Positions 1 through 64,000 of a DNA stretch of 64,000 nt are shown here, one piece after another (positions within the stretch are counted from its first letter, which is position 1; every line of letters starts with the position of its first letter). The notes under the pieces were generated by a model that searched no databases, was not told the DNA's origin, and saw nothing but the letters and a program-made list of their open reading frames with translations. This DNA comes from a bacterium (GTDB taxonomy: Bacteria; Actinomycetota; Acidimicrobiia; Spongiisociales; Spongiisociaceae), in NCBI GenBank assembly GCA_028820935.1, contig JAPPHZ010000029.1, positions 215,437 through 279,436 of the forward strand, in the 5' to 3' direction. A program made the position numbers and the translations under genes.

Positions 1-345
1 GGAGCGGAAGGTGTCCAGCTCGACGCCGGGCATCGCCAGGTACCTGACCCCGGCCGCCGAGGCGCGCTGGCGTGCCCGACTCGATCCGATGAACAGGCTG
101 GTCAGCTCGATCGCGGCGCCGGCCGACAGGAGGGCGCCCGCCACGGCCGTGGGTGGCTCCGCGCCGGGTATGAAGGGCATGGGCATGGCGGCTATGACCG
201 GGACGGCCCTCCGGGACGACACCCCCTCCACGAACCGGGCCACGACCTGCGTGTCTGTTCCCTCGTCGGTCAGCAGCAGCACTTCCTCGCCGGGCCGTAC
301 TCGCAGGCACGAGTCGAGCACGGTGTCGAAACCCGGGTACTTCAT
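1..345 (-). CDS. M29 aminopeptidase / NicX-like enzyme, N-terminal part (cut by window edge)
   Basis: The reading frame starts with ATG at 345-343 and runs open off the left edge (115 codons, no stop). The ATG overlaps the stop of the upstream M20 gene as ATGA, so the two are translationally coupled. The translation opens with MKYPGFDTVLDSCLRV, then a VRPGEEVLLLTDE strand and an alternating alpha/beta pattern ending near YLAMPGVELDTF. This resembles the N-terminal domain of the thermophilic aminopeptidase (M29) superfamily, which also contains the ring-opening enzyme NicX (2,5-dihydroxypyridine dioxygenase). The metal ligands lie in the missing C-terminal part, so peptidase and dioxygenase cannot be told apart here. 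Coupling to a dehydrogenase and amidohydrolase operon favours a catabolic role. Confidence 0.6.
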   Translation of the reverse strand, partial: MKYPGFDTVLDSCLRVRPGEEVLLLTDEGTDTQVVARFVEGVSSRRAVPVIAAMPMPFIPGAEPPTAVAGALLSAGAAIELTSLFIGSSRARQRASAAGVRYLAMPGVELDTFRS

Positions 346-1532
346 GCCGAGAGAGCCAATGCTGCGAACGCGGCGTAAACCTTGGCGGCGTCGTGTATGT
401 CCTCGACGGAGAGGTTCTCGTCGGCCGCGTAGACGGGTTCCCCGCCCGGACCGAAGATCACCGTCTCGACCAGCGGCCCGAAGCTGGACGTGTCGCCCAG
501 CCAACCCTCGACCCGCATCGACGGCTCCTGTCCCGGCCGGGCGGCCCGGACAGCCTCCCGAATCAGGGTCACCACCTCCGAATCCCGATCCACAAGATGG
601 CCAGGCTTCTCGTCGGCGAGCACCACCTCGGCTCTGAAACGGGGATCCTTCTCCGCGGCGGCGGCCAGGGCCCGTTCGATCTCGGCCCGGACCGTCGCCT
701 TGCTGACGCCCGGCTGGGGCCGGCAGTCGACCCTGATCACGCACTCGTCGGGGATCATGGACGGGCCGCCCGGCGGTAGCCCGCCGTAGATCCGCCCGGG
801 TGACATGAACGTCTCGCTCCCGAACATCTCCGCTACCCAGGGCTCCAAGTGCGGCTCCAGCCGGGAGGCGTCCAACTCGATGACCGCCAGCGCAGCCAGA
901 TAATTTGCGTTCACGGCGTCGTGCTTGTGGCAGGTATGGGCGGACCGCCCGTAGACGTGGATGTCGAAGTAGTACCGGCCCCGGTGACCCAGGCAGATGG
1001 TGCTCTCGCTCAACTCTCCCAGAACGCACAGGTCGGCCGGATAGGCCTCGAAGTAGGCGATCGACCCCCGCTGGTCTCCCATGTGGTCCGACACCGCCGC
1101 GAAGGCCGCTGTACCGGAGAGCGGGAGGTCGGCATCCTTCAGTCCTGCCAGCGCCGCGATCTGGCAGGCGAGGGCCCCCTTCATGTCCATGATCCCGTGG
1201 CCGTACACGCGGTCATTCACGAGATCGCCCGAGTACGGTTCGGCGACCGTCCAGCCATGCGAGACCGGCTTGGTGTCCAGGTGGCCGGTGAGCACCACCC
1301 GCCGGCCCGGACCGAACGAGAGCTCCCCGATGGCGTTGGACCGGTCGGCCAGGACGGGCTGGAGTTTCACCTTCTCGAACCCGAGGTCCCGGAGCGTGCC
1401 GGCGATGAACTCCGCCAGGGGTCCCTCCGCGCCCAGGACGCTCGGGATGCGCGACACCTCCCGGCAGAGCTCGACGGCCAGATCGAGGTCCACCGAATCG
1501 ATCGCCGTCAGGGCTATGCCGTCAGCGCCCAC
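342..1532 (-). CDS. M20-family amidohydrolase/deacylase with altered metal site
   Basis: 396 residues from a GTG start with AGGAG five bases upstream. The M20/ArgE/DapE fold is clear: GHLDTKPV (His-x-Asp) near residue 83, GHGIMDMKGA near 111, a dimerisation-domain GRSAHT motif and a C-terminal GPG segment. Family members hydrolyse N-acyl, N-carbamoyl or peptide amides with two metals. Unusually, the expected Asp-Glu-Glu motif (general base plus bridging Glu) reads SDHMGD, and the C-terminal metal His reads Tyr in VYAADE. The metal centre is therefore non-canonical, or the protein has another role. It sits 33 bp after the sulfurtransferase gene and overlaps the M29-like gene. Given HyuAB and racemase genes elsewhere in the window, an N-carbamoylase-like role is possible but unproven. 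Confidence 0.8.
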   Translation of the reverse strand: MGADGIALTAIDSVDLDLAVELCREVSRIPSVLGAEGPLAEFIAGTLRDLGFEKVKLQPVLADRSNAIGELSFGPGRRVVLTGHLDTKPVSHGWTVAEPYSGDLVNDRVYGHGIMDMKGALACQIAALAGLKDADLPLSGTAAFAAVSDHMGDQRGSIAYFEAYPADLCVLGELSESTICLGHRGRYYFDIHVYGRSAHTCHKHDAVNANYLAALAVIELDASRLEPHLEPWVAEMFGSETFMSPGRIYGGLPPGGPSMIPDECVIRVDCRPQPGVSKATVRAEIERALAAAAEKDPRFRAEVVLADEKPGHLVDRDSEVVTLIREAVRAARPGQEPSMRVEGWLGDTSSFGPLVETVIFGPGGEPVYAADENLSVEDIHDAAKVYAAFAALALSA

Positions 1533-1565
1533 CCGGCTCCTCTCCCGCCGGCAGACCGCTTCGGA

Positions 1566-2426
1566 TCATCCGGACGACGGGTCCTCGAGGGGCAAGGAAG
1601 GGTCATTCGTCCACTCGCCCATCGAGGCGTCGTAGATCGAGACCTGCTCGGCACCGAGGAGGGAGAGAGCGAAGGCCGTGCTGGCGGCGGAGATGCCGCC
1701 TCCGCAGTAGGCGATCTTGCGGCTGGGCTCGGTCTCGAGTGCGGGGGCGGCCCGGCTTCGCAGTTCGTCGATGCCGGCATAGGCGTGGGTGTCGGGATCG
1801 ACGAGGGAACCGGCCGGTACGTTGACGGCGGTCGGGATGTGGCCGCGACGCCGGTAGAACTGCATCGTCCCGTTGTAGTGGGCCGCCGGCAGCGCGTCCA
1901 CCAGGGTGGTGCCGTCGTCCTCGATCGCCGCGAGCACCTCCTCCTTGCCGACGAAGGTGCCCGGTCGGGGCCGGACGGTGAATGCGGCCCTCGGGTGCCG
2001 CGGTGCAGGATCACTGGTTACACGCCGGCCCTCCGACTTCCAGCGCCTCAGCCCGCCATCGAGGATCCCGGCCTCGTCGAAGCCCATGGAGTGGAGCATC
2101 CACCATACCCTGGCGGCCCACATGTTGATGTCGAAGTCGTACAGGACGACCCTCGTTCCCTCGCCGACGCCGACCGACTCCATGACGGACACGAACTGAT
2201 CGGTGGACGGCATCATGAACAGGGTTTCCGCGGTCTGGTCGGCGAGTTCGGTCATGAGGTCGACATGGACACTGCCGGGTATGTGCTCCCTGTCCCATCT
2301 GGGTCTGCCGCTTTCGATGTTGAGCACGCCCCCAGGTCTCTCGAAGACCACCGAGCAGTCGAGGATGCGTAGATCGGGGGCCGACAGGTTCTCTTCGAGC
2401 CAGCCAGGTTGTACGAGCTTTTCCAC
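1566..2426 (-). CDS. sseA: Thiosulfate/3-mercaptopyruvate sulfurtransferase (two-rhodanese-domain)
   Basis: 286 residues, usual for the SseA/TST family. The GTG start is supported by AAGGAGG seven bases upstream. There are two rhodanese domains: an inactive N-terminal one (residues ~5-130) and a C-terminal one carrying the persulfide-forming cysteine in YCGGGISAA, at the position of the family CGSGVTA loop. The enzyme moves sulfane sulfur from thiosulfate or mercaptopyruvate to cyanide or a thiol. It lies in the minus-strand run ADH, ALDH, sulfurtransferase, M20, M29-like. A sulfur enzyme downstream of a SAM-riboswitch gene cluster (~6.6 kb) is suggestive, but a 526-bp gap and strong local ribosome sites make direct co-regulation uncertain. 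Confidence 0.88.
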   Translation of the reverse strand: MEKLVQPGWLEENLSAPDLRILDCSVVFERPGGVLNIESGRPRWDREHIPGSVHVDLMTELADQTAETLFMMPSTDQFVSVMESVGVGEGTRVVLYDFDINMWAARVWWMLHSMGFDEAGILDGGLRRWKSEGRRVTSDPAPRHPRAAFTVRPRPGTFVGKEEVLAAIEDDGTTLVDALPAAHYNGTMQFYRRRGHIPTAVNVPAGSLVDPDTHAYAGIDELRSRAAPALETEPSRKIAYCGGGISAASTAFALSLLGAEQVSIYDASMGEWTNDPSLPLEDPSSG

Positions 2427-2530
2427 CCCGAGCCTCCTTGTCCGCGGTCGTCAGGAACGATAGATGATCACCCTGTCGGGCGTCCCCGCGTGCTCAGCCC
2501 GTCGAGCCAGCCGGCCGCGCGGCCTCGGGG

Positions 2531-4048
2531 TCAGCGCGAGATGCCCTGTCCCTGGGTCGGGATCACCGCCTCCGTGTCTATCCAGATCGACTTGGCCTGG
2601 AGGTACGCGTCCAGCGCCTCCTCGCCCAGCTCACGTCCCCCGAAGCCCGACATCTTCTGGCCTCCGAACGGAACCGCCACGTCGAACATGCCGTAGGTGT
2701 TGATCCACACCGTGCCGGCGCGCACCGCGTCGGCGAACTTGAGCGCCTTGTTGACGTCGGATGTCCACACCCCGGAGGCGAGGCCGTAGCTGACGTCGTT
2801 CGCCAGCGAGATGAGCTCGTCCCAATCGGAGAAACGCAGGATCGACACCACGGGTCCGAAGATCTCCTCCTGGGCCACGGTCATGTCGTTGGTGACCCGG
2901 TCGATCACCGTGGGTTCCAGGAAGTACCCGCTCTCGAGACCCTCAACGGTGGCGTCGCGCCCGCCCGCCACGATGTCGGCGCCCTCGTCGCCGGCGACGG
3001 TGACGAAGCCCCTCACCGTCTCCCGGTGGGACGCCGACACCAGGGGACCCATCTGGGAGTCGGGGTTCAGGCCCTGGCCGAGGCGCACGCCCTTGGCCTT
3101 CTCGGTCAACTCCTCGGCGAATTCGTCGGCGATCGAGTCCTCCACGAACAGCCGGGACCCGGCCACGCAGGCCTGCCCCTGGTTGAAGAAGGCCCCTCCG
3201 AAGGCGCCCGCCATGGCGGCTTCCCGGTGGGCGTCAGCGAAGACCACGTTCGGGCTCTTCCCGCCGAGTTCCAGCGAAACACGTTTGAGGGTGGGGATGG
3301 CCTGCTTGAGGATCTCCTGGCCGGTGCTGGTCTGACCGGTGAAGGCCACCTTGTCGATCCCCGGATGGGACACCAGTGCTCCTCCGACCTCGGGACCGGG
3401 ACCGGTCACGATGTTGATCACTCCCGGCGGGATTCCGGCCTCGTTCACCAGCTCCGCGAAACGCAGTGTGGTGAGCGGTGTCCAGGTGGCGGGCTTCCCC
3501 ACGACGGTGCATCCGGCTGCCAGCGCCGGCCCGAGCTTGTAGATGATCTCGAGCAGCGGGAAGTTCCAGGGTGCTATGGCCGCCACGACGCCGATCGGCT
3601 CCCGCTTGCGAATGCTGACCAACCCGGGAATGCTGTTCGGGAGCAGGTCACCGTGGATCTTGGTGGCCCAACCCGCGTAGTAGCGGAGTATCTCGATCGA
3701 CAGAGCGATGTCGACCAACTCCGCCTCCCACAGGGGCTTTCCGTTGTCGAGGACCTCGAGCACGGCGAACTCGTCCTTGTGCTCGTCCAGCAGGTCGCCC
3801 AGACCCCAGATGAGCCGTTGGCGCTCCGTGGGCGCCATGTCGCGCCAACCGTTCTCGAAGGCTTGCGTCGCCGCCTCCACGGCCTGGTCGACCTGGTCCG
3901 GGCCGGCGACCGGTATCTCGGCCAGTACCTCGCCGGTGGCGGGGTCGGTCGTCTCGAAAGTATCGACTCCGTCCACCCATTCGCCACCGATGAAGAGGCG
4001 CTTGGGTCGGGTCAGGAAGTCGAGGCTGGGGCGTTCTATGACGGTCAT
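2531..4048 (-). CDS. NAD(P)-dependent aldehyde dehydrogenase
   Basis: 505 residues, typical for the ALDH superfamily. All core motifs are present: APWNFP (cofactor region), FTGQTSTG (glycine turn), LELGGKSPN with the general-base Glu, and FFNQGQACVAGSR with the catalytic Cys near residue 308, then EIFGPVV. It oxidises an aldehyde to the acid. It is transcribed just after the Zn-alcohol dehydrogenase (120-bp gap), so an alcohol-to-aldehyde-to-acid sequence is likely. Closest relatives by motif are betaine-aldehyde or aminomuconate-semialdehyde type enzymes. The second possibility would fit the ring-cleavage genes at 14-21 kb, but the substrate cannot be read from the sequence. Confidence 0.92.
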   Translation of the reverse strand: MTVIERPSLDFLTRPKRLFIGGEWVDGVDTFETTDPATGEVLAEIPVAGPDQVDQAVEAATQAFENGWRDMAPTERQRLIWGLGDLLDEHKDEFAVLEVLDNGKPLWEAELVDIALSIEILRYYAGWATKIHGDLLPNSIPGLVSIRKREPIGVVAAIAPWNFPLLEIIYKLGPALAAGCTVVGKPATWTPLTTLRFAELVNEAGIPPGVINIVTGPGPEVGGALVSHPGIDKVAFTGQTSTGQEILKQAIPTLKRVSLELGGKSPNVVFADAHREAAMAGAFGGAFFNQGQACVAGSRLFVEDSIADEFAEELTEKAKGVRLGQGLNPDSQMGPLVSASHRETVRGFVTVAGDEGADIVAGGRDATVEGLESGYFLEPTVIDRVTNDMTVAQEEIFGPVVSILRFSDWDELISLANDVSYGLASGVWTSDVNKALKFADAVRAGTVWINTYGMFDVAVPFGGQKMSGFGGRELGEEALDAYLQAKSIWIDTEAVIPTQGQGISR

Positions 4049-4168
4049 GTTCCGGTTGCTCCCCTCTTAGGCGGGTGCTGAAAGAGACGAGGATGGGTTG
4101 GTCCGTGACGTCTTGATCTGGGGTTTCGTCTCCGGATATCGGGCCAACTGGACATTTTCAGTACCCTC

Positions 4169-5203
4169 CTAGGCCAGGGCGAGGATCTGGCGGCCGAGCA
4201 CCCGCCGTTGCCTCAGGTTCTCCAGTGCTTCGCTCGCTTCGCCGAGCGGGTAGGTGGCGGCCACCGGTACCGAGATGTGCCCGTCCGCGGCCAGGCGGAT
4301 GGCGTCGGCCAGGTCGCGGACCGTGGCGGCGACGGTTGAGACCCATACGGTCTCGGGCAGGATGAACTCGATCGGATGGACCTCCAGCGACTCGCCCGTG
4401 TACCCGGTGGAAACGAACCGGCCGTGCTTGGCCAGGGAGCGGAGGCCGGCCAGCATGGTCTTGGTCGTTCCGACCAGCTCGAAGAAGAGGTCCGTACCAC
4501 GACCTCCCGTCAACTCACGGATCCGGTCGGGCAGGTCGTCGTAGCCCGCGGCGTCGGGCACCACGACCCCTCCGGAGGCGCCCAACGACTTGGCCATCTC
4601 CAGCTTGTCCTCGGTGTCGGCGACGGCGAGGACCCGGGCGCCGGCCAGGACGGCGACCTGGAGGACCATCGAGCCGACGCCGCCGATACCGTTCACCACG
4701 GCCGTCTCGCCGACGCTCATGTTCGAGAGGCGGGCCGCATGGACCGCGGTCATACCGGCGCATGCCAGGACGGAGGCGGTTCCGAAGTCCACGTTGTCGG
4801 GAAGCGCCACCAGGTTGCGGGCCGGAGCGGTGATGTACTCCGCATACCCACCGTCCAGGTTGAAGCCGAACTGCCCGGGCTCGTTGTCGCAGATGTTCTG
4901 GCGACCGACCAGGCACTGCTCGCACGCGCCGCAGAAGATCTTGTTGTAGACAGCTACCCGGTCGCCGACCGACACGGTCGATCCGTCGCCGACCTCGACC
5001 ACCACTCCGGCCGCCTCATGTCCCACAGTCATCGGGTACTCGTCGGGCTGGATCATCCCTTCGAGAACATGCAGGTCGGTGGCGCACACCCCCGCCGCAT
5101 GGAGCCGGACCAGGGCCTCGCCGGGTCCCGGAGATCGTCTCTCCACATCGTTCACGTTCAGGTTCAGGTCTTCGTGAACCTGCGCGGCCTTCATCGTTGG
5201 CAT
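4169..5203 (-). CDS. Zinc-dependent medium-chain alcohol dehydrogenase
   Basis: 344 residues from the ATG at 5203-5201 (MPTMKAAQ), chosen because GGAGG lies eight bases upstream. The open frame extends further upstream, but that part is low-complexity and unconserved. Catalytic Zn ligands: Cys in GVCATDLH and His-Glu in GHEAAG. Structural Zn: four cysteines in FCGACEQCLVGRQNICDNE. The Rossmann fold shows GIGGVGSMVLQ. It belongs to the MDR family (alcohol or polyol oxidation with NAD(P)). It is first of the minus-strand run continuing into ALDH. Substrate unknown. Confidence 0.92.
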   Translation of the reverse strand: MPTMKAAQVHEDLNLNVNDVERRSPGPGEALVRLHAAGVCATDLHVLEGMIQPDEYPMTVGHEAAGVVVEVGDGSTVSVGDRVAVYNKIFCGACEQCLVGRQNICDNEPGQFGFNLDGGYAEYITAPARNLVALPDNVDFGTASVLACAGMTAVHAARLSNMSVGETAVVNGIGGVGSMVLQVAVLAGARVLAVADTEDKLEMAKSLGASGGVVVPDAAGYDDLPDRIRELTGGRGTDLFFELVGTTKTMLAGLRSLAKHGRFVSTGYTGESLEVHPIEFILPETVWVSTVAATVRDLADAIRLAADGHISVPVAATYPLGEASEALENLRQRRVLGRQILALA

Positions 5204-5729
5204 TCTGCTGACCTCCGTACGTCCTGGTGGGATGAATCCTCCACTGTGCCCCGGACCTGCCGTCCGAGCCGAGCGCGCCAAGGCTCGGCCCCTGCCTCGA
5301 TCACCTAAGTTAGCTGCATCCGGGTTCGCCCTGCGGCCGGTTGCCGACCTTCTTCCCACGGATCCCCGCACGGGTATCCGGGTTCACCCGACACCATTCG
5401 TGGTGGCGCGATGTGTTCGCAGGATTGCTGATAGATCACCGATCTCCGGCTACCGGCTACTCCCGAGGCCGCCAGCCGATCCGTACGTTGACAACCCCGC
5501 GAACACGCCCTTCCAGGCTTCTCGCAAGACCCAGGTCAGAGGTGCCGGCGCCAGGTGGTAGGGCACGATCGCGCTCCACCGCGCATACGGGGGATTCGAC
5601 ATCGAGGCGGTCGACGATGAGGATGCTCCGGGATCGATCGGCGCGGGGACCCGCTCGGGATCCGGCAGTCCCCCAGCCTGCCGAGGAAGTCCGGGAAGCC
5701 GGAGCGGGTCCGCCGCGACGATTAGTCGA
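5204..5729. other. Intergenic region without a supported gene
   Basis: This 526-bp stretch separates the start of the alcohol dehydrogenase from the end of the OsmC gene. Open frames here are arginine/proline-rich and have no recognisable domain or ribosome site. It must hold the promoter of the dehydrogenase operon, but no convincing -35/-10 pair was seen. A long inverted repeat (GGACCCGCTC at 5647-5656 against GAGCGGGTCC at 5702-5711, 45-base loop) lies downstream of OsmC. It could fold in RNA but has no T-run. Confidence 0.6.
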
Positions 5730-6251
5730 TCAGGCCAGTTCTACGTTCAGCGGTACCGGGTTGCTGAGCGTGTGCCCGACCGGGGAGCTGTTGACGACCT
5801 TGTCGTGGAGGGCGGCAAGCTGCTCGTCCGTGGCGTCTGAGTCCAGGTGGACCTTCACCGACAGGCCGCCGTAGCCGGCGTGGCCGGGCTTCAGACCCAG
5901 GAAGGTATGCAGGTCCAGATCGCCGCTGACCTCGATCTTGAGGTCGTTGATCTCGACTCCGGCCGCCGAGGCGTTGGCGGCGTATCCGACCGCCAAGCAG
6001 TTGCCCAGCGCTCCGAGCACCTGCTCCGCCGGATTGGGGGCGGTGTCGGTTCCGCCGAGCCCGGCCGGCTCGTCGGACGGGATCGGGTCGAAGTCCCGGA
6101 TCGAGACCTCGGAGCGGAAAGCGCCCGTCCAGTTCACCGTGGCCTGCCATTCGGTCTGGCCCTGCTCCGGGTCGTCCGCCACGGCGGCGACCAGGGCGCC
6201 GACCGCCTGCAGGTCTACGTCATTGAGTTGCTGTTCGGTTTTGGTAGTCAT
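5730..6251 (-). CDS. OsmC-family protein lacking the second redox cysteine
   Basis: 173 residues from ATG at 6251 (MTTKTEQQLND), with a modest GAAAGGG ribosome site. An upstream in-frame Met at 6299 gives an unconserved Thr/Arg tail. The OsmC/Ohr fold is shown by VLGALGNCLAVGYAAN, which carries the first conserved cysteine, and by the C-terminal SPVGHTLSNPV segment. OsmC/Ohr peroxidases use a Cys pair to reduce organic hydroperoxides. Here the second position, normally Cys in a CPV-type motif, is Ser (NSSPVGHT). It may be a one-Cys or YhfA-like member with another thiol or sulfur function. It lies 95 bp downstream of the Cys-containing small ORF and the SAM riboswitch, so methionine/sulfur status probably governs it. 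Confidence 0.82.
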   Translation of the reverse strand: MTTKTEQQLNDVDLQAVGALVAAVADDPEQGQTEWQATVNWTGAFRSEVSIRDFDPIPSDEPAGLGGTDTAPNPAEQVLGALGNCLAVGYAANASAAGVEINDLKIEVSGDLDLHTFLGLKPGHAGYGGLSVKVHLDSDATDEQLAALHDKVVNSSPVGHTLSNPVPLNVELA

Positions 6252-6346
6252 CGATGGCCCTTTCGTTGTCGTACCCGTCCGGGTGCGCGTTTGCGACACC
6301 GGATGGGCGGATTCCTGACGCCGGGTTTGCTCTCGGGTGCTGGCGA

Positions 6347-6466
6347 TCAGCAGGACAGGACGAGCTGTCCCGGGCTATTCACCCGAGAGCACGAACACGC
6401 GCGGTTGACCCAAGCGGGGAAGGCGCGGGCCGGCATCGGGCCGAAGGGGGTTCCGTGAAGGTACAT
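6347..6466 (-). CDS. 39-codon Cys-containing small ORF behind the SAM riboswitch
   Basis: ATG at 6466 is preceded by AAAGGAG eleven bases upstream, a better ribosome site than that of the following OsmC gene. The peptide has three C-terminal-half cysteines (ACSCS and a final Cys as last residue) and no transmembrane segment or known domain. It sits between the riboswitch (6537-6615) and OsmC (starts 6251). It could be a functional micropeptide, or a leader ORF whose translation senses Cys-tRNA, as polycysteine leader ORFs do in mycobacteria. That comparison is by analogy only. No homologue was recognised. Confidence 0.45.
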   Translation of the reverse strand: MYLHGTPFGPMPARAFPAWVNRACSCSRVNSPGQLVLSC

Positions 6467-6536
6467 GGGCAGCGGTTCTCCTTTGTCGTTACGCGCTCCG
6501 TAGTGAGCGCCGACAGCGGAGTCCGCCGCAGGCTGC

Positions 6537-6615
6537 CTCATCGATCAGGCATTGGCACCGAACGAATCGGTTGCCGCGGTTTCGTAGGGCCTGTCCCTCC
6601 ACCGCTCTTGATAAG
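6537..6615 (-). promoter_or_regulatory. SAM-I (S-box) riboswitch aptamer
   Basis: On the minus strand the segment starts CTTATCAAGAG and continues with GGTGGAGGGAC, GGCCC, a GAAACC/GGCAACC block, then GGTGCCAAT and closes with GATGAG. These are the invariant S-box elements in order: P1 5' strand, kink-turn, P2, junction J3/4 and P1 3' strand (CTTATC pairs with GATGAG). The aptamer is compact (79 nt) with a short P3 (ACCGATTCGTTCGGT). Downstream a GCGCTC/GAGCGC hairpin (6493-6510) lies just before the AAAGGAG of the 39-codon ORF, with no T-run, so control is more likely translational. S-boxes bind S-adenosylmethionine and usually shut off Met/SAM synthesis or transport genes. Here the downstream genes are a small ORF and OsmC. 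Confidence 0.92.
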
Positions 6616-6737
6616 CGCGTTGTTGGGGAATGTTTGCACCCGACCGTGCTGGTGTCAAGGTGACAGCCGAGTCTGTGCCGAGAGTCACGAGAAAACGCCG
6701 AGGCCTACCAAGCCGGCCTTGTCCTGAAGACGGGTCG

Positions 6738-8345
6738 TCACACCTTCAACTCGCTACGCAGCACGAACATCCATGTCAGGAGGCCCGACAGCAGGATCAG
6801 GACCAACGAAGTGATGCCCACCTCGGCGAAGAACCCGTCCTCTGCTGCGTTCCATATCCTCGTGGCCAGCGTCTCGAACCCGATCGGGGCGAGTAGCAGC
6901 GTGGCCGGCAGTTCCTTGAGGGTGGACAGCAGGACCAGGCCTCCTCCGGTCACGAGACCCGGTGTTACCAGCGGCAGGTCGATGGTGAGGAAACGGCGGC
7001 GGGCGGAGACTCCGAGAGTGCGGGCGGCGTCCTCGTAGCGCGGGGGCACGTCGTTGATCGCCGCCTGGGAAGCCCTCATCGACTGGGCGCCGAAGTGGAG
7101 CACGTAGGCCAGTACCAGCAAGGGGAAGGTCTGGTACACGGCCGCCAGCGGGCCGGGCGCCCGGATGGCCCAGAAGACGATCGCCAGAGCGACCACCAGC
7201 CCGGGTAGGGCGAACACGGAGGTCACCGACGCGGCGGCTGAACCCGACAACCAGTTCCGCCGTCTCGCGGCCGCGTATGCCACGGGCAGTGTGACGGCCA
7301 CCGCGCACACTCCGGCGGTGACCGATGCAACGGCCGAGTTGAGGATGGGCCGGATGAGAAATCCGAGCCCGTCCCCGATGCCCGAGTAGCCGACCCCGAC
7401 CGTGGTCGAGCCGCGGATCACCCAGAGCAGGAACACCGCGATGGGAGCTACCAGCGCCAGCCCGGCCACTCCGCCTGCGAGCACTGCGGCCGGGGCCGCC
7501 GACCTGCGTAGCCGGTACCGCACCTGCGCCCTCCCGATTCCCTTCCCGGGTTGGCGGCCTGGAGCGGCTGCGCGCTCGATCAGCGCCACGATCAGTGCCA
7601 GGACGGCCAGCACCAGCCCGAGCGTCAGAGAGGTGGCCCGGTCGAACAGGCGAGAGGAGAAGATGGCCCGGGTGATGGTGTCGTAGCGCATCAGCGCCAC
7701 CGCACCGAAGTCGCTCAGTCCGTAGAGGAAGACCAGCATGGTTCCGGCGGCCACCGTGTCGCGTATGTTCGGTATGACCACGCGGATCAGCGTGCGTCCC
7801 GGATGGCTGCCCAAGAGCCGAGCGGCCTCTTCCAGCGTCGGGACCGTGGTGGAGAGCCGTGCCAGGACGGGGAGGTAGACGTAGGGATAGCTGAGCGCCG
7901 TCAGGACGATGAATGCCCCCCAGAACCCTTCGATTCTGGGGAGGAAGGGCACCAATCCTCCCCGACCGAAGGCCGATAGCAGGGCGGTGGCGCCCACGAA
8001 TGAGGGGATCACCAGCGGAAGCGGCAGCACCACACGCCAGAACCGGCGTGCCACCAGGTCGGTCCTGGCCACGAGCCAGGCAAGGGTCGTTCCGAGGAAC
8101 ATGCACGACACGGCCGTAGCGGAGGCGATCAATAGCGAGTTACGCAGAGGTCGCAGGGTGCGCTCGGTGGCGACAGTCGCCCAGAAGTCCCCGCCGAGGC
8201 TCAGGGTTCCCCACGCCAGGTAACCGATCGGGAAGAGGAAGAGAAGGCCCGATAGCGCCACCGCCACCCGGAGACCGGGGTGGCGGTTCTGGCGACGGGC
8301 TATGGCCGGAGCCGACGTGTCAGGAGGTCTCGAGCCCGCTTTCAT
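6738..8345 (-). CDS. Ferric-iron ABC transporter permease (FbpB-like, two fused domains)
   Basis: 535 residues with about twelve hydrophobic segments arranged as two BPD_transp_1 halves. The EAA loops are visible around EEAARLLGSHPGRTLIRVV and YEDAARTLGVSARRRFLT. This fused double-permease form is typical of Fe(III) (FbpB/FutB/SfuB) and thiamine systems. The ATG at 8345 lies inside the end of the binding-protein gene (26-bp overlap) with AAGGA upstream, so the two are coupled. No ATPase gene follows: after the stop comes the SAM-riboswitch region of another transcript. The ATP-binding subunit must therefore be encoded elsewhere or shared. Confidence 0.9.
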   Translation of the reverse strand: MKAGSRPPDTSAPAIARRQNRHPGLRVAVALSGLLFLFPIGYLAWGTLSLGGDFWATVATERTLRPLRNSLLIASATAVSCMFLGTTLAWLVARTDLVARRFWRVVLPLPLVIPSFVGATALLSAFGRGGLVPFLPRIEGFWGAFIVLTALSYPYVYLPVLARLSTTVPTLEEAARLLGSHPGRTLIRVVIPNIRDTVAAGTMLVFLYGLSDFGAVALMRYDTITRAIFSSRLFDRATSLTLGLVLAVLALIVALIERAAAPGRQPGKGIGRAQVRYRLRRSAAPAAVLAGGVAGLALVAPIAVFLLWVIRGSTTVGVGYSGIGDGLGFLIRPILNSAVASVTAGVCAVAVTLPVAYAAARRRNWLSGSAAASVTSVFALPGLVVALAIVFWAIRAPGPLAAVYQTFPLLVLAYVLHFGAQSMRASQAAINDVPPRYEDAARTLGVSARRRFLTIDLPLVTPGLVTGGGLVLLSTLKELPATLLLAPIGFETLATRIWNAAEDGFFAEVGITSLVLILLSGLLTWMFVLRSELKV

Positions 8346-9324
8346 CGATCAGTTCCTTGGTCCGCTCCAGCCCGCCTCCGAGCCGATCGAAATCGTAGGT
8401 GGCAACACCTATGCTCGAGAGGGGGGGCAGTACGGAGGATGGTGCCACACCGGCCGCCAACGGGTACTCGAAGGTCTGCTCGCTATAAAAGCTCTGCGCC
8501 TCTTCTCCGAGCATGAACTCGACGAGTTGATCGGCCAACTCGGGTACGTCGCTGTTGGAGAGCACCCCGATCGCCGTGACGATCAGCAGGGAGCCGATGT
8601 CGCGGTCGGGGAAGTAGTAGTTCTCCGAGGCGACACCAGGATCCTCGGCCTTGGCCCGGAAGTTGTAGTAGTGGTTCACGAGGCCTATGGGGACATCGCC
8701 ACGGCCCACGGCCTGGACAATGGCCGTATTACCGGCGTAGGCACGGGCGTCGTTGGCCTCCAATCCCCTGAGCCACTCCAGCGTCGCCTCGTCGCCGTGG
8801 ACCTCCCGCATCGCGGTCACGAAGTCTTGGAACGAACTGTTGGCGGGCGCCACCGCAACTCTTCCCCGGAATCGCTCGTCGGTCAACTCGAAGACCGACG
8901 CGGGCAGTTCGGCAGCATCCACGAGATCGCGGTTGTAGACGATGACGCGGACCCGTCCCGACATCCCCACCCAGAGGCCTCCGGCATTCCGGAACTCTTG
9001 GGGGACCGCCTGGAGAACGTCCGGATCGATGGGCCGGAGGTGGCCCTCGCCGGCCAGGAAACCCACGGCGCCCGGGCTCTGGGAGATGAACACGTCTGCC
9101 GGGGTCCGGTCCCCTTCCTCGTCGATGAGCAGGGCCAGGTCGGCCGACTTGCCGTAGCGGACCTCGACCTCAATTCCGGTGGCTTCGGTGAAGTCCTCGA
9201 GGATCGGCCCGATCAGATTCTCGGTACGACCCGAGTACACCGTTATCGTCTCGTCCCCTCCACCGCAGGAGGCCCCCACCAATCCAAGGACTACCGCCAA
9301 CACCGCGACCGCACATCGCCTCAC
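8320..9324 (-). CDS. Fe(III)-binding lipoprotein of ABC transporter (FbpA/FutA-like)
   Basis: 334 residues with a GTG start. The N-terminus is a lipoprotein signal ending LGLVGASC, so Cys ~20 should be lipidated and the protein held outside the membrane. The mature protein has the class-II iron-binding fold with YSGRTENL at the start, YNRDLV, and an adjacent-tyrosine motif NHYYNF typical of Fe(III) ligation in FbpA/FutA. It would hand ferric iron to the overlapping permease gene. A perfect 14-bp palindrome of DtxR-like shape lies 105 bp upstream. A thiamine or spermidine binder is less likely given the Tyr pair. Confidence 0.9.
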   Translation of the reverse strand: MRRCAVAVLAVVLGLVGASCGGGDETITVYSGRTENLIGPILEDFTEATGIEVEVRYGKSADLALLIDEEGDRTPADVFISQSPGAVGFLAGEGHLRPIDPDVLQAVPQEFRNAGGLWVGMSGRVRVIVYNRDLVDAAELPASVFELTDERFRGRVAVAPANSSFQDFVTAMREVHGDEATLEWLRGLEANDARAYAGNTAIVQAVGRGDVPIGLVNHYYNFRAKAEDPGVASENYYFPDRDIGSLLIVTAIGVLSNSDVPELADQLVEFMLGEEAQSFYSEQTFEYPLAAGVAPSSVLPPLSSIGVATYDFDRLGGGLERTKELIDESGLETS

Positions 9325-9428
9325 GTCTGTCCCTTCCGTCTCCGGGTTCCAGCGAGCAGCCGGCTCGCCAACTCGGGAGAGAGTAGGCGGGCTATAGGAT
9401 GATTGTCAAGCTACCCGATGCTACAAGC

Positions 9429-9442
9429 TTAGGGTACCCTAA
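9429..9442. promoter_or_regulatory. Candidate DtxR/IdeR-family metal-regulator operator
   Basis: TTAGGGTACCCTAA is a perfect 14-bp palindrome upstream of the Fe(III)-binding lipoprotein gene. TTAGG/CCTAA arms separated by four bases match the half-site geometry used by iron- and manganese-sensing DtxR-family repressors. The location (~105 bp before the start codon) suits a promoter operator. No regulator gene lies nearby, and no fully convincing -10 was seen, although a TTGACA lies between the palindrome and the gene. Confidence 0.5.
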
Positions 9443-9520
9443 TTACCCGCAGTTGGAGGCGGACTCGCACGCTGTTCAATTTGCTCGACGGATGTCTCCC
9501 CCCGGCTAGTGCCTCGACGA

Positions 9521-9889
9521 TCATGTGAATCGAGCGCCTAGCTGGCGCATCATTTCGAACGTGTTCTCGCATTGGACATTCAAGAAGCTACAAACGTTTG
9601 GAATCTTTAACTTCCTTCTAGAGTTAGAAGGGACCCCTTGTGTCACAACCACACATCCCGAGTAGGCGGCGGCGCCGATAAGGAACGGATCGGCTCGACT
9701 CAAGATGTCGGCGATGGCGTGGTTCCGGTAGTTCAGCGACCGTGCCCAGGTAGCGATTGAATTCACGTGAGCCGCTACCGGGGAAGGGTCCGACTTGATA
9801 TGGAAGATAAGGTCCTCTCGTTCCCTCACCCAGTCAGCAAGGTCGTCCCCGCCGTATATTTGAGAGCCGGAGTGGATTTCAACTCTCAC
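9521..9889 (-). pseudogene. N-terminally truncated DUF4411 (PIN-like) gene
   Basis: 122 residues from a GTG. The C-terminal part is characteristic of DUF4411: ADPFLIGAAAYSGCVVVTQ, then KLKIPNVCSFLNVQC and a terminal LGARF. Full-length members have ~45 more N-terminal residues carrying the first catalytic Asp of the PIN-like nuclease. Here an in-frame TGA stands two codons before the GTG, and only 53 bp separate it from the DUF4143 gene, so that part is gone. It is probably an inactive toxin remnant. Base composition is visibly more AT-rich than the neighbours, which suggests acquired DNA. Confidence 0.7.
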
Positions 9890-9942
9890 CAGAGATCACC
9901 CGTTACAGCCTCGGGGGTGCGCTGGGAAAGTGAGAGATCAGG

Positions 9943-11196
9943 CTAGTGCCAGAGGATGCTGATAGGAGCGGCCCAGATTCGGTCGGTCCCTTGGCTTCGG
10001 ATGTTGCTGATGTGGGTGCCGGTAGTGAGGACCAGTCCCAGCCTGAACCGGTCACCGACCTTTTGGGATAGCCACTCGATGTGGCGGGTGTCACCGGGCC
10101 GGTGCCGGTTGGCCGACTTGACTTCGATGGCCACGATGCCGCCGTCCTCGGTCTCGATCACGGCGTCGATCTCGCGGGCGCCTTGGTGGGTGCGGAGGTG
10201 GCTCAGCGCATCTCGCCTGCCCATTGCTTCTAGTTCGGCGCGGATCTGGTTGAGGGCGAACGTCTCGAGGACCCGGCCGTAGAGGTCGCCGTTCAGTTTC
10301 AGGCGGGCCAGGGGCACGTTCATCGCCGCGATCAGCAACCCGGTGTCGCTGAACAGCATCTTGGGGGACTTGGCGAGATTGGGGATGTCCTCGCTGATGA
10401 ATGCGGGCACTTCGACGGTCATGTCCATGTCGAGGAGGATGTGCCGGTAGTCGCGGTGGGTTCCGGGGTTGACGCGGGCGGCGTTTCGCAGGCTTCCGTC
10501 TTCGGGTGAGCGTGCGGTGTGGAGGGCGGCGGCGGTGAGGTATCGGCGGAAGAGGGAGGCTGAGCGGCGTGTTCCGAACAGGGGCAGGTCTCGTCGCAGC
10601 AGAACGCTCAGGTAGTCATGGCTCCATTGCTGCGAGTGCTCCGCGGAGCCTTCTGGAGCGCACTCGGGGAAGCCGCCGACCGCGGCCATGTCCAGGTATC
10701 CGAATATGTCGGGTGTGTGCGCCGGCGGGGCTTGGGGTGGAGTTCCCGCCAGCAACCCGGCGACTGTCGGGGCATGGCGCGGATCCGCAACCCGCTCGCT
10801 CAGCTCCCTCATGTTCATCGGGTTGAGCCGCACGACCGCCGCCCGTCCGGTCAGCGCCTGGAACTCGGACCGGCTCTGCGGGTCGGGCGAGCCGGTGAGG
10901 ACGAATCGTCCGGGCCTTCGGTCCCGGTCGACGGTTCGTTTGATCGCCAGCACGACCTCGGGGGCCAGTTGCCACTCGTCCACCAGCAGCGGCTCCCGAT
11001 ACTGGGAGAGGGCGGCCTCGGGGTTGTCCCAGAACACGGTGCGGGTGGCCGAGTCGTCGAGAAACGCGCTAGACCTCGCCGACTGGATGGCCGTGGTGGT
11101 CTTGCCCACGCCCCTGGCGCCGGTCACCAGCACGACGGGATGGGTGCTACGAGCTCGCGCCAGCTTTGCGTCCACAAGGCGGGGGATGTATCTCAC
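9943..11196 (-). CDS. AAA ATPase with DUF4143 and nuclease-like C-terminus
   Basis: 417 residues. Walker A GARGVGKTTT near residue 26, Walker B PLLVDEW, a sensor-like FVLTGSPDPQS, then a DUF4143 domain and a C-terminal RE-like core (EIDAVIE...IVAIEVKSA) resembling PD-(D/E)XK nucleases. Proteins of this family are common in bacteria and archaea, often in accessory regions. A biochemical role is not established. Three copies of a 14-bp repeat lie directly upstream (11204-11286), the first only 8 bp before the start codon, so it is probably autoregulated. Confidence 0.85.
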   Translation of the reverse strand: MRYIPRLVDAKLARARSTHPVVLVTGARGVGKTTTAIQSARSSAFLDDSATRTVFWDNPEAALSQYREPLLVDEWQLAPEVVLAIKRTVDRDRRPGRFVLTGSPDPQSRSEFQALTGRAAVVRLNPMNMRELSERVADPRHAPTVAGLLAGTPPQAPPAHTPDIFGYLDMAAVGGFPECAPEGSAEHSQQWSHDYLSVLLRRDLPLFGTRRSASLFRRYLTAAALHTARSPEDGSLRNAARVNPGTHRDYRHILLDMDMTVEVPAFISEDIPNLAKSPKMLFSDTGLLIAAMNVPLARLKLNGDLYGRVLETFALNQIRAELEAMGRRDALSHLRTHQGAREIDAVIETEDGGIVAIEVKSANRHRPGDTRHIEWLSQKVGDRFRLGLVLTTGTHISNIRSQGTDRIWAAPISILWH

Positions 11197-11203
11197 GTAC
11201 CGC

Positions 11204-11286
11204 AGCGTAGCAGTGTTCGGAGGAATAGTGTAGCAGTATTCTGGACAACAGCATAATAGTTCAAAGGGCTACAGCGTAGCAGTGTT
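11204..11286. repeat. 23-bp-periodic iteron-like repeats upstream of the DUF4143 gene
   Basis: The motif AGYGTAGCAGTRTT occurs at 11204-11217, 11227-11240 and 11273-11286. The spacings are 23 and 46 bp, so all three fall on one 23-bp register. The unoccupied register position at 11250 holds a degenerate copy (8 of 14 matches). Direct repeats on a constant phase upstream of a gene usually mark cooperative binding of a regulator, here perhaps the ATPase product itself. Confidence 0.75.
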
Positions 11287-11375
11287 AGCTAATCGGGGCT
11301 CCGAAAAACCGGGGCGAAGCAGACTCCGGCGCCTCTGGGACGCAAGGGCCTCCTACCGAGGTCAAGCGAGCAGCT

Positions 11376-11936
11376 TTAGTCCTCCACAACACGCTGATCG
11401 AGGAGGCTCAGCAGCTTGGTGGTCGTCCTCCAGTTTCGGATGGTCATGCTCTGATAGAGCGGGCTGCGGGCGATCCGGCTCATCCGGCTCTGCGACAACC
11501 GCTTGCTGAGGCGTGAGAAGTAGAGCACCCCTTCACCTGGCCAGACCTGGTCAACGCCGTCACGCGGATCTACGACCCGCATGGCTTCGTCGCTCGACAG
11601 CGGCGCCTTCAGGAAGATCACATCCGAGTGATAGATGTCCGGCGCGGCGCCGAACCCGGACGGCGCCCTGTCGACCACGTCGCGGTACTGCCGATGCGAA
11701 CGCACCACTACGACCACCGACAGCCCGAATCTGTCAGCGAGCACCCTCTCGATGTCGGACTCCAACGACGTCGGGGGTGTGGCGGACTCGAACAGCACGT
11801 TGCCGGATTGGATGTAGGTTCCGACCGCCGCGTACCCGGCGTCTTCGAAGGCGGCGCGCAAATCGGCCATGCGGACGATGTTCCTGCCGCCCACATTGAT
11901 CCCCCTCAGCAACGCCACAAATCCGGCTCCCGCCAT
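11376..11936 (-). CDS. DUF1697 family protein
   Basis: 186 residues, the usual length. It opens with the family signature FVALLRGINVGGRN and continues with a YIQSGNVLF segment and a C-terminal SRLSKRLSQSRMSRI...YQSMTIRNWRTTTKL motif. DUF1697 proteins are widespread in actinomycetes and have no proven function. It stands alone between the repeat region upstream of the DUF4143 gene and the VapBC pair, all on the minus strand. Confidence 0.9.
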   Translation of the reverse strand: MAGAGFVALLRGINVGGRNIVRMADLRAAFEDAGYAAVGTYIQSGNVLFESATPPTSLESDIERVLADRFGLSVVVVVRSHRQYRDVVDRAPSGFGAAPDIYHSDVIFLKAPLSSDEAMRVVDPRDGVDQVWPGEGVLYFSRLSKRLSQSRMSRIARSPLYQSMTIRNWRTTTKLLSLLDQRVVED

Positions 11937-12046
11937 GCCCGGGACCCTAGTGACGGTCTCTCCGGCCGGAAGGAACCGATCCGGTCCGCGCCATCCGCGA
12001 CCTCTGCCGTGTCCTACAAGAGGTCGTCAGTTAGAGATATCGCTTC

Positions 12047-12436
12047 TCAAGTGTTCACCACCTCGAGAGCGCTGTGCCGGGCGATGGTGTCGAAGTCGCG
12101 GTCGGCGTGGAGGATCGGCGTATCGTTCCGGAGCGCAACCGCGGCGATCAGGCAGTCGATCAGCTTGCGAACCGTCTCGCCGCCGCGCCGGCACGAGCGG
12201 TACAGGAGTGCAGCGTCCTCGTAGTCGGACGGCCTGGTCGGCAGGGTTACGGCTCTTGCCAGCAGGCGCCGAAGGGACTGCAGGTGCTGCTCGTCACGGG
12301 CGCCGGCCAGCACCTCCATGCGTATCGCGTCGCAGACGGCTATCTCACCATCCAGAAGTTCCTCCACGCGATTGCACACGGGGCTTCCTGTCCCGCGCAA
12401 GAAATCCACCCAGGCGGACGTGTCGATGACGATCAC
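12047..12436 (-). CDS. vapC: VapC-type PIN-domain toxin ribonuclease
   Basis: 129 residues. The GTG start overlaps the antitoxin stop as GTGA. PIN acidic residues are all visible: VIDTSAWVDF (Asp near 5), MEVLAGA (Glu near 42), KLIDCLIAAVA and HADRDFD (Asp near 92 and 110). VapC toxins cleave tRNA or rRNA in a Mg-dependent way and are neutralised by the partner VapB. The intact catalytic set argues for an active toxin. Confidence 0.92.
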   Translation of the reverse strand: MIVIDTSAWVDFLRGTGSPVCNRVEELLDGEIAVCDAIRMEVLAGARDEQHLQSLRRLLARAVTLPTRPSDYEDAALLYRSCRRGGETVRKLIDCLIAAVALRNDTPILHADRDFDTIARHSALEVVNT

Positions 12437-12636
12437 AGACGGCGGGAGGCCCGCATCTCGTCGAGATCGCCGTCCCAGCCTGAACCACGCATCGCACGGG
12501 CCTCTGCCAACGTGAGAGGCTCGGCGGCCAGGGTCCGCAGCGCCAGGTTCACGGCCTCACGCTTGGTATCCAGCCGGTAACGCCGCATTACTGATGCGCA
12601 TGCCGCGTCGTCGATGTCGATGTTGGTACGAGCCAT
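12433..12636 (-). CDS. vapB: VapB-type antitoxin
   Basis: 67 residues from ATG at 12636 (MARTNIDIDD); the longer open frame upstream is not conserved. The N-terminal half has the ribbon-helix-helix/VapB pattern (NIDIDD...RYRLDTKREAVNLALR), which binds its own promoter. The C-terminal tail (AEARAMRGSGWDGDLDEMR) would wrap the VapC active site. A near-direct repeat of GGTGTAT spans the start region (12636-12655) and may be the autoregulatory operator. Coupled to vapC by a 4-bp overlap. Confidence 0.9.
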   Translation of the reverse strand: MARTNIDIDDAACASVMRRYRLDTKREAVNLALRTLAAEPLTLAEARAMRGSGWDGDLDEMRASRRL

Positions 12637-12811
12637 ACACCTATGATACACCAATCGGGCCGGGCATGATGCGGCGACCCTCATGCCGCAGGGCCCACGT
12701 ACGGCCGGGTAGGGTCGGGTTTGTGTTCTATGTTTGCGGCTACCGGAGTACGGCCTGGCTGTCCGTCCCGTCTCGGGGTCCGGCCGGGTTGGTGGGGGAC
12801 GGGCTCCGCCC

Positions 12812-12931
12812 ATGATCGGGTGGATACTGGGGATCCTGTTGGCGCTGTGGATCCTTGTTCTGCTCGGGGTGATACTGCTGGGTGCCTGGACACTGATCAA
12901 GAAGTGGCGTAGCAAGCGGCGACAGGAGTGA
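12812..12931 (+). CDS. Small single-span membrane protein (39 aa)
   Basis: Starting at ATG 12812 the ORF gives MIGWILGILLALW followed by a continuous hydrophobic helix of ~25 residues and a basic tail (KKWRSKRRQE), the positive-inside pattern of a one-pass membrane micropeptide. A GGGGGA lies about 13 bp upstream. It precedes the racemase-like gene by 76 bp. No family recognised. The composition is what supports it, so it may be spurious. Confidence 0.45.
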   Translation: MIGWILGILLALWILVLLGVILLGAWTLIKKWRSKRRQE

Positions 12932-13007
12932 GGCGCTGATCGCATCTGCCTGGAGTTCCGGGTCCGGGCTACAGTGACACGCCGAGGGCAGACCGGGTGA
13001 GGGCTGG

Positions 13008-13826
13008 ATGGGCAAGAAGATGAAGATCGTGCGGATCAACGGCTTCCGTATCCCGGGTTTGAAGTACCCGAGCAAGCCGCTGCCCGACCTGCTGGAGTTG
13101 AAGAACGACGACACCGAGCTGGAGGTCCGGGACGCTCCCGACGCCTTCGTTCACTTCGTGGAGCAGAACTACGAGAACGAGATGGTGGCGGTGCTCCATG
13201 CCCGGGAGGCGTGGAAGGTCGAGAGCGAGGGGGACGCGGACGCCATGATCATCCGCTGCAACGGCGAGCCGGGTGTCAAGGCGGCCCGGGAGTTGTGCGA
13301 CACGCTGGTGATGGGATCGGCATGCGCGGTCCAGCACGTCGCCTCGATGCTGGGTCGCAAGTTCTCCTACGTGATAGCCGGCAAGGAGGAGGGCGATGAC
13401 GGGATCGACATCGACCACACGAAGGACACGCTGATCACCGCCGCCCAGCACTACGGCCTCGAGCACAAGCTGGCCTCGATCCGCAATGTCAACGTGCCGC
13501 CCACCGGTTTCAACGAGTTGATCGCCACCGACGAGGAGCTGGAGCCGGTGTTCACCGCGGCCCTGGAAGAGGCCAAGAAGGCGGTCTTCGAGGACGGCGC
13601 CGACGTGATCATCGGGTACGGCGGCCCCCGCCTCCACGACTACCTGGTGAAGCACCTGTCTCCCTACGGGGTTCCGGTGCTGAGCACCGACCAAACCCTG
13701 CTCAAGGTGACGGAGATGCTGGTGCAGCTCGGCCTGTCCCAGAGCAAGCGGACCTATCCGAAGCCCCGCCAGATCTACGACTTCCACGTGACGGCCGAGG
13801 TGGTCAGTCCCGACCTGCCCGCCTGA
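13008..13826 (+). CDS. Asp/Glu/hydantoin racemase-superfamily protein with one catalytic Cys
   Basis: 272 residues with GTGAGGG six bases before the ATG. The fold signature is clear: DAMIIRCNGEPGVKAARE with the first catalytic cysteine, then a GSACAVQHVASMLG helix, GADVIIGYGGP and GVPVLSTDQTLLKVTEMLV. Racemases of this family use two cysteines. Here the second motif, normally GCAGM-like, has Tyr (IIGYGGP), so true racemase chemistry is doubtful; a decarboxylase or isomerase activity is possible. It lies near hyuA/hyuB (21-25 kb). Confidence 0.72.
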   Translation: MGKKMKIVRINGFRIPGLKYPSKPLPDLLELKNDDTELEVRDAPDAFVHFVEQNYENEMVAVLHAREAWKVESEGDADAMIIRCNGEPGVKAARELCDTLVMGSACAVQHVASMLGRKFSYVIAGKEEGDDGIDIDHTKDTLITAAQHYGLEHKLASIRNVNVPPTGFNELIATDEELEPVFTAALEEAKKAVFEDGADVIIGYGGPRLHDYLVKHLSPYGVPVLSTDQTLLKVTEMLVQLGLSQSKRTYPKPRQIYDFHVTAEVVSPDLPA

Positions 13827-13843
13827 CATCACAGGAGCCCGAG

Positions 13844-14359
13844 GTGGCTACGACGCTATCGGCGCTATCGGAGGAGATCGCTTCCTGGGACGGGAAGTCC
13901 TCCGCCATCTTGCAGTTGACATATCAGTGCCATAGCGATGAAGACGGTTTTCTTGCCACGGTCCTGGAGCATATTTCAGATGTCGCACTGCAACGGGCGG
14001 CAACCTGGCTGCTGAAGAGACATCTTGAGGACGGGAACTCACTGTCCGTTGCGGCGTGCCGTGCGGTCTTCCGCGGACTCTCCGTGCAGGAGCACTGGGA
14101 AGCCAAACTGCACATCCTCCAGTGCCTGCCCTATGTGGACATTCCCGAGGACGACATTGTCGGTCTAGAGCAGTTCCTGGATGCGTGTCTCGAGAGCGAG
14201 CGCAAGTTCGTCAGGGCATGGGCCTACAACGGATTCAACGAGCTGGCGCTCCGCTTCCCCCGATACCGGGAAGAGGTAGACGCCATGCTGGCCCGGGCCG
14301 GCGAATCGGAATCTGCGTCGGTCCGGGCAAGGATTCGCAACATGCGGAAAGGACGATGA
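13844..14359 (+). CDS. HEAT-repeat-like alpha-helical protein
   Basis: 171 residues from GTG with AGGAG seven bases upstream, 17 bp after the racemase-like gene. The sequence is a succession of helix pairs (for example VALQRAATWLLKRHLEDG, EHWEAKLHILQCLPY, KFVRAWAYNGFNELALRFP), as in HEAT or PBS-lyase-like repeat proteins that act as protein scaffolds. No catalytic motif. Base composition is lower in GC than the flanking genes, hinting at separate origin. Confidence 0.65.
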   Translation: MATTLSALSEEIASWDGKSSAILQLTYQCHSDEDGFLATVLEHISDVALQRAATWLLKRHLEDGNSLSVAACRAVFRGLSVQEHWEAKLHILQCLPYVDIPEDDIVGLEQFLDACLESERKFVRAWAYNGFNELALRFPRYREEVDAMLARAGESESASVRARIRNMRKGR

Positions 14360-14446
14360 CTCGTCCGGCTCATCTCGTATTGGCGGGGAGCGACGGCGGC
14401 GAGTAGGTCCTGTATGGGTCTGCCTGTGTAGGGGAGACCCGGTACG

Positions 14447-14836
14447 TCACTCCTCTAGGACGGCCGTCATAAGGACGTGGATGATCATCCCGAAGCCGAG
14501 GTCGACCAGGTGGGTGTTCCGGGCCGGCCGGTCCCCGTCATCGGGGAACATCTTCAGCCACTCGTCGTTGACGAGTGAGCGGTAGGCGTTGTCCTTGATG
14601 TTGAAGATCACCAGGCCGATGTCGTCGGTGGAGCCGCCGGCGTTCTCGACGATGGTGCGCATGTGCTGGAAGACCAACTCGACCTGGCGCCTAGGGTCGT
14701 CCGGGATGGCCCCGGTCTCGGGGTCCATGGCGTGGATGCCGCTTGAGAAGACCATGTTGCCGACCTTGGTGGCCATGGGGATGGGCATGTTGCCGTGGCT
14801 GACCCCCGGCACGTCGATGTTGACTCTTCTCGCCAT
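14447..14836 (-). CDS. RidA/YjgF/UK114-family enamine/imine deaminase
   Basis: 129 residues, standard for RidA. Conserved elements: MVFSSGIHAMDPETG near the N-terminus, a helix with a conserved Asn region (VENAGGSTDDIGLVIFNIKD) and the substrate-binding Arg in PARNTHLVDL, followed by a C-terminal EE. Family members deaminate enamines/imines. Some are aminomuconate deaminases in aminophenol-type ring catabolism, which is relevant because the next genes are M24 and ACMSD/LigJ-like, facing ring-cleavage genes. Confidence 0.9.
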   Translation of the reverse strand: MARRVNIDVPGVSHGNMPIPMATKVGNMVFSSGIHAMDPETGAIPDDPRRQVELVFQHMRTIVENAGGSTDDIGLVIFNIKDNAYRSLVNDEWLKMFPDDGDRPARNTHLVDLGFGMIIHVLMTAVLEE

Positions 14837-14860
14837 GGCGCTCCTTCCGGACCTCCGTTG

Positions 14861-15997
14861 TCAGACCGCGACCAGGTCCCGGCTGTAGGCGTTCAGGCAC
14901 TCGGCCCCTCCGGGCCGGCAGACGAACATGTCCTCCACCCGCACCCCCACGGTGCCCGGCCAGAAGATCGACGGCTCGATGGTGAACGTCATGCCCTCCT
15001 CGAGGACGGTGGTGTCCTCCTCGGAGATGAAGGGCCGTTCGTGGGTGTCGAGGCCGATGCAGTGGCCGGTCCGGTGGCGGAACCAGTCGCCGTACCCGGC
15101 ATCGTCGATGACCGCCCTGGTGGCCGCGTTGACCTCCGACGCGGTCGCCCCGGGTACGGCGGCCCGGCGGCCCGCCTCCTGGGCGGCCACCACCAGGCCG
15201 TAGGCCTCCCGGTAGCGGTCGTCGGGCTCGCCGATGTGGACGGTGCGGCCGAAGTCCGAGCAATACCCGTCCACCACGGTCCCGAAGTCGAACGACACCC
15301 CCAACCCCTCCACCAGGGGTTCGGCGGTCAGGCGGGTGGACGCGTCCCGGTCCAGGGCAGGACCCATGGCGAACACGCCCGTGTCGAACGAGGGGTACTT
15401 CCCGCCGTGCTTCCTCATCAGGTACTCGACCCGGCTGGAGATCTCGAACTCGGTGACCCCCGCCGCCACCGAGGAGGTGATCTCGCCCATTGTCAGGTCG
15501 CAGATCCGCCCCGACCGGCGCATGGCGTCCAGTTCCACCGGTTCCTTGACCCGCCGCAGGGCGTTGATCTCGTCGTCGAGGTCCACCAGTTCCGCCCCGC
15601 CGGTCAACTCCACCATGCGTACCGCGGTCCGTGAGAACGTCCGGGCCGACAGGCCGATCCGCCGGATGCGGCCGAACCGGGCCAGGGTGCGGGCGAACAC
15701 CTCCACGCCGTCGTCCAGGTTGCGGACCTGCACCACGTCCCCCTCCACGCCGCCGGGCAGGTTGAAGGAGGAGTAACCCTGGGGGACCACGAAGACCGGC
15801 TCGCCCTCAGGACGCAACAGGGCCCCCGTGGTCCACTGGTGCGCGTACTCGATGTTGCCGAACGAGGGCGCCCGGCGGGGGAAGCCGGTCAGGTACTCCA
15901 GGTCACCGGAAGGAAGGCACATGGCGACATCGACGGACAACTCGGCGAGCCGAGCCTGGAAGCGGGCCCGCCGGGAGTCGTGATCGAAGCCGCTCAC
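14861..15997 (-). CDS. M24-family metallohydrolase (Xaa-Pro aminopeptidase/creatinase-like)
   Basis: 378 residues from the GTG at 15997, which overlaps the stop of the upstream amidohydrolase as GTGA; a longer start at 16027 would overlap by 34 bp. It has an N-terminal creatinase domain and a C-terminal pita-bread domain. All five metal ligands are visible: Asp in FDFGTVVDG, Asp in CSDFGRT, His in GHCIGLDTHE, Glu in TIEPSI and Glu in RVEDMF. It cleaves Xaa-Pro peptides or related C-N bonds; the substrate is unknown. It is part of the minus-strand unit amidohydrolase, M24, RidA. Confidence 0.9.
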   Translation of the reverse strand: MSGFDHDSRRARFQARLAELSVDVAMCLPSGDLEYLTGFPRRAPSFGNIEYAHQWTTGALLRPEGEPVFVVPQGYSSFNLPGGVEGDVVQVRNLDDGVEVFARTLARFGRIRRIGLSARTFSRTAVRMVELTGGAELVDLDDEINALRRVKEPVELDAMRRSGRICDLTMGEITSSVAAGVTEFEISSRVEYLMRKHGGKYPSFDTGVFAMGPALDRDASTRLTAEPLVEGLGVSFDFGTVVDGYCSDFGRTVHIGEPDDRYREAYGLVVAAQEAGRRAAVPGATASEVNAATRAVIDDAGYGDWFRHRTGHCIGLDTHERPFISEEDTTVLEEGMTFTIEPSIFWPGTVGVRVEDMFVCRPGGAECLNAYSRDLVAV

Positions 15998-17001
15998 GCA
16001 GGACCGGCGGCGCCGGTTCCCTCCCAACGGGTGAAGACCTTCTCGGCGTTGCGGTAGAAGACGGCGTCCTTCTGATCCTCGGACAGGAAGTCGATGCTGT
16101 CGATCACCGGGCCCAGATCGTCCATGTACTTGCCGGTCTTGCGGTCGATTCCCGACCCGATGCCCGGGGTCTCGGTGCCGAACAGGCAGTGCTCGGGCCC
16201 GACGATCTTGAACAGCAGTTCAAGCGAATCCTTGTTGTAGAGCACAGTGTCGAACCACAGCTTCCGGAGGTCCTCCTCGAAGTCCACCTTGCCCTTCTGG
16301 ACCCGCTGAGCCTGCCAGCGCCCGTACTGGTAGGGGACCGAGCCACCCCCGTGGGAGATGATCAGCTTCAGGCTCGGGAAGTCCTCGAACACATGGGAGT
16401 CCATCAGCGACATGACCGCGATGCCCTCCTCGGTGATGAAGTGGTTCGAGTAGGACTCCCGCGGGTTCTGGCAGGACGTGGCGTGGACCAGGCCGGGCAC
16501 GTCGAGTTCAACCATCTTCTCCCACAGCGGGTACCACCACTCGTCGCCAAGTCCCGGCGTGGCGTTGTCACCCTCGCCGGGATCGGGGTTGACCACGCAA
16601 CCCACGAAACCGAGCTCGGTCACGCAGCGCTCCAGTTCCTCCACCGCGTTGGCCGGGCTGACCCCGGCGCTCTGCGGAAGGCCGGCGACTCCCACGAAAG
16701 CTTCGGGGTACTCCGCCACCTGGGCGGCGATGATGTCGTTGACCGTCTCGATGAACCAGTGGACGATTATCTCCGGCTTGCGGGAGTGCATCATCGAGTA
16801 GGGCCGAGGCGAGATGAACTGCCTGTCGATGCCGTGGCTCCGGAGGCGGTCGATGTGCCAGAGGCACGATTCGAGGATCTCCTCCTTGGTCGCCCGGATC
16901 TTGCCCTTGCCGTGGAACTTCCCTGCGGCGATCAGGCCTGCCTGGTAGGCGTATAGGGCTAGTGGTGCTGTTACGTGGCCGTGGACGTCTATGAAAGGCA
17001 T
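15994..17001 (-). CDS. Amidohydrolase_2 family, ACMSD / 4-oxalomesaconate hydratase (LigJ)-like
   Basis: 335 residues from ATG 17001 (MPFIDVHGH); a TTG nine bases upstream is an alternative start. Metal ligands: His-x-His at residues 7-9, His in LVHATSCQ, His in IISHGGGSVPYQ. The C-terminal FGTETPGIGSGIDRKTGKYMDD resembles the equivalent part of LigJ. The superfamily includes ACMSD-type decarboxylases and LigJ hydratases of extradiol ring-fission pathways. It is divergent from the HpaB gene across a 196-bp region, next to the LigB-type and GalB-type genes, so it probably acts on a ring-cleavage product. Confidence 0.8.
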   Translation of the reverse strand: MPFIDVHGHVTAPLALYAYQAGLIAAGKFHGKGKIRATKEEILESCLWHIDRLRSHGIDRQFISPRPYSMMHSRKPEIIVHWFIETVNDIIAAQVAEYPEAFVGVAGLPQSAGVSPANAVEELERCVTELGFVGCVVNPDPGEGDNATPGLGDEWWYPLWEKMVELDVPGLVHATSCQNPRESYSNHFITEEGIAVMSLMDSHVFEDFPSLKLIISHGGGSVPYQYGRWQAQRVQKGKVDFEEDLRKLWFDTVLYNKDSLELLFKIVGPEHCLFGTETPGIGSGIDRKTGKYMDDLGPVIDSIDFLSEDQKDAVFYRNAEKVFTRWEGTGAAGPA

Positions 17002-17063
17002 AGGCCGCAAGATACGACGGGCATCGCCCGACCGTCAAACCGGATTCGGAATGTTCATGTTAT

Positions 17064-17078
17064 ATCGGTGGAGCCGAT
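17064..17078. promoter_or_regulatory. Candidate operator in the divergent amidohydrolase/hpaB promoter region
   Basis: ATCGGTGGAGCCGAT has 5-bp inverted arms around a 5-base centre. It lies between the divergent amidohydrolase and HpaB genes next to an AT-rich TTATAT that could serve as a -10 on either strand. A shared regulator for both arms of the catabolic cluster is plausible. No regulator gene is adjacent. Confidence 0.3.
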
Positions 17079-17197
17079 GGATCGATTCGGAAATCATCGT
17101 TGGACACCTGCTCGCATTTCCCTTACCTTCGGGCTACGACCACTAATGGAACGGGCCAGGAGCCCTGGCCTTCACCGATCAGGAGGCTGTTGAAACC

Positions 17198-18673
17198 GTG
17201 ATCCGCACCGGCGCCCAGTACATCGAGGGTCTCGAGGCCCCCCGCGAAGCGTACGTCGACGGCGAACGCGTCGAGGACGTGACCAAGTTCCCCGCGTTCC
17301 GCCGTCCCATCGAATCGTACGCCCGGGTATACGACATGAAGCACATGGACGAGTTCCAGGACCGCATGACCTACGTGGAGGACGGGGAGCGATTCGATCT
17401 CAGCTTCCTCGTTCCCAAGACCCACGACGAGCTCCGTGCCAAGGGTCTGGCATACAAGACCTTCTCGGAGGCCTCCTACGGATGCCTCGGTCGGGGGCCC
17501 GAGTCGATGGCGGCCCTGGTGGCGGGCCTGAGCGTCAGTGCCGACTGGTTCGACCAGTTCGAGAAGGGTGGTTCGCAGAGGATCACCGACTACTACAACC
17601 ACGTCAAGGACAATGACCTCTTCGTCACCCACGCCCTCGGCAATCCCCAGTCGGACCGTTCCAAGCCCTCCCACCAGCAGGAGAACCCCTACCTGCACCT
17701 GCGCATCAAGGAGAAGACCTCCAAGGGTCTGGTGGTCCGGGGCGCCAAGCAGCTGGCCACCGCGGCGCCCTTCGCCGACGAGGTGCTCGTCTTCCCCAAC
17801 GGGCGCCAGTTCGTCCCCGGCGACGAGGCCTACTGCCTGTGCTTCAGCATCCCCACCACCACCCCCGGCCTCAAGCTGCTCTGCCGGGAACCGCTGGTGA
17901 AGGACGACCGGCTCAACGTCTACGACTCGCCCCTGAGTGCCCGCTACGAGGAGATCGACGCGCTCCTGGTCTTCGACGACGTGCTGGTCCCCTGGGACCG
18001 GGTCTTCTTCCACAGCAGCAAGGAGGCGGCCAACAACATGCGGTTCATGACCGCGGTCGCCGCTTTCTCGGGCCACCTGTCGATCCAGAGGGCCATCGTG
18101 CGCTCCGGCCTGACGGTGGCGGTGGCCATGGCGTTGTGCGCCTCCGTCAAGACCAACGTGTTCCCCAACGTGGGCGAGAAGTTGGGGCGGATCGCCGCCA
18201 TGCACAAGGCCGCCGAGGCCTTGCTGTTCAGGGCCGAGGAGGAGCCGCGGGTGGGGGATGACGGGGTCTACTACCTGAACGCCGACGCCCTCACCGCCCA
18301 CGGCCTGCTCTTCCCCGACTTCTACAACACCATGCTGGAGACCATCAAGCGGACCGGTGCGGCCGGTTTGATGCTCACCCCCACGGCAGGTGAGTTCCGC
18401 GGCGAGGTGGCCGACTTCGCCAACACCTACTTCGCAGGGGCCGACAACATGCCCGGCGAGGAGCGCGTGCAGATCGCCAAGCTGGCCTGGGAACTGGCCG
18501 GGGGTCCTATCGGCCAGCGCCTCGCCCACTACGAGCGCTTCTACATCGGCGAGCCCATGTTCGTGGCCTCCTTCTTCGCCCGGGCGGTCCAGATGGGCGA
18601 CGGCCAGGCCCTGCTCGACCGCCTGATCGAGGAAGGCCGCCGGTACCTGGACGAGGGCCCCTTCGGGCTGTGA
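17198..18673 (+). CDS. FADH2-dependent aromatic monooxygenase (HpaB family)
   Basis: 491 residues from GTG with AGGAGG ten bases upstream. The 4-hydroxyphenylacetate 3-monooxygenase/HpaB family is recognised from the N-terminal RTGAQYIEGL, the YGCLGRGPESM and YNHVKDNDLFVTHA segments (Arg and His at expected substrate-site positions), LPxDD-like VPWDRVFF and the C-terminal PGEERVQIAKLAWELAGGPIGQR. The enzyme ortho-hydroxylates phenols with reduced flavin supplied by the next gene. The length fits. Substrate may be a 4-hydroxyphenyl acid or another phenol; the family also includes PvcC-like enzymes. Confidence 0.9.
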   Translation: MIRTGAQYIEGLEAPREAYVDGERVEDVTKFPAFRRPIESYARVYDMKHMDEFQDRMTYVEDGERFDLSFLVPKTHDELRAKGLAYKTFSEASYGCLGRGPESMAALVAGLSVSADWFDQFEKGGSQRITDYYNHVKDNDLFVTHALGNPQSDRSKPSHQQENPYLHLRIKEKTSKGLVVRGAKQLATAAPFADEVLVFPNGRQFVPGDEAYCLCFSIPTTTPGLKLLCREPLVKDDRLNVYDSPLSARYEEIDALLVFDDVLVPWDRVFFHSSKEAANNMRFMTAVAAFSGHLSIQRAIVRSGLTVAVAMALCASVKTNVFPNVGEKLGRIAAMHKAAEALLFRAEEEPRVGDDGVYYLNADALTAHGLLFPDFYNTMLETIKRTGAAGLMLTPTAGEFRGEVADFANTYFAGADNMPGEERVQIAKLAWELAGGPIGQRLAHYERFYIGEPMFVASFFARAVQMGDGQALLDRLIEEGRRYLDEGPFGL

Positions 18674-18689
18674 GCCTGCCGGACGGTCC

Positions 18690-19283
18690 ATGGACGGCAT
18701 GAATCCGGCTCTGCAGACGGACGCCCGGCTCACGGCTCTGGACGCCGCCGACCCGCGCGCCTACCGGGACACGATGGGCCTGTTCGCCACCGGGGTGACG
18801 GTCATCACGATGGCGTCCGGCGACGAGTACCACGGGATGACGGCCAACGCGGTCATGTCCGTGTCCCTGACGCCTCCTCTGGTGGCCGTGTCGATCGCCC
18901 TCGACACTTTCAGCAACCGGTTCATAAGGAAGGCGCGGGGGTTCTCGGTGAACATCCTCGGACAGGACGACGTGGGCGTGGCGCTCGGATTCGCCCGCCC
19001 GGCGGCCCGGGGGAAGGAGTTGTTCGGAGCGGAAGTCGTGCTCGGACCCACGGGCGACCCCGTTCTGGAGGGTTCCATCGGCCACGTGGGCTGCTCGCTG
19101 CGGTCGGTCTACGAAGAGGGGGACCACGCCATCGTCGTCGGCCACGTCGATGCCCTGCTACGGGACGAACGGTCGCCTCGCCCGCTCGTGTTCTTCGGGG
19201 GCCGCTTCTCGTCGACGACCTGCCACGCGTGCGTGGTGGACGGCGATCTGACCGAAGTACTCCACTCGCTGCACCTGGTCTGA
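18690..19283 (+). CDS. Flavin reductase (HpaC-like) of the two-component monooxygenase
   Basis: 197 residues, flavin reductase-like FMN-binding split barrel. Conserved parts: RDTMGLFATGVTVITM, the GMTANAVMSVSLTPPLVAVSI flavin site and FSVNILGQ. It reduces FAD or FMN with NAD(P)H and passes it to the monooxygenase encoded 16 bp upstream, a standard hpaBC pairing. A closing Cys/His-rich tail (CHACVVDGD) is unusual for the family. Confidence 0.9.
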   Translation: MDGMNPALQTDARLTALDAADPRAYRDTMGLFATGVTVITMASGDEYHGMTANAVMSVSLTPPLVAVSIALDTFSNRFIRKARGFSVNILGQDDVGVALGFARPAARGKELFGAEVVLGPTGDPVLEGSIGHVGCSLRSVYEEGDHAIVVGHVDALLRDERSPRPLVFFGGRFSSTTCHACVVDGDLTEVLHSLHLV

Positions 19284-19388
19284 AGGGGGTGTGATGGTCA
19301 CAGCTGAGACGATCGGCCGCAGGCGTTCCACCTGGTGTCTACCGATAAGATCAGCCGGCGGCGTAGCGGCACGACGGGAGAGCTAGAG

Positions 19389-20372
19389 ATGGCGGAACTG
19401 GTACTGGGGCTCGGTGTCTCGCACACTCCCCAGATGAGCATGTCCAGCGACCACTGGGCGGAGTACGCGTCGAGGGACGCCACCGCGTTCCCCCTCATCT
19501 GGAAGCGCAAGCGGTGGGACTACGAGGACCTGGTGGAGGCGCGGGCCTCCGAGGGTGTCGCCGAGCAGGTCAACGGCGAGGTCTGGGCCGAGAAGTACGA
19601 GCGGATCAACGCGGGCGTGGCTCGCCTGGCGGCCGCCCTGGCCGAGGCCCGGCCCGACGTGGTGGTGATCGTGGGGGACGACCACCACGAGCTCTTCTCC
19701 CCCCAAAGCATGCCCACCATCGCCGTCTACTGGGGAGAGACCATCGACGCCTTCCCGCCCGAGTGGATCTTCCCGGCGGTGGAACCCGCCGCGTGGGCAC
19801 TGTTCGGGGAGCGGCCCGAGACCTACCCGTGCGACTCCCAGCTGGGAGAGTTCCTCATCACCGACCTCAACGGCCGCGGGTTCGACGTGGCCCAGGTGAA
19901 CGCGGCGCCCGAGGGGCAGTCGGCCGGCCATCCCTTCATCGCCATCCGCAACCGCCTGATGGACCGTGACCGGGATCCGATCCCCATGGTCCCGGTGGTC
20001 CTGAACACCTACTTCCCGCCCAACACCCCCACGCCGGTCCGGTGCTGGGAGCTCGGTAAGGCGTTGGCGGCGTCGATCGCCGCCTACCCGGAGGACATCC
20101 GGGTGGCGGTGGTCGCTTCGGGGGGGCTGAGCCACTTCGTGATCGACGAGTCGATAGACCGCCGCATGCTCGAGGCCGTGGCTTCGGGGGACGACAGCCG
20201 GATCGCCGAGCTCGAGGCCGAGGACTTCGTGTCCGGGACGTCGGAGGGTCTGTGCTGGATCGCGGTCGGCGGCGCCTGCGAGGGTCTCGACATGGAACTG
20301 GTGGCCTACGTGCCGGGCTACCGCACCGAGGCGGGCACCGGCACCGCCATGTGCGCCACCATCTGGAGCTGA
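19389..20372 (+). CDS. Class III extradiol ring-cleavage dioxygenase (LigB family)
   Basis: 327 residues from ATG 19389 (MAELVLGLGVSHTP) with GGGAG eight bases upstream; the upstream in-frame extension is not conserved. Fe(II)-site features are the His of GVSHTPQM and the His pair of VGDDHHELF, with a later GGLSHF segment. The enzyme opens catecholic rings by meta-cleavage (protocatechuate 4,5- or gallate dioxygenase type). There is no fused or neighbouring LigA alpha subunit. Position after HpaBC and before GalB supports cleavage of the newly made catechol. Confidence 0.88.
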   Translation: MAELVLGLGVSHTPQMSMSSDHWAEYASRDATAFPLIWKRKRWDYEDLVEARASEGVAEQVNGEVWAEKYERINAGVARLAAALAEARPDVVVIVGDDHHELFSPQSMPTIAVYWGETIDAFPPEWIFPAVEPAAWALFGERPETYPCDSQLGEFLITDLNGRGFDVAQVNAAPEGQSAGHPFIAIRNRLMDRDRDPIPMVPVVLNTYFPPNTPTPVRCWELGKALAASIAAYPEDIRVAVVASGGLSHFVIDESIDRRMLEAVASGDDSRIAELEAEDFVSGTSEGLCWIAVGGACEGLDMELVAYVPGYRTEAGTGTAMCATIWS

Positions 20373-20375
20373 TCC

Positions 20376-21092
20376 GTGGCCCGTTCGATGCTGGTGATCA
20401 GTGCCCACGCCGCCGACTTCGTGTGGCGTGCCTCGGGGGTCGTCGCCGCGCACACCGCGGCCGGCGGTAGGGCCACCGTGGTCTCTCTCTCCTACGGGGA
20501 GCGCGGGGAGTCCGGCGCCCTCTGGAGCCGGCCCGGCCAGACTGTGGAGGCGGTGCGGCGGATACGGCGCGAGGAGGCCATCGCGGCGGCGTCGGTCCTC
20601 GATGCCGACTTCGTGGCTCTCGACCTGGGCGACTACCCGCTGGTGATCGACGAGCAGGCCACGCAGCGCCTGGTGGACGTGTTCATCGAGACCGTTCCCG
20701 ACATCGCGCTGATCCATGCTCCGAACGATCCCTTCAACCCCGACCACCCGGTCGCCTCACAGGTCTCGCAGCGGGTCCGGTTGCTCGCCATGGGCGCCGG
20801 CGGGGTACCGGCCGCTTTCCCCACCATCCCCCCGCCCGCCATGTACGCGTTCGAGCCCCATCAGCCCGACCTGTGCGACTTCAAGCCCGACACCTTCGTC
20901 GACATCACCCCCGTGTGGCCTGTGAAGGCCAAGGCCATGGACACGATGGGCGCCCAGACCTACCTGCGGGACCACTACACGGAGCGGGCCCGCCAGCGGG
21001 CGTTCCAGGCTCGTTATATCGGCGCCGGCCCGGAGGTGGAGTACGTGGAGGCCTTCCAGCGCCTGACGCCCGAGATGAGGGGCTCCCTGTGA
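20376..21092 (+). CDS. galB: PIG-L/LmbE-family hydratase, GalB (4-oxalomesaconate hydratase)-like
   Basis: 238 residues from GTG, three bases after the dioxygenase stop. The LmbE-type metal motif is modified to ISAHAADFVWRA, as in GalB of gallate degradation, rather than the AHPDD of GlcNAc deacetylases. Further GalB-like parts are SYGERGES, RREEAIAAASVL and DLGDYPL, plus HxxH-like NPDHPVAS. GalB hydrates 4-oxalomesaconate in the 4,5-cleavage pathway. Neighbouring LigB-type dioxygenase supports this. The stop overlaps the hyuA start as GTGA. Confidence 0.82.
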   Translation: MARSMLVISAHAADFVWRASGVVAAHTAAGGRATVVSLSYGERGESGALWSRPGQTVEAVRRIRREEAIAAASVLDADFVALDLGDYPLVIDEQATQRLVDVFIETVPDIALIHAPNDPFNPDHPVASQVSQRVRLLAMGAGGVPAAFPTIPPPAMYAFEPHQPDLCDFKPDTFVDITPVWPVKAKAMDTMGAQTYLRDHYTERARQRAFQARYIGAGPEVEYVEAFQRLTPEMRGSL

Positions 21093-23128
21093 GCGGGCCC
21101 GCCTCCGATCCGGGCGTGCGCGTGGCCGTCGACATAGGCGGCACCTTCACCGACGCCGTCGCCACCTGGCCCGACGGGAGGACCGAGAGCGCCAAGGCGC
21201 TCTCCATCCCCGGCGCCCAGGATGCCGGGGTCATGCAGGCCGTCTCGCTCATGGAAGTGTCCCTTCCCGAGGTGAGGGACTTCATCCACGGGACCACCAC
21301 CGCCCTGAACGCACTGCTCCAGCGGAACGGCGCCTCGATGGCCCTGGTCGTCACAGGCGGATTCCGCGACGTGTACGAGATCGGTCGGGCCAGCCGGCCC
21401 GAGATGTACAACATCCACTACCGGCGCCCCGAGATGCTTCTCCGGCGCCGGGACATATTCGAGGTGGAGGAGCGGACGCTGGCCGACGGGACGATCCGTA
21501 CCGCGCTGGACAGCGCCGGGATCCGTGAACTGGCCGAGCGGTTGCGCGGGCGCTACGAATCGGTGGCGGTCTGCTTCATCCACTCGTTCCGGTGGCCCGC
21601 TCATGAGCAGGAGGCCGCCGCCATCCTGCGGGAAGCCCTTCCCGGCGCCAGCGTGGTGGCCTCCCACGAGGTCACAGCCGAGTGGAGGGAGTACGAGCGC
21701 TGGTCCACCACCCTGGTTTCCGCCTACGTGACCCCCAGGATCAGGGACTACCTGGAGGCCCTGGAGATGCGTCTGGCCGAAGGCGGGCTCAGGTCGCCGC
21801 TCCATGTGATGCAGTCGAACGGCGGGGTGATGACCGCCCAGACCGGGCTCCGAAGAGCCGCCCAGACCTTGTTCTCCGGTCCGGTGGGCGGCACGGTGGC
21901 CTCGGAGGCGATCGGTGGGGCCATCGAATCTGATCAGTTGATCTGTGTCGACATGGGCGGGACCTCCTTCGATGTCTCGCTGGTGGTCGACGGCCGCGCC
22001 GATATCGAGAGCGAGGTGGAGATAGAGGGCCACCCGGTGCTCACCCCTTCGGTGGCCATCCACTCCCTCGGCGCAGGCGGGGGATCCAAAATCTGGGTCG
22101 AGGCGGGCGGTCTCCGGGTGGGACCCGCGTCGGCCGGCGCCATGCCCGGCCCGGCGTGCTACGGGCACGGCGGGGTGAGCGCGACCGTCACCGACGCCAA
22201 CGCTCTGCTCGGGCGGATACCCGAGATAGCGAGGTTCGCCGGTGCGCTCGAGCTGGACCTCGAGGCGGCCGAGGCCGCGCTGGAGAAGGTCGCGGCCGAA
22301 CTGGGACTCGACGCCCGCGAGCTGGCCCTGGGTGCCATAGACGTCGTCAACGCCATGATGGCCGACGGCATCCGCGAGCTCACCGTGGGGCGGGGTATCG
22401 ACCCTCGTGACTTCGACCTGCTGGCCTTCGGCGGGGCAGGACCGCTCCACGCCGCCGCCCTGGCCGAGGAGATGGGCATGTCCCGGGTGATCGTGCCCCA
22501 TGCTCCGGGGGTTCTGTCGGCGTGGGGGATGCTCCAGGCGGACGTGCGCCATGACCTGGCGCGGTCCCTATACGGACGCTTCGACTCCCTCGACCACGAG
22601 GCGGTCGGGTCCGCCTTCGGGGATCTGCGCGCCGAAGGCCGGGAGTTGCTTGCCGAGGACGGGGTCGACGTCTCCGACATGGACTTCCGGCCATCGGTCG
22701 ACCTGCGTTACTTCGGGCAGGAGTACACGCTGACCGTGCCGATCAACGATGCCGCGGGGCTCGATGACCCGGCCCGGGTGGCGGCCGACTTCCATGCCGC
22801 CTACCAGGCCAGATACGGGCACTCCAACCCGGGGGAGACCGTGGAACTCGTGAGCGTCCGGATCTCGGCGGTCGGCCTACGCCGCCCCACCGATCTTCCC
22901 CTCCTGGCCGGGTCGTCTCCCGCCCGGGCTTTGACCACCCTCCGGGCCGACTTCGGCGACGGACCGGAGCCGACGGACGTGTACCGGCGGGCCGACATCG
23001 CCCGTAGCCAGGAGATCGACGGTCCCGCCATCGTGCTGGAGTCGGGTTGCACCACGCTGGTACCGCCCGGATGGCGGGCCGCCACTTCGGAACGGGGCCA
23101 CCTGGTGATGGAGAGGGGCGGCAGCTGA
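21089..23128 (+). CDS. hyuA: HyuA: hydantoinase/oxoprolinase alpha subunit
   Basis: 679 residues from GTG 21089 (overlapping the previous stop as GTGA). It has ATP-binding ASKHA-type motifs: DIGGTFTDAV, HGTTTALNALLQ, DMGGTSFDVSLV, a GAGGGSKIW loop and FGGAGPLHA. HyuA with HyuB forms ATP-dependent N-methylhydantoinase/5-oxoprolinase. Related pairs carboxylate acetone or acetophenone, so the substrate is open. Complete and followed by hyuB with a TGATG junction. Confidence 0.92.
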   Translation: MSGPASDPGVRVAVDIGGTFTDAVATWPDGRTESAKALSIPGAQDAGVMQAVSLMEVSLPEVRDFIHGTTTALNALLQRNGASMALVVTGGFRDVYEIGRASRPEMYNIHYRRPEMLLRRRDIFEVEERTLADGTIRTALDSAGIRELAERLRGRYESVAVCFIHSFRWPAHEQEAAAILREALPGASVVASHEVTAEWREYERWSTTLVSAYVTPRIRDYLEALEMRLAEGGLRSPLHVMQSNGGVMTAQTGLRRAAQTLFSGPVGGTVASEAIGGAIESDQLICVDMGGTSFDVSLVVDGRADIESEVEIEGHPVLTPSVAIHSLGAGGGSKIWVEAGGLRVGPASAGAMPGPACYGHGGVSATVTDANALLGRIPEIARFAGALELDLEAAEAALEKVAAELGLDARELALGAIDVVNAMMADGIRELTVGRGIDPRDFDLLAFGGAGPLHAAALAEEMGMSRVIVPHAPGVLSAWGMLQADVRHDLARSLYGRFDSLDHEAVGSAFGDLRAEGRELLAEDGVDVSDMDFRPSVDLRYFGQEYTLTVPINDAAGLDDPARVAADFHAAYQARYGHSNPGETVELVSVRISAVGLRRPTDLPLLAGSSPARALTTLRADFGDGPEPTDVYRRADIARSQEIDGPAIVLESGCTTLVPPGWRAATSERGHLVMERGGS

Positions 23129-24825
23129 TGGAACGCAGGACGGACCTGCTCGGCGGCCCGGTCGGTTCTTCCGATCGCGAGTTGGTCGATCCGGTGACCG
23201 TGGAGGTCATCCGCAACGCCTTCCTGTCGATCGCCCGCCAGATGAACAAGAACCTGTTCCGATCCGCCTACACCCCGATCATCTACGAGATGAAGGACTG
23301 CTCGGTGGGCATCTTCGACCGCCGGGGCCGCCTGCTGGGCCAGTCGCCGGGCCTCCCGATGTTCCTGGGCAACCTGGAACTCGGCATCAAGGTCACCACG
23401 GAGTTCCTCGGCGGGCCGGAGGGTTACGCGCCCGGCGACGTGTACATGGTCAACGATCCGTACCTGGTGGGTAGCCACACCTACGACGTCAACATCTTCT
23501 CCCCGGTATTCCTCGAGGACAAGCTGATCGGTTTCGGGGCCACCAAGGCTCACTGGCTGGACATCGGGGCCAAGGAGGCGGGCCGGCCGGTGGACACCAC
23601 CGAGATATACCAGGAGGGCTACCGCTTCGGACCCACGGCCGTCTACCGGGCCGGCGAGCCCGTGCGGGAGGTCATCGACTACATAACCCGCAACAGCCGC
23701 CTGCCTCGCTCGGTCTGGGGCGACCTCCATGCCCAGATCGCCGCCTGCCGCACTGGCGAGCACCAGCTGGTGGCCCTGCACGAGCGCTTCGGGACCGAGA
23801 CCGTGGAGCGGGCCGCCGACCAGATCTTCGCCCAGTGCGAACACCTGGACCGCGAGGCGGTGCAGGCCATTCCCGACGGTGTCTACCGGGCCGCCGCCCA
23901 CATGGACTCCGGAGGACCCGGTCTCCCGCCGGTCGACGTGTGCGTGGCGGTGCGGATCGAGGGTGACCGGATGACCATCGACCTCGACGGGTCGAGCGGT
24001 CCGACGCACGGGCCGGTCAACTCGCCGATGCCCGGAACCCTCGCCGGGGCGCGTCTCGCCTACAAGTGCCTCATCAACCCCGACGTGCCGGTGACGGGCG
24101 GGACCTTCCGGAATCTGGAGGTCGCGGCGCCCGAGAACACCGTGTTCAACGTCTCCGAGCCCCACGGGACCATCTACTACTACCCGCCCCTAGGCCTGAT
24201 GATCGACCTCGTCATCAGGGCGCTGGCCGACGTGCTTCCCGACGAGGTGGTGGCGGGCCAGACGGCCGACCCGATGAATGTCACCTTCGTGGGGCGCCGC
24301 GAGGACGGCTCGCAGTTCGTCACCGCCGACGCCACCGCGGTCGGTTGGGGCGCATCATCCCGGTCCGACGGCGCCAACGGGATGATCAACTACGGCGCCG
24401 GGGACCTCAAGAACATCCCGGTGGAGGTGGTGGAGACCAAGTACCCCCTGATGGTCCGGCGCTACGGCCTCAGGGAGGATTCGGGCGGTAGGGGCAAGCA
24501 CCGCGGAGGGCTCGGGATCGTCCGCGAGTACGAGACCCTGGCTGACGGGATGAACCTGACCCTGTGGCTGGAGCGGTCGCAGGTGCCGGCCTGGGGACTG
24601 CACGGAGGGCGCCCCGGCCAGGCCACCACGGGCACGCTGACGATCGGCGGCACGTCCGAGACGGTCCTCAAGACGCCGCCGCGCCGGCTTCCGGTTCACA
24701 GCGTGCTGGTGGTGGAGACCGGTGGGGGCGGGGGTTACGGGGATCCGTCCGAGCGCGAGGCGGAGGCGGTGGCGGACGACCTCACCGACGGCTATTTCTC
24801 ATCCTGGATGGATGTGCAAGAATGA
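23128..24825 (+). CDS. hyuB: HyuB: hydantoinase/oxoprolinase beta subunit
   Basis: 565 residues from ATG 23128 overlapping the hyuA stop by one base (TGATG). Typical HyuB features: DPVTVEVIRNAFLSIARQMN, SVGIFDRRGRLLGQSPG, a conserved NDPY(L)VGSHTYD metal-like motif and GGGGYGDPSERE near the C-terminus. It forms the catalytic hetero-oligomer with HyuA. The next gene, a peptide-binding lipoprotein, starts 120 bp later with its own strong ribosome site. Confidence 0.92.
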   Translation: MERRTDLLGGPVGSSDRELVDPVTVEVIRNAFLSIARQMNKNLFRSAYTPIIYEMKDCSVGIFDRRGRLLGQSPGLPMFLGNLELGIKVTTEFLGGPEGYAPGDVYMVNDPYLVGSHTYDVNIFSPVFLEDKLIGFGATKAHWLDIGAKEAGRPVDTTEIYQEGYRFGPTAVYRAGEPVREVIDYITRNSRLPRSVWGDLHAQIAACRTGEHQLVALHERFGTETVERAADQIFAQCEHLDREAVQAIPDGVYRAAAHMDSGGPGLPPVDVCVAVRIEGDRMTIDLDGSSGPTHGPVNSPMPGTLAGARLAYKCLINPDVPVTGGTFRNLEVAAPENTVFNVSEPHGTIYYYPPLGLMIDLVIRALADVLPDEVVAGQTADPMNVTFVGRREDGSQFVTADATAVGWGASSRSDGANGMINYGAGDLKNIPVEVVETKYPLMVRRYGLREDSGGRGKHRGGLGIVREYETLADGMNLTLWLERSQVPAWGLHGGRPGQATTGTLTIGGTSETVLKTPPRRLPVHSVLVVETGGGGGYGDPSEREAEAVADDLTDGYFSSWMDVQE

Positions 24826-24945
24826 GCAGGCCGGACAGCTCGATGCGGCACCGACCCTGCCCGGATCCCTAGCAGGATCAAGAAAGCGGTACAGGACACC
24901 CCGCCGCGTCATTCGCGTCGGGCAATCGAACAGGGAGGACAGAAC

Positions 24946-26766
24946 ATGAAGATAGGCACTTACCGGCTCAGGCCTCTCAAGTGGGTGGCGATCCTGGCCG
25001 TGCTCGCCATGGTCGCCACGGCATGCGGCGCCGATGACGGGGACGAGGCGCCGGTTACCCAGGCGACCCAGGCACCCGCCACCGAGGCCACCCAGGCCGC
25101 GACCACCACCGAAGCCATGATGGAAGAGCCCGACGAGGAGATGGCCGAGGAGGACGCCACCGAGGAGATGGACGAGGAGGAACCGGAGTCCACTCTCGCT
25201 ACGGAGGGCACCACCACCACCGTGGCGCCGGGACTGGTGCGGCCCCAGGTCCTCGAGGACATACCGTTCGTGTTCTCGAACATCGCCCAGACCGCCAGCC
25301 TCGACCCGGCCGTCGCCTGGTCGTCCGACGGAATGCTGTTCGTCCGCAGTGCCTACGACACGCTGCTCGAGTACCCGCCCGGCTCCCAGCCGGCCATCGT
25401 CCAGCCTGCGCTGGCCAGCGAGTGGTCGACGGAGGACGGTCTCACCTATACCTTCACCCTGCGTGACGACGTGAACTTCCACGACGGCAACCCCTTCGAC
25501 TCCACCGACGTGGTGAAGAGCCTGGAGCGGATCCAAGCCATCGGTCAGGGTCCATCCACCCCGCTGCGGAACGTGGTCAGCTACGAGGCGACCGGGCCCT
25601 ACGAGGTCCAGATCACCCTCGGCCAGCCCGACACGTTCTTCACCGGTCTGTTGCCGAAGGTGCCGATCGTCTCGGCCGAGGCCATCGAGGCCAACGCCAC
25701 CGCCGACGATCCGTGGGCCGAAGCGTGGTTCGCCGAGAACGAGGCGGGCTCCGGTCCCTACGTGCTCGACACGCTGGCGGCGGACATGATCACCCTCAAC
25801 GGATTCACCGACTACTGGCGGCCGTTCGAGCCGGGCACGCCCACGAGGATCACCCTCCGGACCGACCCGGACGCCTCGACAGCCGTGCTGCTCATGTGCC
25901 AGGGCGAGGTCGACTCGATCGGCGGTATCGGCCCCGACCTCGTGGACCAGGCGGTGGCCTGCGATGGCGTCAAGGCGCTGATCCAGCCCCGCTTCGGTCT
26001 GGGGACGGTGGTCTTCAACCAGCTGGCGGACGGGCCGATCTCCGACGTGCGGGTTCGCAAGGCCATCGCGCTGGCCATCGACTATGACGGGTGGATCGCC
26101 TACCTCAACGGAAGGGCCGAGCCCACCACCGGGCCCCTGCCCCCCAACGCCGAGATAGGACCGGTTCCCGATGTGATCCGCCAGGATCTCGACCAGGCCA
26201 AGGCACTGCTGGCTGAGGCCGGTTATGGGGGCGGCGGTCCCGACAACATCCTGTTCACTATCAGCTACGCCGGCCTCGCGTTCCTGTCCTACGAGGCGTT
26301 TTTCGGGACGCTGCTCACGGAGAACCTGAAGGAGCTCGGCATCGGGGTGGACGTGCAACTGGTCGGATGGCCGGAGCTGGTCCAGCTGACCAAGAGCCCC
26401 GAGACGACCACCGACCTGGCATACCTGATTCTCAACATGACGTCGACGGACCCGTCCACGGTGCTCAAGTCGGCGTACGTGACCGAGTCCTGGGCGGACC
26501 AGGGCGGTTACAACTGGGCCTACTACTCGAACGAGATGGTGGACGAGTTGACCGCCGGCGTGTCGGGCATCACCGACGATGAGGAGCGGGGGCTCGTTCT
26601 GCGTCAGATCTCGGACCAGATCATCGCCGACCAGGTGGCCATCTGGATGCCGCAGCCGATCATCTACCAGCCTGTTCTGGAGAAGTGGGACCTGCTGTTC
26701 GAGCCGCTCGACTTCGTGGTCCAGACCCGGTTCTTCCACGCTCGCAACACTGAAATGGGCGGGTGA
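24946..26766 (+). CDS. Peptide/nickel-type ABC substrate-binding lipoprotein (DppA/OppA family 5)
   Basis: 606 residues, ATG with GGAGG upstream. The lipoprotein signal ends LAMVATAC (Cys ~27). It is followed by a long Thr/Glu/Ala linker (residues ~35-95) with repeated TQA and EE clusters, then the family-5 solute-binding fold (LASEWSTEDGLTYTFTLRDDVNFHDG, ADEPxxx-type DSTDVVKSLERI). It delivers peptides or related amides to the DppBC channel whose genes follow with GTGA/ATGA overlaps. Linkage to HyuAB suggests uptake of an amide or hydantoin-type substrate. Confidence 0.92.
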   Translation: MKIGTYRLRPLKWVAILAVLAMVATACGADDGDEAPVTQATQAPATEATQAATTTEAMMEEPDEEMAEEDATEEMDEEEPESTLATEGTTTTVAPGLVRPQVLEDIPFVFSNIAQTASLDPAVAWSSDGMLFVRSAYDTLLEYPPGSQPAIVQPALASEWSTEDGLTYTFTLRDDVNFHDGNPFDSTDVVKSLERIQAIGQGPSTPLRNVVSYEATGPYEVQITLGQPDTFFTGLLPKVPIVSAEAIEANATADDPWAEAWFAENEAGSGPYVLDTLAADMITLNGFTDYWRPFEPGTPTRITLRTDPDASTAVLLMCQGEVDSIGGIGPDLVDQAVACDGVKALIQPRFGLGTVVFNQLADGPISDVRVRKAIALAIDYDGWIAYLNGRAEPTTGPLPPNAEIGPVPDVIRQDLDQAKALLAEAGYGGGGPDNILFTISYAGLAFLSYEAFFGTLLTENLKELGIGVDVQLVGWPELVQLTKSPETTTDLAYLILNMTSTDPSTVLKSAYVTESWADQGGYNWAYYSNEMVDELTAGVSGITDDEERGLVLRQISDQIIADQVAIWMPQPIIYQPVLEKWDLLFEPLDFVVQTRFFHARNTEMGG

Positions 26767-27860
26767 CGCAAGGGCGTTACCCCGAGATAACAGGACCGGC
26801 GCCGGGGCCTCGCTTCGGCGCCGGTCGCTTGGCGCGGTTCGCCAAGGGGGTCGTCTGGCTGCTCGTGGTCGTCCTCGTGGCGGTTTCCATCACCTTCGCC
26901 CTCTCCAGGATCGTGCCCGCCGATCCCGCCCGGTTGGCGGCGGGGCTCGAAGCGGGTCCGGAGCAGGTGGAGCGGGTGCGCCAGGACATGGGCCTGGACG
27001 ATCCGGTGATGGTGCAATACGTGCGCTACATAACTGGTCTGGTCAGGGGGGACTTCGGCGACTCCATCCGGACCCGGGGGCCGATCCTCGATGACGTAGT
27101 CGAGGCCCTACCCGCCTCGATCGAGCTCATCGTGGTGTCCTTCACGATCTTCGCCGCGCTGGGCATCCTGGCGGGCGCCGCCTGGGCCTACTGGCCGAGA
27201 GGCGTCCATGCCATCCTGCTGCGGGTCGTTGCGGTGGCCGGCTCCGCCGTGCCCGTCTTCTGGGTCGGGCTGTTGCTGCAGATATTTCTCGCCGCCCGGC
27301 CCGACTGGTTCCCGCTCGTCGCGCGCCTCGACTTCCCGGTGGCCGGGAACCTCAACCATCAGGCGGCCGGGATCGCCGAGGTCACCGGCGCCGGCCTGCT
27401 GGACGCGTTGATCGCCCGGAGCCCTTCGGCCATGTGGGAGGCGGCCCGGGTGCTGTTCCTCCCCGTTATGACCATCGTGATCCACAACATCGCCCTCACC
27501 ATCGCGCTCACGCGTTCGTCCCTCGCCGACCAACTCGACCGGGAGTACGTGCGCGCGGCGCGGGCCCGGGGCCTGTCCGAGTGGCGGGTGGTGGTGGTCG
27601 ACGCCTTGCGCAATGCTCTCAACCCGGTGGTGACCATGCTCGGTCTGCAGCTGGGATGGCTCCTGGGCGGGGTGGTGATCGTGGAAGTGATCTTCTCGTG
27701 GCCGGGGATCGGCCTCTACGCCTTCAGCTCCTTCCAGTCGTTCGACTACAACGCCATCATGGCCATAACCGTGCTGGCCACGGCCGGGTTCGTCCTGGTC
27801 AACGCGCTGGTCGGCCAGATCTACCCGCTGCTCGATCCCCGCATCAAGGAAGCCCGATGA
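26763..27860 (+). CDS. Peptide-type ABC permease (DppB-like)
   Basis: 365 residues from GTG overlapping the lipoprotein stop (GTGA). About six membrane segments; an N-terminal TM1 (VVWLLVVVLVAVSITFALSR), the DppB extracellular domain, and the EAA loop near YVRAARARGLSEWRVVVVDALRNALNP. Slightly longer than usual (~310-340) because of an N-terminal extension and an insert around residues 185-225 (FPVAGNLNHQAAGIAEV). Pairs with DppC. Confidence 0.92.
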   Translation: MTQGRYPEITGPAPGPRFGAGRLARFAKGVVWLLVVVLVAVSITFALSRIVPADPARLAAGLEAGPEQVERVRQDMGLDDPVMVQYVRYITGLVRGDFGDSIRTRGPILDDVVEALPASIELIVVSFTIFAALGILAGAAWAYWPRGVHAILLRVVAVAGSAVPVFWVGLLLQIFLAARPDWFPLVARLDFPVAGNLNHQAAGIAEVTGAGLLDALIARSPSAMWEAARVLFLPVMTIVIHNIALTIALTRSSLADQLDREYVRAARARGLSEWRVVVVDALRNALNPVVTMLGLQLGWLLGGVVIVEVIFSWPGIGLYAFSSFQSFDYNAIMAITVLATAGFVLVNALVGQIYPLLDPRIKEAR

Positions 27861-28705
27861 CCGTCGCCGAGCTTCCGGCCGCACCCGAAGCGGCATCCCG
27901 GACCCGAAAGGCGGGGCGAGGCGTCATGTGGTGGTCGGTGGCCACTGTCGTGGTCCTGGCGGCCCTGGTGCTCATCCCCGGCCTGCTGGCTCCCGGCGAC
28001 CCGTACAAGCTGGACATCATCAACCGCTTCACCCCTCCGAATGCCGACAACCTGTTCGGCACCGACGACTCCGGTCGTGACATACTGTCCCGGGTCATCC
28101 ACGGAGCCCGTTACTCGATCGGCTCCGCCGTGCTGATCATCACGGTCGCGGCGCTGGTGGGGACGATCTACGGGTCGCTGGCCGCCTGGTACGGGGGCAT
28201 TCTCGACCGCCTGTTGATGAGGACCGTAGACGTTTTCCTGGCCTTCCCCTACCTGGTGTTCGCGATGGCGGTGGCGGCATCGATGGGGCGAGGTCTCACC
28301 TCCACGATCGTGGCCCTGTCGCTGCTGTGGTGGCCGAGCTACGCCCGGATGATCCGGGGTCAGGTCAAGTCGATCCTCAACGACTACCACATAAGGGCGG
28401 CCACCACGCTGGGTGCGCGACGTGGCCAGATACTGCGCTGGCACGTCATCCCCCACACCTACAACCAGCTTCTCGTCCGCTTCACCCTCGACATCGGCAA
28501 CGCGCTGGTGGCGCTGACCGGACTGGCCTTCCTCGGGCTGGGCGCTACCCCGCCCCTGCCGGAATGGGGACGCATGGTGGCCGACTCCAAGCAGTTCGCC
28601 CTACTGGCCTGGTGGTACGCGGTGTTCCCGGGCGTGGTTATCTTCGTCACCGTGCTCAACTTCGTGCTGCTGGGCGAAGCGCTGCGGAAGCGGTCGACCA
28701 CGTGA
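27857..28705 (+). CDS. Peptide-type ABC permease (DppC-like)
   Basis: 282 residues from ATG overlapping dppB as ATGA. It has N-terminal TM (WWSVATVVVLAALVLIPGLL), the DppC signature LFGTDDSGRDILSRVIHGARYS and an EAA loop (RAATTLGARRGQILRWHVIP), with five to six TM helices. Forms the channel with DppB. Complete. Confidence 0.93.
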   Translation: MTVAELPAAPEAASRTRKAGRGVMWWSVATVVVLAALVLIPGLLAPGDPYKLDIINRFTPPNADNLFGTDDSGRDILSRVIHGARYSIGSAVLIITVAALVGTIYGSLAAWYGGILDRLLMRTVDVFLAFPYLVFAMAVAASMGRGLTSTIVALSLLWWPSYARMIRGQVKSILNDYHIRAATTLGARRGQILRWHVIPHTYNQLLVRFTLDIGNALVALTGLAFLGLGATPPLPEWGRMVADSKQFALLAWWYAVFPGVVIFVTVLNFVLLGEALRKRSTT

Positions 28706-29655
28706 GCCTGCTCGCCGTCGAGGACCTCACCGTCACCTATCCGGGCGGCCGGCGCCCGGCGGTCAAGGGCGTGTCGCTGGAGATCGAGTCCGGTCGCACC
28801 CTGGCGGTGGTGGGGGAGTCGGGAAGTGGGAAGACCACCCTGGCCCTGGCCCTCGCCGGGTTGCTTGACCGCCGGGCGCGGAGACGCGCCTCCCGGCTGG
28901 AAATAAACGGCGAGAACCTGCTCGCGGCGGGAACGCGGAGGTGGAGGCAGCTGCGGCGTACCGACATCTCGTTCATCTTCCAGTCCCCGATCAACTCGTG
29001 GAATCCCACCCGGACGATGATCGCCCAGGTTCGGGACGCGATGTCGGCGGCGGGTCATGCCGGGCGGATGCCCGAGTTGATGGACCTGCTGGCGCGGGTG
29101 GGCTTCGAGGATCCCGAGAGACGCCTGGCGGATCTACCCCACCAGCTCAGCGGCGGGATGTTGCAGAGGGTATCGATCGCCGTCGCGGTCATCATCGAGC
29201 CGGCGCTTCTCATCGCCGACGAACCGACCAGCGCCCTCGACAGCACCGTTCAGTCCGAGATCCTGGCCATCCTGGGGGAACTGCGGTCCGAAGCGGACCT
29301 GGCGATGCTGATCATCAGCCACGACCTGAGCGTGGTGGCCCGCGTGGCGGACTACGTGATGGTTCTCTACGGGGGGAAGGTGGTGGAGCAGGGCGCCCGC
29401 GCCGCCGTCCTCGGCTCGGCTGTCCACCCCTACACCCGGGGGTTGCTGGACTCGGTACCGCGTCTCGACGGCGAGCGCAAGATACTGCTGCCGTCGATGG
29501 AGCCGGGGCATCTCCCTGCCTCCGGATGTCCCTTCGCTCCCAGGTGCAGCCTGGTGGTGGACGACTGCCGTCGGGTCGAACCGGATCTGGTACCGATCAA
29601 TGACACCCTGGCGGCCTGCCCTCCCGCCGCATCCTCCGCGCTGATAACGACATGA
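28702..29655 (+). CDS. Peptide-type ABC ATP-binding protein (DppD-like)
   Basis: 317 residues from GTG overlapping dppC (GTGA). Walker A GESGSGKTT, signature LSGGMLQRVSIA, Walker B LLIADEPTSALD, H-loop ISHDLS, then the oligopeptide-transporter C-terminal domain with Cys-rich CPFAPRCSLVVDDC (possible Fe-S cluster, as in DppD). Powers the transporter with DppF. Confidence 0.93.
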   Translation: MSLLAVEDLTVTYPGGRRPAVKGVSLEIESGRTLAVVGESGSGKTTLALALAGLLDRRARRRASRLEINGENLLAAGTRRWRQLRRTDISFIFQSPINSWNPTRTMIAQVRDAMSAAGHAGRMPELMDLLARVGFEDPERRLADLPHQLSGGMLQRVSIAVAVIIEPALLIADEPTSALDSTVQSEILAILGELRSEADLAMLIISHDLSVVARVADYVMVLYGGKVVEQGARAAVLGSAVHPYTRGLLDSVPRLDGERKILLPSMEPGHLPASGCPFAPRCSLVVDDCRRVEPDLVPINDTLAACPPAASSALITT

Positions 29656-30608
29656 CCTCCCTGCTCGAACTGACCGGAGTGGACAAGACGTTCGTCACCG
29701 ACCGCGGCCCGGTCCGCGCCGTTCGGAGGATGTCGATGACGATCGGTGAGGGCGAGGTGGTCGGCCTCGTAGGGGAGTCGGGGTCCGGGAAGTCCACCAT
29801 CGCCAACCTGGTGCTCGGCCTGGAACAGGCCGACGCGGGCCGGATCAGCTTCCGGGGCCGCGACGTGGGGGAGTGGCTGGACGTAGAGGAGGCCGGATAC
29901 CGGCAGGCCGTGCAGGCGGTCTTCCAGCACCCCTTCCAGGCGCTCGACAGCCGCAAGCGGGTGGGGTGGCTGGTCGCCGAGCCCCTCGTGATCCACCGCC
30001 GCGGCAACTCCCGGGAGCGCGCCGCGCGGGTGCGGGACTTGATGGCGGATGTCCACCTCGACCCCTCCCTGGTGGACCGCTACCCCCACCAGTTGTCGGG
30101 AGGTCAGGCGCAACGGGTCAACATCGCCAGAGCTCTCGCGCTAGAACCCTCGCTGCTGGTCTGTGACGAGCCCGTGTCGGCCCTCGACGTGTCGGTCCAG
30201 GCCCAGATACTCAACCTGCTGCTCGAGATAAACCGGGAGCGGTCGATGGCCATGCTGTTCATCAGCCACTCGCTACCCGTGGTCCGCCACCTCTCCGACC
30301 GGATCGTGGTCATGTACGCCGGTACGGCGGTCGAGGAGGGTCCGGGCGGCGAAGTCTCCGACCGGCCCACCCATCCATACACGCAGTTGCTCGTATCGGC
30401 GGCGTCGGTCATCACCGGCGACGGCGGGCGGGCGCAGGGCACGATGCGGGAGGCGATCCCGTCGGTGGGATGCCGCTTCGTCCCACGCTGCCCGGTGGCC
30501 ATCGACCGGTGCTCGACGGAAGAGCCGTCCCTGGATGAGCTCCAGGAAGGCCACTCGTCGCGCTGCTGGCTCGCCTCGGATCTGTCGCTGCGCGGGGCAG
30601 GGGGATGA
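29652..30608 (+). CDS. Peptide-type ABC ATP-binding protein (DppF-like)
   Basis: 318 residues from ATG overlapping dppD (ATGA). Walker A GESGSGKST, signature LSGGQAQRVNIARAL, Walker B LLVCDEPVSALD, H-loop ISHSLP, and a Cys-containing C-terminal oligo_HPY segment (CRFVPRCPVAIDRC). Its stop overlaps the start of the D,D-carboxypeptidase gene as ATGA, an unusual operon partner. Confidence 0.93.
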   Translation: MTSLLELTGVDKTFVTDRGPVRAVRRMSMTIGEGEVVGLVGESGSGKSTIANLVLGLEQADAGRISFRGRDVGEWLDVEEAGYRQAVQAVFQHPFQALDSRKRVGWLVAEPLVIHRRGNSRERAARVRDLMADVHLDPSLVDRYPHQLSGGQAQRVNIARALALEPSLLVCDEPVSALDVSVQAQILNLLLEINRERSMAMLFISHSLPVVRHLSDRIVVMYAGTAVEEGPGGEVSDRPTHPYTQLLVSAASVITGDGGRAQGTMREAIPSVGCRFVPRCPVAIDRCSTEEPSLDELQEGHSSRCWLASDLSLRGAGG

Positions 30609-32921
30609 GAGAAGGACCGTCCCGGGGCCTCCGGAGACAGGGGCATCGATGGACCGGAGGCCTGAGCGCCGTCGCGTTGGTGGTGGTCGTCACTCTGGTG
30701 ATACCGCCCGCCGCCGCGTACGGCGCGCCTGCAGATGGGTCGATTCCGGTGGCCCAGGAGGAGCGGGATCGTCTGGCGAGGGAGTTCTCGGCCGTACTCT
30801 CCCTTCGGGAGGCTCCCGACTCGATGTGCCTGTCGGTGATCCTCGATGGTGAGTCGCTTGTGGAGTTCGCGATCCCGCACCCGTCTCGTCCCTGCATCGT
30901 TGATGAAGGTGGCGACCGCCGCGGCCGCCTTCGAGGTGATGAGCCCGGACGAGGTCTTCACGACGGAAGTGTTTGCTCGTACTGAGGACCTCGAGTCGGT
31001 CACCAACGGTGTGCTGACGGGCGACGTATACCTCGTCGGGCAGGGTGACCCCGTGCTGTCCACGCCCCGCTACGTCAATCGATACGCGGAGCCCGTGGCG
31101 CATACCGACATCACGGGCCTGGCAAACCAGGTGATGGCCGCCCTCTCCGCCCGTGGCATCAGGAGGATCGAAGGCCGGATCGTGGGAGACGAGTCCTGGT
31201 ATCCCGACAAGGAACGCGAATATTCGGGGGAGGTCCTGGCCGGAAAGACGGACCCGGTGTGGAGACGCTCCTTCGTGACCGCCAACCATTCCGGACCGCT
31301 GTCGGCCCTGCTCCTCAACAGCGGCTTTTCGCGGTATGCCAGCTCGGTGTTCTCTCAGGGCCGCCGCCAGAGCGTGCGAGCAGCGGTGCCCGCCCAGCAC
31401 GCCGCCTCGGTGTTCGACGACTTCCTCGAGGCGCGGCGGATGGTGATCACGCGGAGGCCGGTAGCGGGCGTGGCGCCGGTTCCGAGCGAGCGGACCATGC
31501 TGGGGGCGGTCGACTCTCCGCCCTTGTCCGAGATCGTGGGTCGCATGCTGACCCGCTCCGACAACACGATCGCCGAGATGCTCCTCAAGGAGATCGGCCG
31601 CCGGGGTGAGGGATCGGACCGCGCCTCTGCGGTGGCCACCGTTCACGCCCTCCTGCGCGGCAAGCTCGGCTCGGCGGCGGACGGTTTGCTGATCGCCGAT
31701 GGCTCGGGCCTGTCCTACCACAACCGCCTCACCTGCGGCGCGGTGGCCGGACTGCTGGAGGAGGCCGGTCCCGGCTCGCCGCTGGTGGAGGGCCTGGCCG
31801 TAGCGGGCCGGACGGGAACTCTGAGAAACTGCCACCCGGCCCGGTCGAGGGGAAACGAGGACCAGCTCCTTACCGTCAAGGGTAAGACGGGCTCGCTGGA
31901 CCACGTGATCTCCCTGGCCGGGACGGCCGTGGCTGCCGGCGGCGAGACGATCACTTTCTCGATGATCGCGAACCAGCCAAACATCATTCTCCTCGGATCC
32001 TGCAACCGTCTCCGCAGGACGCTCCTGAACGCCGCCGCCAACTACACGTACGGTCCCGCCCCGGCGGGTACTCCTGTCCATGCGGGAGATCGCGCCGCGC
32101 TCGCCGCGCTGTTCGACAGTACGGGCGGGGACGGATGGTTCAACATGTGGAGTTGGAAGACGGGCGCGCCCCTGAGCCGGTGGCACGGTGTGACCACGGA
32201 TTCTGCCGGGCGGGTCACCGGGATCGACCTGAGCGGCCCGTTCGGTAACGGCCTGACAGGATCGATACCCGAGGAGCTCGGCCGGCTGAGCGAACTCGTC
32301 CGCCTCGATCTCTCCGGCAACGACCTGTGCGTGCCCCGGTCCATGGTCGAGAGCCTTCCGAGCACCGGGGTCGGCACCTGTTCCGTGTTCGTCGACGCGA
32401 TGGGGAACACTCATGAGGCCGCGCTGGAAGCCCTGGCCGGAAGGGGGATCCTGGACGGCACCGAATGCGCGGCTGGCATCTGTCCCAACGATGCGATCAA
32501 GCGATGGACCATGGCGGTGTGGCTGGTGCGGGCGATCGACGGCCGCGAGCCACCCGCGGTCTCCACGTCGAGGTTCGCCGACGTGGACACGGATGATTGG
32601 TGGCTTCCCTACGTGGAGCGGCTTGCGGAACTCCGCATCACCGCGGGATGCGCTGTCCAGCCATTCCGTTTCTGCCCTGACCGCGCGGTCTCGCGGGAGG
32701 AGATGGCGTCGTTCCTGAAGAGAGCATTTGCCCTCGATCCCGCCCCTCCGGCGGGATTCCGCGACACCGGCGGGAGCGTCCACAAGGCGGCGATCGACGC
32801 CCTATGGGCGGCCGGGATCACCGCTGGCTGCCAGACGAACCCGCCGCTCTACTGCCCCAGCCGTCTGGTTACCCGAGCCGAGATGGCAACGTTCCTCGCC
32901 CGATCTCTCCGCCTCAATTGA
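30605..32921 (+). CDS. dacB: PBP4/DacB-type D-Ala-D-Ala carboxypeptidase fused to LRR and SLH modules (frameshifted)
   Basis: The ATG at 30605 overlaps the dppF stop. Frame one (to ~30889) gives a signal-type helix (LSAVALVVVVTLVIPPAAAYGA) and the S13 N-terminus up to PHPSR. The protein then continues in the +1 frame with PASLMK. Removing one C from CCC at 30890-30892 restores a single ~771-residue frame. S13 peptidase motifs are all intact: Ser-x-x-Lys in ASLMK, Ser-Asp-Asn in TRSDNTIAE, and Lys-Thr-Gly in VKGKTGS. After ~residue 410 comes an LRR cap module (DRAALAALFDSTGGDGW, then LTGSIPEELGRLSELVRLDL), then three Cys-paired SLH repeats ending in TRAEMATFLARSL. It would trim peptidoglycan stem peptides while anchored to the cell surface. 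The frameshift may be a sequencing error, a mutation or recoding. Confidence 0.82.
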
Positions 32922-32926
32922 GCCCA

Positions 32927-32942
32927 ACCGGAGCCGTCCGGT
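32927..32942 (+). terminator. Candidate transcription terminator hairpin after dacB
   Basis: ACCGGA-gccg-TCCGGT forms a 6-bp stem with a 4-base loop, six bases after the dacB stop, at the end of the long plus-strand run. There is no clear T-run, as is common in GC-rich actinomycetes. Confidence 0.45.
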
Positions 32943-33088
32943 GAAGCGAGAGCGCCACACCGCTCGCGGCCGGGTCCATGGCCTGCGCGGCAGGACCGCG
33001 AACGTTCGGTACCCTCCTGTCAGCCCGGACGACGAACAACCCAGGGAGGGCGGATGACCGGACTAACCGGCGACGGCAAGGTCGGACG

Positions 33089-33961
33089 ATGGCGGGGGTG
33101 AGGGACATCGTGCCCGAGGGCATCATCGACGCCCGGTCCCGTCCGCCCATCCGTGCCTTCATCGAGGACCGTACCTACACCAACCTTCCCCGGACCCTGC
33201 GAAATGTGGCCGCACGGGGCTGGACGATCACGCCGGCCATGCGGCAGGCTGACCTCGACGGCTATCTGGACGAGACACGCGCAGCCGGGATCGTGCGGGC
33301 CGGCGTACCTGCCCGCGTTCCCAACAGATGGTGGGGTGGCAAGGGCAACGACCCGGTCTTCGAGGCCGCGGAGCAGAACTCCGACCTCTTCTACGTGTAC
33401 GCGGCGGTCGATCCGATGAAGGAGAACGCCGCCGGATCGGTTCAGCCGCTGGTCGACCGGGGCGCCCGGGGCATAGTGCTCGAGCCGGGGATCTGCGACA
33501 CGCCCACCTACGTGGACGATCCCATCATCAACCCCGTCTACGAAGCCTGCGTCGCCGCCGGTGTGCCCGCCCTGGTCATGGGAGGCGGCGAGACCGGACC
33601 TGACCTGAGCTTCTCGGACCCGGCGAGGATCGACCGGGTCGCCGTTCGTTTCCCCGAGCTGACCGTGGTCAACGTCCACGGAGGTTGGCCCCACGCGCAG
33701 GCGGCCCTCGGGGTGGCCTTCCGCCGCGCCAACGTCTGGATGCTCCCCGACGTGTACTTCCCGGGCCTGCCGGGTGAGGCCGACTACGTGAAGGGAATCG
33801 CCACCTTCCTACAGGATCGGTTCCTGTTCGCCACCGGATACCCGTTCTGTCCGATCCAGGAGACTATTGACCGCTATCTCGGGTTCGGACTCTCCGACGA
33901 GGTGCTGGTGAAGGTTATGCGCCGCAACGCCCTGCGCCTGTTCCGTCTGGACGAATCGTGA
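33089..33961 (+). CDS. Amidohydrolase_2-family protein without the HxH metal motif
   Basis: 290 residues from ATG 33089. The TIM-barrel amidohydrolase fold is supported by the C-terminal VNVHGGWPHAQAALGVAFRR, WMLPDVYFPG and the closing IDRYLGFGLSDEVLVKVMRRNALRLF. However, the N-terminal metal motif, normally D-x-H-x-H, reads IIDARSRPP, and the late catalytic Asp region reads ATGYPFCP. This resembles the known IDxRxRPP subgroup whose members appear to lack the usual metal site. Function unknown; a non-metal lyase or binding role is possible. Coupled to an SDR gene by GTGA. Confidence 0.8.
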   Translation: MAGVRDIVPEGIIDARSRPPIRAFIEDRTYTNLPRTLRNVAARGWTITPAMRQADLDGYLDETRAAGIVRAGVPARVPNRWWGGKGNDPVFEAAEQNSDLFYVYAAVDPMKENAAGSVQPLVDRGARGIVLEPGICDTPTYVDDPIINPVYEACVAAGVPALVMGGGETGPDLSFSDPARIDRVAVRFPELTVVNVHGGWPHAQAALGVAFRRANVWMLPDVYFPGLPGEADYVKGIATFLQDRFLFATGYPFCPIQETIDRYLGFGLSDEVLVKVMRRNALRLFRLDES

Positions 33962-34686
33962 CCGGCATGCCCGGGGGATTGGTGGTGGTCACCGGGGCCG
34001 CCAGCGGGATCGGGCGTGCCGCGGCGGTGGCGTTCCACCGTCAGGGAGCCACGGTGGTGGCCACGGACGTGAACCCCGCCGGACTGGCCGACCTGCGCTC
34101 CGAGCTGGACGATCCGACCCGGTGCGTGACGGCCGTCGCCGACATAGCTTCGGGTCCCGAGGTCGTGTCCGTGTTCTCGCGGGCGGAGCGGATGGGGGGA
34201 TGCGAGGTGCTGGTCAACGCGGCCGGCATCGGCGTCTCCCTGCCCCTGATCGACCACACCGACGAGGACTGGGACCGGGTACTCGACATCAACACCCGCG
34301 GCACCTTCCTCTGCCTGAGGGAGGCGGCCCGGCAGATGACGGAGCAGGGCGGGGGAGCGATCGTCAACGTCGCTTCGGTTGTGGGTCTCTACCCGTCGCC
34401 GATACCCGAGATCGCTTACGACACCAGCAAGGGCGCAGTCGTCCAGATGACCCGGTCGGCAGCCCGGGAACTGGCGCCCCACGGTGTGCGGGTGAACGGC
34501 GTGGCGCCGGGACCGGTGCCGACCAACCTCTACGGCACCCCGCCGGAGCAGCCCGAAGTACCGATGCCGCTCGGTCATGGCACCGTGGACGACGTGGTTG
34601 ACGCCATCCTGTTCCTTGCTTCCGGCAAGGCCCGTTGGATAACGGGCCAGACGCTGGTCGTGGACGGGGGATGGTTGCTCAGGTGA
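33958..34686 (+). CDS. Short-chain dehydrogenase/reductase (SDR)
   Basis: 242 residues from GTG overlapping the amidohydrolase stop. Classical SDR: NAD(P) loop TGAASGIGRAA, NAAGIG, catalytic Ser in NVASVVG, Tyr and Lys in YDTSKGA. It ends with a C-terminal dimer interface (GQTLVVDGGWLLR). It oxidises or reduces a hydroxy/keto substrate. It is coupled to a second SDR by GTGA, so three genes form one tight unit. Confidence 0.93.
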   Translation: MTGMPGGLVVVTGAASGIGRAAAVAFHRQGATVVATDVNPAGLADLRSELDDPTRCVTAVADIASGPEVVSVFSRAERMGGCEVLVNAAGIGVSLPLIDHTDEDWDRVLDINTRGTFLCLREAARQMTEQGGGAIVNVASVVGLYPSPIPEIAYDTSKGAVVQMTRSAARELAPHGVRVNGVAPGPVPTNLYGTPPEQPEVPMPLGHGTVDDVVDAILFLASGKARWITGQTLVVDGGWLLR

Positions 34687-35426
34687 GCGGAGTCGCCATC
34701 GTCTCGGGTGGAGGACGCGGCATCGGGGCCGCAGTCTGCCTGAAGCTCGCCGATCGGTTCCGAGCCGTCGGGGTCATCGACCGTGATAGGGGTCCGGCCG
34801 AGCAGGTCGCGACGGAACTGCGGGCGGCGGGGAGGGTCGCGGAGGTGCGTGTCGTCGATGTCACCAACGTCGACGCGGTCGGGCAGGCGGTGGACAGCCT
34901 GGTGGCCGAGATGGGAGGCCTGGACACGGTGGTGGCGGCAGCGGGCAACCAGGTCGGCGCAGACGTGGCGGATATGTCCGTTGCGGTCTGGTCCTCCGTC
35001 CTGGATGTCCACCTGACGGGATCCTTCGCCCTGGTCAGGGCCTCGCTTCCCGCCTTGCGAAAGTCGGCGAATCCGAGCGTGGTGCTGATCGCCTCGATCG
35101 CCGCCCGCGGGATAGCCGGACATGCCAACTACGGAGCGGCCAAGGCGGGCATCATGGGTCTCACCCGTTCCCTCGCGAGGGAACTCGGGCCCGAGGGTAT
35201 CCGGGTCAACGCCGTGGCGCCCGGCTTCATCGACACCCGCATGACCCGGGATGGGGCCGGACGCCGAGGTCTGAGCTGGGAGGAGTTCGCAGGGGCTGCA
35301 GCGGCCGCCTCCGCCCTGGGTCGGATCGGCCAACCGGAGGAGGTGGCCTCGGTTGTCGACTTCCTGGCAAGCCCGGACAGCAGCTACATGACCGGCCAGA
35401 TCGTGTACGCCACCGGTGGGCCGTAA
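34683..35426 (+). CDS. Short-chain dehydrogenase/reductase (SDR)
   Basis: 247 residues from GTG 34683. Cofactor loop SGGGRGIGAAV, AAAGNQVG (in place of NNAG), catalytic Ser in LIASIAARG, Tyr-x-x-x-Lys in YGAAKAG, and a typical C-terminal GQIVYATGGP. FabG-like length and order. Probably works in sequence with the preceding SDR and amidohydrolase-like protein on one substrate. Confidence 0.93.
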   Translation: MSGVAIVSGGGRGIGAAVCLKLADRFRAVGVIDRDRGPAEQVATELRAAGRVAEVRVVDVTNVDAVGQAVDSLVAEMGGLDTVVAAAGNQVGADVADMSVAVWSSVLDVHLTGSFALVRASLPALRKSANPSVVLIASIAARGIAGHANYGAAKAGIMGLTRSLARELGPEGIRVNAVAPGFIDTRMTRDGAGRRGLSWEEFAGAAAAASALGRIGQPEEVASVVDFLASPDSSYMTGQIVYATGGP

Positions 35427-35460
35427 GGGGAACCCGAGTGCCCGTCCGGCTCCCCTCTAT

Positions 35461-35476
35461 CCGGCTGGGTAGCCGG
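35461..35476. terminator. Candidate bidirectional terminator between convergent SDR and LRR genes
   Basis: CCGGCT-gggt-AGCCGG gives a 6-bp stem with a 4-base loop in the 57-bp gap. It is 8 bases past the LRR-gene stop on the minus strand and 34 bases past the SDR stop on the plus strand. Confidence 0.45.
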
Positions 35477-35483
35477 TCGGTTG

Positions 35484-38036
35484 TTACAGCCCGGTTCCAT
35501 CGGGTTCCGCCGGCTGCGTGTCCGGCAGCACGGGGCAGAAGTCAAGGCCTACCAGCAACAGGTCCTCGCCGGCGAGGTCCAGCGATTGCCAACCGGCGGG
35601 GAGGCATCCGCTCAGCTGGTTACCCGCCAGGTAAAGATGGGTGAGGCCGGTCAGATCACCCAACCCGGCAGGAACGTCACCCGTCAGGCGGTTGCGGCTG
35701 AGGTCCAACTCCTCGAGTCCGGTCAAGTGACCTATCTCGGCAGGGATCCCACCCCTGAAGCCGTTGCCGCCCAGGTGCAGGCGTACCAGGTTGGTCAGCT
35801 CCCCGAGTTCTTCGGGTATCTCACCCCATAGGGCATTGTGCTCGAGGTTGAGCGTCGTGAGGTTGATAAGCTCGCCGAGTTCTTCCGGTATCCGTCTATC
35901 CAGCCGGTTGCTGCCGAGGTTGAGCTCGATCAGGTTGGTGAGGTTGCCCAGTTGGCTCGGTATGTGTTCGGTCAGTTCGTTGTGGTAGAGGTCCAGATGC
36001 TCGAGACCGGTGAGCCGACCGAGTTCGGCGGGTATCTCACCCCACAACCAGTTGTTGGAGAGGTCCAGGTGTACGAGGCTGGTGAGCCGGCCGAGTTCGG
36101 CGGGAATTTCGCCGGCCAGGTAATTGTTTCCGAGCGACAGGGTGGTCAGCTTCGAGAGTTCCCCCAGTTCGGCGGGTATCTCACCGGACAACCGGTTGCC
36201 TTCGAGGCGGAGATGAACCAGGTTTTCCAGCCGGCCGATGGCGGCAGGTATAGGGCCGGACAGCTCATTGCCGGCGAGACTCAGCCGGCTCAGGTTGGGT
36301 AGGTTGCCGCGGTCCGGGATCGGACCCGACAGCCGGTTGTTGCCGAGATCGACGTCTTCCAGCCGGCTCAGGGAGGCCAATTCAAACGGTATCTTCCCCG
36401 AGAGGCGGTTGTCGTTCAGATGGAGTCGCTCCAGCCTGGTGAGGCTGGCCAGCGATGCGGGTATCTCACCCGAGAGTCGGTTGCCCCCGAGCAACAACCG
36501 TTCCAGACTCACCAGCCCGGCCAGTTCGTCGGGCATTGTTCCCGACAGGTCGTTGCCGCCCAGATCCAACTGCTCGAGGGCTTCCAGGTTCCCCAGTTCT
36601 CGGGGAATCCGACCAGTGAGGTTGTTGTTCCCCAGGTTGAGCACCCAGAGCTTCGAGAGGCTGCCGAGTTCATGCGGGATCCCCCCGGAGAACTCGTTGG
36701 TCCCCAGGTTGAGTTGTGTCAGGTTGTCGAGATCACCCAGCCAGGCAGGTATCTCACCGGAAAGCAGGTTGTTGGAGAGCCACAGCCGCTCCAGCTTGGT
36801 GAGGTTGCGGAGCTCGGACGGTATCTTCCCCGAAAACAGGTTGTTCTGGAGATAGACCCTCTCCAGCTCGGAGAGTTCACCCAGCCAGGCGGGTACCTCA
36901 CCGGAAAGCCGGTTGCCCTGAAGCCACAGCACTCTCAGGTCGGTGAGGTTCGCGAGTTCGGGGGGTATCTCCCCGGAGAGATCGTTCTGATCGAGATCCA
37001 GCCGCCTCAGGTTCGTGAGCCGACCCAACTCGGGTGGTATCTCCCCGGACAGACCGTTTCTCCAGAGATTCAGTATCCGCAGTTTCCGCAGGTCACCGAG
37101 TTCGGATGGGATCTCCCCTCCCAATTGGTTGAGTCGAAGGTTCAGTATTCTCAGGTTGTCCAGCTTTCCGAGCTCGGACGGAATCTCGCCCGACAGTTCG
37201 TTGGCGCTCAGGTAAAGCACGGTGAGATCGCTCAACCCGCCGAGTTCAGCCGGTATGCCGCCCGAGAGTCGGTTGAAGCTGAGGTCCAGCCATGTGAGGT
37301 TTCCGAGTTCTCCGAGCACCGGTGGGACAGGTCCCGATAGTCCGTTGCTGCGCAACAACAGATGGGTCAGGTCTTTCAGCATTCCTAACTCGACCGGAAC
37401 CGATCCGGAGAATTCGTTGTTTCGCAGGTCCACGACCCTGAGCCTGCCGAGCGACCCCAAGAAGGCCGGCACCGGTCCCGAGAGCCTGTTGAAATGCAGG
37501 TTCAGATCGGTCAGCTCGGTCAGCCGCTCGAACTCGACCGGAAGCGGGCCGGACAGCAGATTGTCCCCCAAGTTCAAGACTCGTAGCCCGGTGAGATGGC
37601 CGACTCCGGGCGGTAGGCCGCCGGACAGGTAGTTGTCCTCGAGATCAAGGACCTGCAGCTCGCTCAGAAGACCCAGCTCGGCCGGAAGCTCACCCGTCAG
37701 CCCGTTTGATGGAAGAACCAGTCCGATGACCCGACCTGCATCGTCGGTCTTCACACCCTCCCACTCACCGATCGGCGTGTCCTCCAGCCAGTTGCGGGCC
37801 TTCGCCCATCCCGGGCCGTGCGTGGCGTGGTACAGCGTCACCAGGGCGTGACGATCCATGGACGCATCCGCCGAAGCCACCGCTGCGATCCCGGATGCCG
37901 CATGAGCCCACGGCGAACCGCCGGGCAACGAGACGACGAGGAACAGTGCCAGGCTCGCAGCCACCGCGGCGATCCGGGGGCGGACCTGCCCGGGACTCCC
38001 CGTGGAGCGACACAGCGGCATCTGACGGAATGGCAT
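35484..38036 (-). CDS. Secreted plant-type leucine-rich-repeat protein, ~30 repeats
   Basis: 850 residues, ATG with AAGGAG upstream. An N-terminal signal (RIAAVAASLALFLVVSLPGG...AHAA) is followed by a cap module (DRHALVTLYHATHGPGW...WEGV) and then about 30 consecutive 24-residue repeats of the form LxxLxLxxNxLSGxIPxELGxL, one of them 23 residues. It ends with a Cys-bearing cap (LSGCLP...LDFCPVLP). The SG-x-IP pattern is the plant receptor-like type. Such proteins bind ligands or other proteins at the surface. The cap module and repeat style match those inside the carboxypeptidase fusion at 32.1 kb. No membrane anchor or SLH domain is present. Alone on the minus strand. Confidence 0.92.
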   Translation of the reverse strand: MPFRQMPLCRSTGSPGQVRPRIAAVAASLALFLVVSLPGGSPWAHAASGIAAVASADASMDRHALVTLYHATHGPGWAKARNWLEDTPIGEWEGVKTDDAGRVIGLVLPSNGLTGELPAELGLLSELQVLDLEDNYLSGGLPPGVGHLTGLRVLNLGDNLLSGPLPVEFERLTELTDLNLHFNRLSGPVPAFLGSLGRLRVVDLRNNEFSGSVPVELGMLKDLTHLLLRSNGLSGPVPPVLGELGNLTWLDLSFNRLSGGIPAELGGLSDLTVLYLSANELSGEIPSELGKLDNLRILNLRLNQLGGEIPSELGDLRKLRILNLWRNGLSGEIPPELGRLTNLRRLDLDQNDLSGEIPPELANLTDLRVLWLQGNRLSGEVPAWLGELSELERVYLQNNLFSGKIPSELRNLTKLERLWLSNNLLSGEIPAWLGDLDNLTQLNLGTNEFSGGIPHELGSLSKLWVLNLGNNNLTGRIPRELGNLEALEQLDLGGNDLSGTMPDELAGLVSLERLLLGGNRLSGEIPASLASLTRLERLHLNDNRLSGKIPFELASLSRLEDVDLGNNRLSGPIPDRGNLPNLSRLSLAGNELSGPIPAAIGRLENLVHLRLEGNRLSGEIPAELGELSKLTTLSLGNNYLAGEIPAELGRLTSLVHLDLSNNWLWGEIPAELGRLTGLEHLDLYHNELTEHIPSQLGNLTNLIELNLGSNRLDRRIPEELGELINLTTLNLEHNALWGEIPEELGELTNLVRLHLGGNGFRGGIPAEIGHLTGLEELDLSRNRLTGDVPAGLGDLTGLTHLYLAGNQLSGCLPAGWQSLDLAGEDLLLVGLDFCPVLPDTQPAEPDGTGL

Positions 38037-38306
38037 CTTTAGGTGCTCCTTGAGTCAGGGGACGGTTTCGTACCCTGAAGAGGTTGAAGCCCTTTGCGAG
38101 GCCGGCGACACAACCCGCATAGCCAGCGATCAGCGCGAAGTGTCGTGTGGATGAGCGCCCCCTTGTCGTATGGATCAACCCCGGTTGGGGAGCATAGGCA
38201 CGGTGACTCGGGTGCACGGACCAATCCGGTACCCGGCCGCCCTCCTGAGATAGCGCGTAAGGGTGTCCGGTAGAGCCCGCGTAGCCGTTTGGGCCAGGGT
38301 TGATTC

Positions 38307-39146
38307 GTGGAGGGTGCCCATAACCTCAGCCGGACCGAGGCCGGGCTGCTAAACCGCCGGCAGCGAAGGGTTGAGCGCACCGTCCTAAGCTCGGCCCATC
38401 TTCGGATAGCGAGGGGAGGCGACCTGCCGGACCGCATCTTGTTCATCCATCCGATGGGCACGGACATGTACAACGAGTGGACGCATGAGGTGCTTGGCCC
38501 TGCCGCGGCTCCGGGTACCGAGATCGGGGTGCGCCACCTGCCCGGTCTGCCCGAGACGCCCTTCGTCCCCGAAGCCGACGTGTGGCGGGACGAGTTCTTC
38601 CAAGCCGTGGTTGCGGCCGAGAGGGACGGGTTCGACGTGGTCGCCACGGCGTGCACCTCCGATCCGCTGGTCCGGGAAGCCAAGCGTCTGGTCGGCATCC
38701 CGGTCACCGGGCCGTTCGAGGCGCTATCCCACACTGCTCCGGCGATGGGGTCGCTGACCATCATCGCCAGCGGGTACAAGATCGAGACCTGGGCGCCCCG
38801 GGCCGTCGCCCACGGTTTCGCCCCCGGCGCGGTGAACGTCCGGATGGCGGACTTCTCCCACCCGGATCCCGAGACCGCCGAGAGGCTGTTCTCCACCGAC
38901 GTCGGGAAGCTGTTCGACATCGTCATGGCGGAGATGGAGCGGGCGCTCGTCGAGGACGGAGTCGAGCAAGCCCGGCGAGCGGTGGTAGAGGATGGGGCGG
39001 CCTCGGTGTTCTTCGCCTGCTCCCTCTGGTCCGGGATGCTAGGTCGGGTAGCCGATCAGGTCCCGGCCGTGGCGGTACTGGATCCGCTGGTGATGCCTCT
39101 GAAGTACGCCGAGTACCTGGCCGGCACGTACAAGCTGTTCCGCTAA
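38307..39146 (+). CDS. Asp/Glu/hydantoin racemase-family protein
   Basis: The open frame runs from GTG 38307 (279 residues), but conserved sequence begins around LPDRILFIHPMGTD. The true start is therefore probably near 38424, where a CTG follows GGGGAGG, leaving ~240 residues. Both family cysteines are present: ATACTSDPLVREAKRL and VFFACSLWSGML, each at the expected half of the pseudo-symmetric fold, with VTGPFEALSH between. It would interconvert enantiomers of an amino acid, hydantoin or related acid. With hyuA/hyuB and an M20 gene in the window it may serve hydantoin use, though it is not in their operon. Confidence 0.8.
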   Translation: MEGAHNLSRTEAGLLNRRQRRVERTVLSSAHLRIARGGDLPDRILFIHPMGTDMYNEWTHEVLGPAAAPGTEIGVRHLPGLPETPFVPEADVWRDEFFQAVVAAERDGFDVVATACTSDPLVREAKRLVGIPVTGPFEALSHTAPAMGSLTIIASGYKIETWAPRAVAHGFAPGAVNVRMADFSHPDPETAERLFSTDVGKLFDIVMAEMERALVEDGVEQARRAVVEDGAASVFFACSLWSGMLGRVADQVPAVAVLDPLVMPLKYAEYLAGTYKLFR

Positions 39147-39248
39147 AACATTTCTACCCCGACAGCCAGAAACTCTCCGACAAGCCATCTCTATCCATCC
39201 GAATGGCCTATACTCTATATCGTAGCAACCGATGGAAAGGAGGTTCCG

Positions 39249-39732
39249 GTGACACGCAAGAGGATTCTGACGGCGACCTTGGTCGCTGCGTTGGTTGGCA
39301 GTGCGGTGGCGGTCGCGGCCAGCAGCCGGCGCGAACGGAGCGAGTGATCATGCGGGCCGGCTTAGTCGGCCCGTCGGTCGGTGGGGAACTCCCCAGCTTC
39401 TTCGATGGTCACCCCCGAGGGGTCACCTACACGCTGCAGCCGGACGGTTCGTCGGTGATCCTGTGGGCATCGTCGGGGGACGGTCTCGAAGAGGGTGACA
39501 CCGCACTGTGGGTTGGCCCGTTGACGGCTGACGAGCTGGCCGCAGCTTCCTGGCAGGTTCCGGTGGTGGGCCTACGGCGTCATCGCCGGATCCTGCCGTT
39601 TGCGCGGTGTGGGATGATCCGCCCGTATCCGATTTCGCATTCGACGTGATCGAGGGTACCGGCTATCACGGGCGCTCCGGCCTGTGGCGGCGGCACAAGC
39701 TGGTCGGCTCTGACCTGTTCACAAACCGCTAA
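39249..39732 (+). pseudogene. Degraded gene for a small secreted protein (two frame breaks)
   Basis: A GTG with a strong AAGGAGG site five bases upstream opens a signal-peptide-like frame (MTRKRILTATLVAALVGSAV...) that stops at 39347 after 32 codons. Coding-like sequence continues in a second frame from ~39350 (GELPSFFDGHPRGVTYTLQPDG...ELAAASWQVP) and in a third frame from ~39560 (AVWDDPPVSDFAFDV...LVGSDLFTNR, stop 39732). Each transition is the same kind of shift. Read as one product it would be a ~160-residue exported protein. Either the gene is broken or the sequence has errors. No family recognised. Confidence 0.5.
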
Positions 39733-40637
39733 CTACCGAACGGCGGGTGACGTTGCAGTAGGGCAAGGAACCGTTCGATCAGGTCGGCACGGACCGAGTC
39801 GGAGCGGTAGAGAGCGATCAGCACCCTCCGCGGTATCACCGGTTCGTCGATCTCGAGCACTGCAACCCCGGCCTCCTGAGCCATCGTCACGGCTCTCGGA
39901 ACGAGGCTGATCCCCAGGCCCAGTTCGACACAGCGGACGGCCGTCGCCAGCCAGCCGGTCTCGATGGTGGGTTCGACGCTGATCCCGGCCCGGGCGAAGG
40001 CCTCGTCGATGACCATCCGGAGGGCGTAGGGTCTGGGGAACAGGATCAGAGGTTCGTTGCGGATCCGATCCAGCGATACGGCTTGGTGCCCGGCCAGTTC
40101 GTGGTCGGTCGGAGCGAGTATCACCCAGTCCTCCTCGGCGAGGACCACGGACTCGATGCCGGTCCCGAGAGCGCTATGGAAGGACCGATCGAGGACGCTC
40201 AGTATGCCCAGGTCGAGCTCCCCGAGCCCGATCTGGAGGAGGGCCTCGGCTGTCGGGATGTCCCGGAGCAGCACCGTCAGTCCCACCTCCTCCTCCTGGA
40301 GGCGGTGCAACACCTCGGGTAGCCGTACGAAGAGGGGTCCCAGCGTGGCGCCGACCCGCAGGACGGGTCCTCCCTGCTCGCCCATCGGGGCCTGCCGCTC
40401 GATGTCTGCGGCCATCCTGAGGAGTTGCTGGGCGGGTTCGAGCAGGCGCCGGCCGGAATCCGTCAGGTGTGCGCCGTGGCGGCCCCGTTCGAACAGGCGC
40501 GTGCCGAGCTCCTTCTCGAGGGCGGCGATCTGTTCGCTGATGGTGGACTGGGTGAGGCGCAGCGCGTCGGCGCCGGCCGTGAAGCTACCCCTGGCGGCGA
40601 TCTCCACGAAGGCACGGAAGTGACGGAACTCTGCCAT
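39729..40637 (-). CDS. LysR-family transcriptional regulator
   Basis: 302 residues from ATG 40637 (MAEFRHFRAF); two in-frame starts lie slightly upstream. N-terminal winged HTH (AARGSFTAGADALRLTQSTISEQIAALEKELGTRLFER) and a LysR substrate-binding domain. It lies 96 bp downstream of a YeiH-family gene on the same strand, matching the common YeiE/YeiH-type pairing, so it likely controls that transporter. It converges with the degraded gene, overlapping its stop by 4 bp. Confidence 0.92.
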   Translation of the reverse strand: MAEFRHFRAFVEIAARGSFTAGADALRLTQSTISEQIAALEKELGTRLFERGRHGAHLTDSGRRLLEPAQQLLRMAADIERQAPMGEQGGPVLRVGATLGPLFVRLPEVLHRLQEEEVGLTVLLRDIPTAEALLQIGLGELDLGILSVLDRSFHSALGTGIESVVLAEEDWVILAPTDHELAGHQAVSLDRIRNEPLILFPRPYALRMVIDEAFARAGISVEPTIETGWLATAVRCVELGLGISLVPRAVTMAQEAGVAVLEIDEPVIPRRVLIALYRSDSVRADLIERFLALLQRHPPFGS

Positions 40638-40733
40638 ACCGTCCATGCTGGCCGAACCCCGGCGCGGATGCAATCGGCGCCCGGAGGCCTACCTTGGCGG
40701 TCGAGAGATCGGATTCCCCTCCCGGCACTCCGT

Positions 40734-42011
40734 TCAGAGGTCGGGAACGGCGAAGATCGCTCCCCCGAACAGGATGGTGGCCACCAGCAACGTCCAGACG
40801 ATGTTGGCGCCCTGCCCAAGCAGGAAGGCGGCGGCAGGGCGGCCCTGCTCCATCGACACCAGGTCGCGGAAGCGGGTCTCGATGCCGATGCAGGTGAACG
40901 CGAGAGCGAACCACCAGGTGCGCAACTCCTTCATAAGAGCACCGGTCGAGTCGACCAGACCACCGCCGAGGACGAACGAGAACAGCAGCGACGCGGCGAT
41001 GAATCCCAGGACGAACTTGGGGAACCGGTCCCAGATCACCCGGGCCGTCGGTCTCGTATCGCTCTCCTCACGGCCCCGGAGCGCCCACCAGAGCGAGATG
41101 GCGAAGGCGGCCACGCCGAGCAGAGCGTTCTGGGAGAACTTGACGATCACCGCCGCGTTCAGAGCCGAATCCCCCAGTATCTCCCCGGCCGCGACGACCG
41201 CTCCCGACGTGTCGATGGTCCCGCCCAGCCAGGCGCCTCCCACGATGGCGGGGATACCGAGGAGCTCCACCACCCAAGGCATGAGAACCGTCATCGGCAC
41301 CGCCACGATGAGCACCAGCGAGGTGACGTAGGAGAGCTTTTTCCGGTCTCCGGCTATGGCGCCGCACGTGGCGATGGCGGCGGACACCCCGCAGATGGAA
41401 ACCGCCGATGCGAGCATGGTCGCGAACTCGTCGTCCACCCGCAGCCGCCTCGATATGCGGTAGCAGAGGTACCACACCACCACGACCACGAGCAGGGCTT
41501 GGGCCACGCCGAGCAGGCCGGCCTGGAGTATCTCGCCGAAGACGATGCCGGTCCCGAGGATCACCAGTCCCGTCTTGATGTAGTACTCGGTGCGGATTGC
41601 CTCCCGCATCCAGGGCGGAACGGCCCCCAGGTTGGAGATGACCAGACCGGCGGCCAGGGCCACGATCACGTAGCTGATGCCCCATTGCTTCAGCGCGCCG
41701 TTTCCGGCCACCATCCGGGCTGCCCAGGCGAGGACGAACACGGCCGGGAAGCCGATCAGATACTCCCGCGTGCTCCTTCCCATCACGCGGATCCCCGCGG
41801 CCGATACCGCCATGAGCAGGAGTCCGGTCAGCACGGCGGCGGCCACGTCGCCCCACGAGAACGCATCCGCGATGCGTCCGGCGGCCCAGGAGAAGTCCGG
41901 GATGGCAGGTCTGACACCCACCAGGACCAGGAGGATGAGGGCACAGCCCTGCCAGACCGAGACCCAATCCTCGGAAGCGAGCCCGGCCGAGCCGTCCCGG
42001 TAATCGGTCAT
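40734..42011 (-). CDS. YeiH/UPF0324 family membrane protein (putative sulfate/anion exporter)
   Basis: 425 residues from ATG 42011 (MTDYRDG) with AGGAGG upstream; the longer frame upstream is Arg-rich and not conserved. About ten hydrophobic segments. The conserved YeiH core is around KTGLVILGTGIVFGEI, SAVSICGVSAAIATCGAI and GGTIDTSGAVVAAG. Longer than the ~340-residue norm, with an extra hydrophilic loop near residue 330. The family is linked to sulfonate/sulfite export (cuyB-like) but is mostly uncharacterised. Next to a LysR gene. Confidence 0.85.
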   Translation of the reverse strand: MTDYRDGSAGLASEDWVSVWQGCALILLVLVGVRPAIPDFSWAAGRIADAFSWGDVAAAVLTGLLLMAVSAAGIRVMGRSTREYLIGFPAVFVLAWAARMVAGNGALKQWGISYVIVALAAGLVISNLGAVPPWMREAIRTEYYIKTGLVILGTGIVFGEILQAGLLGVAQALLVVVVVWYLCYRISRRLRVDDEFATMLASAVSICGVSAAIATCGAIAGDRKKLSYVTSLVLIVAVPMTVLMPWVVELLGIPAIVGGAWLGGTIDTSGAVVAAGEILGDSALNAAVIVKFSQNALLGVAAFAISLWWALRGREESDTRPTARVIWDRFPKFVLGFIAASLLFSFVLGGGLVDSTGALMKELRTWWFALAFTCIGIETRFRDLVSMEQGRPAAAFLLGQGANIVWTLLVATILFGGAIFAVPDL

Positions 42012-42082
42012 CGGGCGTTGCCTCCTAACTGCACGCGGCCGCCGCCGGCGGTGCCGGAAAGCAAGGCTACCCTCGCTCTTCG

Positions 42083-43006
42083 ATGCCCTCCTCTGCCGGC
42101 CGATCGGGCCGGCCTCCCATCTTCTCCACGGCGCGGGGATCGCAGCCCGGCGCCTTCGGACCGGTCGAGTGGGCACTGCTCGCCGGTGTGGCCCTCATCT
42201 GGGGATCGTCATACCTGCTCATCGAGATCGGGCTCGACTCCCTGGCGCCGGCTGTGGTCACCTGGGTGAGGTTGACCCTTGGCTTCCTGGTGATGACCGG
42301 CCTCCCTGCCGCCCGCCGCCCCGTAGACCGGACGGATTGGCCGAGGATCGCGGCTCTCGCGCTGGTGTGGACCAGCTTCCCGTTCCTGCTCAGTCCCATC
42401 TCGCAGCAACACATCGACTCCGCCCTGGCGGGAATGATCAATTCCCTCATCCCGATCTTCGCCGCGTCCATCGCCATGGTGTTCTTGCGGTCGCTACCCG
42501 GCATCCGCCAGGTGTCGGGACTCCTACTCGGGCTGGTGGGGGCGATCAGCCTCGGGCTTCCCGCCGCGTCCGAATCGCCGGCGGCCGCCTGGGGAGTCTG
42601 GGTGGCCGTGGTGGCTGCGGCCTTCTACGGACTGGGACTCTCCCAGGCGGTGCCCCTGCAGCAGCGGTACGGGGCCGCAGCGCTGATGTCGCGCGCCATG
42701 GGTATATCGTCGGTCGTGGTCGCTCCCTTCGCCATTGCCGGCTTGGGGGACTCCGCCTGGGAGACGGGGCCGGTGGTGGCGGTCACGGTGCTGGGAGTCG
42801 TGAACACCGGGGTGGGTTTCCTGCTCATGTTGCTTTTCGCGGGACGGGTGGGTCCGACTCGTGGGGGAGTGGCGATCTACTTCATTCCGATCGTCGCCAT
42901 CCTGCTCGGCACGGTTTTTCGCTCCGAGATCGTGCTCCCGATCCAGTGGATCGGAACCGCAGTGGTGCTGTCGGGCGCCTGGTTGACCAGCCGCCGCGAG
43001 TCCTGA
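42083..43006 (+). CDS. EamA/DMT-family transporter, first of a tandem pair
   Basis: 307 residues, ten predicted membrane helices in two EamA halves. Typical motifs: LIWGSSYLLIEIGL, QQHIDSALAGMINSLIPIF and GGVAIYFIPIVAILLG. It exports or imports a small metabolite. The next gene (43075-44001) shares most of these stretches almost identically, so the two arose by tandem duplication. Divergent from the YeiH gene across 71 bp. Confidence 0.92.
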   Translation: MPSSAGRSGRPPIFSTARGSQPGAFGPVEWALLAGVALIWGSSYLLIEIGLDSLAPAVVTWVRLTLGFLVMTGLPAARRPVDRTDWPRIAALALVWTSFPFLLSPISQQHIDSALAGMINSLIPIFAASIAMVFLRSLPGIRQVSGLLLGLVGAISLGLPAASESPAAAWGVWVAVVAAAFYGLGLSQAVPLQQRYGAAALMSRAMGISSVVVAPFAIAGLGDSAWETGPVVAVTVLGVVNTGVGFLLMLLFAGRVGPTRGGVAIYFIPIVAILLGTVFRSEIVLPIQWIGTAVVLSGAWLTSRRES

Positions 43007-43028
43007 CCGGGATCGCTGCGCCGTAGCC

Positions 43029-43044
43029 GGCCGGGCCTCCGGCC
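43029..43044 (+). terminator. Candidate terminator hairpin between the paired EamA genes
   Basis: GGCCGG-gcct-CCGGCC is a 6-bp GC stem with a 4-base loop, 22 bases after the first EamA stop and 31 before the next start. No T-run. Confidence 0.35.
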
Positions 43045-43074
43045 TAGGCCCGCCCCGGTACCCTCGTTGCTCCC

Positions 43075-44001
43075 ATGCCATCCCGAGCCTCCCGAAGTTC
43101 CGGTCGCAGACCCGTGCTGCTCACCACCCACGGATCGCAACTCGGGCCGTTCGGCCTGGTCGAATGGGCCTTGCTCACCGGGGTGGCCCTCATATGGGGT
43201 TCCTCCTACCTGCTCATCGAGATCGGCCTGGAGTCGCTGGCGCCGCCGACCATCGGCTGGGTGAGGATGACGCTGGGTTTCCTGGTGCTGGTGGCACTTC
43301 CTGCGGCCCGGAGGAGGGTGGAACGGAGGGACCATCCCCGCGTGGCGTTGCTGGGGTTCACCTGGGTCGCCGTGCCCTTTCTCCTGTTCCCGGTCGCCCA
43401 GCAGCACATCGACTCCGCCCTGGCGGGAATGCTGAACGCCCTGGTGCCCATCTTCAGCACCTGCACCGCGATCGTGCTGATGCGTTCCCTGCCCCGGCGC
43501 CGCATTGCGGTCGGCATCATCCTCGGCTTCGCCGGCGCGATCATCATCAGCATCCCCGCTATCCGTGACTCGACCGTAGGCGCGTGGGGGGTCTTCCTGG
43601 TGGTCCTCGCCACCTTCCTGTACGGCATATCCCTCAACCTGGCGGTCCCGCTCCAGCAGCGTTACGGGGCTCCCGCCGTGATGATGAGGGCGATCGGGGT
43701 GGCGGCGGTCGCCACCGCGCCTTTCGGCCTGGCCGGCCTGGCCGGCTCGCAATGGAGGATCGGGCCGGGGCTCGCGGTGATCGTGCTGGGGGTGCTGAAC
43801 ACCGGTGTGGCGTACGTGATCATGGCCTCCTTCGTGGGACGGGTGGGTCCGACCCGTGGGGGAGTGGCGATCTACTTCCTGCCGATCGTCGCCATAGTGC
43901 TGGGAGTGGCGTTCCGTTCGGAGGTGGTGCTCCCGGTCCAATGGGCCGGTACGGGGGTGGTGCTGTTCGGTGCGTGGCTAGCCAGCCGCCGCGAGGCCTA
44001 A
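43075..44001 (+). CDS. EamA/DMT-family transporter, second of a tandem pair
   Basis: 308 residues with the same ten-helix layout as its neighbour. Shared stretches include LIWGSSYLLIEIGLESLAPP, QQHIDSALAGMLNALVPIF, VPLQQRYGAPAVM and VGRVGPTRGGVAIYF. Divergence is concentrated in the loops and in TM3-4, so substrate preference may differ. It converges with the nitroreductase gene (28-bp gap). Confidence 0.92.
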   Translation: MPSRASRSSGRRPVLLTTHGSQLGPFGLVEWALLTGVALIWGSSYLLIEIGLESLAPPTIGWVRMTLGFLVLVALPAARRRVERRDHPRVALLGFTWVAVPFLLFPVAQQHIDSALAGMLNALVPIFSTCTAIVLMRSLPRRRIAVGIILGFAGAIIISIPAIRDSTVGAWGVFLVVLATFLYGISLNLAVPLQQRYGAPAVMMRAIGVAAVATAPFGLAGLAGSQWRIGPGLAVIVLGVLNTGVAYVIMASFVGRVGPTRGGVAIYFLPIVAIVLGVAFRSEVVLPVQWAGTGVVLFGAWLASRREA

Positions 44002-44028
44002 CCGGGGTTATGGCCACGTAGCTGGTGG

Positions 44029-44679
44029 CTAGTCGTCCCGTCCTTGCCAGCCATCCCAGTGCGTGAACTCCGCGGCCGGGATCCTGGTGACGGGCTTGAA
44101 GTCGTCGGCGGGATACCCGAGCGGGATCAGGGCGATGATCTGGGTCTCCTCCGGCATCCCCAGCGCGATCTTGGCGTCCTCCTCGAGGATGTTGAGGGCC
44201 GTGGTGAGGCAGGTACCGAGGCCGAGGTCACGGGCCGCCAGCATCAGGTTCTGGACGCAGGGCATGATGGATGTGTAGACCGCCTCGGTGCGGATGGCCT
44301 TGAGGACGCCGTATCGGGGCAGGTTGTGCTTGTCGAGGTTCATGGCCACGACCATGAGCACCGGGCTCTCCTCGAGGTGGTCGCGCAGGTAGACCGACTT
44401 CCTGATCATGGTCTTCTCGAAGGTGCGCTCGTCGACCTCCGTACGACCCTGGCGGAGAGGGTGGTCCAGCAGGAACTGCAGGCCCTCCCGGTAGAGGTCG
44501 GCGAGTCGCTTCTTGAGTTCCGGGTCCTTGACCACGATGAACTCCCACGGCTGAGCGTTGTGGCCATTGGGCGCCCAGGTGGCCGCGGTCAGGATGGTGC
44601 GGATGTCATCGTCGGACACCGGGTCCGGCTTGAAGCGCTTGACGCTCCGTTGCGTCCGCATCGCCTCTAATACGTCCAC
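44029..44679 (-). CDS. Nitroreductase-family FMN oxidoreductase
   Basis: 216 residues from GTG 44679 (MDVLEAMRTQRSVKRF), supported by GAGGAGG six bases upstream. FMN-binding RTQRSVKRF, APNGHNAQPWEFIV, and C-terminal GTCLTTALN and IPLGYPAD segments are typical of the BluB/nitroreductase fold. It reduces nitro groups, quinones or enones with NAD(P)H; the natural substrate is unknown. A 35-bp tandem repeat lies in its upstream region. Confidence 0.9.
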   Translation of the reverse strand: MDVLEAMRTQRSVKRFKPDPVSDDDIRTILTAATWAPNGHNAQPWEFIVVKDPELKKRLADLYREGLQFLLDHPLRQGRTEVDERTFEKTMIRKSVYLRDHLEESPVLMVVAMNLDKHNLPRYGVLKAIRTEAVYTSIMPCVQNLMLAARDLGLGTCLTTALNILEEDAKIALGMPEETQIIALIPLGYPADDFKPVTRIPAAEFTHWDGWQGRDD

Positions 44680-44725
44680 GTCATCCTCCTCTCGGTCGCT
44701 CGACGCCCCCAGCACCCGCAACCTT

Positions 44726-44830
44726 AGGTTGAGAGCGAGGCCCAGCGCGCCAGGAGCCTGAGGTTGAGAGCGAGGTCCAGCGCGCCAGGAGCCTTAGGTT
44801 GAGAGCGAGGTCCAGTGTGTCAGCACCCTC
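44726..44830. repeat. Three 35-bp tandem repeats upstream of the nitroreductase gene
   Basis: Units start with AGGTTGAGAGCGAGG at 44726, 44761 and 44796. The first two differ at two positions; the third diverges in its last ~15 bases. A partial fourth AGGTTGGGAG begins at 44833. They fill most of the 192-bp gap between the esterase end and the nitroreductase start. Confidence 0.88.
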
Positions 44831-44871
44831 CTAGGTTGGGAGTGTGGCCGTGTAGCGACCCGGCGAGGTGG

Positions 44872-45819
44872 TTATGGAGTCCCATCGAGAACGGCGTTGA
44901 GGAACTCGTGCATCCTATCCCGGGCGGCTCTGCCGTAGGCGTTGTCGTACAGGTCGAAGGCGTGCAGGGCGCCGGGCCAGATGTCTAGCCGGGCGGAATT
45001 GCCGGCGGCCTTCCAGCGGGCGGCCATGAACAGCGAGTCGTCCAGCAGCGGGTCCAGGGTTCCCACGGTGAACAGCGCCGCCGGCAGTTCCCGGAGGTCG
45101 GCCCAGATGGGGGAGATGTCCGGGTTCTCGAGGTCCTCGTCACCGGCGAACAACTCCACGAACCAGTCGATGGAGGACGTGTTCAGAATCATCGGCCGAT
45201 CGCCGAAGGCTCTCATCGACGGCGTCCCGCGCAGGTCGAAGGCCCCGTAGGTGAGCAGCGCCGCCCGGAAGGGGGTCAGGCCGTGGCGGTCCCGCAGCCG
45301 CAGGCAGGTGACGGCAGTCAGGTGCCCGCCCGCCGACTCCCCTCCGATCGCGACCAGCTCGTGCCCGAGGGCGTCAGCGGCGTTCCGGTGCAGCCAGAGG
45401 GCCGCGGCCTCGCAGTCGTCGGGGCCGGCCGGGTAGGGATGCTCGGGGGCCAGGCGGTAGGAGGTGGACACCGAGACGAGGCCGGTGGCGTCGGCGAGGG
45501 CCGTCATCTGAGGGTCGTGATGATGGGGTCCGCTCCATACCCATCCTCCCCCGTGGATGTGCAAGAAGATGCCCCGGGCCGCCCTACCCTCCGGGTGGAT
45601 GACCCGCAGCCGGATGGGTCCGCCGGGCCCGTCGATCGTGCGCACCGAGGCCCGCGGCGAGAGGCGGGGAGGACCGATCAGCGATCTGCCCTCCTCCCTG
45701 GCCTGGCGGCCCGCCGCGGCGCCCACCTCCCACACCGGTGGCGCGTGGCGCGTCTGGTCGGCCACCCACTGGTTGAAGGCCAGAACCTCGGCGGGTGCAT
45801 CCGAAGGTATGCCGGTCAT
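44872..45819 (-). CDS. Alpha/beta-hydrolase, hormone-sensitive-lipase (HSL/GDXG) family esterase
   Basis: 315 residues. Oxyanion HGGGW motif (HIHGGGWVW), nucleophile Ser in GGESAGG, Asp in TLDPLLDD and His in ALHAFD complete the HSL-type catalytic triad. It hydrolyses short-chain esters. It lies downstream of the LuxR regulator gene on the same strand (119-bp gap, containing ATCGC/GCGAT arms at 45859-45877 of unknown meaning). Confidence 0.92.
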   Translation of the reverse strand: MTGIPSDAPAEVLAFNQWVADQTRHAPPVWEVGAAAGRQAREEGRSLIGPPRLSPRASVRTIDGPGGPIRLRVIHPEGRAARGIFLHIHGGGWVWSGPHHHDPQMTALADATGLVSVSTSYRLAPEHPYPAGPDDCEAAALWLHRNAADALGHELVAIGGESAGGHLTAVTCLRLRDRHGLTPFRAALLTYGAFDLRGTPSMRAFGDRPMILNTSSIDWFVELFAGDEDLENPDISPIWADLRELPAALFTVGTLDPLLDDSLFMAARWKAAGNSARLDIWPGALHAFDLYDNAYGRAARDRMHEFLNAVLDGTP

Positions 45820-45938
45820 CGGCGTAGCTCAGGCATGTGGTCACATCCAGGATTTGAGATCGCAACGTTAACGCGATGGGCCGGGGATCCGGCGCCCGCC
45901 AGGACGGACCGTCCGCATGTGACTTGGCCGTCCCGGGC

Positions 45939-46577
45939 TCAGACGATCCGCCTCCGGCTCGCCCAGTTGGCGAGCTCGTAGCGGTTGCTCAGCTGGAGTT
46001 TCCTGAGCACCGCCGAGACATGCGACTCGACCGTCTTGTGGCTTATGTACAGCCGGTGCGCCACCTGCTTGTACGAGAAGCCGCGGGCGATCAGGCGCAG
46101 TACCTCCTGCTCGCGGGTGGTCAGCTGATCCAGCTCGGGGTCCTCGGGGGCCGGGATGGTGGCGGCGAAGGTGTCGAGCACGAATCCGGCCAGCATGGGG
46201 GAGAAGACCGCATCGCCCGCATGGACCCGCCTGATCGCGTCGACCAGGGCCTCGGGGCGGATCGACTTCGTGACGTATCCACGGGCCCCGGCCCTGATCA
46301 TGGCGATGACGTCCTCGGCCGCGTCCGACACGGACAGGGCGAGGAACTTGACCTGTGGGTGGGTCTGGAGCACGTTCTCCAGGATCGCGAGGCCTCCACC
46401 TCCAGGCATGTGGACGTCCACCAGCGCCACGTCGGGGGGATCGAGCCGCAGGGCGTCGATGGCGTCGTCCACATCGCCGGCGGAGCCGATGAGTTCTATG
46501 TCGCGCGGATCGGACAGTTCCGTTCTGACCCCGGAGAGGAACAGCCGGTGGTCATCCACCAGAAAGACGCGGATCAT
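45939..46577 (-). CDS. NarL/LuxR-family response regulator
   Basis: 212 residues. Receiver domain with phospho-Asp in ALVDVHMPG, acidic pair in FLVDDHR and conserved Thr/Lys region (VTKSIRPEAL). C-terminal LuxR HTH (LTTREQEVLRLIARGFSYKQVAHRL). The start overlaps the stop of the histidine kinase gene as ATGA, so it is the cognate partner. Expected to bind promoters of the envelope genes next door. Confidence 0.94.
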   Translation of the reverse strand: MIRVFLVDDHRLFLSGVRTELSDPRDIELIGSAGDVDDAIDALRLDPPDVALVDVHMPGGGGLAILENVLQTHPQVKFLALSVSDAAEDVIAMIRAGARGYVTKSIRPEALVDAIRRVHAGDAVFSPMLAGFVLDTFAATIPAPEDPELDQLTTREQEVLRLIARGFSYKQVAHRLYISHKTVESHVSAVLRKLQLSNRYELANWASRRRIV

Positions 46578-47755
46578 CGTGGCTCTCCTCCCAGATACAG
46601 ATGGACCTCGGTGCCTTCACCCGGCACCGACGTGATGGTGGCAGTGCCGCCCTTGCTCTCCATCCGGCCGAGTATGGAGGCGGCGATTCCGTGCCGGTCG
46701 CCGGCCACCGCGGTGGGGTCGAAACCGACGCCGTGGTCGGAGATCCAGACATCCGTTGCGTCCCTTCCCACCTCGGAGTAGACGGAGATCCGGTCGGTGC
46801 CCGAGTGCCGGGCGGCGTTGTTCAGCGACTCGCCCGTCGCCGCGATGATCGCCCTGACGTCATCATCCACGGGGCGGTCCCCCACCGTGACCAGTTGGAC
46901 CCGAACGTCGAACGTGTGCTCGACACGATCGGCTTCCTCCTGCAGCGCGGCCGAGAGCAGCTCCGGTCCGTCGGCCGGGTTCGTGTCGTAGAGCCAGCGT
47001 CGTAGCTCCCTCTCCTGGACCCGGGCCAGCGTCACCATCCTTCGCGAGTCGTCGGTCCGCTGGATAAGGGCCAGGGTCTGGAGAACGGAGTCATGGAGGT
47101 GGGCGGCCATGTCGGCCCGTTCCTCCTGGCGGATGCGCTGGCGGCGCTCCGCCCCCAGATCGGCCACGAGTTTCCATACCCACGGTCCGAACAGCACCAC
47201 CATGCCAACCCCGGTGATCAGCACCGCCAGCAGTACGGTTCCGACGGCCGGAGCGGCCACGTTGGCGAGGATCGACACACCGATGACCGCCAGCACGATC
47301 CCGATCGCCGTGCGCGCCCGGAACCGCCCGCTCTGCGGATCGAACAGTCCCAGGATGGCAGTGCGGGGATCGATGTCACCCCTGTCCATCAGGAAGGCGA
47401 TGCCGAAGCTCAGGGCCAGGCCCGGCCAGACCCAACCGTCTCCGCTCCAGATCCCCAGGCTGCGGAGCAGCAGCAGCGCGCCGATGAACATCAGGGCGTA
47501 AGCCGCTCGCCGCTCCCCGTCCGCCTCCGGAGCAGGTTCCTGGCGGGCGGTCTTGTCCAGGGTCAGTGCCCACAGCACCAGGTAGAGGAATATTCCCAGT
47601 CCCCATACGAGCGCGAGAACCAGGAAGGCGGCGCGGACATAGAGATCGGGGATGCCTAGTTGGTCGGCGATCCCCCCGGCCACGCCGGCCACCAGGCGGT
47701 TCCGTTCCCGCCGTGCCGGCATTGCCGTGCGCTCTCGTGCGGTATGGCTTCGCAT
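46574..47755 (-). CDS. Sensor histidine kinase with N-terminal PspC domain
   Basis: 393 residues from ATG 47755; 47722 (MPARRERNRLVAG) is an alternative. The N-terminal PspC domain (RNRLVAGVAGGIADQLGIPDLYVRAAF) with membrane helices is followed by further TM segments, then a HisKA_3 helix with the phospho-His in AAHLHDSVLQTLALIQ and an HATPase domain (LNNAARHSG, DHGVGFDP). It probably senses envelope stress and phosphorylates the coupled LuxR regulator. Faces a PspC/LiaF-like gene across a 118-bp divergent region. Confidence 0.92.
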   Translation of the reverse strand: MRSHTARERTAMPARRERNRLVAGVAGGIADQLGIPDLYVRAAFLVLALVWGLGIFLYLVLWALTLDKTARQEPAPEADGERRAAYALMFIGALLLLRSLGIWSGDGWVWPGLALSFGIAFLMDRGDIDPRTAILGLFDPQSGRFRARTAIGIVLAVIGVSILANVAAPAVGTVLLAVLITGVGMVVLFGPWVWKLVADLGAERRQRIRQEERADMAAHLHDSVLQTLALIQRTDDSRRMVTLARVQERELRRWLYDTNPADGPELLSAALQEEADRVEHTFDVRVQLVTVGDRPVDDDVRAIIAATGESLNNAARHSGTDRISVYSEVGRDATDVWISDHGVGFDPTAVAGDRHGIAASILGRMESKGGTATITSVPGEGTEVHLYLGGEPR

Positions 47756-47800
47756 GAGGCTTATGTTGGCATCGTCCGGTTGCCGTTCGGGCTCGGAACC

Positions 47801-47854
47801 GGTGATATACCCATGACCTGGGGCCGGTTTGGGGGATGTTTCAGGGTGATACCC
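47801..47854. promoter_or_regulatory. Pair of GGTGATA-type palindromic sites in the kinase/PspC divergent region
   Basis: GGTGATATACC (47801-47811) and GGGTGATACCC (47844-47854) share a GGTGATA core with inverted ACC ends. They are 43 bp apart, about four helical turns. They sit between the histidine-kinase gene and the PspC/LiaF-like gene and could be binding sites of the LuxR-type regulator. Confidence 0.4.
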
Positions 47855-47873
47855 CACGGACTCGGGGTCCGGA

Positions 47874-49115
47874 ATGATGGATGATATGGGTATGACGAAT
47901 AGCAGCCACGCATCACTCCACAGACCCGGCGAGGGCCGCTGGATTGCAGGGGTGGCGCTAGGAATCGCCCACCGCCTAGGCATCGAGGCTTGGATCGTCC
48001 GGGTGGCCTTCATCGTCCTCGTGACCGTCGGTGGCGTCGGCATCTTCCTCTACGCGGCAGGCTGGATCCTGATTCCGGATGAGGGCGAGACCGAGTCGAT
48101 AGCCCGGGGCTGGTCCGGCAGACCCTCGGCGCGCCGATGGGTGGGCGTCATCCTTATCGCTCTCGCGGCGATCGTGCTGCTCGCCGAGACCAGGTGGGTG
48201 AGGGGTGAGCTTGTATTTGCCCTCTTCCTCCTGGGGATCGGAGTGTTGCTGTATCGCGGCGACCTGAGTTCGCCGGAACAGCAGAGCCCGGACGCCGGAA
48301 ATGTCCCGCAGGCGGCGCCTGCCGACCAGGTCGAAGAGCCTGAGGCCGGCCCCCCCTCCTCCTCCTTGCCCGCCGGCCCCGAGCCGGCGCCGCCGCGGGA
48401 CCAGTCCTACCTCGGTCGCGTGACGGTCGGAGCCGCCTTGATCTCGCTGGGATTACTCGGGTTCCTCGACGGCGTGGTACCCGGGTTCAATCCGGCCTTC
48501 CGTCACTACATGGCGTTGCTGGTAGCGGTGGTGGGTCTCGGGCTGGTGGTAGGCGCCTGGTTCGGCCGGATCGGCGGTCTAGTTGCTCTGGGTATCGTGC
48601 TCGTGCCGGTGGTGCTGGTGTCGCTCGTGTCGGACGCGGTCGAGTTCAGGACGATCGATAACGGACCGGTGGTGCTGGTGTCGCTCTCATCGGACACGGC
48701 TGAGTTCAGCACGTCCGCCGGAGACGGATACCACCGTCCGGCCGGAGTGGACGAGATCCCCGATGCCTACCGTCTCGGTGTCGGGAGCCTGCTGGTCGAC
48801 ATGAGGCAGGTCGACTTCACGGGCAGGGTGGTCCAAGTCAAGGCCGAGGTCGGCATCGGTGAACTGACCATCTACCTGCCCCAGGATGTCGCGGCCGACG
48901 TATCCGGACGGGTGGGGATCGGGTCGATACGCACCTGGGACCATCTCGGAAGCACCTCCAGGCAAGGGATCGGAATAACGTCCGACTATGTCTGGGAAGG
49001 CGCCCACGGAATGATCATCCTTGATGCCAGCGTGGGGATAGGTGAGATCCAGGTCCGGACGTTGCCCGGCGCGATCAAGCCGTCGACAACGGTCACCGTG
49101 GGGGACAGCCGATGA
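47874..49115 (+). CDS. PspC-domain protein with LiaF-like C-terminal domain
   Basis: 413 residues (other in-frame Met codons at 47877-47892 are possible starts). N-terminal PspC domain (GEGRWIAGVALGIAHRLGIEAW) followed by several TM helices (including RRWVGVILIALAAIVLLAE). The C-terminal beta-rich region (VEVGIGELTIYLP-like, DVAADVSGRVGIGSI, ASVGIGEIQVRTLPG) resembles LiaF/DUF2154 cell-wall-stress domains. In Lia systems the equivalent protein inhibits the kinase. Divergent placement from a PspC histidine kinase supports a similar envelope-stress circuit. Confidence 0.85.
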   Translation: MMDDMGMTNSSHASLHRPGEGRWIAGVALGIAHRLGIEAWIVRVAFIVLVTVGGVGIFLYAAGWILIPDEGETESIARGWSGRPSARRWVGVILIALAAIVLLAETRWVRGELVFALFLLGIGVLLYRGDLSSPEQQSPDAGNVPQAAPADQVEEPEAGPPSSSLPAGPEPAPPRDQSYLGRVTVGAALISLGLLGFLDGVVPGFNPAFRHYMALLVAVVGLGLVVGAWFGRIGGLVALGIVLVPVVLVSLVSDAVEFRTIDNGPVVLVSLSSDTAEFSTSAGDGYHRPAGVDEIPDAYRLGVGSLLVDMRQVDFTGRVVQVKAEVGIGELTIYLPQDVAADVSGRVGIGSIRTWDHLGSTSRQGIGITSDYVWEGAHGMIILDASVGIGEIQVRTLPGAIKPSTTVTVGDSR

Positions 49116-49399
49116 AGCGCCACCCTTTCAACGTGTTCTCGCTCGGGTTCGGGGTGGTGCTGATCCTGCTCGCGGTCGGGTTGGTGGTCCCCGCCGAACT
49201 CAGCGATGAGTTCAGCCAATTCGCCACTGTCCGGTGGCTCCTTCCCCCGGCGATGGTGCTGGTGGGGGTCTCGATGCTGAGCTCTCTCTTCCGCCGCCGC
49301 GAGAGCGGGGCCGAGCCCGATCCGGTAGAGGCCGCAACCGGAACGCACGGCGAGTCTGAGCCCGAAGCAGAAGCCGAGACGGAGTCCGCTTCCGGCTGA
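49112..49399 (+). CDS. Small two-helix membrane protein with acidic tail
   Basis: 95 residues from ATG overlapping the PspC/LiaF-like stop (ATGA). Two hydrophobic segments (VFSLGFGVVLILLAVGLVV and RWLLPPAMVLVGVSML), a basic patch (FRRRES) and a Glu/Thr/Ala-rich tail. No named family. Coupling suggests it belongs to the same envelope-stress module. Confidence 0.75.
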   Translation: MKRHPFNVFSLGFGVVLILLAVGLVVPAELSDEFSQFATVRWLLPPAMVLVGVSMLSSLFRRRESGAEPDPVEAATGTHGESEPEAEAETESASG

Positions 49400-49436
49400 A
49401 CCGGCCGGATCCCGCCGGGCTGATCCGGTCCGGATC

Positions 49437-50456
49437 TCACAACCGCTCGCGCTGCCAGCCGAGGTTGGACAGGAGCACGATCCCGGTCCCGACAAGCAGA
49501 GCCTGGGGGTTGGCTATGGAGACGTCGGCGAACAGCCACAGCCAGAGCATCTGGAGGACCGGCGAGAAGAACATGATCCTCTGGACGCCCAGGCTCGAGG
49601 TCACGTAGAGCGAGTACCGGTGGCTGAGGGCGCCGGCCGCGTTGAACACTCCGGTCGCGGTCAGCAGGCCCACCATGGTCCACGTGACTTCGAAGTTGTC
49701 GCCGGACGGGGGGAAGAACAGGAAGCCCCCCGCCAGGGTCAGGGGTAGGGCGAGAACACGTCCGGCCACCGCGGCGAATGTGGCGTTCCAGACCAGGTCG
49801 TGGGGATTGCGGGTTGGCCACCCCATCATCCGTCCGATCGAGACCGTGCCCCAGAGACTTCCCACGGCAGTGGCGGTGCCCAAGAACGCCACGCCTATGC
49901 CCAGCCAGTTCAGGGTGCTGACCGTGGCCGTCTCCGACCAGATGACCAGGGCGGCGCCCAGGAAGGAGAGGAACATGAGCGCCCAGTGCTTGCCGCCGAT
50001 GACGTGCGGGGATGCTCGCTGCCCGCCGGAGATCTTCCTACCCAGCCGGGCTGCCATCCAGACCATCCCGATCAGCATCAGCTGGAAGATGATGGTCACC
50101 ACCAGCGGATCGATCAGAGTCGCCGCCCATACCCAGGAGGCCAGGTCGAGGGCGAAGCAGATTGCCATCCACAGGAGCGGCGTTCGAAGTATGTCCAGTG
50201 CGTTCCGTACCCGGACGGGCTCCCCGCCTTCTCCCCAGTAGGACAGCAGCCGCCGGGTGTTCTCCAGCCAGCGCTTGTTCTCGGCCGGGACCAGGAAGAA
50301 CACCGGGAGCAGCATGAGGACCTGGAAGACCAGTAGCCACGAGCGCCACACGAACGGGTCGTTGCTGACGTGGGTGTAGAGGTAGAACAGCGGCAGCCAC
50401 GAGCCGGTCAGGACCGCGGACACAGCCCACAACATCCCCTTGGTGGTCGGGTTCAC
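49437..50456 (-). CDS. EamA/DMT-like multi-spanning transporter
   Basis: 339 residues from GTG. About ten hydrophobic helices in two halves, with a longer hydrophilic segment between TM2 and TM3 (residues ~60-90). Motifs such as YSLYVTSSLGVQRIMFFSPVLQMLWLWLF and LLVGTGIVLL fit the EamA superfamily. Diverges from the tandem EamA pair. Convergent with the small membrane protein gene (37-bp gap). Substrate unknown. Confidence 0.75.
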   Translation of the reverse strand: MNPTTKGMLWAVSAVLTGSWLPLFYLYTHVSNDPFVWRSWLLVFQVLMLLPVFFLVPAENKRWLENTRRLLSYWGEGGEPVRVRNALDILRTPLLWMAICFALDLASWVWAATLIDPLVVTIIFQLMLIGMVWMAARLGRKISGGQRASPHVIGGKHWALMFLSFLGAALVIWSETATVSTLNWLGIGVAFLGTATAVGSLWGTVSIGRMMGWPTRNPHDLVWNATFAAVAGRVLALPLTLAGGFLFFPPSGDNFEVTWTMVGLLTATGVFNAAGALSHRYSLYVTSSLGVQRIMFFSPVLQMLWLWLFADVSIANPQALLVGTGIVLLSNLGWQRERL

Positions 50457-50690
50457 CGGTCGAACGATCCTGTTCCGTGTGCCTGGTTTAGCAGGGGTCG
50501 CCGAGGCGGATAACCCTGGAGCGGCGACCGGCGACGAGGCCGGGCCGTACCCCGGAGGCTACCCGCCCGTGTCCGTAGCCCTAATCCTTCATGTTTCCCG
50601 CCACACCGGTGGACATCAGGCATGTCACTTCACGACTCGATGGCTGCCACTCCACACCCCTACAAACCCCCGATCCATGAAGAATTGGGG

Positions 50691-51023
50691 CTAGTGGTCT
50701 GTCTGCGAGACAACCGGGTGTTCTGGCGGTCATCGGTGTCCCGTCGCTGCGTTCCGCTTCCTCGACGTACCCTGCGGGTATGCCTTCGTCAGCGGGCCTT
50801 GCGAGCAACACCGCTGCCGACGCCATACCACACCGCCATTCCACAGACAGACGCGATAGTGGTCTGTCTGCGAGACAACCGGGTGTTCTGGCGGTCATCG
50901 GTGTCCCGTCGCTGCGTTCCGCTTCCTCGACGTACCCTGCGGGTATGCCTTCGTCAGCGGGCCTTGCGAGCAACACCGCTGCCGACGCCATACCACACCG
51001 CCATTCCACAGACAGACCACTAG
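50691..51023. mobile_element. MITE-like element: tandem dimer of a 165-bp unit with 15-bp terminal inverted repeats
   Basis: Left end CTAGTGGTCTGTCTG (50691-50705) and right end CAGACAGACCACTAG (51009-51023) are perfect inverted repeats. Inside, a 165-bp unit is repeated head to tail (starts at 50693 and 50858) with no difference seen. The inner right end of the first unit is truncated after CAGACAGAC (50844-50852) and followed by GCGAT. No transposase is encoded; ORFs across the repeat are translations of the repeat itself. The outer tetranucleotide is CTAG on both sides and may be target sequence. Confidence 0.88.
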
Positions 51024-51049
51024 ACGTGGCAGCACGGATGATCCGGGGC

Positions 51050-52693
51050 TCAGGCGGATTCGATCCGGGCCGCGCCTTCCAGTCCGAGTTCGCCGATGGA
51101 CACCTCGCGCATCTCGACCTTGCGGATCTTGCCGGTGGCGGTCATCGGGAAGCCGTCGACGAACTTCACGTATCTGGGGACCTTGAAGTGGGCGATCCGG
51201 CCCCGGCAGAAGCCCTTGATGTCCTCGCCGGTCGCCTCGGCGCCCTCCCGCAGCTTCACCCATGCCATGACCTGCTCGCCATACTTGACGTCCGGTACGC
51301 CGATCACCTGCACGTCCTCGATGGCCGGATGGCCGTAGAGGTACTCCTCGATCTCTCTCGGGTAGATGTTCTCGCCGCCCCGGATGATCATGTCCTTGAT
51401 CCGTCCCACGATGTTCACGTATCCGTCCGGGTCCATCGTGGCGAGGTCACCGGAGTGCATCCACCCGTCTGCGTCGATGGATTCCTCCGTCCGCTGCGGG
51501 TCGTTCCAGTACCCGAGCATGATCGAGTAGCCGCGGGTGCATAACTCACCGTCCTGTCCCCGCTCCACGGTCTCGCCGCTCTCGGGGTCGATGATCTTGA
51601 TCTCGACATGCGGATGCACCCGGCCCACCGTGGACACCCGTCGATCGATCGTGTCGGTGGTCATCGTCTGGGTGGACACCGGAGAGGTCTCGGTCATGCC
51701 GTAGGCGATGGTCACGTCGCTCATGTACATGTCGGAGATCACCTGCTTCATCACCTCCACCGGGCAGGGTGAGCCGGCCATGATCCCGGTGCGGAGCGAG
51801 GACAGGTCGAAGCTCTCCAGGTCGGGTTGGGCGAGTTCGGCGATGAACATCGTCGGCACCCCGTAGAGACTGGTGCAGCCCTCCTGCTGGATCGTGGTGA
51901 GGACCTGGCCAGGATCGAAACCGGGGCCCGGCAGCACGATGGCGGAACCGTGCGTGGTGCATGCCAGGGTTCCGAGCACCATCCCGAAGCAGTGGTAGAG
52001 GGGGACCGGGAGGCAGACCCGGTCTTCGTCGGTGTAGGCGCAGGCCTCGCCGACGAAGAAACCGTTGTTGAGGATGTTGGAGTGGCTGAGCGTGGCGCCC
52101 TTCGGGAACCCGGTGGTGCCCGACGTGTACTGGATGTTGATGGCGTCGTCAGGATGGAGCGTGGAGGCGCGCTCGGCCAGCACGGTGTCCATACCGTCTT
52201 CCGACACTGTCATGAGGTCGTCCCACTCGGGCGTGCCGAGGAAGATCACCCGCTCCAGGTCGGGCAGCTCGTCCTCCACCTCCGCCACCATCTCCTGGTA
52301 GTTCGAGGAAAGATAGGTCTGAGCGGACACCAGCACCCGGCAACCGGACTGCGCCAGTGCATAACGGAGCTCGTGGGTCCGGTAGGCGGGGTTGATGTTG
52401 ACCAGGATCACCCCGACCTTGGCGGTGGCGTACTGGAGCCACACCCATTCCGCGCAGTTGGGACTCCAGATACCGACCCGGTCACCGGCCTCGAGTCCGA
52501 GCCGGAGCAACCCTATGGCAAGCAGGTCCACCGAGCCGTTGAAGGCCCGGTAGGTCTGGCGGATGCCTTGGTGCACCGAGATGAGGGCGTCCCGGTCGGG
52601 GAACCGGGCAACGGTCGTTTCCAGGTTCCGGCCGATGGTCTCCTGTAACAACGGTGTCGACCGGTCGCCGCTCGCATAGGCCGGATGGGGCAT
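51050..52693 (-). CDS. AMP-forming acyl-CoA synthetase (FadD-like)
   Basis: 547 residues from ATG 52693 ([12 protein letters not shown]) with AGGAG six bases upstream. ANL-superfamily motifs: P-loop [21 protein letters not shown]...[16 protein letters not shown], the hinge [17 protein letters not shown] and catalytic Lys in [10 protein letters not shown]. It activates a fatty or aryl acid with ATP and CoA. Related to medium/long-chain acyl-CoA ligases. The MITE dimer sits 27 bp downstream of its stop, so insertion spared the gene. Confidence 0.93.
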
Positions 52694-52925
52694 TCGGGCT
52701 CCTTGTATTACACGAATTCGTCGCGGTTTCACTGTATCAGCCTGCACATAGCGTCCACGTGCCCATGCCTCGACAATGGTCCCGAATGGTCCGGACGGGC
52801 CGCGCTCCTCTTAGGAACTCGCTGAGAAATACGGGGATAGCGGCTCGATGTTCGCGGACAACTGGATTTCGGCACCACCCGTCCGGCCTTCGGGACGCTT
52901 CTCGGTACCTTCCTAGGATGGCGAG

Positions 52926-53843
52926 GTGAGCCTGCGGATCACCAACCAACGGATCTGGGTGATCCTCGGGATCATCAGCCTGTCGTGGGGCACCGCTCCG
53001 ATCGCCGGAAGGATCGGCATCGCGGAGGGCATCGGTCCGTCGACCATGGCTGCCGGAGGGTCACTGGTCGCCGCCGTGTCGGTCTGGCTGATGATCGGCC
53101 TCATGGGCCGCAGGAACCTGGTGGGTCCGGCCGAGCTTCGCATCGGCCTGGTGCTGGCCTTCCTGGCGGTGCTGCTGCCCCAGCAGGCTCGATACGTGGC
53201 GTTGGCAAACGCCTCTGCCGGATTCGTCACCCTGGTGAACGCCCTGATCCCGCTGGGAACGGCCCTGATGGCCCATTTCATGCTGGCCGACGAGCGCCTC
53301 AACGTGGGAACCACATTCGGACTGCTGCTCGGCCTGGCGGGTACTGCTGCTCTCATCCTGATCGGGGACTCCGGGATCATCGGGGGCGGCGACCCGACAA
53401 CGGCGGGCGTGATGGGCCTGGCCGCCGTGGTGTCCATCTCTCTCACGGGCGTCTACGCGAAGCGCTACGCCGGGCAATACTCGGTGCTGGGCGTTACGGG
53501 GGTTCAGCTCGCGGTCGGGAGCGCCGCCCAGTGGGCGCTGGCCCTGACGATCGATGGGTTGCCGCTCGGCCATAGCACCACTGGCCTCCTGGCGATTCTG
53601 TACGCCGGCACTATCGGGATGTTCGTTCCGCTCAGCCTCTACTACTTCCTGATCCGCCATGTCCCGGTGGTCTTCTCATCGGTCATCTCCTACCTGATCC
53701 CGCTGGTGGCTGTCAGTGCCGGAGTTCTGCTCCTCGACGAGGTGGTCCAGCCGGGCATCCTCTTGGGCGGGGCGCTGGTGCTGTCGGGGGTGGTGGTGAC
53801 CGACCTCGTCCGCCTTAGGGAAGTGCGCCGGCACAGGGCTTGA
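52926..53843 (+). CDS. EamA/DMT-family transporter
   Basis: 305 residues from GTG. Ten helices; motifs ISLSWGTAPIAGRIGI, QQARYVALANASAGFVTLVNALIPLGTAL and a second half with TGVYAKRYAG and VFSSVISYLIPLVAV. Divergent from the acyl-CoA ligase across 232 bp. Not a close copy of the 42-44 kb pair. Substrate unknown. Confidence 0.92.
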   Translation: MSLRITNQRIWVILGIISLSWGTAPIAGRIGIAEGIGPSTMAAGGSLVAAVSVWLMIGLMGRRNLVGPAELRIGLVLAFLAVLLPQQARYVALANASAGFVTLVNALIPLGTALMAHFMLADERLNVGTTFGLLLGLAGTAALILIGDSGIIGGGDPTTAGVMGLAAVVSISLTGVYAKRYAGQYSVLGVTGVQLAVGSAAQWALALTIDGLPLGHSTTGLLAILYAGTIGMFVPLSLYYFLIRHVPVVFSSVISYLIPLVAVSAGVLLLDEVVQPGILLGGALVLSGVVVTDLVRLREVRRHRA

Positions 53844-54131
53844 CCCGGCCCCTCCGGTTAACCCGGTGATTCATGGATGGGGGTTTGTACGGGTCAAGGC
53901 CATGGGTGCTCCGTCCTCCTGACCTGGGGTTATAGCCATCTGACAGCCCCATCCTGCGGCCGGGGGTGAAGTCAGCCGTCGGGTGATGGTGGCCGCTTCG
54001 CAAATGATGTGGTTGAGATGGCGTGATCCGCGGCGGTGTGCTGGGAACATGAACGATCAGGGCTACCATCCGGTCGGTATCCCGTCCCGGCGCCCATGAA
54101 GCGCCCCGGCCCGGCAACCGGAAAGGTCCCG

Positions 54132-55151
54132 GTGAAAGCGGCAGTCATCACAGGACCCGGCCAGGTGGAGCTTCGCACCGAGCCATGCCCCACCCCTGGT
54201 CCCGATCAGGTGCTGGTCGAGCTCGCCGCCTGCGGTGTCTGCACCTTCGAGAGGAGGCTGTTCGCCGGCGACAAGCGTTGGTATCCCGTCTCTCCAGGAC
54301 ACGAGATATCCGGGGTGGTGGTGGAGGTGGGCTCCGCCGTGGACTCCCTGGAGGGTTCCCCGCAGGTCGGGGAGGCCGTGACGGTCGATCTGCTCACCCG
54401 ATGCCTGACCTGCGGACCGTGCCGGCGGGGCAGGACCGCTCTGTGCCGGTACCGCCAGGGTCGCTCCCTGTCGGACGGGACGTTCAGCTTCGGGGGGTTG
54501 GTCGAGACCATCTCGGTCGACGCCAAGTCGACCTACCCGGTCGGGAGCGCCCCCATGCTCCATGCCGCCATGGGCGAGCCCATCGCCTGCACGGTTCACT
54601 CCTTGCGTAGGGCCGGTTTCATGGCCGGGGAGCGGGTGGCCATCATCGGTGGGGGGTTCATGGGCCGGCTCCATATGGCTCTGGTCCGCATCGAGGGCGC
54701 CACGGCCGTCGGAGTGGTGGACATATCGGAGGAGAGGCGCCGGGAAGCCGATGAGGCCGGCGCCGACTGGGTGGCGCGGCCCCGGAGAGCCCGCCAGGTC
54801 GGTGGTCTCCAGGACGTGGTGTTCGTGACCGCCATGGGAGGTCTGGAGCTCGCGGTCGAGATGGTGGCGCCTGGCGGTTCGGTCGTCCTGTACAGCACCT
54901 TCGACCCCGAGGCCACGGTCGGCGTGGCCGCTGAGCGGGCTCACCGCGACGAGATATCGATCGTGGGCGTGTACAGCCAGGAGCCCGAGGATTGGAAGCG
55001 GGCGGCGGCCGTCATCCGCTCGGGCGTCATCGCCGATGACCTCAACCGCCTGGTAACGGCCCGGTTCCCGTTGACCCGGGCGCACGACGCCCTCACCCTC
55101 GTAACCTCACAGCCCACTTACCGGGTGTTTGTAGAGAACGGGCCGGGCTGA
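54132..55151 (+). CDS. Zinc-binding dehydrogenase (sorbitol/threonine dehydrogenase-like MDR)
   Basis: 339 residues from GTG 54132 (MKAAVITGPG) with AAAGG upstream; an in-frame ATG at 54096 is possible. Catalytic Cys in CGVCTFERRLF and GHEISG; structural Zn cysteines in CLTCGPCRRGRTALC. The Rossmann motif IGGGFMGRLHMAL is slightly atypical. It likely oxidises a polyol or hydroxyl of a sugar-like substrate. Its stop overlaps the kinase start (TGATG), opening the operon that leads to the BMP-type transporter. Confidence 0.88.
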   Translation: MKAAVITGPGQVELRTEPCPTPGPDQVLVELAACGVCTFERRLFAGDKRWYPVSPGHEISGVVVEVGSAVDSLEGSPQVGEAVTVDLLTRCLTCGPCRRGRTALCRYRQGRSLSDGTFSFGGLVETISVDAKSTYPVGSAPMLHAAMGEPIACTVHSLRRAGFMAGERVAIIGGGFMGRLHMALVRIEGATAVGVVDISEERRREADEAGADWVARPRRARQVGGLQDVVFVTAMGGLELAVEMVAPGGSVVLYSTFDPEATVGVAAERAHRDEISIVGVYSQEPEDWKRAAAVIRSGVIADDLNRLVTARFPLTRAHDALTLVTSQPTYRVFVENGPG

Positions 55152-56452
55152 TGGCAGGCCAGGTTGTCGTCGGTGTGGACATCGGGACCGGCGCGGTTAG
55201 AGCGGTAGCCCTCGACCGGACCGGGAGGGTCCTGGCCGGCTCCGAGGCATGGTTCGCTCCGATGCATCTCCCCCGGGGCGAGGCGGACCCCTTCCGGTGG
55301 CTGGAAGGGCTGGTTCGAGCGGTTGAGCAACTGGATGCCGGTCCGCCTGTGGCGCTCGGGATCGGCGGCCAGGGGCCCACCACCGTGATGGCGTCGGCGC
55401 GGCGGGCACTTACCTACCAGCACCCGGCCGGCGCTTCTTCCGACTTTGCCGGCCAGCATCTGGCGCAGGCGGAGGAGATGTCGAGGCTGTTCGGAGGCGC
55501 CGACCGGCCCCGCCAGATGTGGGATTACCTGGCGGCCGAACTCGGTGGTTCACCCGGCACCCAGGCGGTTTGGCCGGGCCAGCAACCGCTGGAGGGGTTC
55601 GGAGATCCGATCCCGGTCGGGTCGGCCGCAGGGGTCACGGCGGGGGAATCCGGGTTGCCTGGGGGGATCGTGCTGGCTCCCGGCGCCAACGACGCCTTCC
55701 TCACCGCCTGGGCCGCTGCCATCGACCGGCCCGGCAAGGGCTTCGACCCGGGTGGCCGGACAGGGGGTCTCGGCGTTGCCGCCACCCGAGGCGACGACCC
55801 GTCGGTCTCCGAGCACGGTATCCCCGGTCACGTCCCCGGTGTCTACCTGGTCGGTGGCCCGGCGGCCTCCCACGGCGCCATGCTGGACTGGTGGTCCTCG
55901 ATGACCGGCCGGACGGTTCCCGACCTGATCGAGGCGGCCGCCGCGGTTGAACCGGGCTCGGGCGGGGTGATGGTCCTACCGTTTCTCGAGGGGGAGAGGG
56001 CGCCGCGCTGGGTACCGGAACTGCGGGCCGAGATCCACGGGCTCGGTGCGGCCTCCGACCAGGGCGTGGTGGCGCGCGCCGTCATGGAAGCCTCCGCCTA
56101 CGGCTTGGCTCACATCGCCCGTGACCTCGCCCGGTACGGCATTACCATGAACCGGATGGTGAGCTCGGGTGCCCCGTCGCGTAGCAATCTGTGGGTTTCC
56201 ATCAAGGCATCGGTGCTAGGCGTGCCGGTCGATGTCCCGAGTTGTCCCGAGATGGCGGCCTACGGAGCGGCCCTGGCTGCGGGATCCGCCGTCGGGTGGT
56301 GGCCCCGGCCGGGCGCGGGGCAAGCAGGAGACTGGCCGGCGCCTGCGTTCACCACGTTCGAGCCGGACACCGTCACAGCCTACGAAGAGGGGCTGGAGCG
56401 CTTCATCGCGCTTGGTGATGCGGCCGCCCGGCGGCTCCGGCAGGGGGTCTGA
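55151..56452 (+). CDS. FGGY-family carbohydrate kinase, shortened
   Basis: 433 residues from ATG sharing a base with the previous stop. ASKHA N-terminal DIGTGAVRAVALD, and GANDAFLTAW with the catalytic Asp; the C-terminal half with VMEASAYGLAHIARDL and GAPSRSNLWVSIKASVLGVPV is standard FGGY. It is ~50 residues short between residues 95 and 150, where the usual LTG/tD region is missing, and the phosphate-binding GTS segment reads GGRTGG. It would phosphorylate a sugar, polyol or hydroxy-ketone; the substrate is unclear. Operon with aldolase and transporter. Confidence 0.82.
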   Translation: MAGQVVVGVDIGTGAVRAVALDRTGRVLAGSEAWFAPMHLPRGEADPFRWLEGLVRAVEQLDAGPPVALGIGGQGPTTVMASARRALTYQHPAGASSDFAGQHLAQAEEMSRLFGGADRPRQMWDYLAAELGGSPGTQAVWPGQQPLEGFGDPIPVGSAAGVTAGESGLPGGIVLAPGANDAFLTAWAAAIDRPGKGFDPGGRTGGLGVAATRGDDPSVSEHGIPGHVPGVYLVGGPAASHGAMLDWWSSMTGRTVPDLIEAAAAVEPGSGGVMVLPFLEGERAPRWVPELRAEIHGLGAASDQGVVARAVMEASAYGLAHIARDLARYGITMNRMVSSGAPSRSNLWVSIKASVLGVPVDVPSCPEMAAYGAALAAGSAVGWWPRPGAGQAGDWPAPAFTTFEPDTVTAYEEGLERFIALGDAAARRLRQGV

Positions 56453-56455
56453 GGC

Positions 56456-57241
56456 ATGGCGTCCGTGGCCTCGGCAGTAGGCGCCGGCAAGACCCGGCGT
56501 ACCCGCCGCTTCGTCGGCAGGGACGGACGCGCGGTGCTGGTCGCCATCGACATGCAGCTGGCCACGGGGTCCGGCCCGGCCCTGGACGTGGTGGAGGAGG
56601 TGGCCGAGGGGCGACCTGACGGCATCCTGGTCACCTGGCAGATCGCCCGCCGCTACCCCGCGACCTTCGCGCAGTGCGGTTTGATCCTCCGGATGGACGG
56701 TGCAGCTACCCATCTCGACCGGAATCCGGACGGCGACGGCCTCTCGCTGATGTATCGAGCCGAGCAGGCGGCGATGATCGGCGCGGACGCGGTCATCCTT
56801 ATGGTCTACCCGGGTATGCGCGAGGAGAAGCGTTCGCTGCGCCGGTTGGCTGCTCTGGTCGGGGAGTGCGAGCGGATCGGCATGCCGGTCCTGGCCGAGT
56901 CCATCCCGGGAGGGTGGAATCAGGAGGTGCCATGGGACACGGAGAACATCGCTCGGAGCGCGCGCATATGCGTGGAGATCGGGGCCGATGCGGTCAAGAC
57001 CATGGCTCCGGCGCAGGTGGAGGACCTCGGCGAGGTGGTGGAAGGATGCGAGGCGCCGCTGTTCGTGCTGGGTGGTCCCAAGAGGGAGAGCGAGGACGAG
57101 GTGGTCGCGTACGCGGCCGCCGTCGTGGTGTCGGGTGCGTCGGGCGTCTGCTTCGGGCGAAACGTCTGGGGAGCCTCCGACCCCGGGAAGATGGTAAGGC
57201 GCCTCGGCCGAGCGGTCCACGGTACCGGGCGGGGCTCATGA
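56456..57241 (+). CDS. Class I (Schiff-base) aldolase of the DeoC/FbaB/LacD/LsrF family
   Basis: 261 residues. TIM-barrel aldolase features: VAIDMQLATG at strand 1, GADAVILMVYPG, GMPVLAESIPGGW and the Schiff-base lysine in IGADAVKTMAP (Lys ~181), then FVLGGPK and SGASGVCFGRNVW (phosphate site). It cleaves or forms a C-C bond in a phosphorylated sugar-type compound. A kinase gene just upstream would supply the phosphorylated substrate, as in LsrK/LsrF, though this set differs from the lsr operon. Confidence 0.87.
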   Translation: MASVASAVGAGKTRRTRRFVGRDGRAVLVAIDMQLATGSGPALDVVEEVAEGRPDGILVTWQIARRYPATFAQCGLILRMDGAATHLDRNPDGDGLSLMYRAEQAAMIGADAVILMVYPGMREEKRSLRRLAALVGECERIGMPVLAESIPGGWNQEVPWDTENIARSARICVEIGADAVKTMAPAQVEDLGEVVEGCEAPLFVLGGPKRESEDEVVAYAAAVVVSGASGVCFGRNVWGASDPGKMVRRLGRAVHGTGRGS

Positions 57242-58317
57242 AGGGCTCCCGGGTCTGGCCCGTGCTCGGCTTCCTGGCGGTGTTGGCGGTTGCGTCGGCC
57301 TGCGCCGATTCCGGGGACGCCCCAGGGGAGACGCCTTCGACGGAGTGGGGCGCGGCGGACTTCAACGGCGACGGATCGGTCCGCATCGCGGTGGTCACCG
57401 AGGGCTCGCGAGACGATGGCGCCTACTACCAGGCCCTCGTTGAGCGGGTAGAGGAGATCTCGGCGGCTGCGGGGTACGAGTCGCCGCTGATCGTGGACCA
57501 GGTCGCCCCGGCCGACGCGCGCGCCGAGTTGAACAACGTGGTCGCCCAGGGCGCGGACATCATCGCCATCGGCTCGAGCAACCTGGCGGATGGCAACGAG
57601 GACCTTTTCCTGGAGCATGAGGAGATCTTCTGGTACTGCAACTGCGGGTCGGGCTACCAGGACACCCCCGGTTTGCTCCGGAGCGCCGACAGCGGGGCCG
57701 AACTGGGCATCTCGGCCGGGTATGCGACCGGTTTGCTCCTGGAGGCCCGCGGCGCCGACCGGGCGGTGTTCCTGGGATGCTGCGATCTCAACTTCGAGGT
57801 GGAGTCCTTCCTGGCCTTCCGGCTCGGTCTTCATCGGGTGGATGAGTCGTTCGACGCCATCTACGTGCCCACCGGCAACTTCCCCTTCGACTTCAACAAC
57901 ACCGCCGGAGCCACCGAGGCCTACAACGCCGCGGTCGCCGAAGGCGTGGGGGCGGTCTACCCGTTCCTGGGCGGCGCCCACGAGCCGATCACCCGTCTCG
58001 CCAACGAGGACGGGCTGATCGTCATGACCGCCGGTTCGTCCAGAGGATGCGAGCGAGAAGACCTGGACTACGACATAGAGGTGATGTTCGACGCCGGCGA
58101 CTTCCTGACGCCGATCTTCGACGAGATCATCGCCGGCACCGCCGTGGAAGGGGGCGCCCGGCGCTTCACGGTGGGAGTCGATCCCGAGGTGGGGGCCAAT
58201 CTGTGCGACGGAACGCCCGAGCAGGATCAGGCGCTCACCGATCTGAACGCCCGGATCGGGGCCGGCCAGTTCGAGGAGGAGATCTCAAGGATCCTCGCCG
58301 AGGCTTACGGCTTCTGA
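57238..58317 (+). CDS. BMP/PnrA-family (nucleoside-type) ABC substrate-binding lipoprotein
   Basis: 359 residues from ATG overlapping the aldolase stop (ATGA). Lipobox VLAVASAC (Cys ~21). The BMP fold is seen in IAVVTEGSRDDGAYYQALVERVEE, VAQGADIIAIGSSN, ISAGYATGLLLEARGADRAVFL and the long C-terminal half. PnrA-like proteins bind purine nucleosides; others bind sugars or AI-2-like compounds. It feeds the NupABC-type transporter encoded 305 bp downstream. A Cys-rich stretch YCNCGSGY (residues ~137-144) is unusual. Confidence 0.88.
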   Translation: MKGSRVWPVLGFLAVLAVASACADSGDAPGETPSTEWGAADFNGDGSVRIAVVTEGSRDDGAYYQALVERVEEISAAAGYESPLIVDQVAPADARAELNNVVAQGADIIAIGSSNLADGNEDLFLEHEEIFWYCNCGSGYQDTPGLLRSADSGAELGISAGYATGLLLEARGADRAVFLGCCDLNFEVESFLAFRLGLHRVDESFDAIYVPTGNFPFDFNNTAGATEAYNAAVAEGVGAVYPFLGGAHEPITRLANEDGLIVMTAGSSRGCEREDLDYDIEVMFDAGDFLTPIFDEIIAGTAVEGGARRFTVGVDPEVGANLCDGTPEQDQALTDLNARIGAGQFEEEISRILAEAYGF

Positions 58318-58622
58318 GTGCCCGCTCCGGTCCGACTGTCCTGTACCGCGCGTGGCCTGATCCAACCACTGGCCGGTTACATCCGAGAACGCGAAAATCG
58401 CGGAGAGCGCATCCTCCCGCTGGGCCCACCCCCGCCTCCACCACGCCGGTCTCGGGGCGCGCTCCACCAGTTGGGCCGGTGGCGTAGCCTCCGAAGTCTT
58501 GACCTGCCGCCGAGCCGACGTCATAGCTCCCAGCAGCGCAGGTGTTTAGCCATTCGAGTATGCCGAGGGGGTGTGACAACTTCCGCCAAGCCGGGTTGTC
58601 GCCGTATCAGCCGGGAGACCGG
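58318..58622. other. Intergenic region in the transporter operon, no gene seen
   Basis: 305 bp between the BMP lipoprotein and its ATPase. Open frames are Arg/Pro-rich and unsupported. A small CGCGA/TCGCG hairpin (58390-58402) and a GGGAG ribosome site for the ATPase (58613-58617) are visible. This may be a processing or attenuation zone that lets the binding protein be made in excess. Confidence 0.6.
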
Positions 58623-60233
58623 ATGATCGAAGACTTCGGGTTCGAGCCCCCGGTTCTCGAGGTGGACGGCCTCACCAAGCATTTCGGTTCGGTGGTCGCC
58701 TGCGAGGAGGTCGATCTGGCCCTCCGAGCGGGCGAGATACACGGCATTCTCGGGGAGAATGGCGCCGGCAAATCCACCCTCATGCGCATGATCTTCGGCC
58801 TGGTGGATCCCGACCACGGGTTGATCAGGATCGACGGCCAGGCGACCCGCATCGCGGATCCGTCCGATGCGGTCCGGCTCGGGATCGGCATGGTCCACCA
58901 GCACTACAGCCTGGTCGACGCGCTTACGGTGTGGGAGAACGTTGCCCTCGGCGAGGTCGGGCCGCTGGATCCCGACCGGACCAGGGCCCGGGTCCGCAGG
59001 ATCTCCTGGCGCTACGGCCTGTCGGTCGATCCCGACGCCACCGTGCGCGACCTGTCGGCCGGAATCCGCCAGAGGGTCGAGATCATCAAGTGCCTGGGGC
59101 GCCGGCCCCGCACGATCATCCTTGACGAGCCGACATCGGCACTGACGCCGGCCGAATCCCAGTACCTGTTCGACGTTCTACTGACCGGCGTGCGGACTCA
59201 GGGGTGGGCGGTGGCGCTGGTCAGCCACAAGCTCGACGAGATACTCCGGGCTACCGACCGGATCACGGTGATGCGGCAGGGGAGGGTGGTGGACCGCCTG
59301 CTGACCGCGGAAGCCCGGGTTCCCTCCCTCGCCCGGGCGATGGTGGGTCGTCCGGTACCGCTCCGCACGGTCACCGCCTCGTTCGAGCGGGATCAGGTTG
59401 CCCGGGAGCTGGTCGATGCCGACCCGATGGACGAAGAAGGATCGGACCGGGCCGCCGAGACCGGCGCAGCAACGGTTCCGGTCTTGGAAGTGGAGAGCGC
59501 GTCGGTGAAGGGTGCTGACGGGCGCGTGCTGCTGGACGGCCTGTCGCTCGCGGTGGGCGCGAGCGAGATCGTCGGGGTGGCGGGCGTGGAGGGCAACGGC
59601 CAGACCGCCATCGCCGACCTGCTGGCCGGTCTCCTCCGCCTCGATGACGGGACGGTCCGGGTGAAGGGCCGGACGGTTTCCACCGGGGTGGCCGGCGCCA
59701 TGACCGGGGCCGGCATCGCGGTCGTACCGGCTGATCGACATCGGGCCGGATGCGTGCTGGACATGACGGTGGCCGAGAACCTGATGATTCCCTCCATGCG
59801 CAGGATGCGCCGCTGGGGTCTTCTCCGCCTGGACGCCATCCGGCGCCACGCCCTCCGGCTGATCGACGAGTACGACATCCGGACGTCGGGACCCGACGCC
59901 TCGCTCGGTGACCTCTCGGGCGGGAACCAGCAGCGGACGGTGATCGCTCGTGCCCTGTCCGCATCCCCCGAGGTCATGGTGGCCCACCAGCCCACCAGAG
60001 GTCTCGATGTGGGGGCGATCGAATACGTGGCGGATCGGATCAGGCAGGCGGCGGACCGGGGGATCGGGGTGCTGCTGCTCTCGACCGACCTCCACGAGAT
60101 ACTGTCGCTGGCCGACCGGCTGGTGGTTCTCCATCGTGGAAGCATCGTGGGCGAGATGTCTCGTGAGGAGTTCGACCTGCCCCGGCTGGGCTTGCTGATG
60201 GGAGGGACGGACGAGGAGGAGAAAGCGTCTTGA
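58623..60233 (+). CDS. Double ABC ATPase of nucleoside/sugar importer (NupA/YufO-like)
   Basis: 536 residues from ATG 58623 with GGGAG five bases upstream. Two ABC domains. The first has Walker A GENGAGKST, signature LSAGIRQRVEIIK and Walker B IILDEPTSAL. The second has the degenerate P-loop GVEGNGQT, signature LSGGNQQRTVIARAL and AHQPTRGLD, as in RbsA-type dual ATPases where one site is non-hydrolytic. Powers the two permeases that follow. Confidence 0.94.
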   Translation: MIEDFGFEPPVLEVDGLTKHFGSVVACEEVDLALRAGEIHGILGENGAGKSTLMRMIFGLVDPDHGLIRIDGQATRIADPSDAVRLGIGMVHQHYSLVDALTVWENVALGEVGPLDPDRTRARVRRISWRYGLSVDPDATVRDLSAGIRQRVEIIKCLGRRPRTIILDEPTSALTPAESQYLFDVLLTGVRTQGWAVALVSHKLDEILRATDRITVMRQGRVVDRLLTAEARVPSLARAMVGRPVPLRTVTASFERDQVARELVDADPMDEEGSDRAAETGAATVPVLEVESASVKGADGRVLLDGLSLAVGASEIVGVAGVEGNGQTAIADLLAGLLRLDDGTVRVKGRTVSTGVAGAMTGAGIAVVPADRHRAGCVLDMTVAENLMIPSMRRMRRWGLLRLDAIRRHALRLIDEYDIRTSGPDASLGDLSGGNQQRTVIARALSASPEVMVAHQPTRGLDVGAIEYVADRIRQAADRGIGVLLLSTDLHEILSLADRLVVLHRGSIVGEMSREEFDLPRLGLLMGGTDEEEKAS

Positions 60234-61360
60234 GCACCGATCCTGCGGCACCGCCGACCGACGCTCCCGATCTCGGGGGACGGGACGGGGGTCTGTACGT
60301 GCTCTTGCTGTACCTGGTCAGCGTCGGGTTCGCGCTGGTGATCTCGGCCGGGCTGGTGGCGGTCTCCGGGAACGCCTGGAGCAGCGTCGCCGGCGCGCTG
60401 GCGGAAGGCGCATTCCTCGCGCCCGGACGGTGGGGCGAGACGCTGGCGGTCGCCACGCCCATCCTGCTGGTGTCCCTCGGCATGGTGGTGGGCGTCAGGG
60501 CGGGTTTCTTCAACATCGGGCAGGAGGGCCAGCTCTTGATGGGTGCGCTGGCGATGGCCCTCATCGGCACCAGGGTGGCCGGGACCGGCCCCCTCCTTCT
60601 CGTGGGCGGGCTGGCCCTGGGGGCGGTGGCCGGGGGCCTCTACGCCGGCGTGGCGGCCTTGATGAGGTTCCGCCGGGGAGTCCCGGAAGTCATATCCACC
60701 CTGCTCCTGGTGTTCGTGGCGTTCCAGATAGTCGGTTTCGCCATCACCACCGACTGGTTCCTGCGGGATCTCGACCCGAACCGGCCCAGCCAGGCCGTGA
60801 CCAGCGCCGCCCTGCCCGGCTCCGTACGCCTGCCGGTCCTGACGGTCTGGGGTAATGAGGTCAACATCGGATTCTTCCTGGCCCTGCTGGGAGCCGGGCT
60901 GGCGGCATTCGTCCTGACCCGGACCGTGTTCGGGTTCAAGCTCCGCCTGCTTGGGAGCAATCCCAAGGTGGCTCAGCAGGCGGGAGTGTCATTCGGGCGG
61001 GCCGGCGCAACGGCTCTATTCATCTCCGGCGCCGCGGCCGGCCTGGCAGGCGCCCTGATGCTGGCGGCCGGGGCATCGAGCGCCCGCCTGACCGCCGGAT
61101 TCTCCAACGAGATCGGATGGCAGGGGCTGCTCGTGGCCCTACTGGCGCGCAACCGACCACTTCTCTGCATCCCGGTGGCGATCCTGTTTGCCGCTCTCCG
61201 AACCGGGGCCGGGTTCCTGGCTGCCACCGGGGTGGACCGGACCGTGGTCGAGGTGGTACAGGCCCTGCTGGTGCTGGCCCTGCTGGTCCCGCCGGCCGTG
61301 GAGTTCATGCGGGACCGGCGCCGGGTCTCGGTGGCGGCCCAGGTGGCGGAACAGGTATGA
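60230..61360 (+). CDS. ABC permease, BPD_transp_2 (NupB/YufP-like)
   Basis: 376 residues from a TTG start overlapping the ATPase stop (TTGA). About ten hydrophobic segments; the loop GVRAGFFNIGQEGQLLMGALAM is a hallmark of branched permeases of nucleoside/BMP importers. The C-terminal half has FISGAAAGLAGALMLA and ISTLLLVFVAFQIVGF in the first part. Pairs with the next permease. Confidence 0.93.
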   Translation: MSTDPAAPPTDAPDLGGRDGGLYVLLLYLVSVGFALVISAGLVAVSGNAWSSVAGALAEGAFLAPGRWGETLAVATPILLVSLGMVVGVRAGFFNIGQEGQLLMGALAMALIGTRVAGTGPLLLVGGLALGAVAGGLYAGVAALMRFRRGVPEVISTLLLVFVAFQIVGFAITTDWFLRDLDPNRPSQAVTSAALPGSVRLPVLTVWGNEVNIGFFLALLGAGLAAFVLTRTVFGFKLRLLGSNPKVAQQAGVSFGRAGATALFISGAAAGLAGALMLAAGASSARLTAGFSNEIGWQGLLVALLARNRPLLCIPVAILFAALRTGAGFLAATGVDRTVVEVVQALLVLALLVPPAVEFMRDRRRVSVAAQVAEQV

Positions 61361-62292
61361 ACGACATACTCGGCGCTCTGGGCGACATCTTCACCAGTCC
61401 CGCCATGTACGGGAGCGCGGTCAGGCTCGGGGTGTTCCTGGCCTTCGCTGCGCTGGGCGAACTGGTGGCCGAGAAGGCGGGAACCATCAACATCTCGGTG
61501 GAAGGCTCCCTGCTGGCGGGCGCGCTGGGCGGGACGATGGCCTACGACGTGTCCGGATCGACCGTCCTCGGCCTGGTGGCGGGAGCGGTGGCCGGAGTGT
61601 CGGTGGCGATGGTGGCGGCCAACATGAGCCACCGGCTCACCGCCGATCAGTTCGTGGTGGGAATCACGGTCAACGTTCTCGTGCTGGGCCTGGCCGGGTT
61701 CCTGGACGCGACCGCCGGCCCCCTCGGAGGGCGCGCCGCGGTGGTCACCATCCCGTTCCTGTCGCGGATACCCGTGATCGGTCAGGCGCTGTTCAGCCAG
61801 ACCTGGCCCACGTACCTGCTGTTCGGGCTGATTCCGCTGACCTGGTGGCTCCTCTATCGGACTCGGTGGGGTCTGGAGGTAAGGTCCGCGGGCGAGAACC
61901 CCCAGGCCGCCGACGTCTCCGGGGTCGACGTCAACGGGCGCCGCCGCCAGGCCGTCTACTACGGCGGAATCCTGTCCGGCCTGGGAGGGGCGTTCCTGAT
62001 CCTGGGCCAGGTGGGAAGTTTCGACGTGGGCGTGGTCGGCGGCCGGGGCTTCATCGCCATAGCAGCCGTCTACTTCGGTGGCTGGACGCTTCGAGGCACG
62101 CTGGTCGGGGCGCTCCTGTTCGGGATGGCGGACGCCTTCCGCCTGGCGGTGCCGGTGCTCGGTTACCAGGTGAACGCCCAACTCCTGGCAGCTCTGCCCT
62201 ATCTCCTGACCCTGGTCGTCATGTACTTCATCACCAAGCGGTTCGTCCAGCCGGCCGCGCTGGCCAGACCGTTCGTGAGAGGCCTCCGCTAG
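61357..62292 (+). CDS. ABC permease, BPD_transp_2 (NupC/YufQ-like)
   Basis: 311 residues from ATG overlapping the previous gene (ATGA). The loop AEKAGTINISVEGSLLAGALGG and RSAGENPQAADVSGVDV are standard for this family. About nine TM helices. Completes the importer whose binding lipoprotein is at 57.2 kb. Last gene of the operon. Confidence 0.93.
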   Translation: MNDILGALGDIFTSPAMYGSAVRLGVFLAFAALGELVAEKAGTINISVEGSLLAGALGGTMAYDVSGSTVLGLVAGAVAGVSVAMVAANMSHRLTADQFVVGITVNVLVLGLAGFLDATAGPLGGRAAVVTIPFLSRIPVIGQALFSQTWPTYLLFGLIPLTWWLLYRTRWGLEVRSAGENPQAADVSGVDVNGRRRQAVYYGGILSGLGGAFLILGQVGSFDVGVVGGRGFIAIAAVYFGGWTLRGTLVGALLFGMADAFRLAVPVLGYQVNAQLLAALPYLLTLVVMYFITKRFVQPAALARPFVRGLR

Positions 62293-62416
62293 TTGCTAGT
62301 TGCTAGTAGATGTATATGTTAGATGCCACTGACCACTAACCGCTGGCCGGGCACCTTGGAACCACGGGTCCTTGAAGTCCACACGAGGCCCTGTCCGGTG
62401 CCGTATCCTCGGCAGG

Positions 62417-63127
62417 ATGTTCTCGTACCACCACCAGGTGCTGGCCAGGTTCCCGACCATCCGGGCCGGGGTGGTCCATGCCGATGGGCTGGTCAACGGC
62501 CCGAGTCCCGAGCCTCTCCGGAAGGCGTTTCAGGAGCAGCAATCCGTCTCGCTGGCCCGATTCCGTGGCACGCCCATGGCGGAGGTCCCTTCGGTCGTGG
62601 CGTGGAGGAGGACCTTCTCGGCCTTCGGGGTACAGCCGACCCGCTACCGCAACGCCGCCGAGGCGCTGATCCGGCGGCTCACCAAGGCGGGTGACGTCCC
62701 GTCGATCAATTGTCTGGTGGACATCGCCAACCTGGTATCGATCCGGTACGGGCTGCCGGTCGCGGCGATGGATCAGGCCCGGGTCGCGGGCGCGACCACC
62801 GTTCGTTTTGCCGCCGGAGACGAACGTTTCAACGATCTGGGCAGTTCCAGGACCACCTCTCCCGAGGTCGGGGAGGTCGTATTCGTCGACCGGGTGGGCG
62901 CGGTGTCGGCGCGCCGATGGTGCTGGCGGCAAAGTGCTCAGAGCGCCACCGGCCCGGACACGGTGGAAGCCCTGTTCACGGTGGAGGGCCATCACGAGGG
63001 TGCCGGGGAGGACGTCGCGTCCGCCACCAGGGTCCTGGTGGCGTTGCTGGAGGCCCATCAGCCGCAGGCCCGTATGGAATCGGCCTTGCTCTCGCCATCC
63101 CGGCCACGGTACGAGCCTGCCGGATGA
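62417..63127 (+). CDS. B3/B4 (PheRS-beta-like) domain protein
   Basis: 236 residues from ATG 62417 (MFSYHHQVLARFP). B3/B4-domain features: VPSVVAWRRTFSAFGVQPTRYRNAAEALIRRL, SINCLVDIANLVSIRYGLPV and the VFVDRVGAVSARRWCWRQS strand-loop. These free-standing domains resemble the tRNA-editing region of phenylalanyl-tRNA synthetase beta chain and are thought to act on mischarged tRNA or amino acids. Stand-alone gene after the transporter operon. Confidence 0.87.
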   Translation: MFSYHHQVLARFPTIRAGVVHADGLVNGPSPEPLRKAFQEQQSVSLARFRGTPMAEVPSVVAWRRTFSAFGVQPTRYRNAAEALIRRLTKAGDVPSINCLVDIANLVSIRYGLPVAAMDQARVAGATTVRFAAGDERFNDLGSSRTTSPEVGEVVFVDRVGAVSARRWCWRQSAQSATGPDTVEALFTVEGHHEGAGEDVASATRVLVALLEAHQPQARMESALLSPSRPRYEPAG

Positions 63128-63131
63128 CCCT

Positions 63132-63206
63132 CTAGTGGTCTGTCTGTGTAATGGCGGTGTGGTATGGCCGCCAGAGCACCCGGTTGTTTCGCAGACAGAC
63201 CACTAG
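63132..63206. mobile_element. Internally deleted, inverted copy of the MITE-like element
   Basis: 75 bp bounded by CTAGTGGTCTGTCTG (63132-63146) and CAGACAGACCACTAG (63192-63206), the same 15-bp inverted repeats as at 50.7 kb. Its inside is the reverse complement of the two end regions of the 165-bp unit with ~90 bp missing at the GGTATGG/CCGCCAGA junction. A few substitutions distinguish it (for example TGTAATGG for TGGAATGG). It lies between the B3/B4 gene (5 bp after its stop) and ferritin. Confidence 0.85.
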
Positions 63207-63299
63207 GAACCGACGGCCGTCCCGGTCAAGTCGGCGCGTTCTCAGGCGCCGCTCCACTCGGTAGGATTCTCCGTACACGAGCATCGAACGGAGCGCACG

Positions 63300-63806
63300 A
63301 TGGCACTAGCCGAACGGATGGAGAGGGCACTCAACGATCAGATCACCCGCGAGATCAGCGCCTCTCTCGCCTACCTCCAGATGGCCGCCCATTTCGAGGC
63401 GGAGGAGCGCCCCGGCATGGCCTCCTGGATGGCCGCGCAGTCCGAGGAGGAGGCCGGCCACGCCCGGATGTTCATCGACTATGTCGTGGACCGGGACGGG
63501 CGGGTTGAGATCGGCGCCATCGACGCTCCTGTCTCCAAGTTCGACAGCCCTCTGCACGTGTTCGAGGAGGCCCTTCGCCACGAGCAATCCGTGACCGCGG
63601 AAATACGGAATCTCTACCGGCTGGCCACCGAGTTGGGCGACCTGGAGAGCCTGCCCTTCCTGCAGGGCTTCCTGGCCGAGCAGGTGGAGGAAGAGGCGTT
63701 GATCTCGGGGATACGCGAGCGTATCGGTCGCCTCGAGGGCAACGAGGTCGGCCTGGCCCTGATCGAGGCCGAGTTGGGCGGACGTCCCGGAGCCGGCGAG
63801 GAGTAA
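63300..63806 (+). CDS. Ferritin (FtnA-type, non-heme)
   Basis: 168 residues, GGAG seven bases before ATG. Ferroxidase ligands are visible: Glu in TREISASLAYLQM (~18), Glu and His in EEEAGHARMF (~51 and 54), Glu in TAEIRNLY (~95) and the late Gln/Glu pair in EQVEEEALI (~128-131). It stores iron as a 24-mer shell. Complements the ferric ABC genes at 6.7-9.3 kb. Followed by a terminator-like hairpin. Confidence 0.94.
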   Translation: MALAERMERALNDQITREISASLAYLQMAAHFEAEERPGMASWMAAQSEEEAGHARMFIDYVVDRDGRVEIGAIDAPVSKFDSPLHVFEEALRHEQSVTAEIRNLYRLATELGDLESLPFLQGFLAEQVEEEALISGIRERIGRLEGNEVGLALIEAELGGRPGAGEE

Positions 63807-63820
63807 GGGGCCGGATAGCT

Positions 63821-63840
63821 CGAGCGCCGTACTACGCTCG
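63821..63840 (+). terminator. Candidate terminator after ferritin
   Basis: CGAGCG-ccgtacta-CGCTCG forms a 6-bp stem 14 bases after the ferritin stop and is followed by a pyrimidine run CTCTCT. Past this point (63841-64000) no gene could be supported. Confidence 0.45.
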
Positions 63841-64000
63841 CTCTCTGGTGGTCGCCGAAGGCCGTGCGGCTCCCTGTCCGTGCGGCCGGTGGTCTGTCCG
63901 TGCTGTCTCGTAGTAGTACCACCGAAAGTTAAGCGTCGGGCCTGATACCGCGCGGCTCGGCAGTAGTCGACAGGACGTTCATCCATGAAAGAGATCATCC

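Follow-up and report, generated by a model that had tools for sequence, protein, structure and literature searches.

What does a SAM-I riboswitch control where the gene behind it encodes an OsmC-like protein, not an enzyme of methionine biosynthesis, and a very short ORF lies between the two? The window considered here (the whole 64-kb stretch of DNA analyzed) contains such an arrangement on its minus strand. A preliminary description had recognized an S-box core there, followed by a hairpin, a ribosome site, a 39-codon ORF with a C-S-C motif, and an OsmC gene, and both this order and its coordinates were right. The Infernal scan with RF00162 that it proposed placed a SAM-I riboswitch aptamer at 6535–6617 (minus strand; cmscan 69.6 bits against a gathering cut-off of 44.4, E = 3.3e-14). 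The match spans the full model, positions 1–108, and is the only one to any Rfam family at the gathering threshold in the whole 64-kb window. By its sequence, the aptamer is a standard member of the SAM-I (S-box) class, and would be expected to bind SAM.

Just upstream of the ribosome-binding site of the short ORF (AAAGGAG, 6478–6484, minus strand) is a platform hairpin, GCGCTC/GAGCGC (6493–6510, minus strand), kept in relatives as GGCGCTC..GAGCGC. The hairpin of the preliminary description is thus present, although a stronger one further downstream, TGCTCTCGGGTG/CACCCGAGAGCA, had been missed. The 5′ P1 strand of the aptamer, ACGCGCTT (6613–6620, minus strand), is complementary to 6498–6491, and the pairing ACGCGCTT:GAGCGCGT is proposed as the SAM-free alternative to P1 in the expression platform. 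This helix is present in all composites of SAM-I and the leader discussed below except the metY ones of family f6, where the leader begins directly after P1. It is also found, with covarying sequences, at many metH/metE-type sites. Over 48 sites, the P1 strand pairs better with its own partner than with permuted partners (z = −5.1; permutation z values here and below ignore relatedness among copies and are hence inflated), while no covariation of the platform was seen within the composites alone, where the sequence is invariant. Because the P1 complement lies just 5′ of the first ORF whether that is a met gene or a leader, the leader takes the place of the SAM-regulated gene.

The downstream gene, osmA (5730–6251, minus strand), encodes a 173-aa protein with a Pfam OsmC domain (PF02566, 61.9 bits, cut-off 27.5). 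The nearest NCBIfam model is OsmC_like_Se (OsmC-related (seleno)protein), at 64.3 bits and below its cut-off of 95. In the alignment Cys85 is the single invariant cysteine, and the second site, which we take to be the position of the second catalytic cysteine in OsmC/Ohr peroxidases, reads SPVGH. OsmA therefore has the OsmC domain but not the two-cysteine peroxidase site. Proteins of this kind may plausibly act on thiols or organosulfur compounds.

OsmC-like genes behind SAM-I riboswitches

The genome to which the window belongs (3.3 Mb, 97% complete) contains two SAM-I riboswitches and no others, both upstream of OsmC paralogs. At the second locus (contig C27:25180; L003, 6181–8419) the aptamer is followed by an SD sequence, a 32-codon ORF with CMCC, an inverted repeat, and the OsmC gene. 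The encoded protein, OsmB, is 28% identical to OsmA; a flavin-dependent oxidoreductase related to MSMEG_0569 is encoded closely behind the OsmB gene in all 21 loci checked.

There are 78 SAM-I matches in this genome and 58 relatives, of which 77 were read. An OsmC-like gene lies 3′ of the riboswitch at 35 of these 77 sites across the order, and all 24 sites in 13 family genomes (the window's genus and the two nearest genera, g2 and g3) precede OsmC-like genes. The remaining sites in the order include some before metH-, metE-, and metY-like genes. In two cases, L086 (G016:C13) and L088 (G048:C97), SAM-I precedes Cys-rich proteins of about 210 aa, unlike met genes.

Nearly all relatives repeat the order riboswitch, leader, osmC. 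If a met gene had been lost and only its SAM riboswitch remained, a target that is not a methionine biosynthesis enzyme would be accounted for, and the preliminary description had allowed for such a rearrangement if relatives had a met gene at this locus. None was found behind the riboswitch there, and the same layout is kept in both paralogs and across the order; this conservation rules out a rearrangement or a vestigial met gene, to which we give practically no weight. The comparison instead supports the OsmC-like genes as conserved members of the SAM-I regulon.

To that extent the suggestion of a new regulon member holds, but a SAM riboswitch before osmC has a precedent, since in Candidatus Pelagibacter ubique osmC lies 3′ of a SAM-V riboswitch and is strongly induced by sulfur limitation (PMC5069961). 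The two cases have osmC behind a SAM riboswitch in common. They differ in riboswitch class (SAM-V there, SAM-I here), in host (an alphaproteobacterium and an actinobacterium), and in the leader, no Cys/Met leader having been described for Pelagibacter. A link between single-cysteine OsmC-like proteins and sulfur supply, matching the Pelagibacter induction, would be a lead on the role of these proteins.

Proteins 98% identical in named records are mostly from Acidimicrobiia MAGs. Orthologs of osmA are also found in Nocardia, Gordonia, Kribbella, and other Actinomycetes, and a pattern search 5′ of these found neither SAM riboswitch nor leader.

The Cys/Met leader and its RNA structure

The 39-codon ORF (MYLHGTPFGPMPARAFPAWVNRACSCSRVNSPGQLVLSC; 6347–6466, minus strand) matches no Pfam or NCBIfam family. 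A short ORF lies between aptamer and osmC in nearly every relative, and its SD-led start is conserved in the copies of the genus. The N-terminal parts have no similarity among relatives; toward the C-terminus there is a cluster of Cys/Met codons and then S-R-V (variants CSCSRV, CMCCPGSRV, MMCPCGRSRV, MAMMPSSRV). The same leader is found between SAM-I and metY in family f6 (LCCSMPCSRV, CCCMPCSRV), and also 5′ of a gene for an ABC-transporter substrate-binding protein. The metH/metE-type SAM-I sites have no leader, and the gene starts directly behind the aptamer.

The clustering is pronounced. In the ten codons before the stem S1 described below, 192 of 530 are Cys or Met, compared with 32 ± 5.4 after shuffling (2000 shuffles, maximum 56); in the N-terminal parts just 15 of 494 are. 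The codon three before S1 (−3) is Cys or Met in all 53 non-redundant elements, as TGT in 39 and ATG in 14, an exchange which argues that it is read as a codon. In the window it is Cys24, the first of the regulatory codons TGT-TCG-TGC (Cys24, Ser25, Cys26; 6389–6397, minus strand). TGC never occurs at this position (6397–6395 in the window), though it is common at neighboring ones, a hint that the nucleotides themselves are constrained in addition to the amino acid.

The SRV codons are almost fixed, with CGG and GTG each in 49 of 53 elements, and the main synonymous change is TCT/TCC, covarying with the other arm of S1. These codons form the 5′ arm of S1, so their conservation is that of RNA rather than protein. 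In the window this arm, TGCTCTCGGGTG (6380–6391, minus strand; codons C-S-R-V), starts at the ORF's second Cys codon and pairs with CACCCGAGAGCA (6328–6339, minus strand) in a 12-bp stem stronger than the platform hairpin. Across the copies, S1 has 11–14 bp, with the 3′ arm some 15–50 nt downstream. Its loop, 19 to 55 nt long in all but one of the 53 elements, contains in the window an inner hairpin S0, GGACAG/CTGTCC (segments 2:3; 6353–6370, minus strand). The leader stop codon, TGA at 6349–6347, opens the 5′ strand of a further helix, S2 (TGA(T)CGCC, 6342–6349, minus strand), immediately 5′ of the 3′ arm of S1. The S2 3′ strand, GGCGTCA (6316–6322, minus strand), lies behind that arm, giving a pseudoknot topology. 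S2 could cross S1 as in an H-type pseudoknot, or alternate with it. Across the copies it reads GAACGCC/GGCGTTC or covarying variants such as GACGACCGCC/GGCGGTCGTC. The whole window leader folds with z = −3.8 relative to shuffles.

Both stems covary. In a set of 22 diverse sequences, both partners change in 7 of 19 pairs (18 cells), with a covariation score that none of 500 shuffles reached; partners slid out of register give at most 12 cells, and the score drops by at least half. For S2, four of seven pairs have compensatory changes. Compared with permuted partners, the elements' own arms pair better in S1 (z = −8.9) and S2 (z = −11.1) over the 53 non-redundant elements and in S0 over 32 (z = −8.7), values inflated as noted above and with many of the matches found by a model whose training set was made up of such elements. 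In 46 of 53 elements the stop codon of the leader precedes the 3′ arm of S1 by 9–16 nt, a fixed place despite the wide variation in loop length. A ribosome on the Cys/Met codons would mask the S1 5′ arm, and one at the stop codon, the S2 5′ strand. The locus thus has two features of an amino-acid leader-peptide attenuator: a short, SD-led ORF with clustered regulatory codons, and competing structures (S1, S2, S0) placed where a stalled or terminating ribosome would mask them.

The preliminary description spoke of a thiol-type protein governed by the sensor; the micro-ORF is no gene for such a protein. Cys pairs and a good ribosome site would suit a small thiol peptide working together with OsmC, but the N-terminal part varies freely, Cys is exchanged for Met (G015 has Met only), the S1 codons hardly vary synonymously apart from TCT/TCC, which covaries with arm 2, and the same leader is found 5′ of unrelated enzymes. 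Such a peptide is very improbable, and on the comparative evidence the micro-ORF is a Cys/Met-codon leader peptide, predicted to be translated, with its own conserved RNA structure.

The pseudoknot could conversely be a metabolite-binding aptamer, i.e., a second riboswitch, with the overlapping ORF secondary. The conservation of CGCCACCACCCGAGAG, the H-type topology, and the stable fold would all fit. The conserved Cys/Met codons and the stop position make sense only if the ORF is translated, however, the connecting loop L3 is unconserved, and Cys and Met are retained in leaders without S1 (e.g., MTFDSSAVPLMGSCMPRS in G019:C24). We consider a second aptamer improbable, though somewhat less so than a thiol peptide, and keep to the leader-peptide reading. 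The S1/S2 module matches no known Rfam family; besides SAM, the window gives chance matches only, at E up to 10.

The leader element also occurs independently of SAM-I. The model built for it (R1) finds it in 45 of 59 genomes (E up to 0.1). Across the class (296 genomes), its strong matches (E < 1e-4) are confined to the order, and among 396 genomes of the phylum there is no match below 1e-4 outside the order. Weaker matches in the phylum lack a Cys/Met leader and are apparently in unrelated sequence, and a spread beyond the order was rejected. By cmscan checks, the SAM-I aptamer is missing in line from 24 of the 53 non-redundant copies. These precede rhodanese/sulfurtransferase, MetZ, SsuA-type, and DUF4395 genes as well as some osmC genes, giving the element as a whole a regulon of OsmC, MetY, MetZ, rhodanese, SsuA, and DUF4395. 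Since the copies without SAM-I lie 5′ of metZ, rhodanese, ssuA, and DUF4395 genes, the element marks a sulfur regulon, in a large and mostly uncultured lineage of the Acidimicrobiia, and this is an independent fit with sensing of Cys and Met.

Several individual loci deserve mention. In L225 (G040:C247) and L234 (G267:C2, 8757–9080), SAM-I and the leader-pseudoknot element are divergent, on opposite strands; a MetH-like gene is behind SAM-I in L225, and the element strands of the two carry a metZ or rhodanese gene. In L246 (G130:C11; 61–579, minus strand) the leader element precedes a gene for a 173-aa protein without Pfam or NCBIfam match, possibly an unknown sulfur protein. A contig with an OsmC leader element, L226 (G050:C114), also has a c-di-AMP riboswitch (RF00379, 73.4 bits; 126–265, minus strand).

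A proposed two-layer sulfur switch

We think it probable, from the sequence comparisons, that the SAM-I riboswitch and a leader-peptide attenuator form a two-layer switch for sulfur status before OsmC. In the first layer, the SAM-I platform would act at the start of the first ORF. For metH/metE-type sites this ORF is the enzyme; in the window it is the leader, so SAM would set translation of the leader (or completion of the transcript). In the second layer, scarcity of charged tRNA-Cys or tRNA-Met would stall the ribosome at the obligatory codon −3, where it would mask the S1 5′ arm and block the S1/S2 pseudoknot, taken as the OFF state. Segments 2 and 3 would then pair, holding the anti-Shine-Dalgarno sequence of many copies and leaving the downstream ribosome site free. 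With Cys and Met plentiful, the ribosome would reach the stop codon and leave, the S1/S2 fold, including in many copies an anti-SD:SD pairing, would form, and osmC would be off. High SAM would have the same outcome by silencing the leader, while low SAM together with scarce Cys or Met would give a stalled ribosome, a broken S1, and expression of osmC. The comparison of relatives establishes the aptamer, the leader ORF with its Cys/Met codons, S1, S2, S0, the place of the stop codon, and the sulfur regulon, and from there we infer SAM binding, ribosome stalling, and the ON/OFF direction. If it is true, this would be a natural hierarchical RNA circuit, in which the output of the SAM riboswitch is the input device of the leader peptide, with an end product, amino acids, and a thiol protein joined in one transcript.

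Precedents exist for each half. In mycobacteria, polycysteine leaderless sORFs are reported to give cysteine-responsive attenuation of translation (Canestrari et al., 2020, as related in PMC9031893 and PMC9094748); these cys leaders have contiguous Cys codons, no conserved hairpin was found, and Rho-dependent action has been proposed (PMC1262725). What they share with the present locus is a short ORF that carries Cys codons and stands ahead of sulfur genes. The mycobacterial leaders are leaderless and their Cys codons contiguous, whereas here Cys and Met are mixed, S1/S2 follows, and SAM-I precedes about half of the copies; no homology is indicated, as R1 has no credible copy outside the order in the 396 phylum genomes. 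In M. tuberculosis, B12 riboswitches with translated uORFs precede metE and ppe2, the latter using termination-reinitiation (PMC11260477). There too, gene expression is set by translation of a leader that is controlled by a riboswitch or overlapped by it, but the ligand is different and no amino-acid sensing codons have been described. A Xanthomonas SAM-I riboswitch also senses uncharged initiator tRNA (PMC7270179), and so likewise combines SAM-I with a second sulfur-amino-acid signal in one leader; that RNA binds tRNA directly, whereas here a translated Cys/Met leader would be the sensor. Compared with ordinary SAM-I (S-box) riboswitches, the aptamer is alike, but the first ORF behind it encodes a leader peptide, and OsmC is the final target.

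In the open-licence literature we found no report of SAM-I feeding a Cys/Met leader, nor of the S1/S2 pseudoknot, and the combination of SAM-I, Cys/Met leader, and pseudoknot appears to be new. The chances seem about even that the element is a hitherto undescribed RNA family whose H-type pseudoknot is toggled by a translating ribosome, so that Cys and Met are sensed at once. On its own it would serve genes of sulfur import and homocysteine, and beneath SAM-I it would be a gate with several inputs (SAM, Cys-tRNA, Met-tRNA) before OsmC-like proteins and MetY. The copies would lend themselves well to comparative work on whether two amino acids can be sensed through a pseudoknot under ribosome control.

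Output of the leader element

How the fold would affect the downstream gene can be considered from the sequences around S1 and the leader stop. S1 is no classical terminator, since it is not followed by a U-run: TTTT is found after it in only one of 53 copies, and an intrinsic terminator at this position is ruled out. Of the 53 copies, 19 have an anti-SD sequence, CUCCU, at the end of the leader, and over 51 copies the leader ends pair better with the SD of their own gene (−7.8 kcal/mol) than with those of others (−6.8 kcal/mol; p = 0.0004), as in TCGCACTCCTGA with TCAGGAGTGCAA. Covarying anti-SD:SD pairing in many copies favors control of translation. It is supported in part of the copies only, which rules it out as a universal mechanism, and in the window copy the pairing of leader stop and SD is weak (−7.7 kcal/mol, without CUCCU).

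The incomplete distribution of this pairing, and its weakness in the window, leave some room for a transcriptional attenuator, in which stalled or absent ribosomes would decide a stop between leader and gene by Rho or by a U-less terminator. The Rho-dependent action proposed for mycobacterial cys leaders (PMC1262725) would be a parallel. Given the missing U-run and the covariation of anti-SD with SD in many copies, we regard this as the less likely alternative, though a much stronger one than the second aptamer considered above. For the element in general we infer translation, rather than transcription, as the output of the two-layer switch; the output level could be translation or Rho-dependent termination, and for the window copy either translation or Rho would serve.

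A few osmC loci have SAM-I and a Cys/Met leader without S1: L054 (G019:C24), L018 (G032:C58), L065 and L023 (G030), and L051 (G055). The leaders at such loci read MTFDSSAVPLMGSCMPRS (G019:C24), ..THRCPMSSG, or ..THRCPMSN. The SD of the gene in G030:C4b and G055, GGACATC, is the complement of the leader codons GATGTCC, which suggests direct masking of the SD by the leader sequence.
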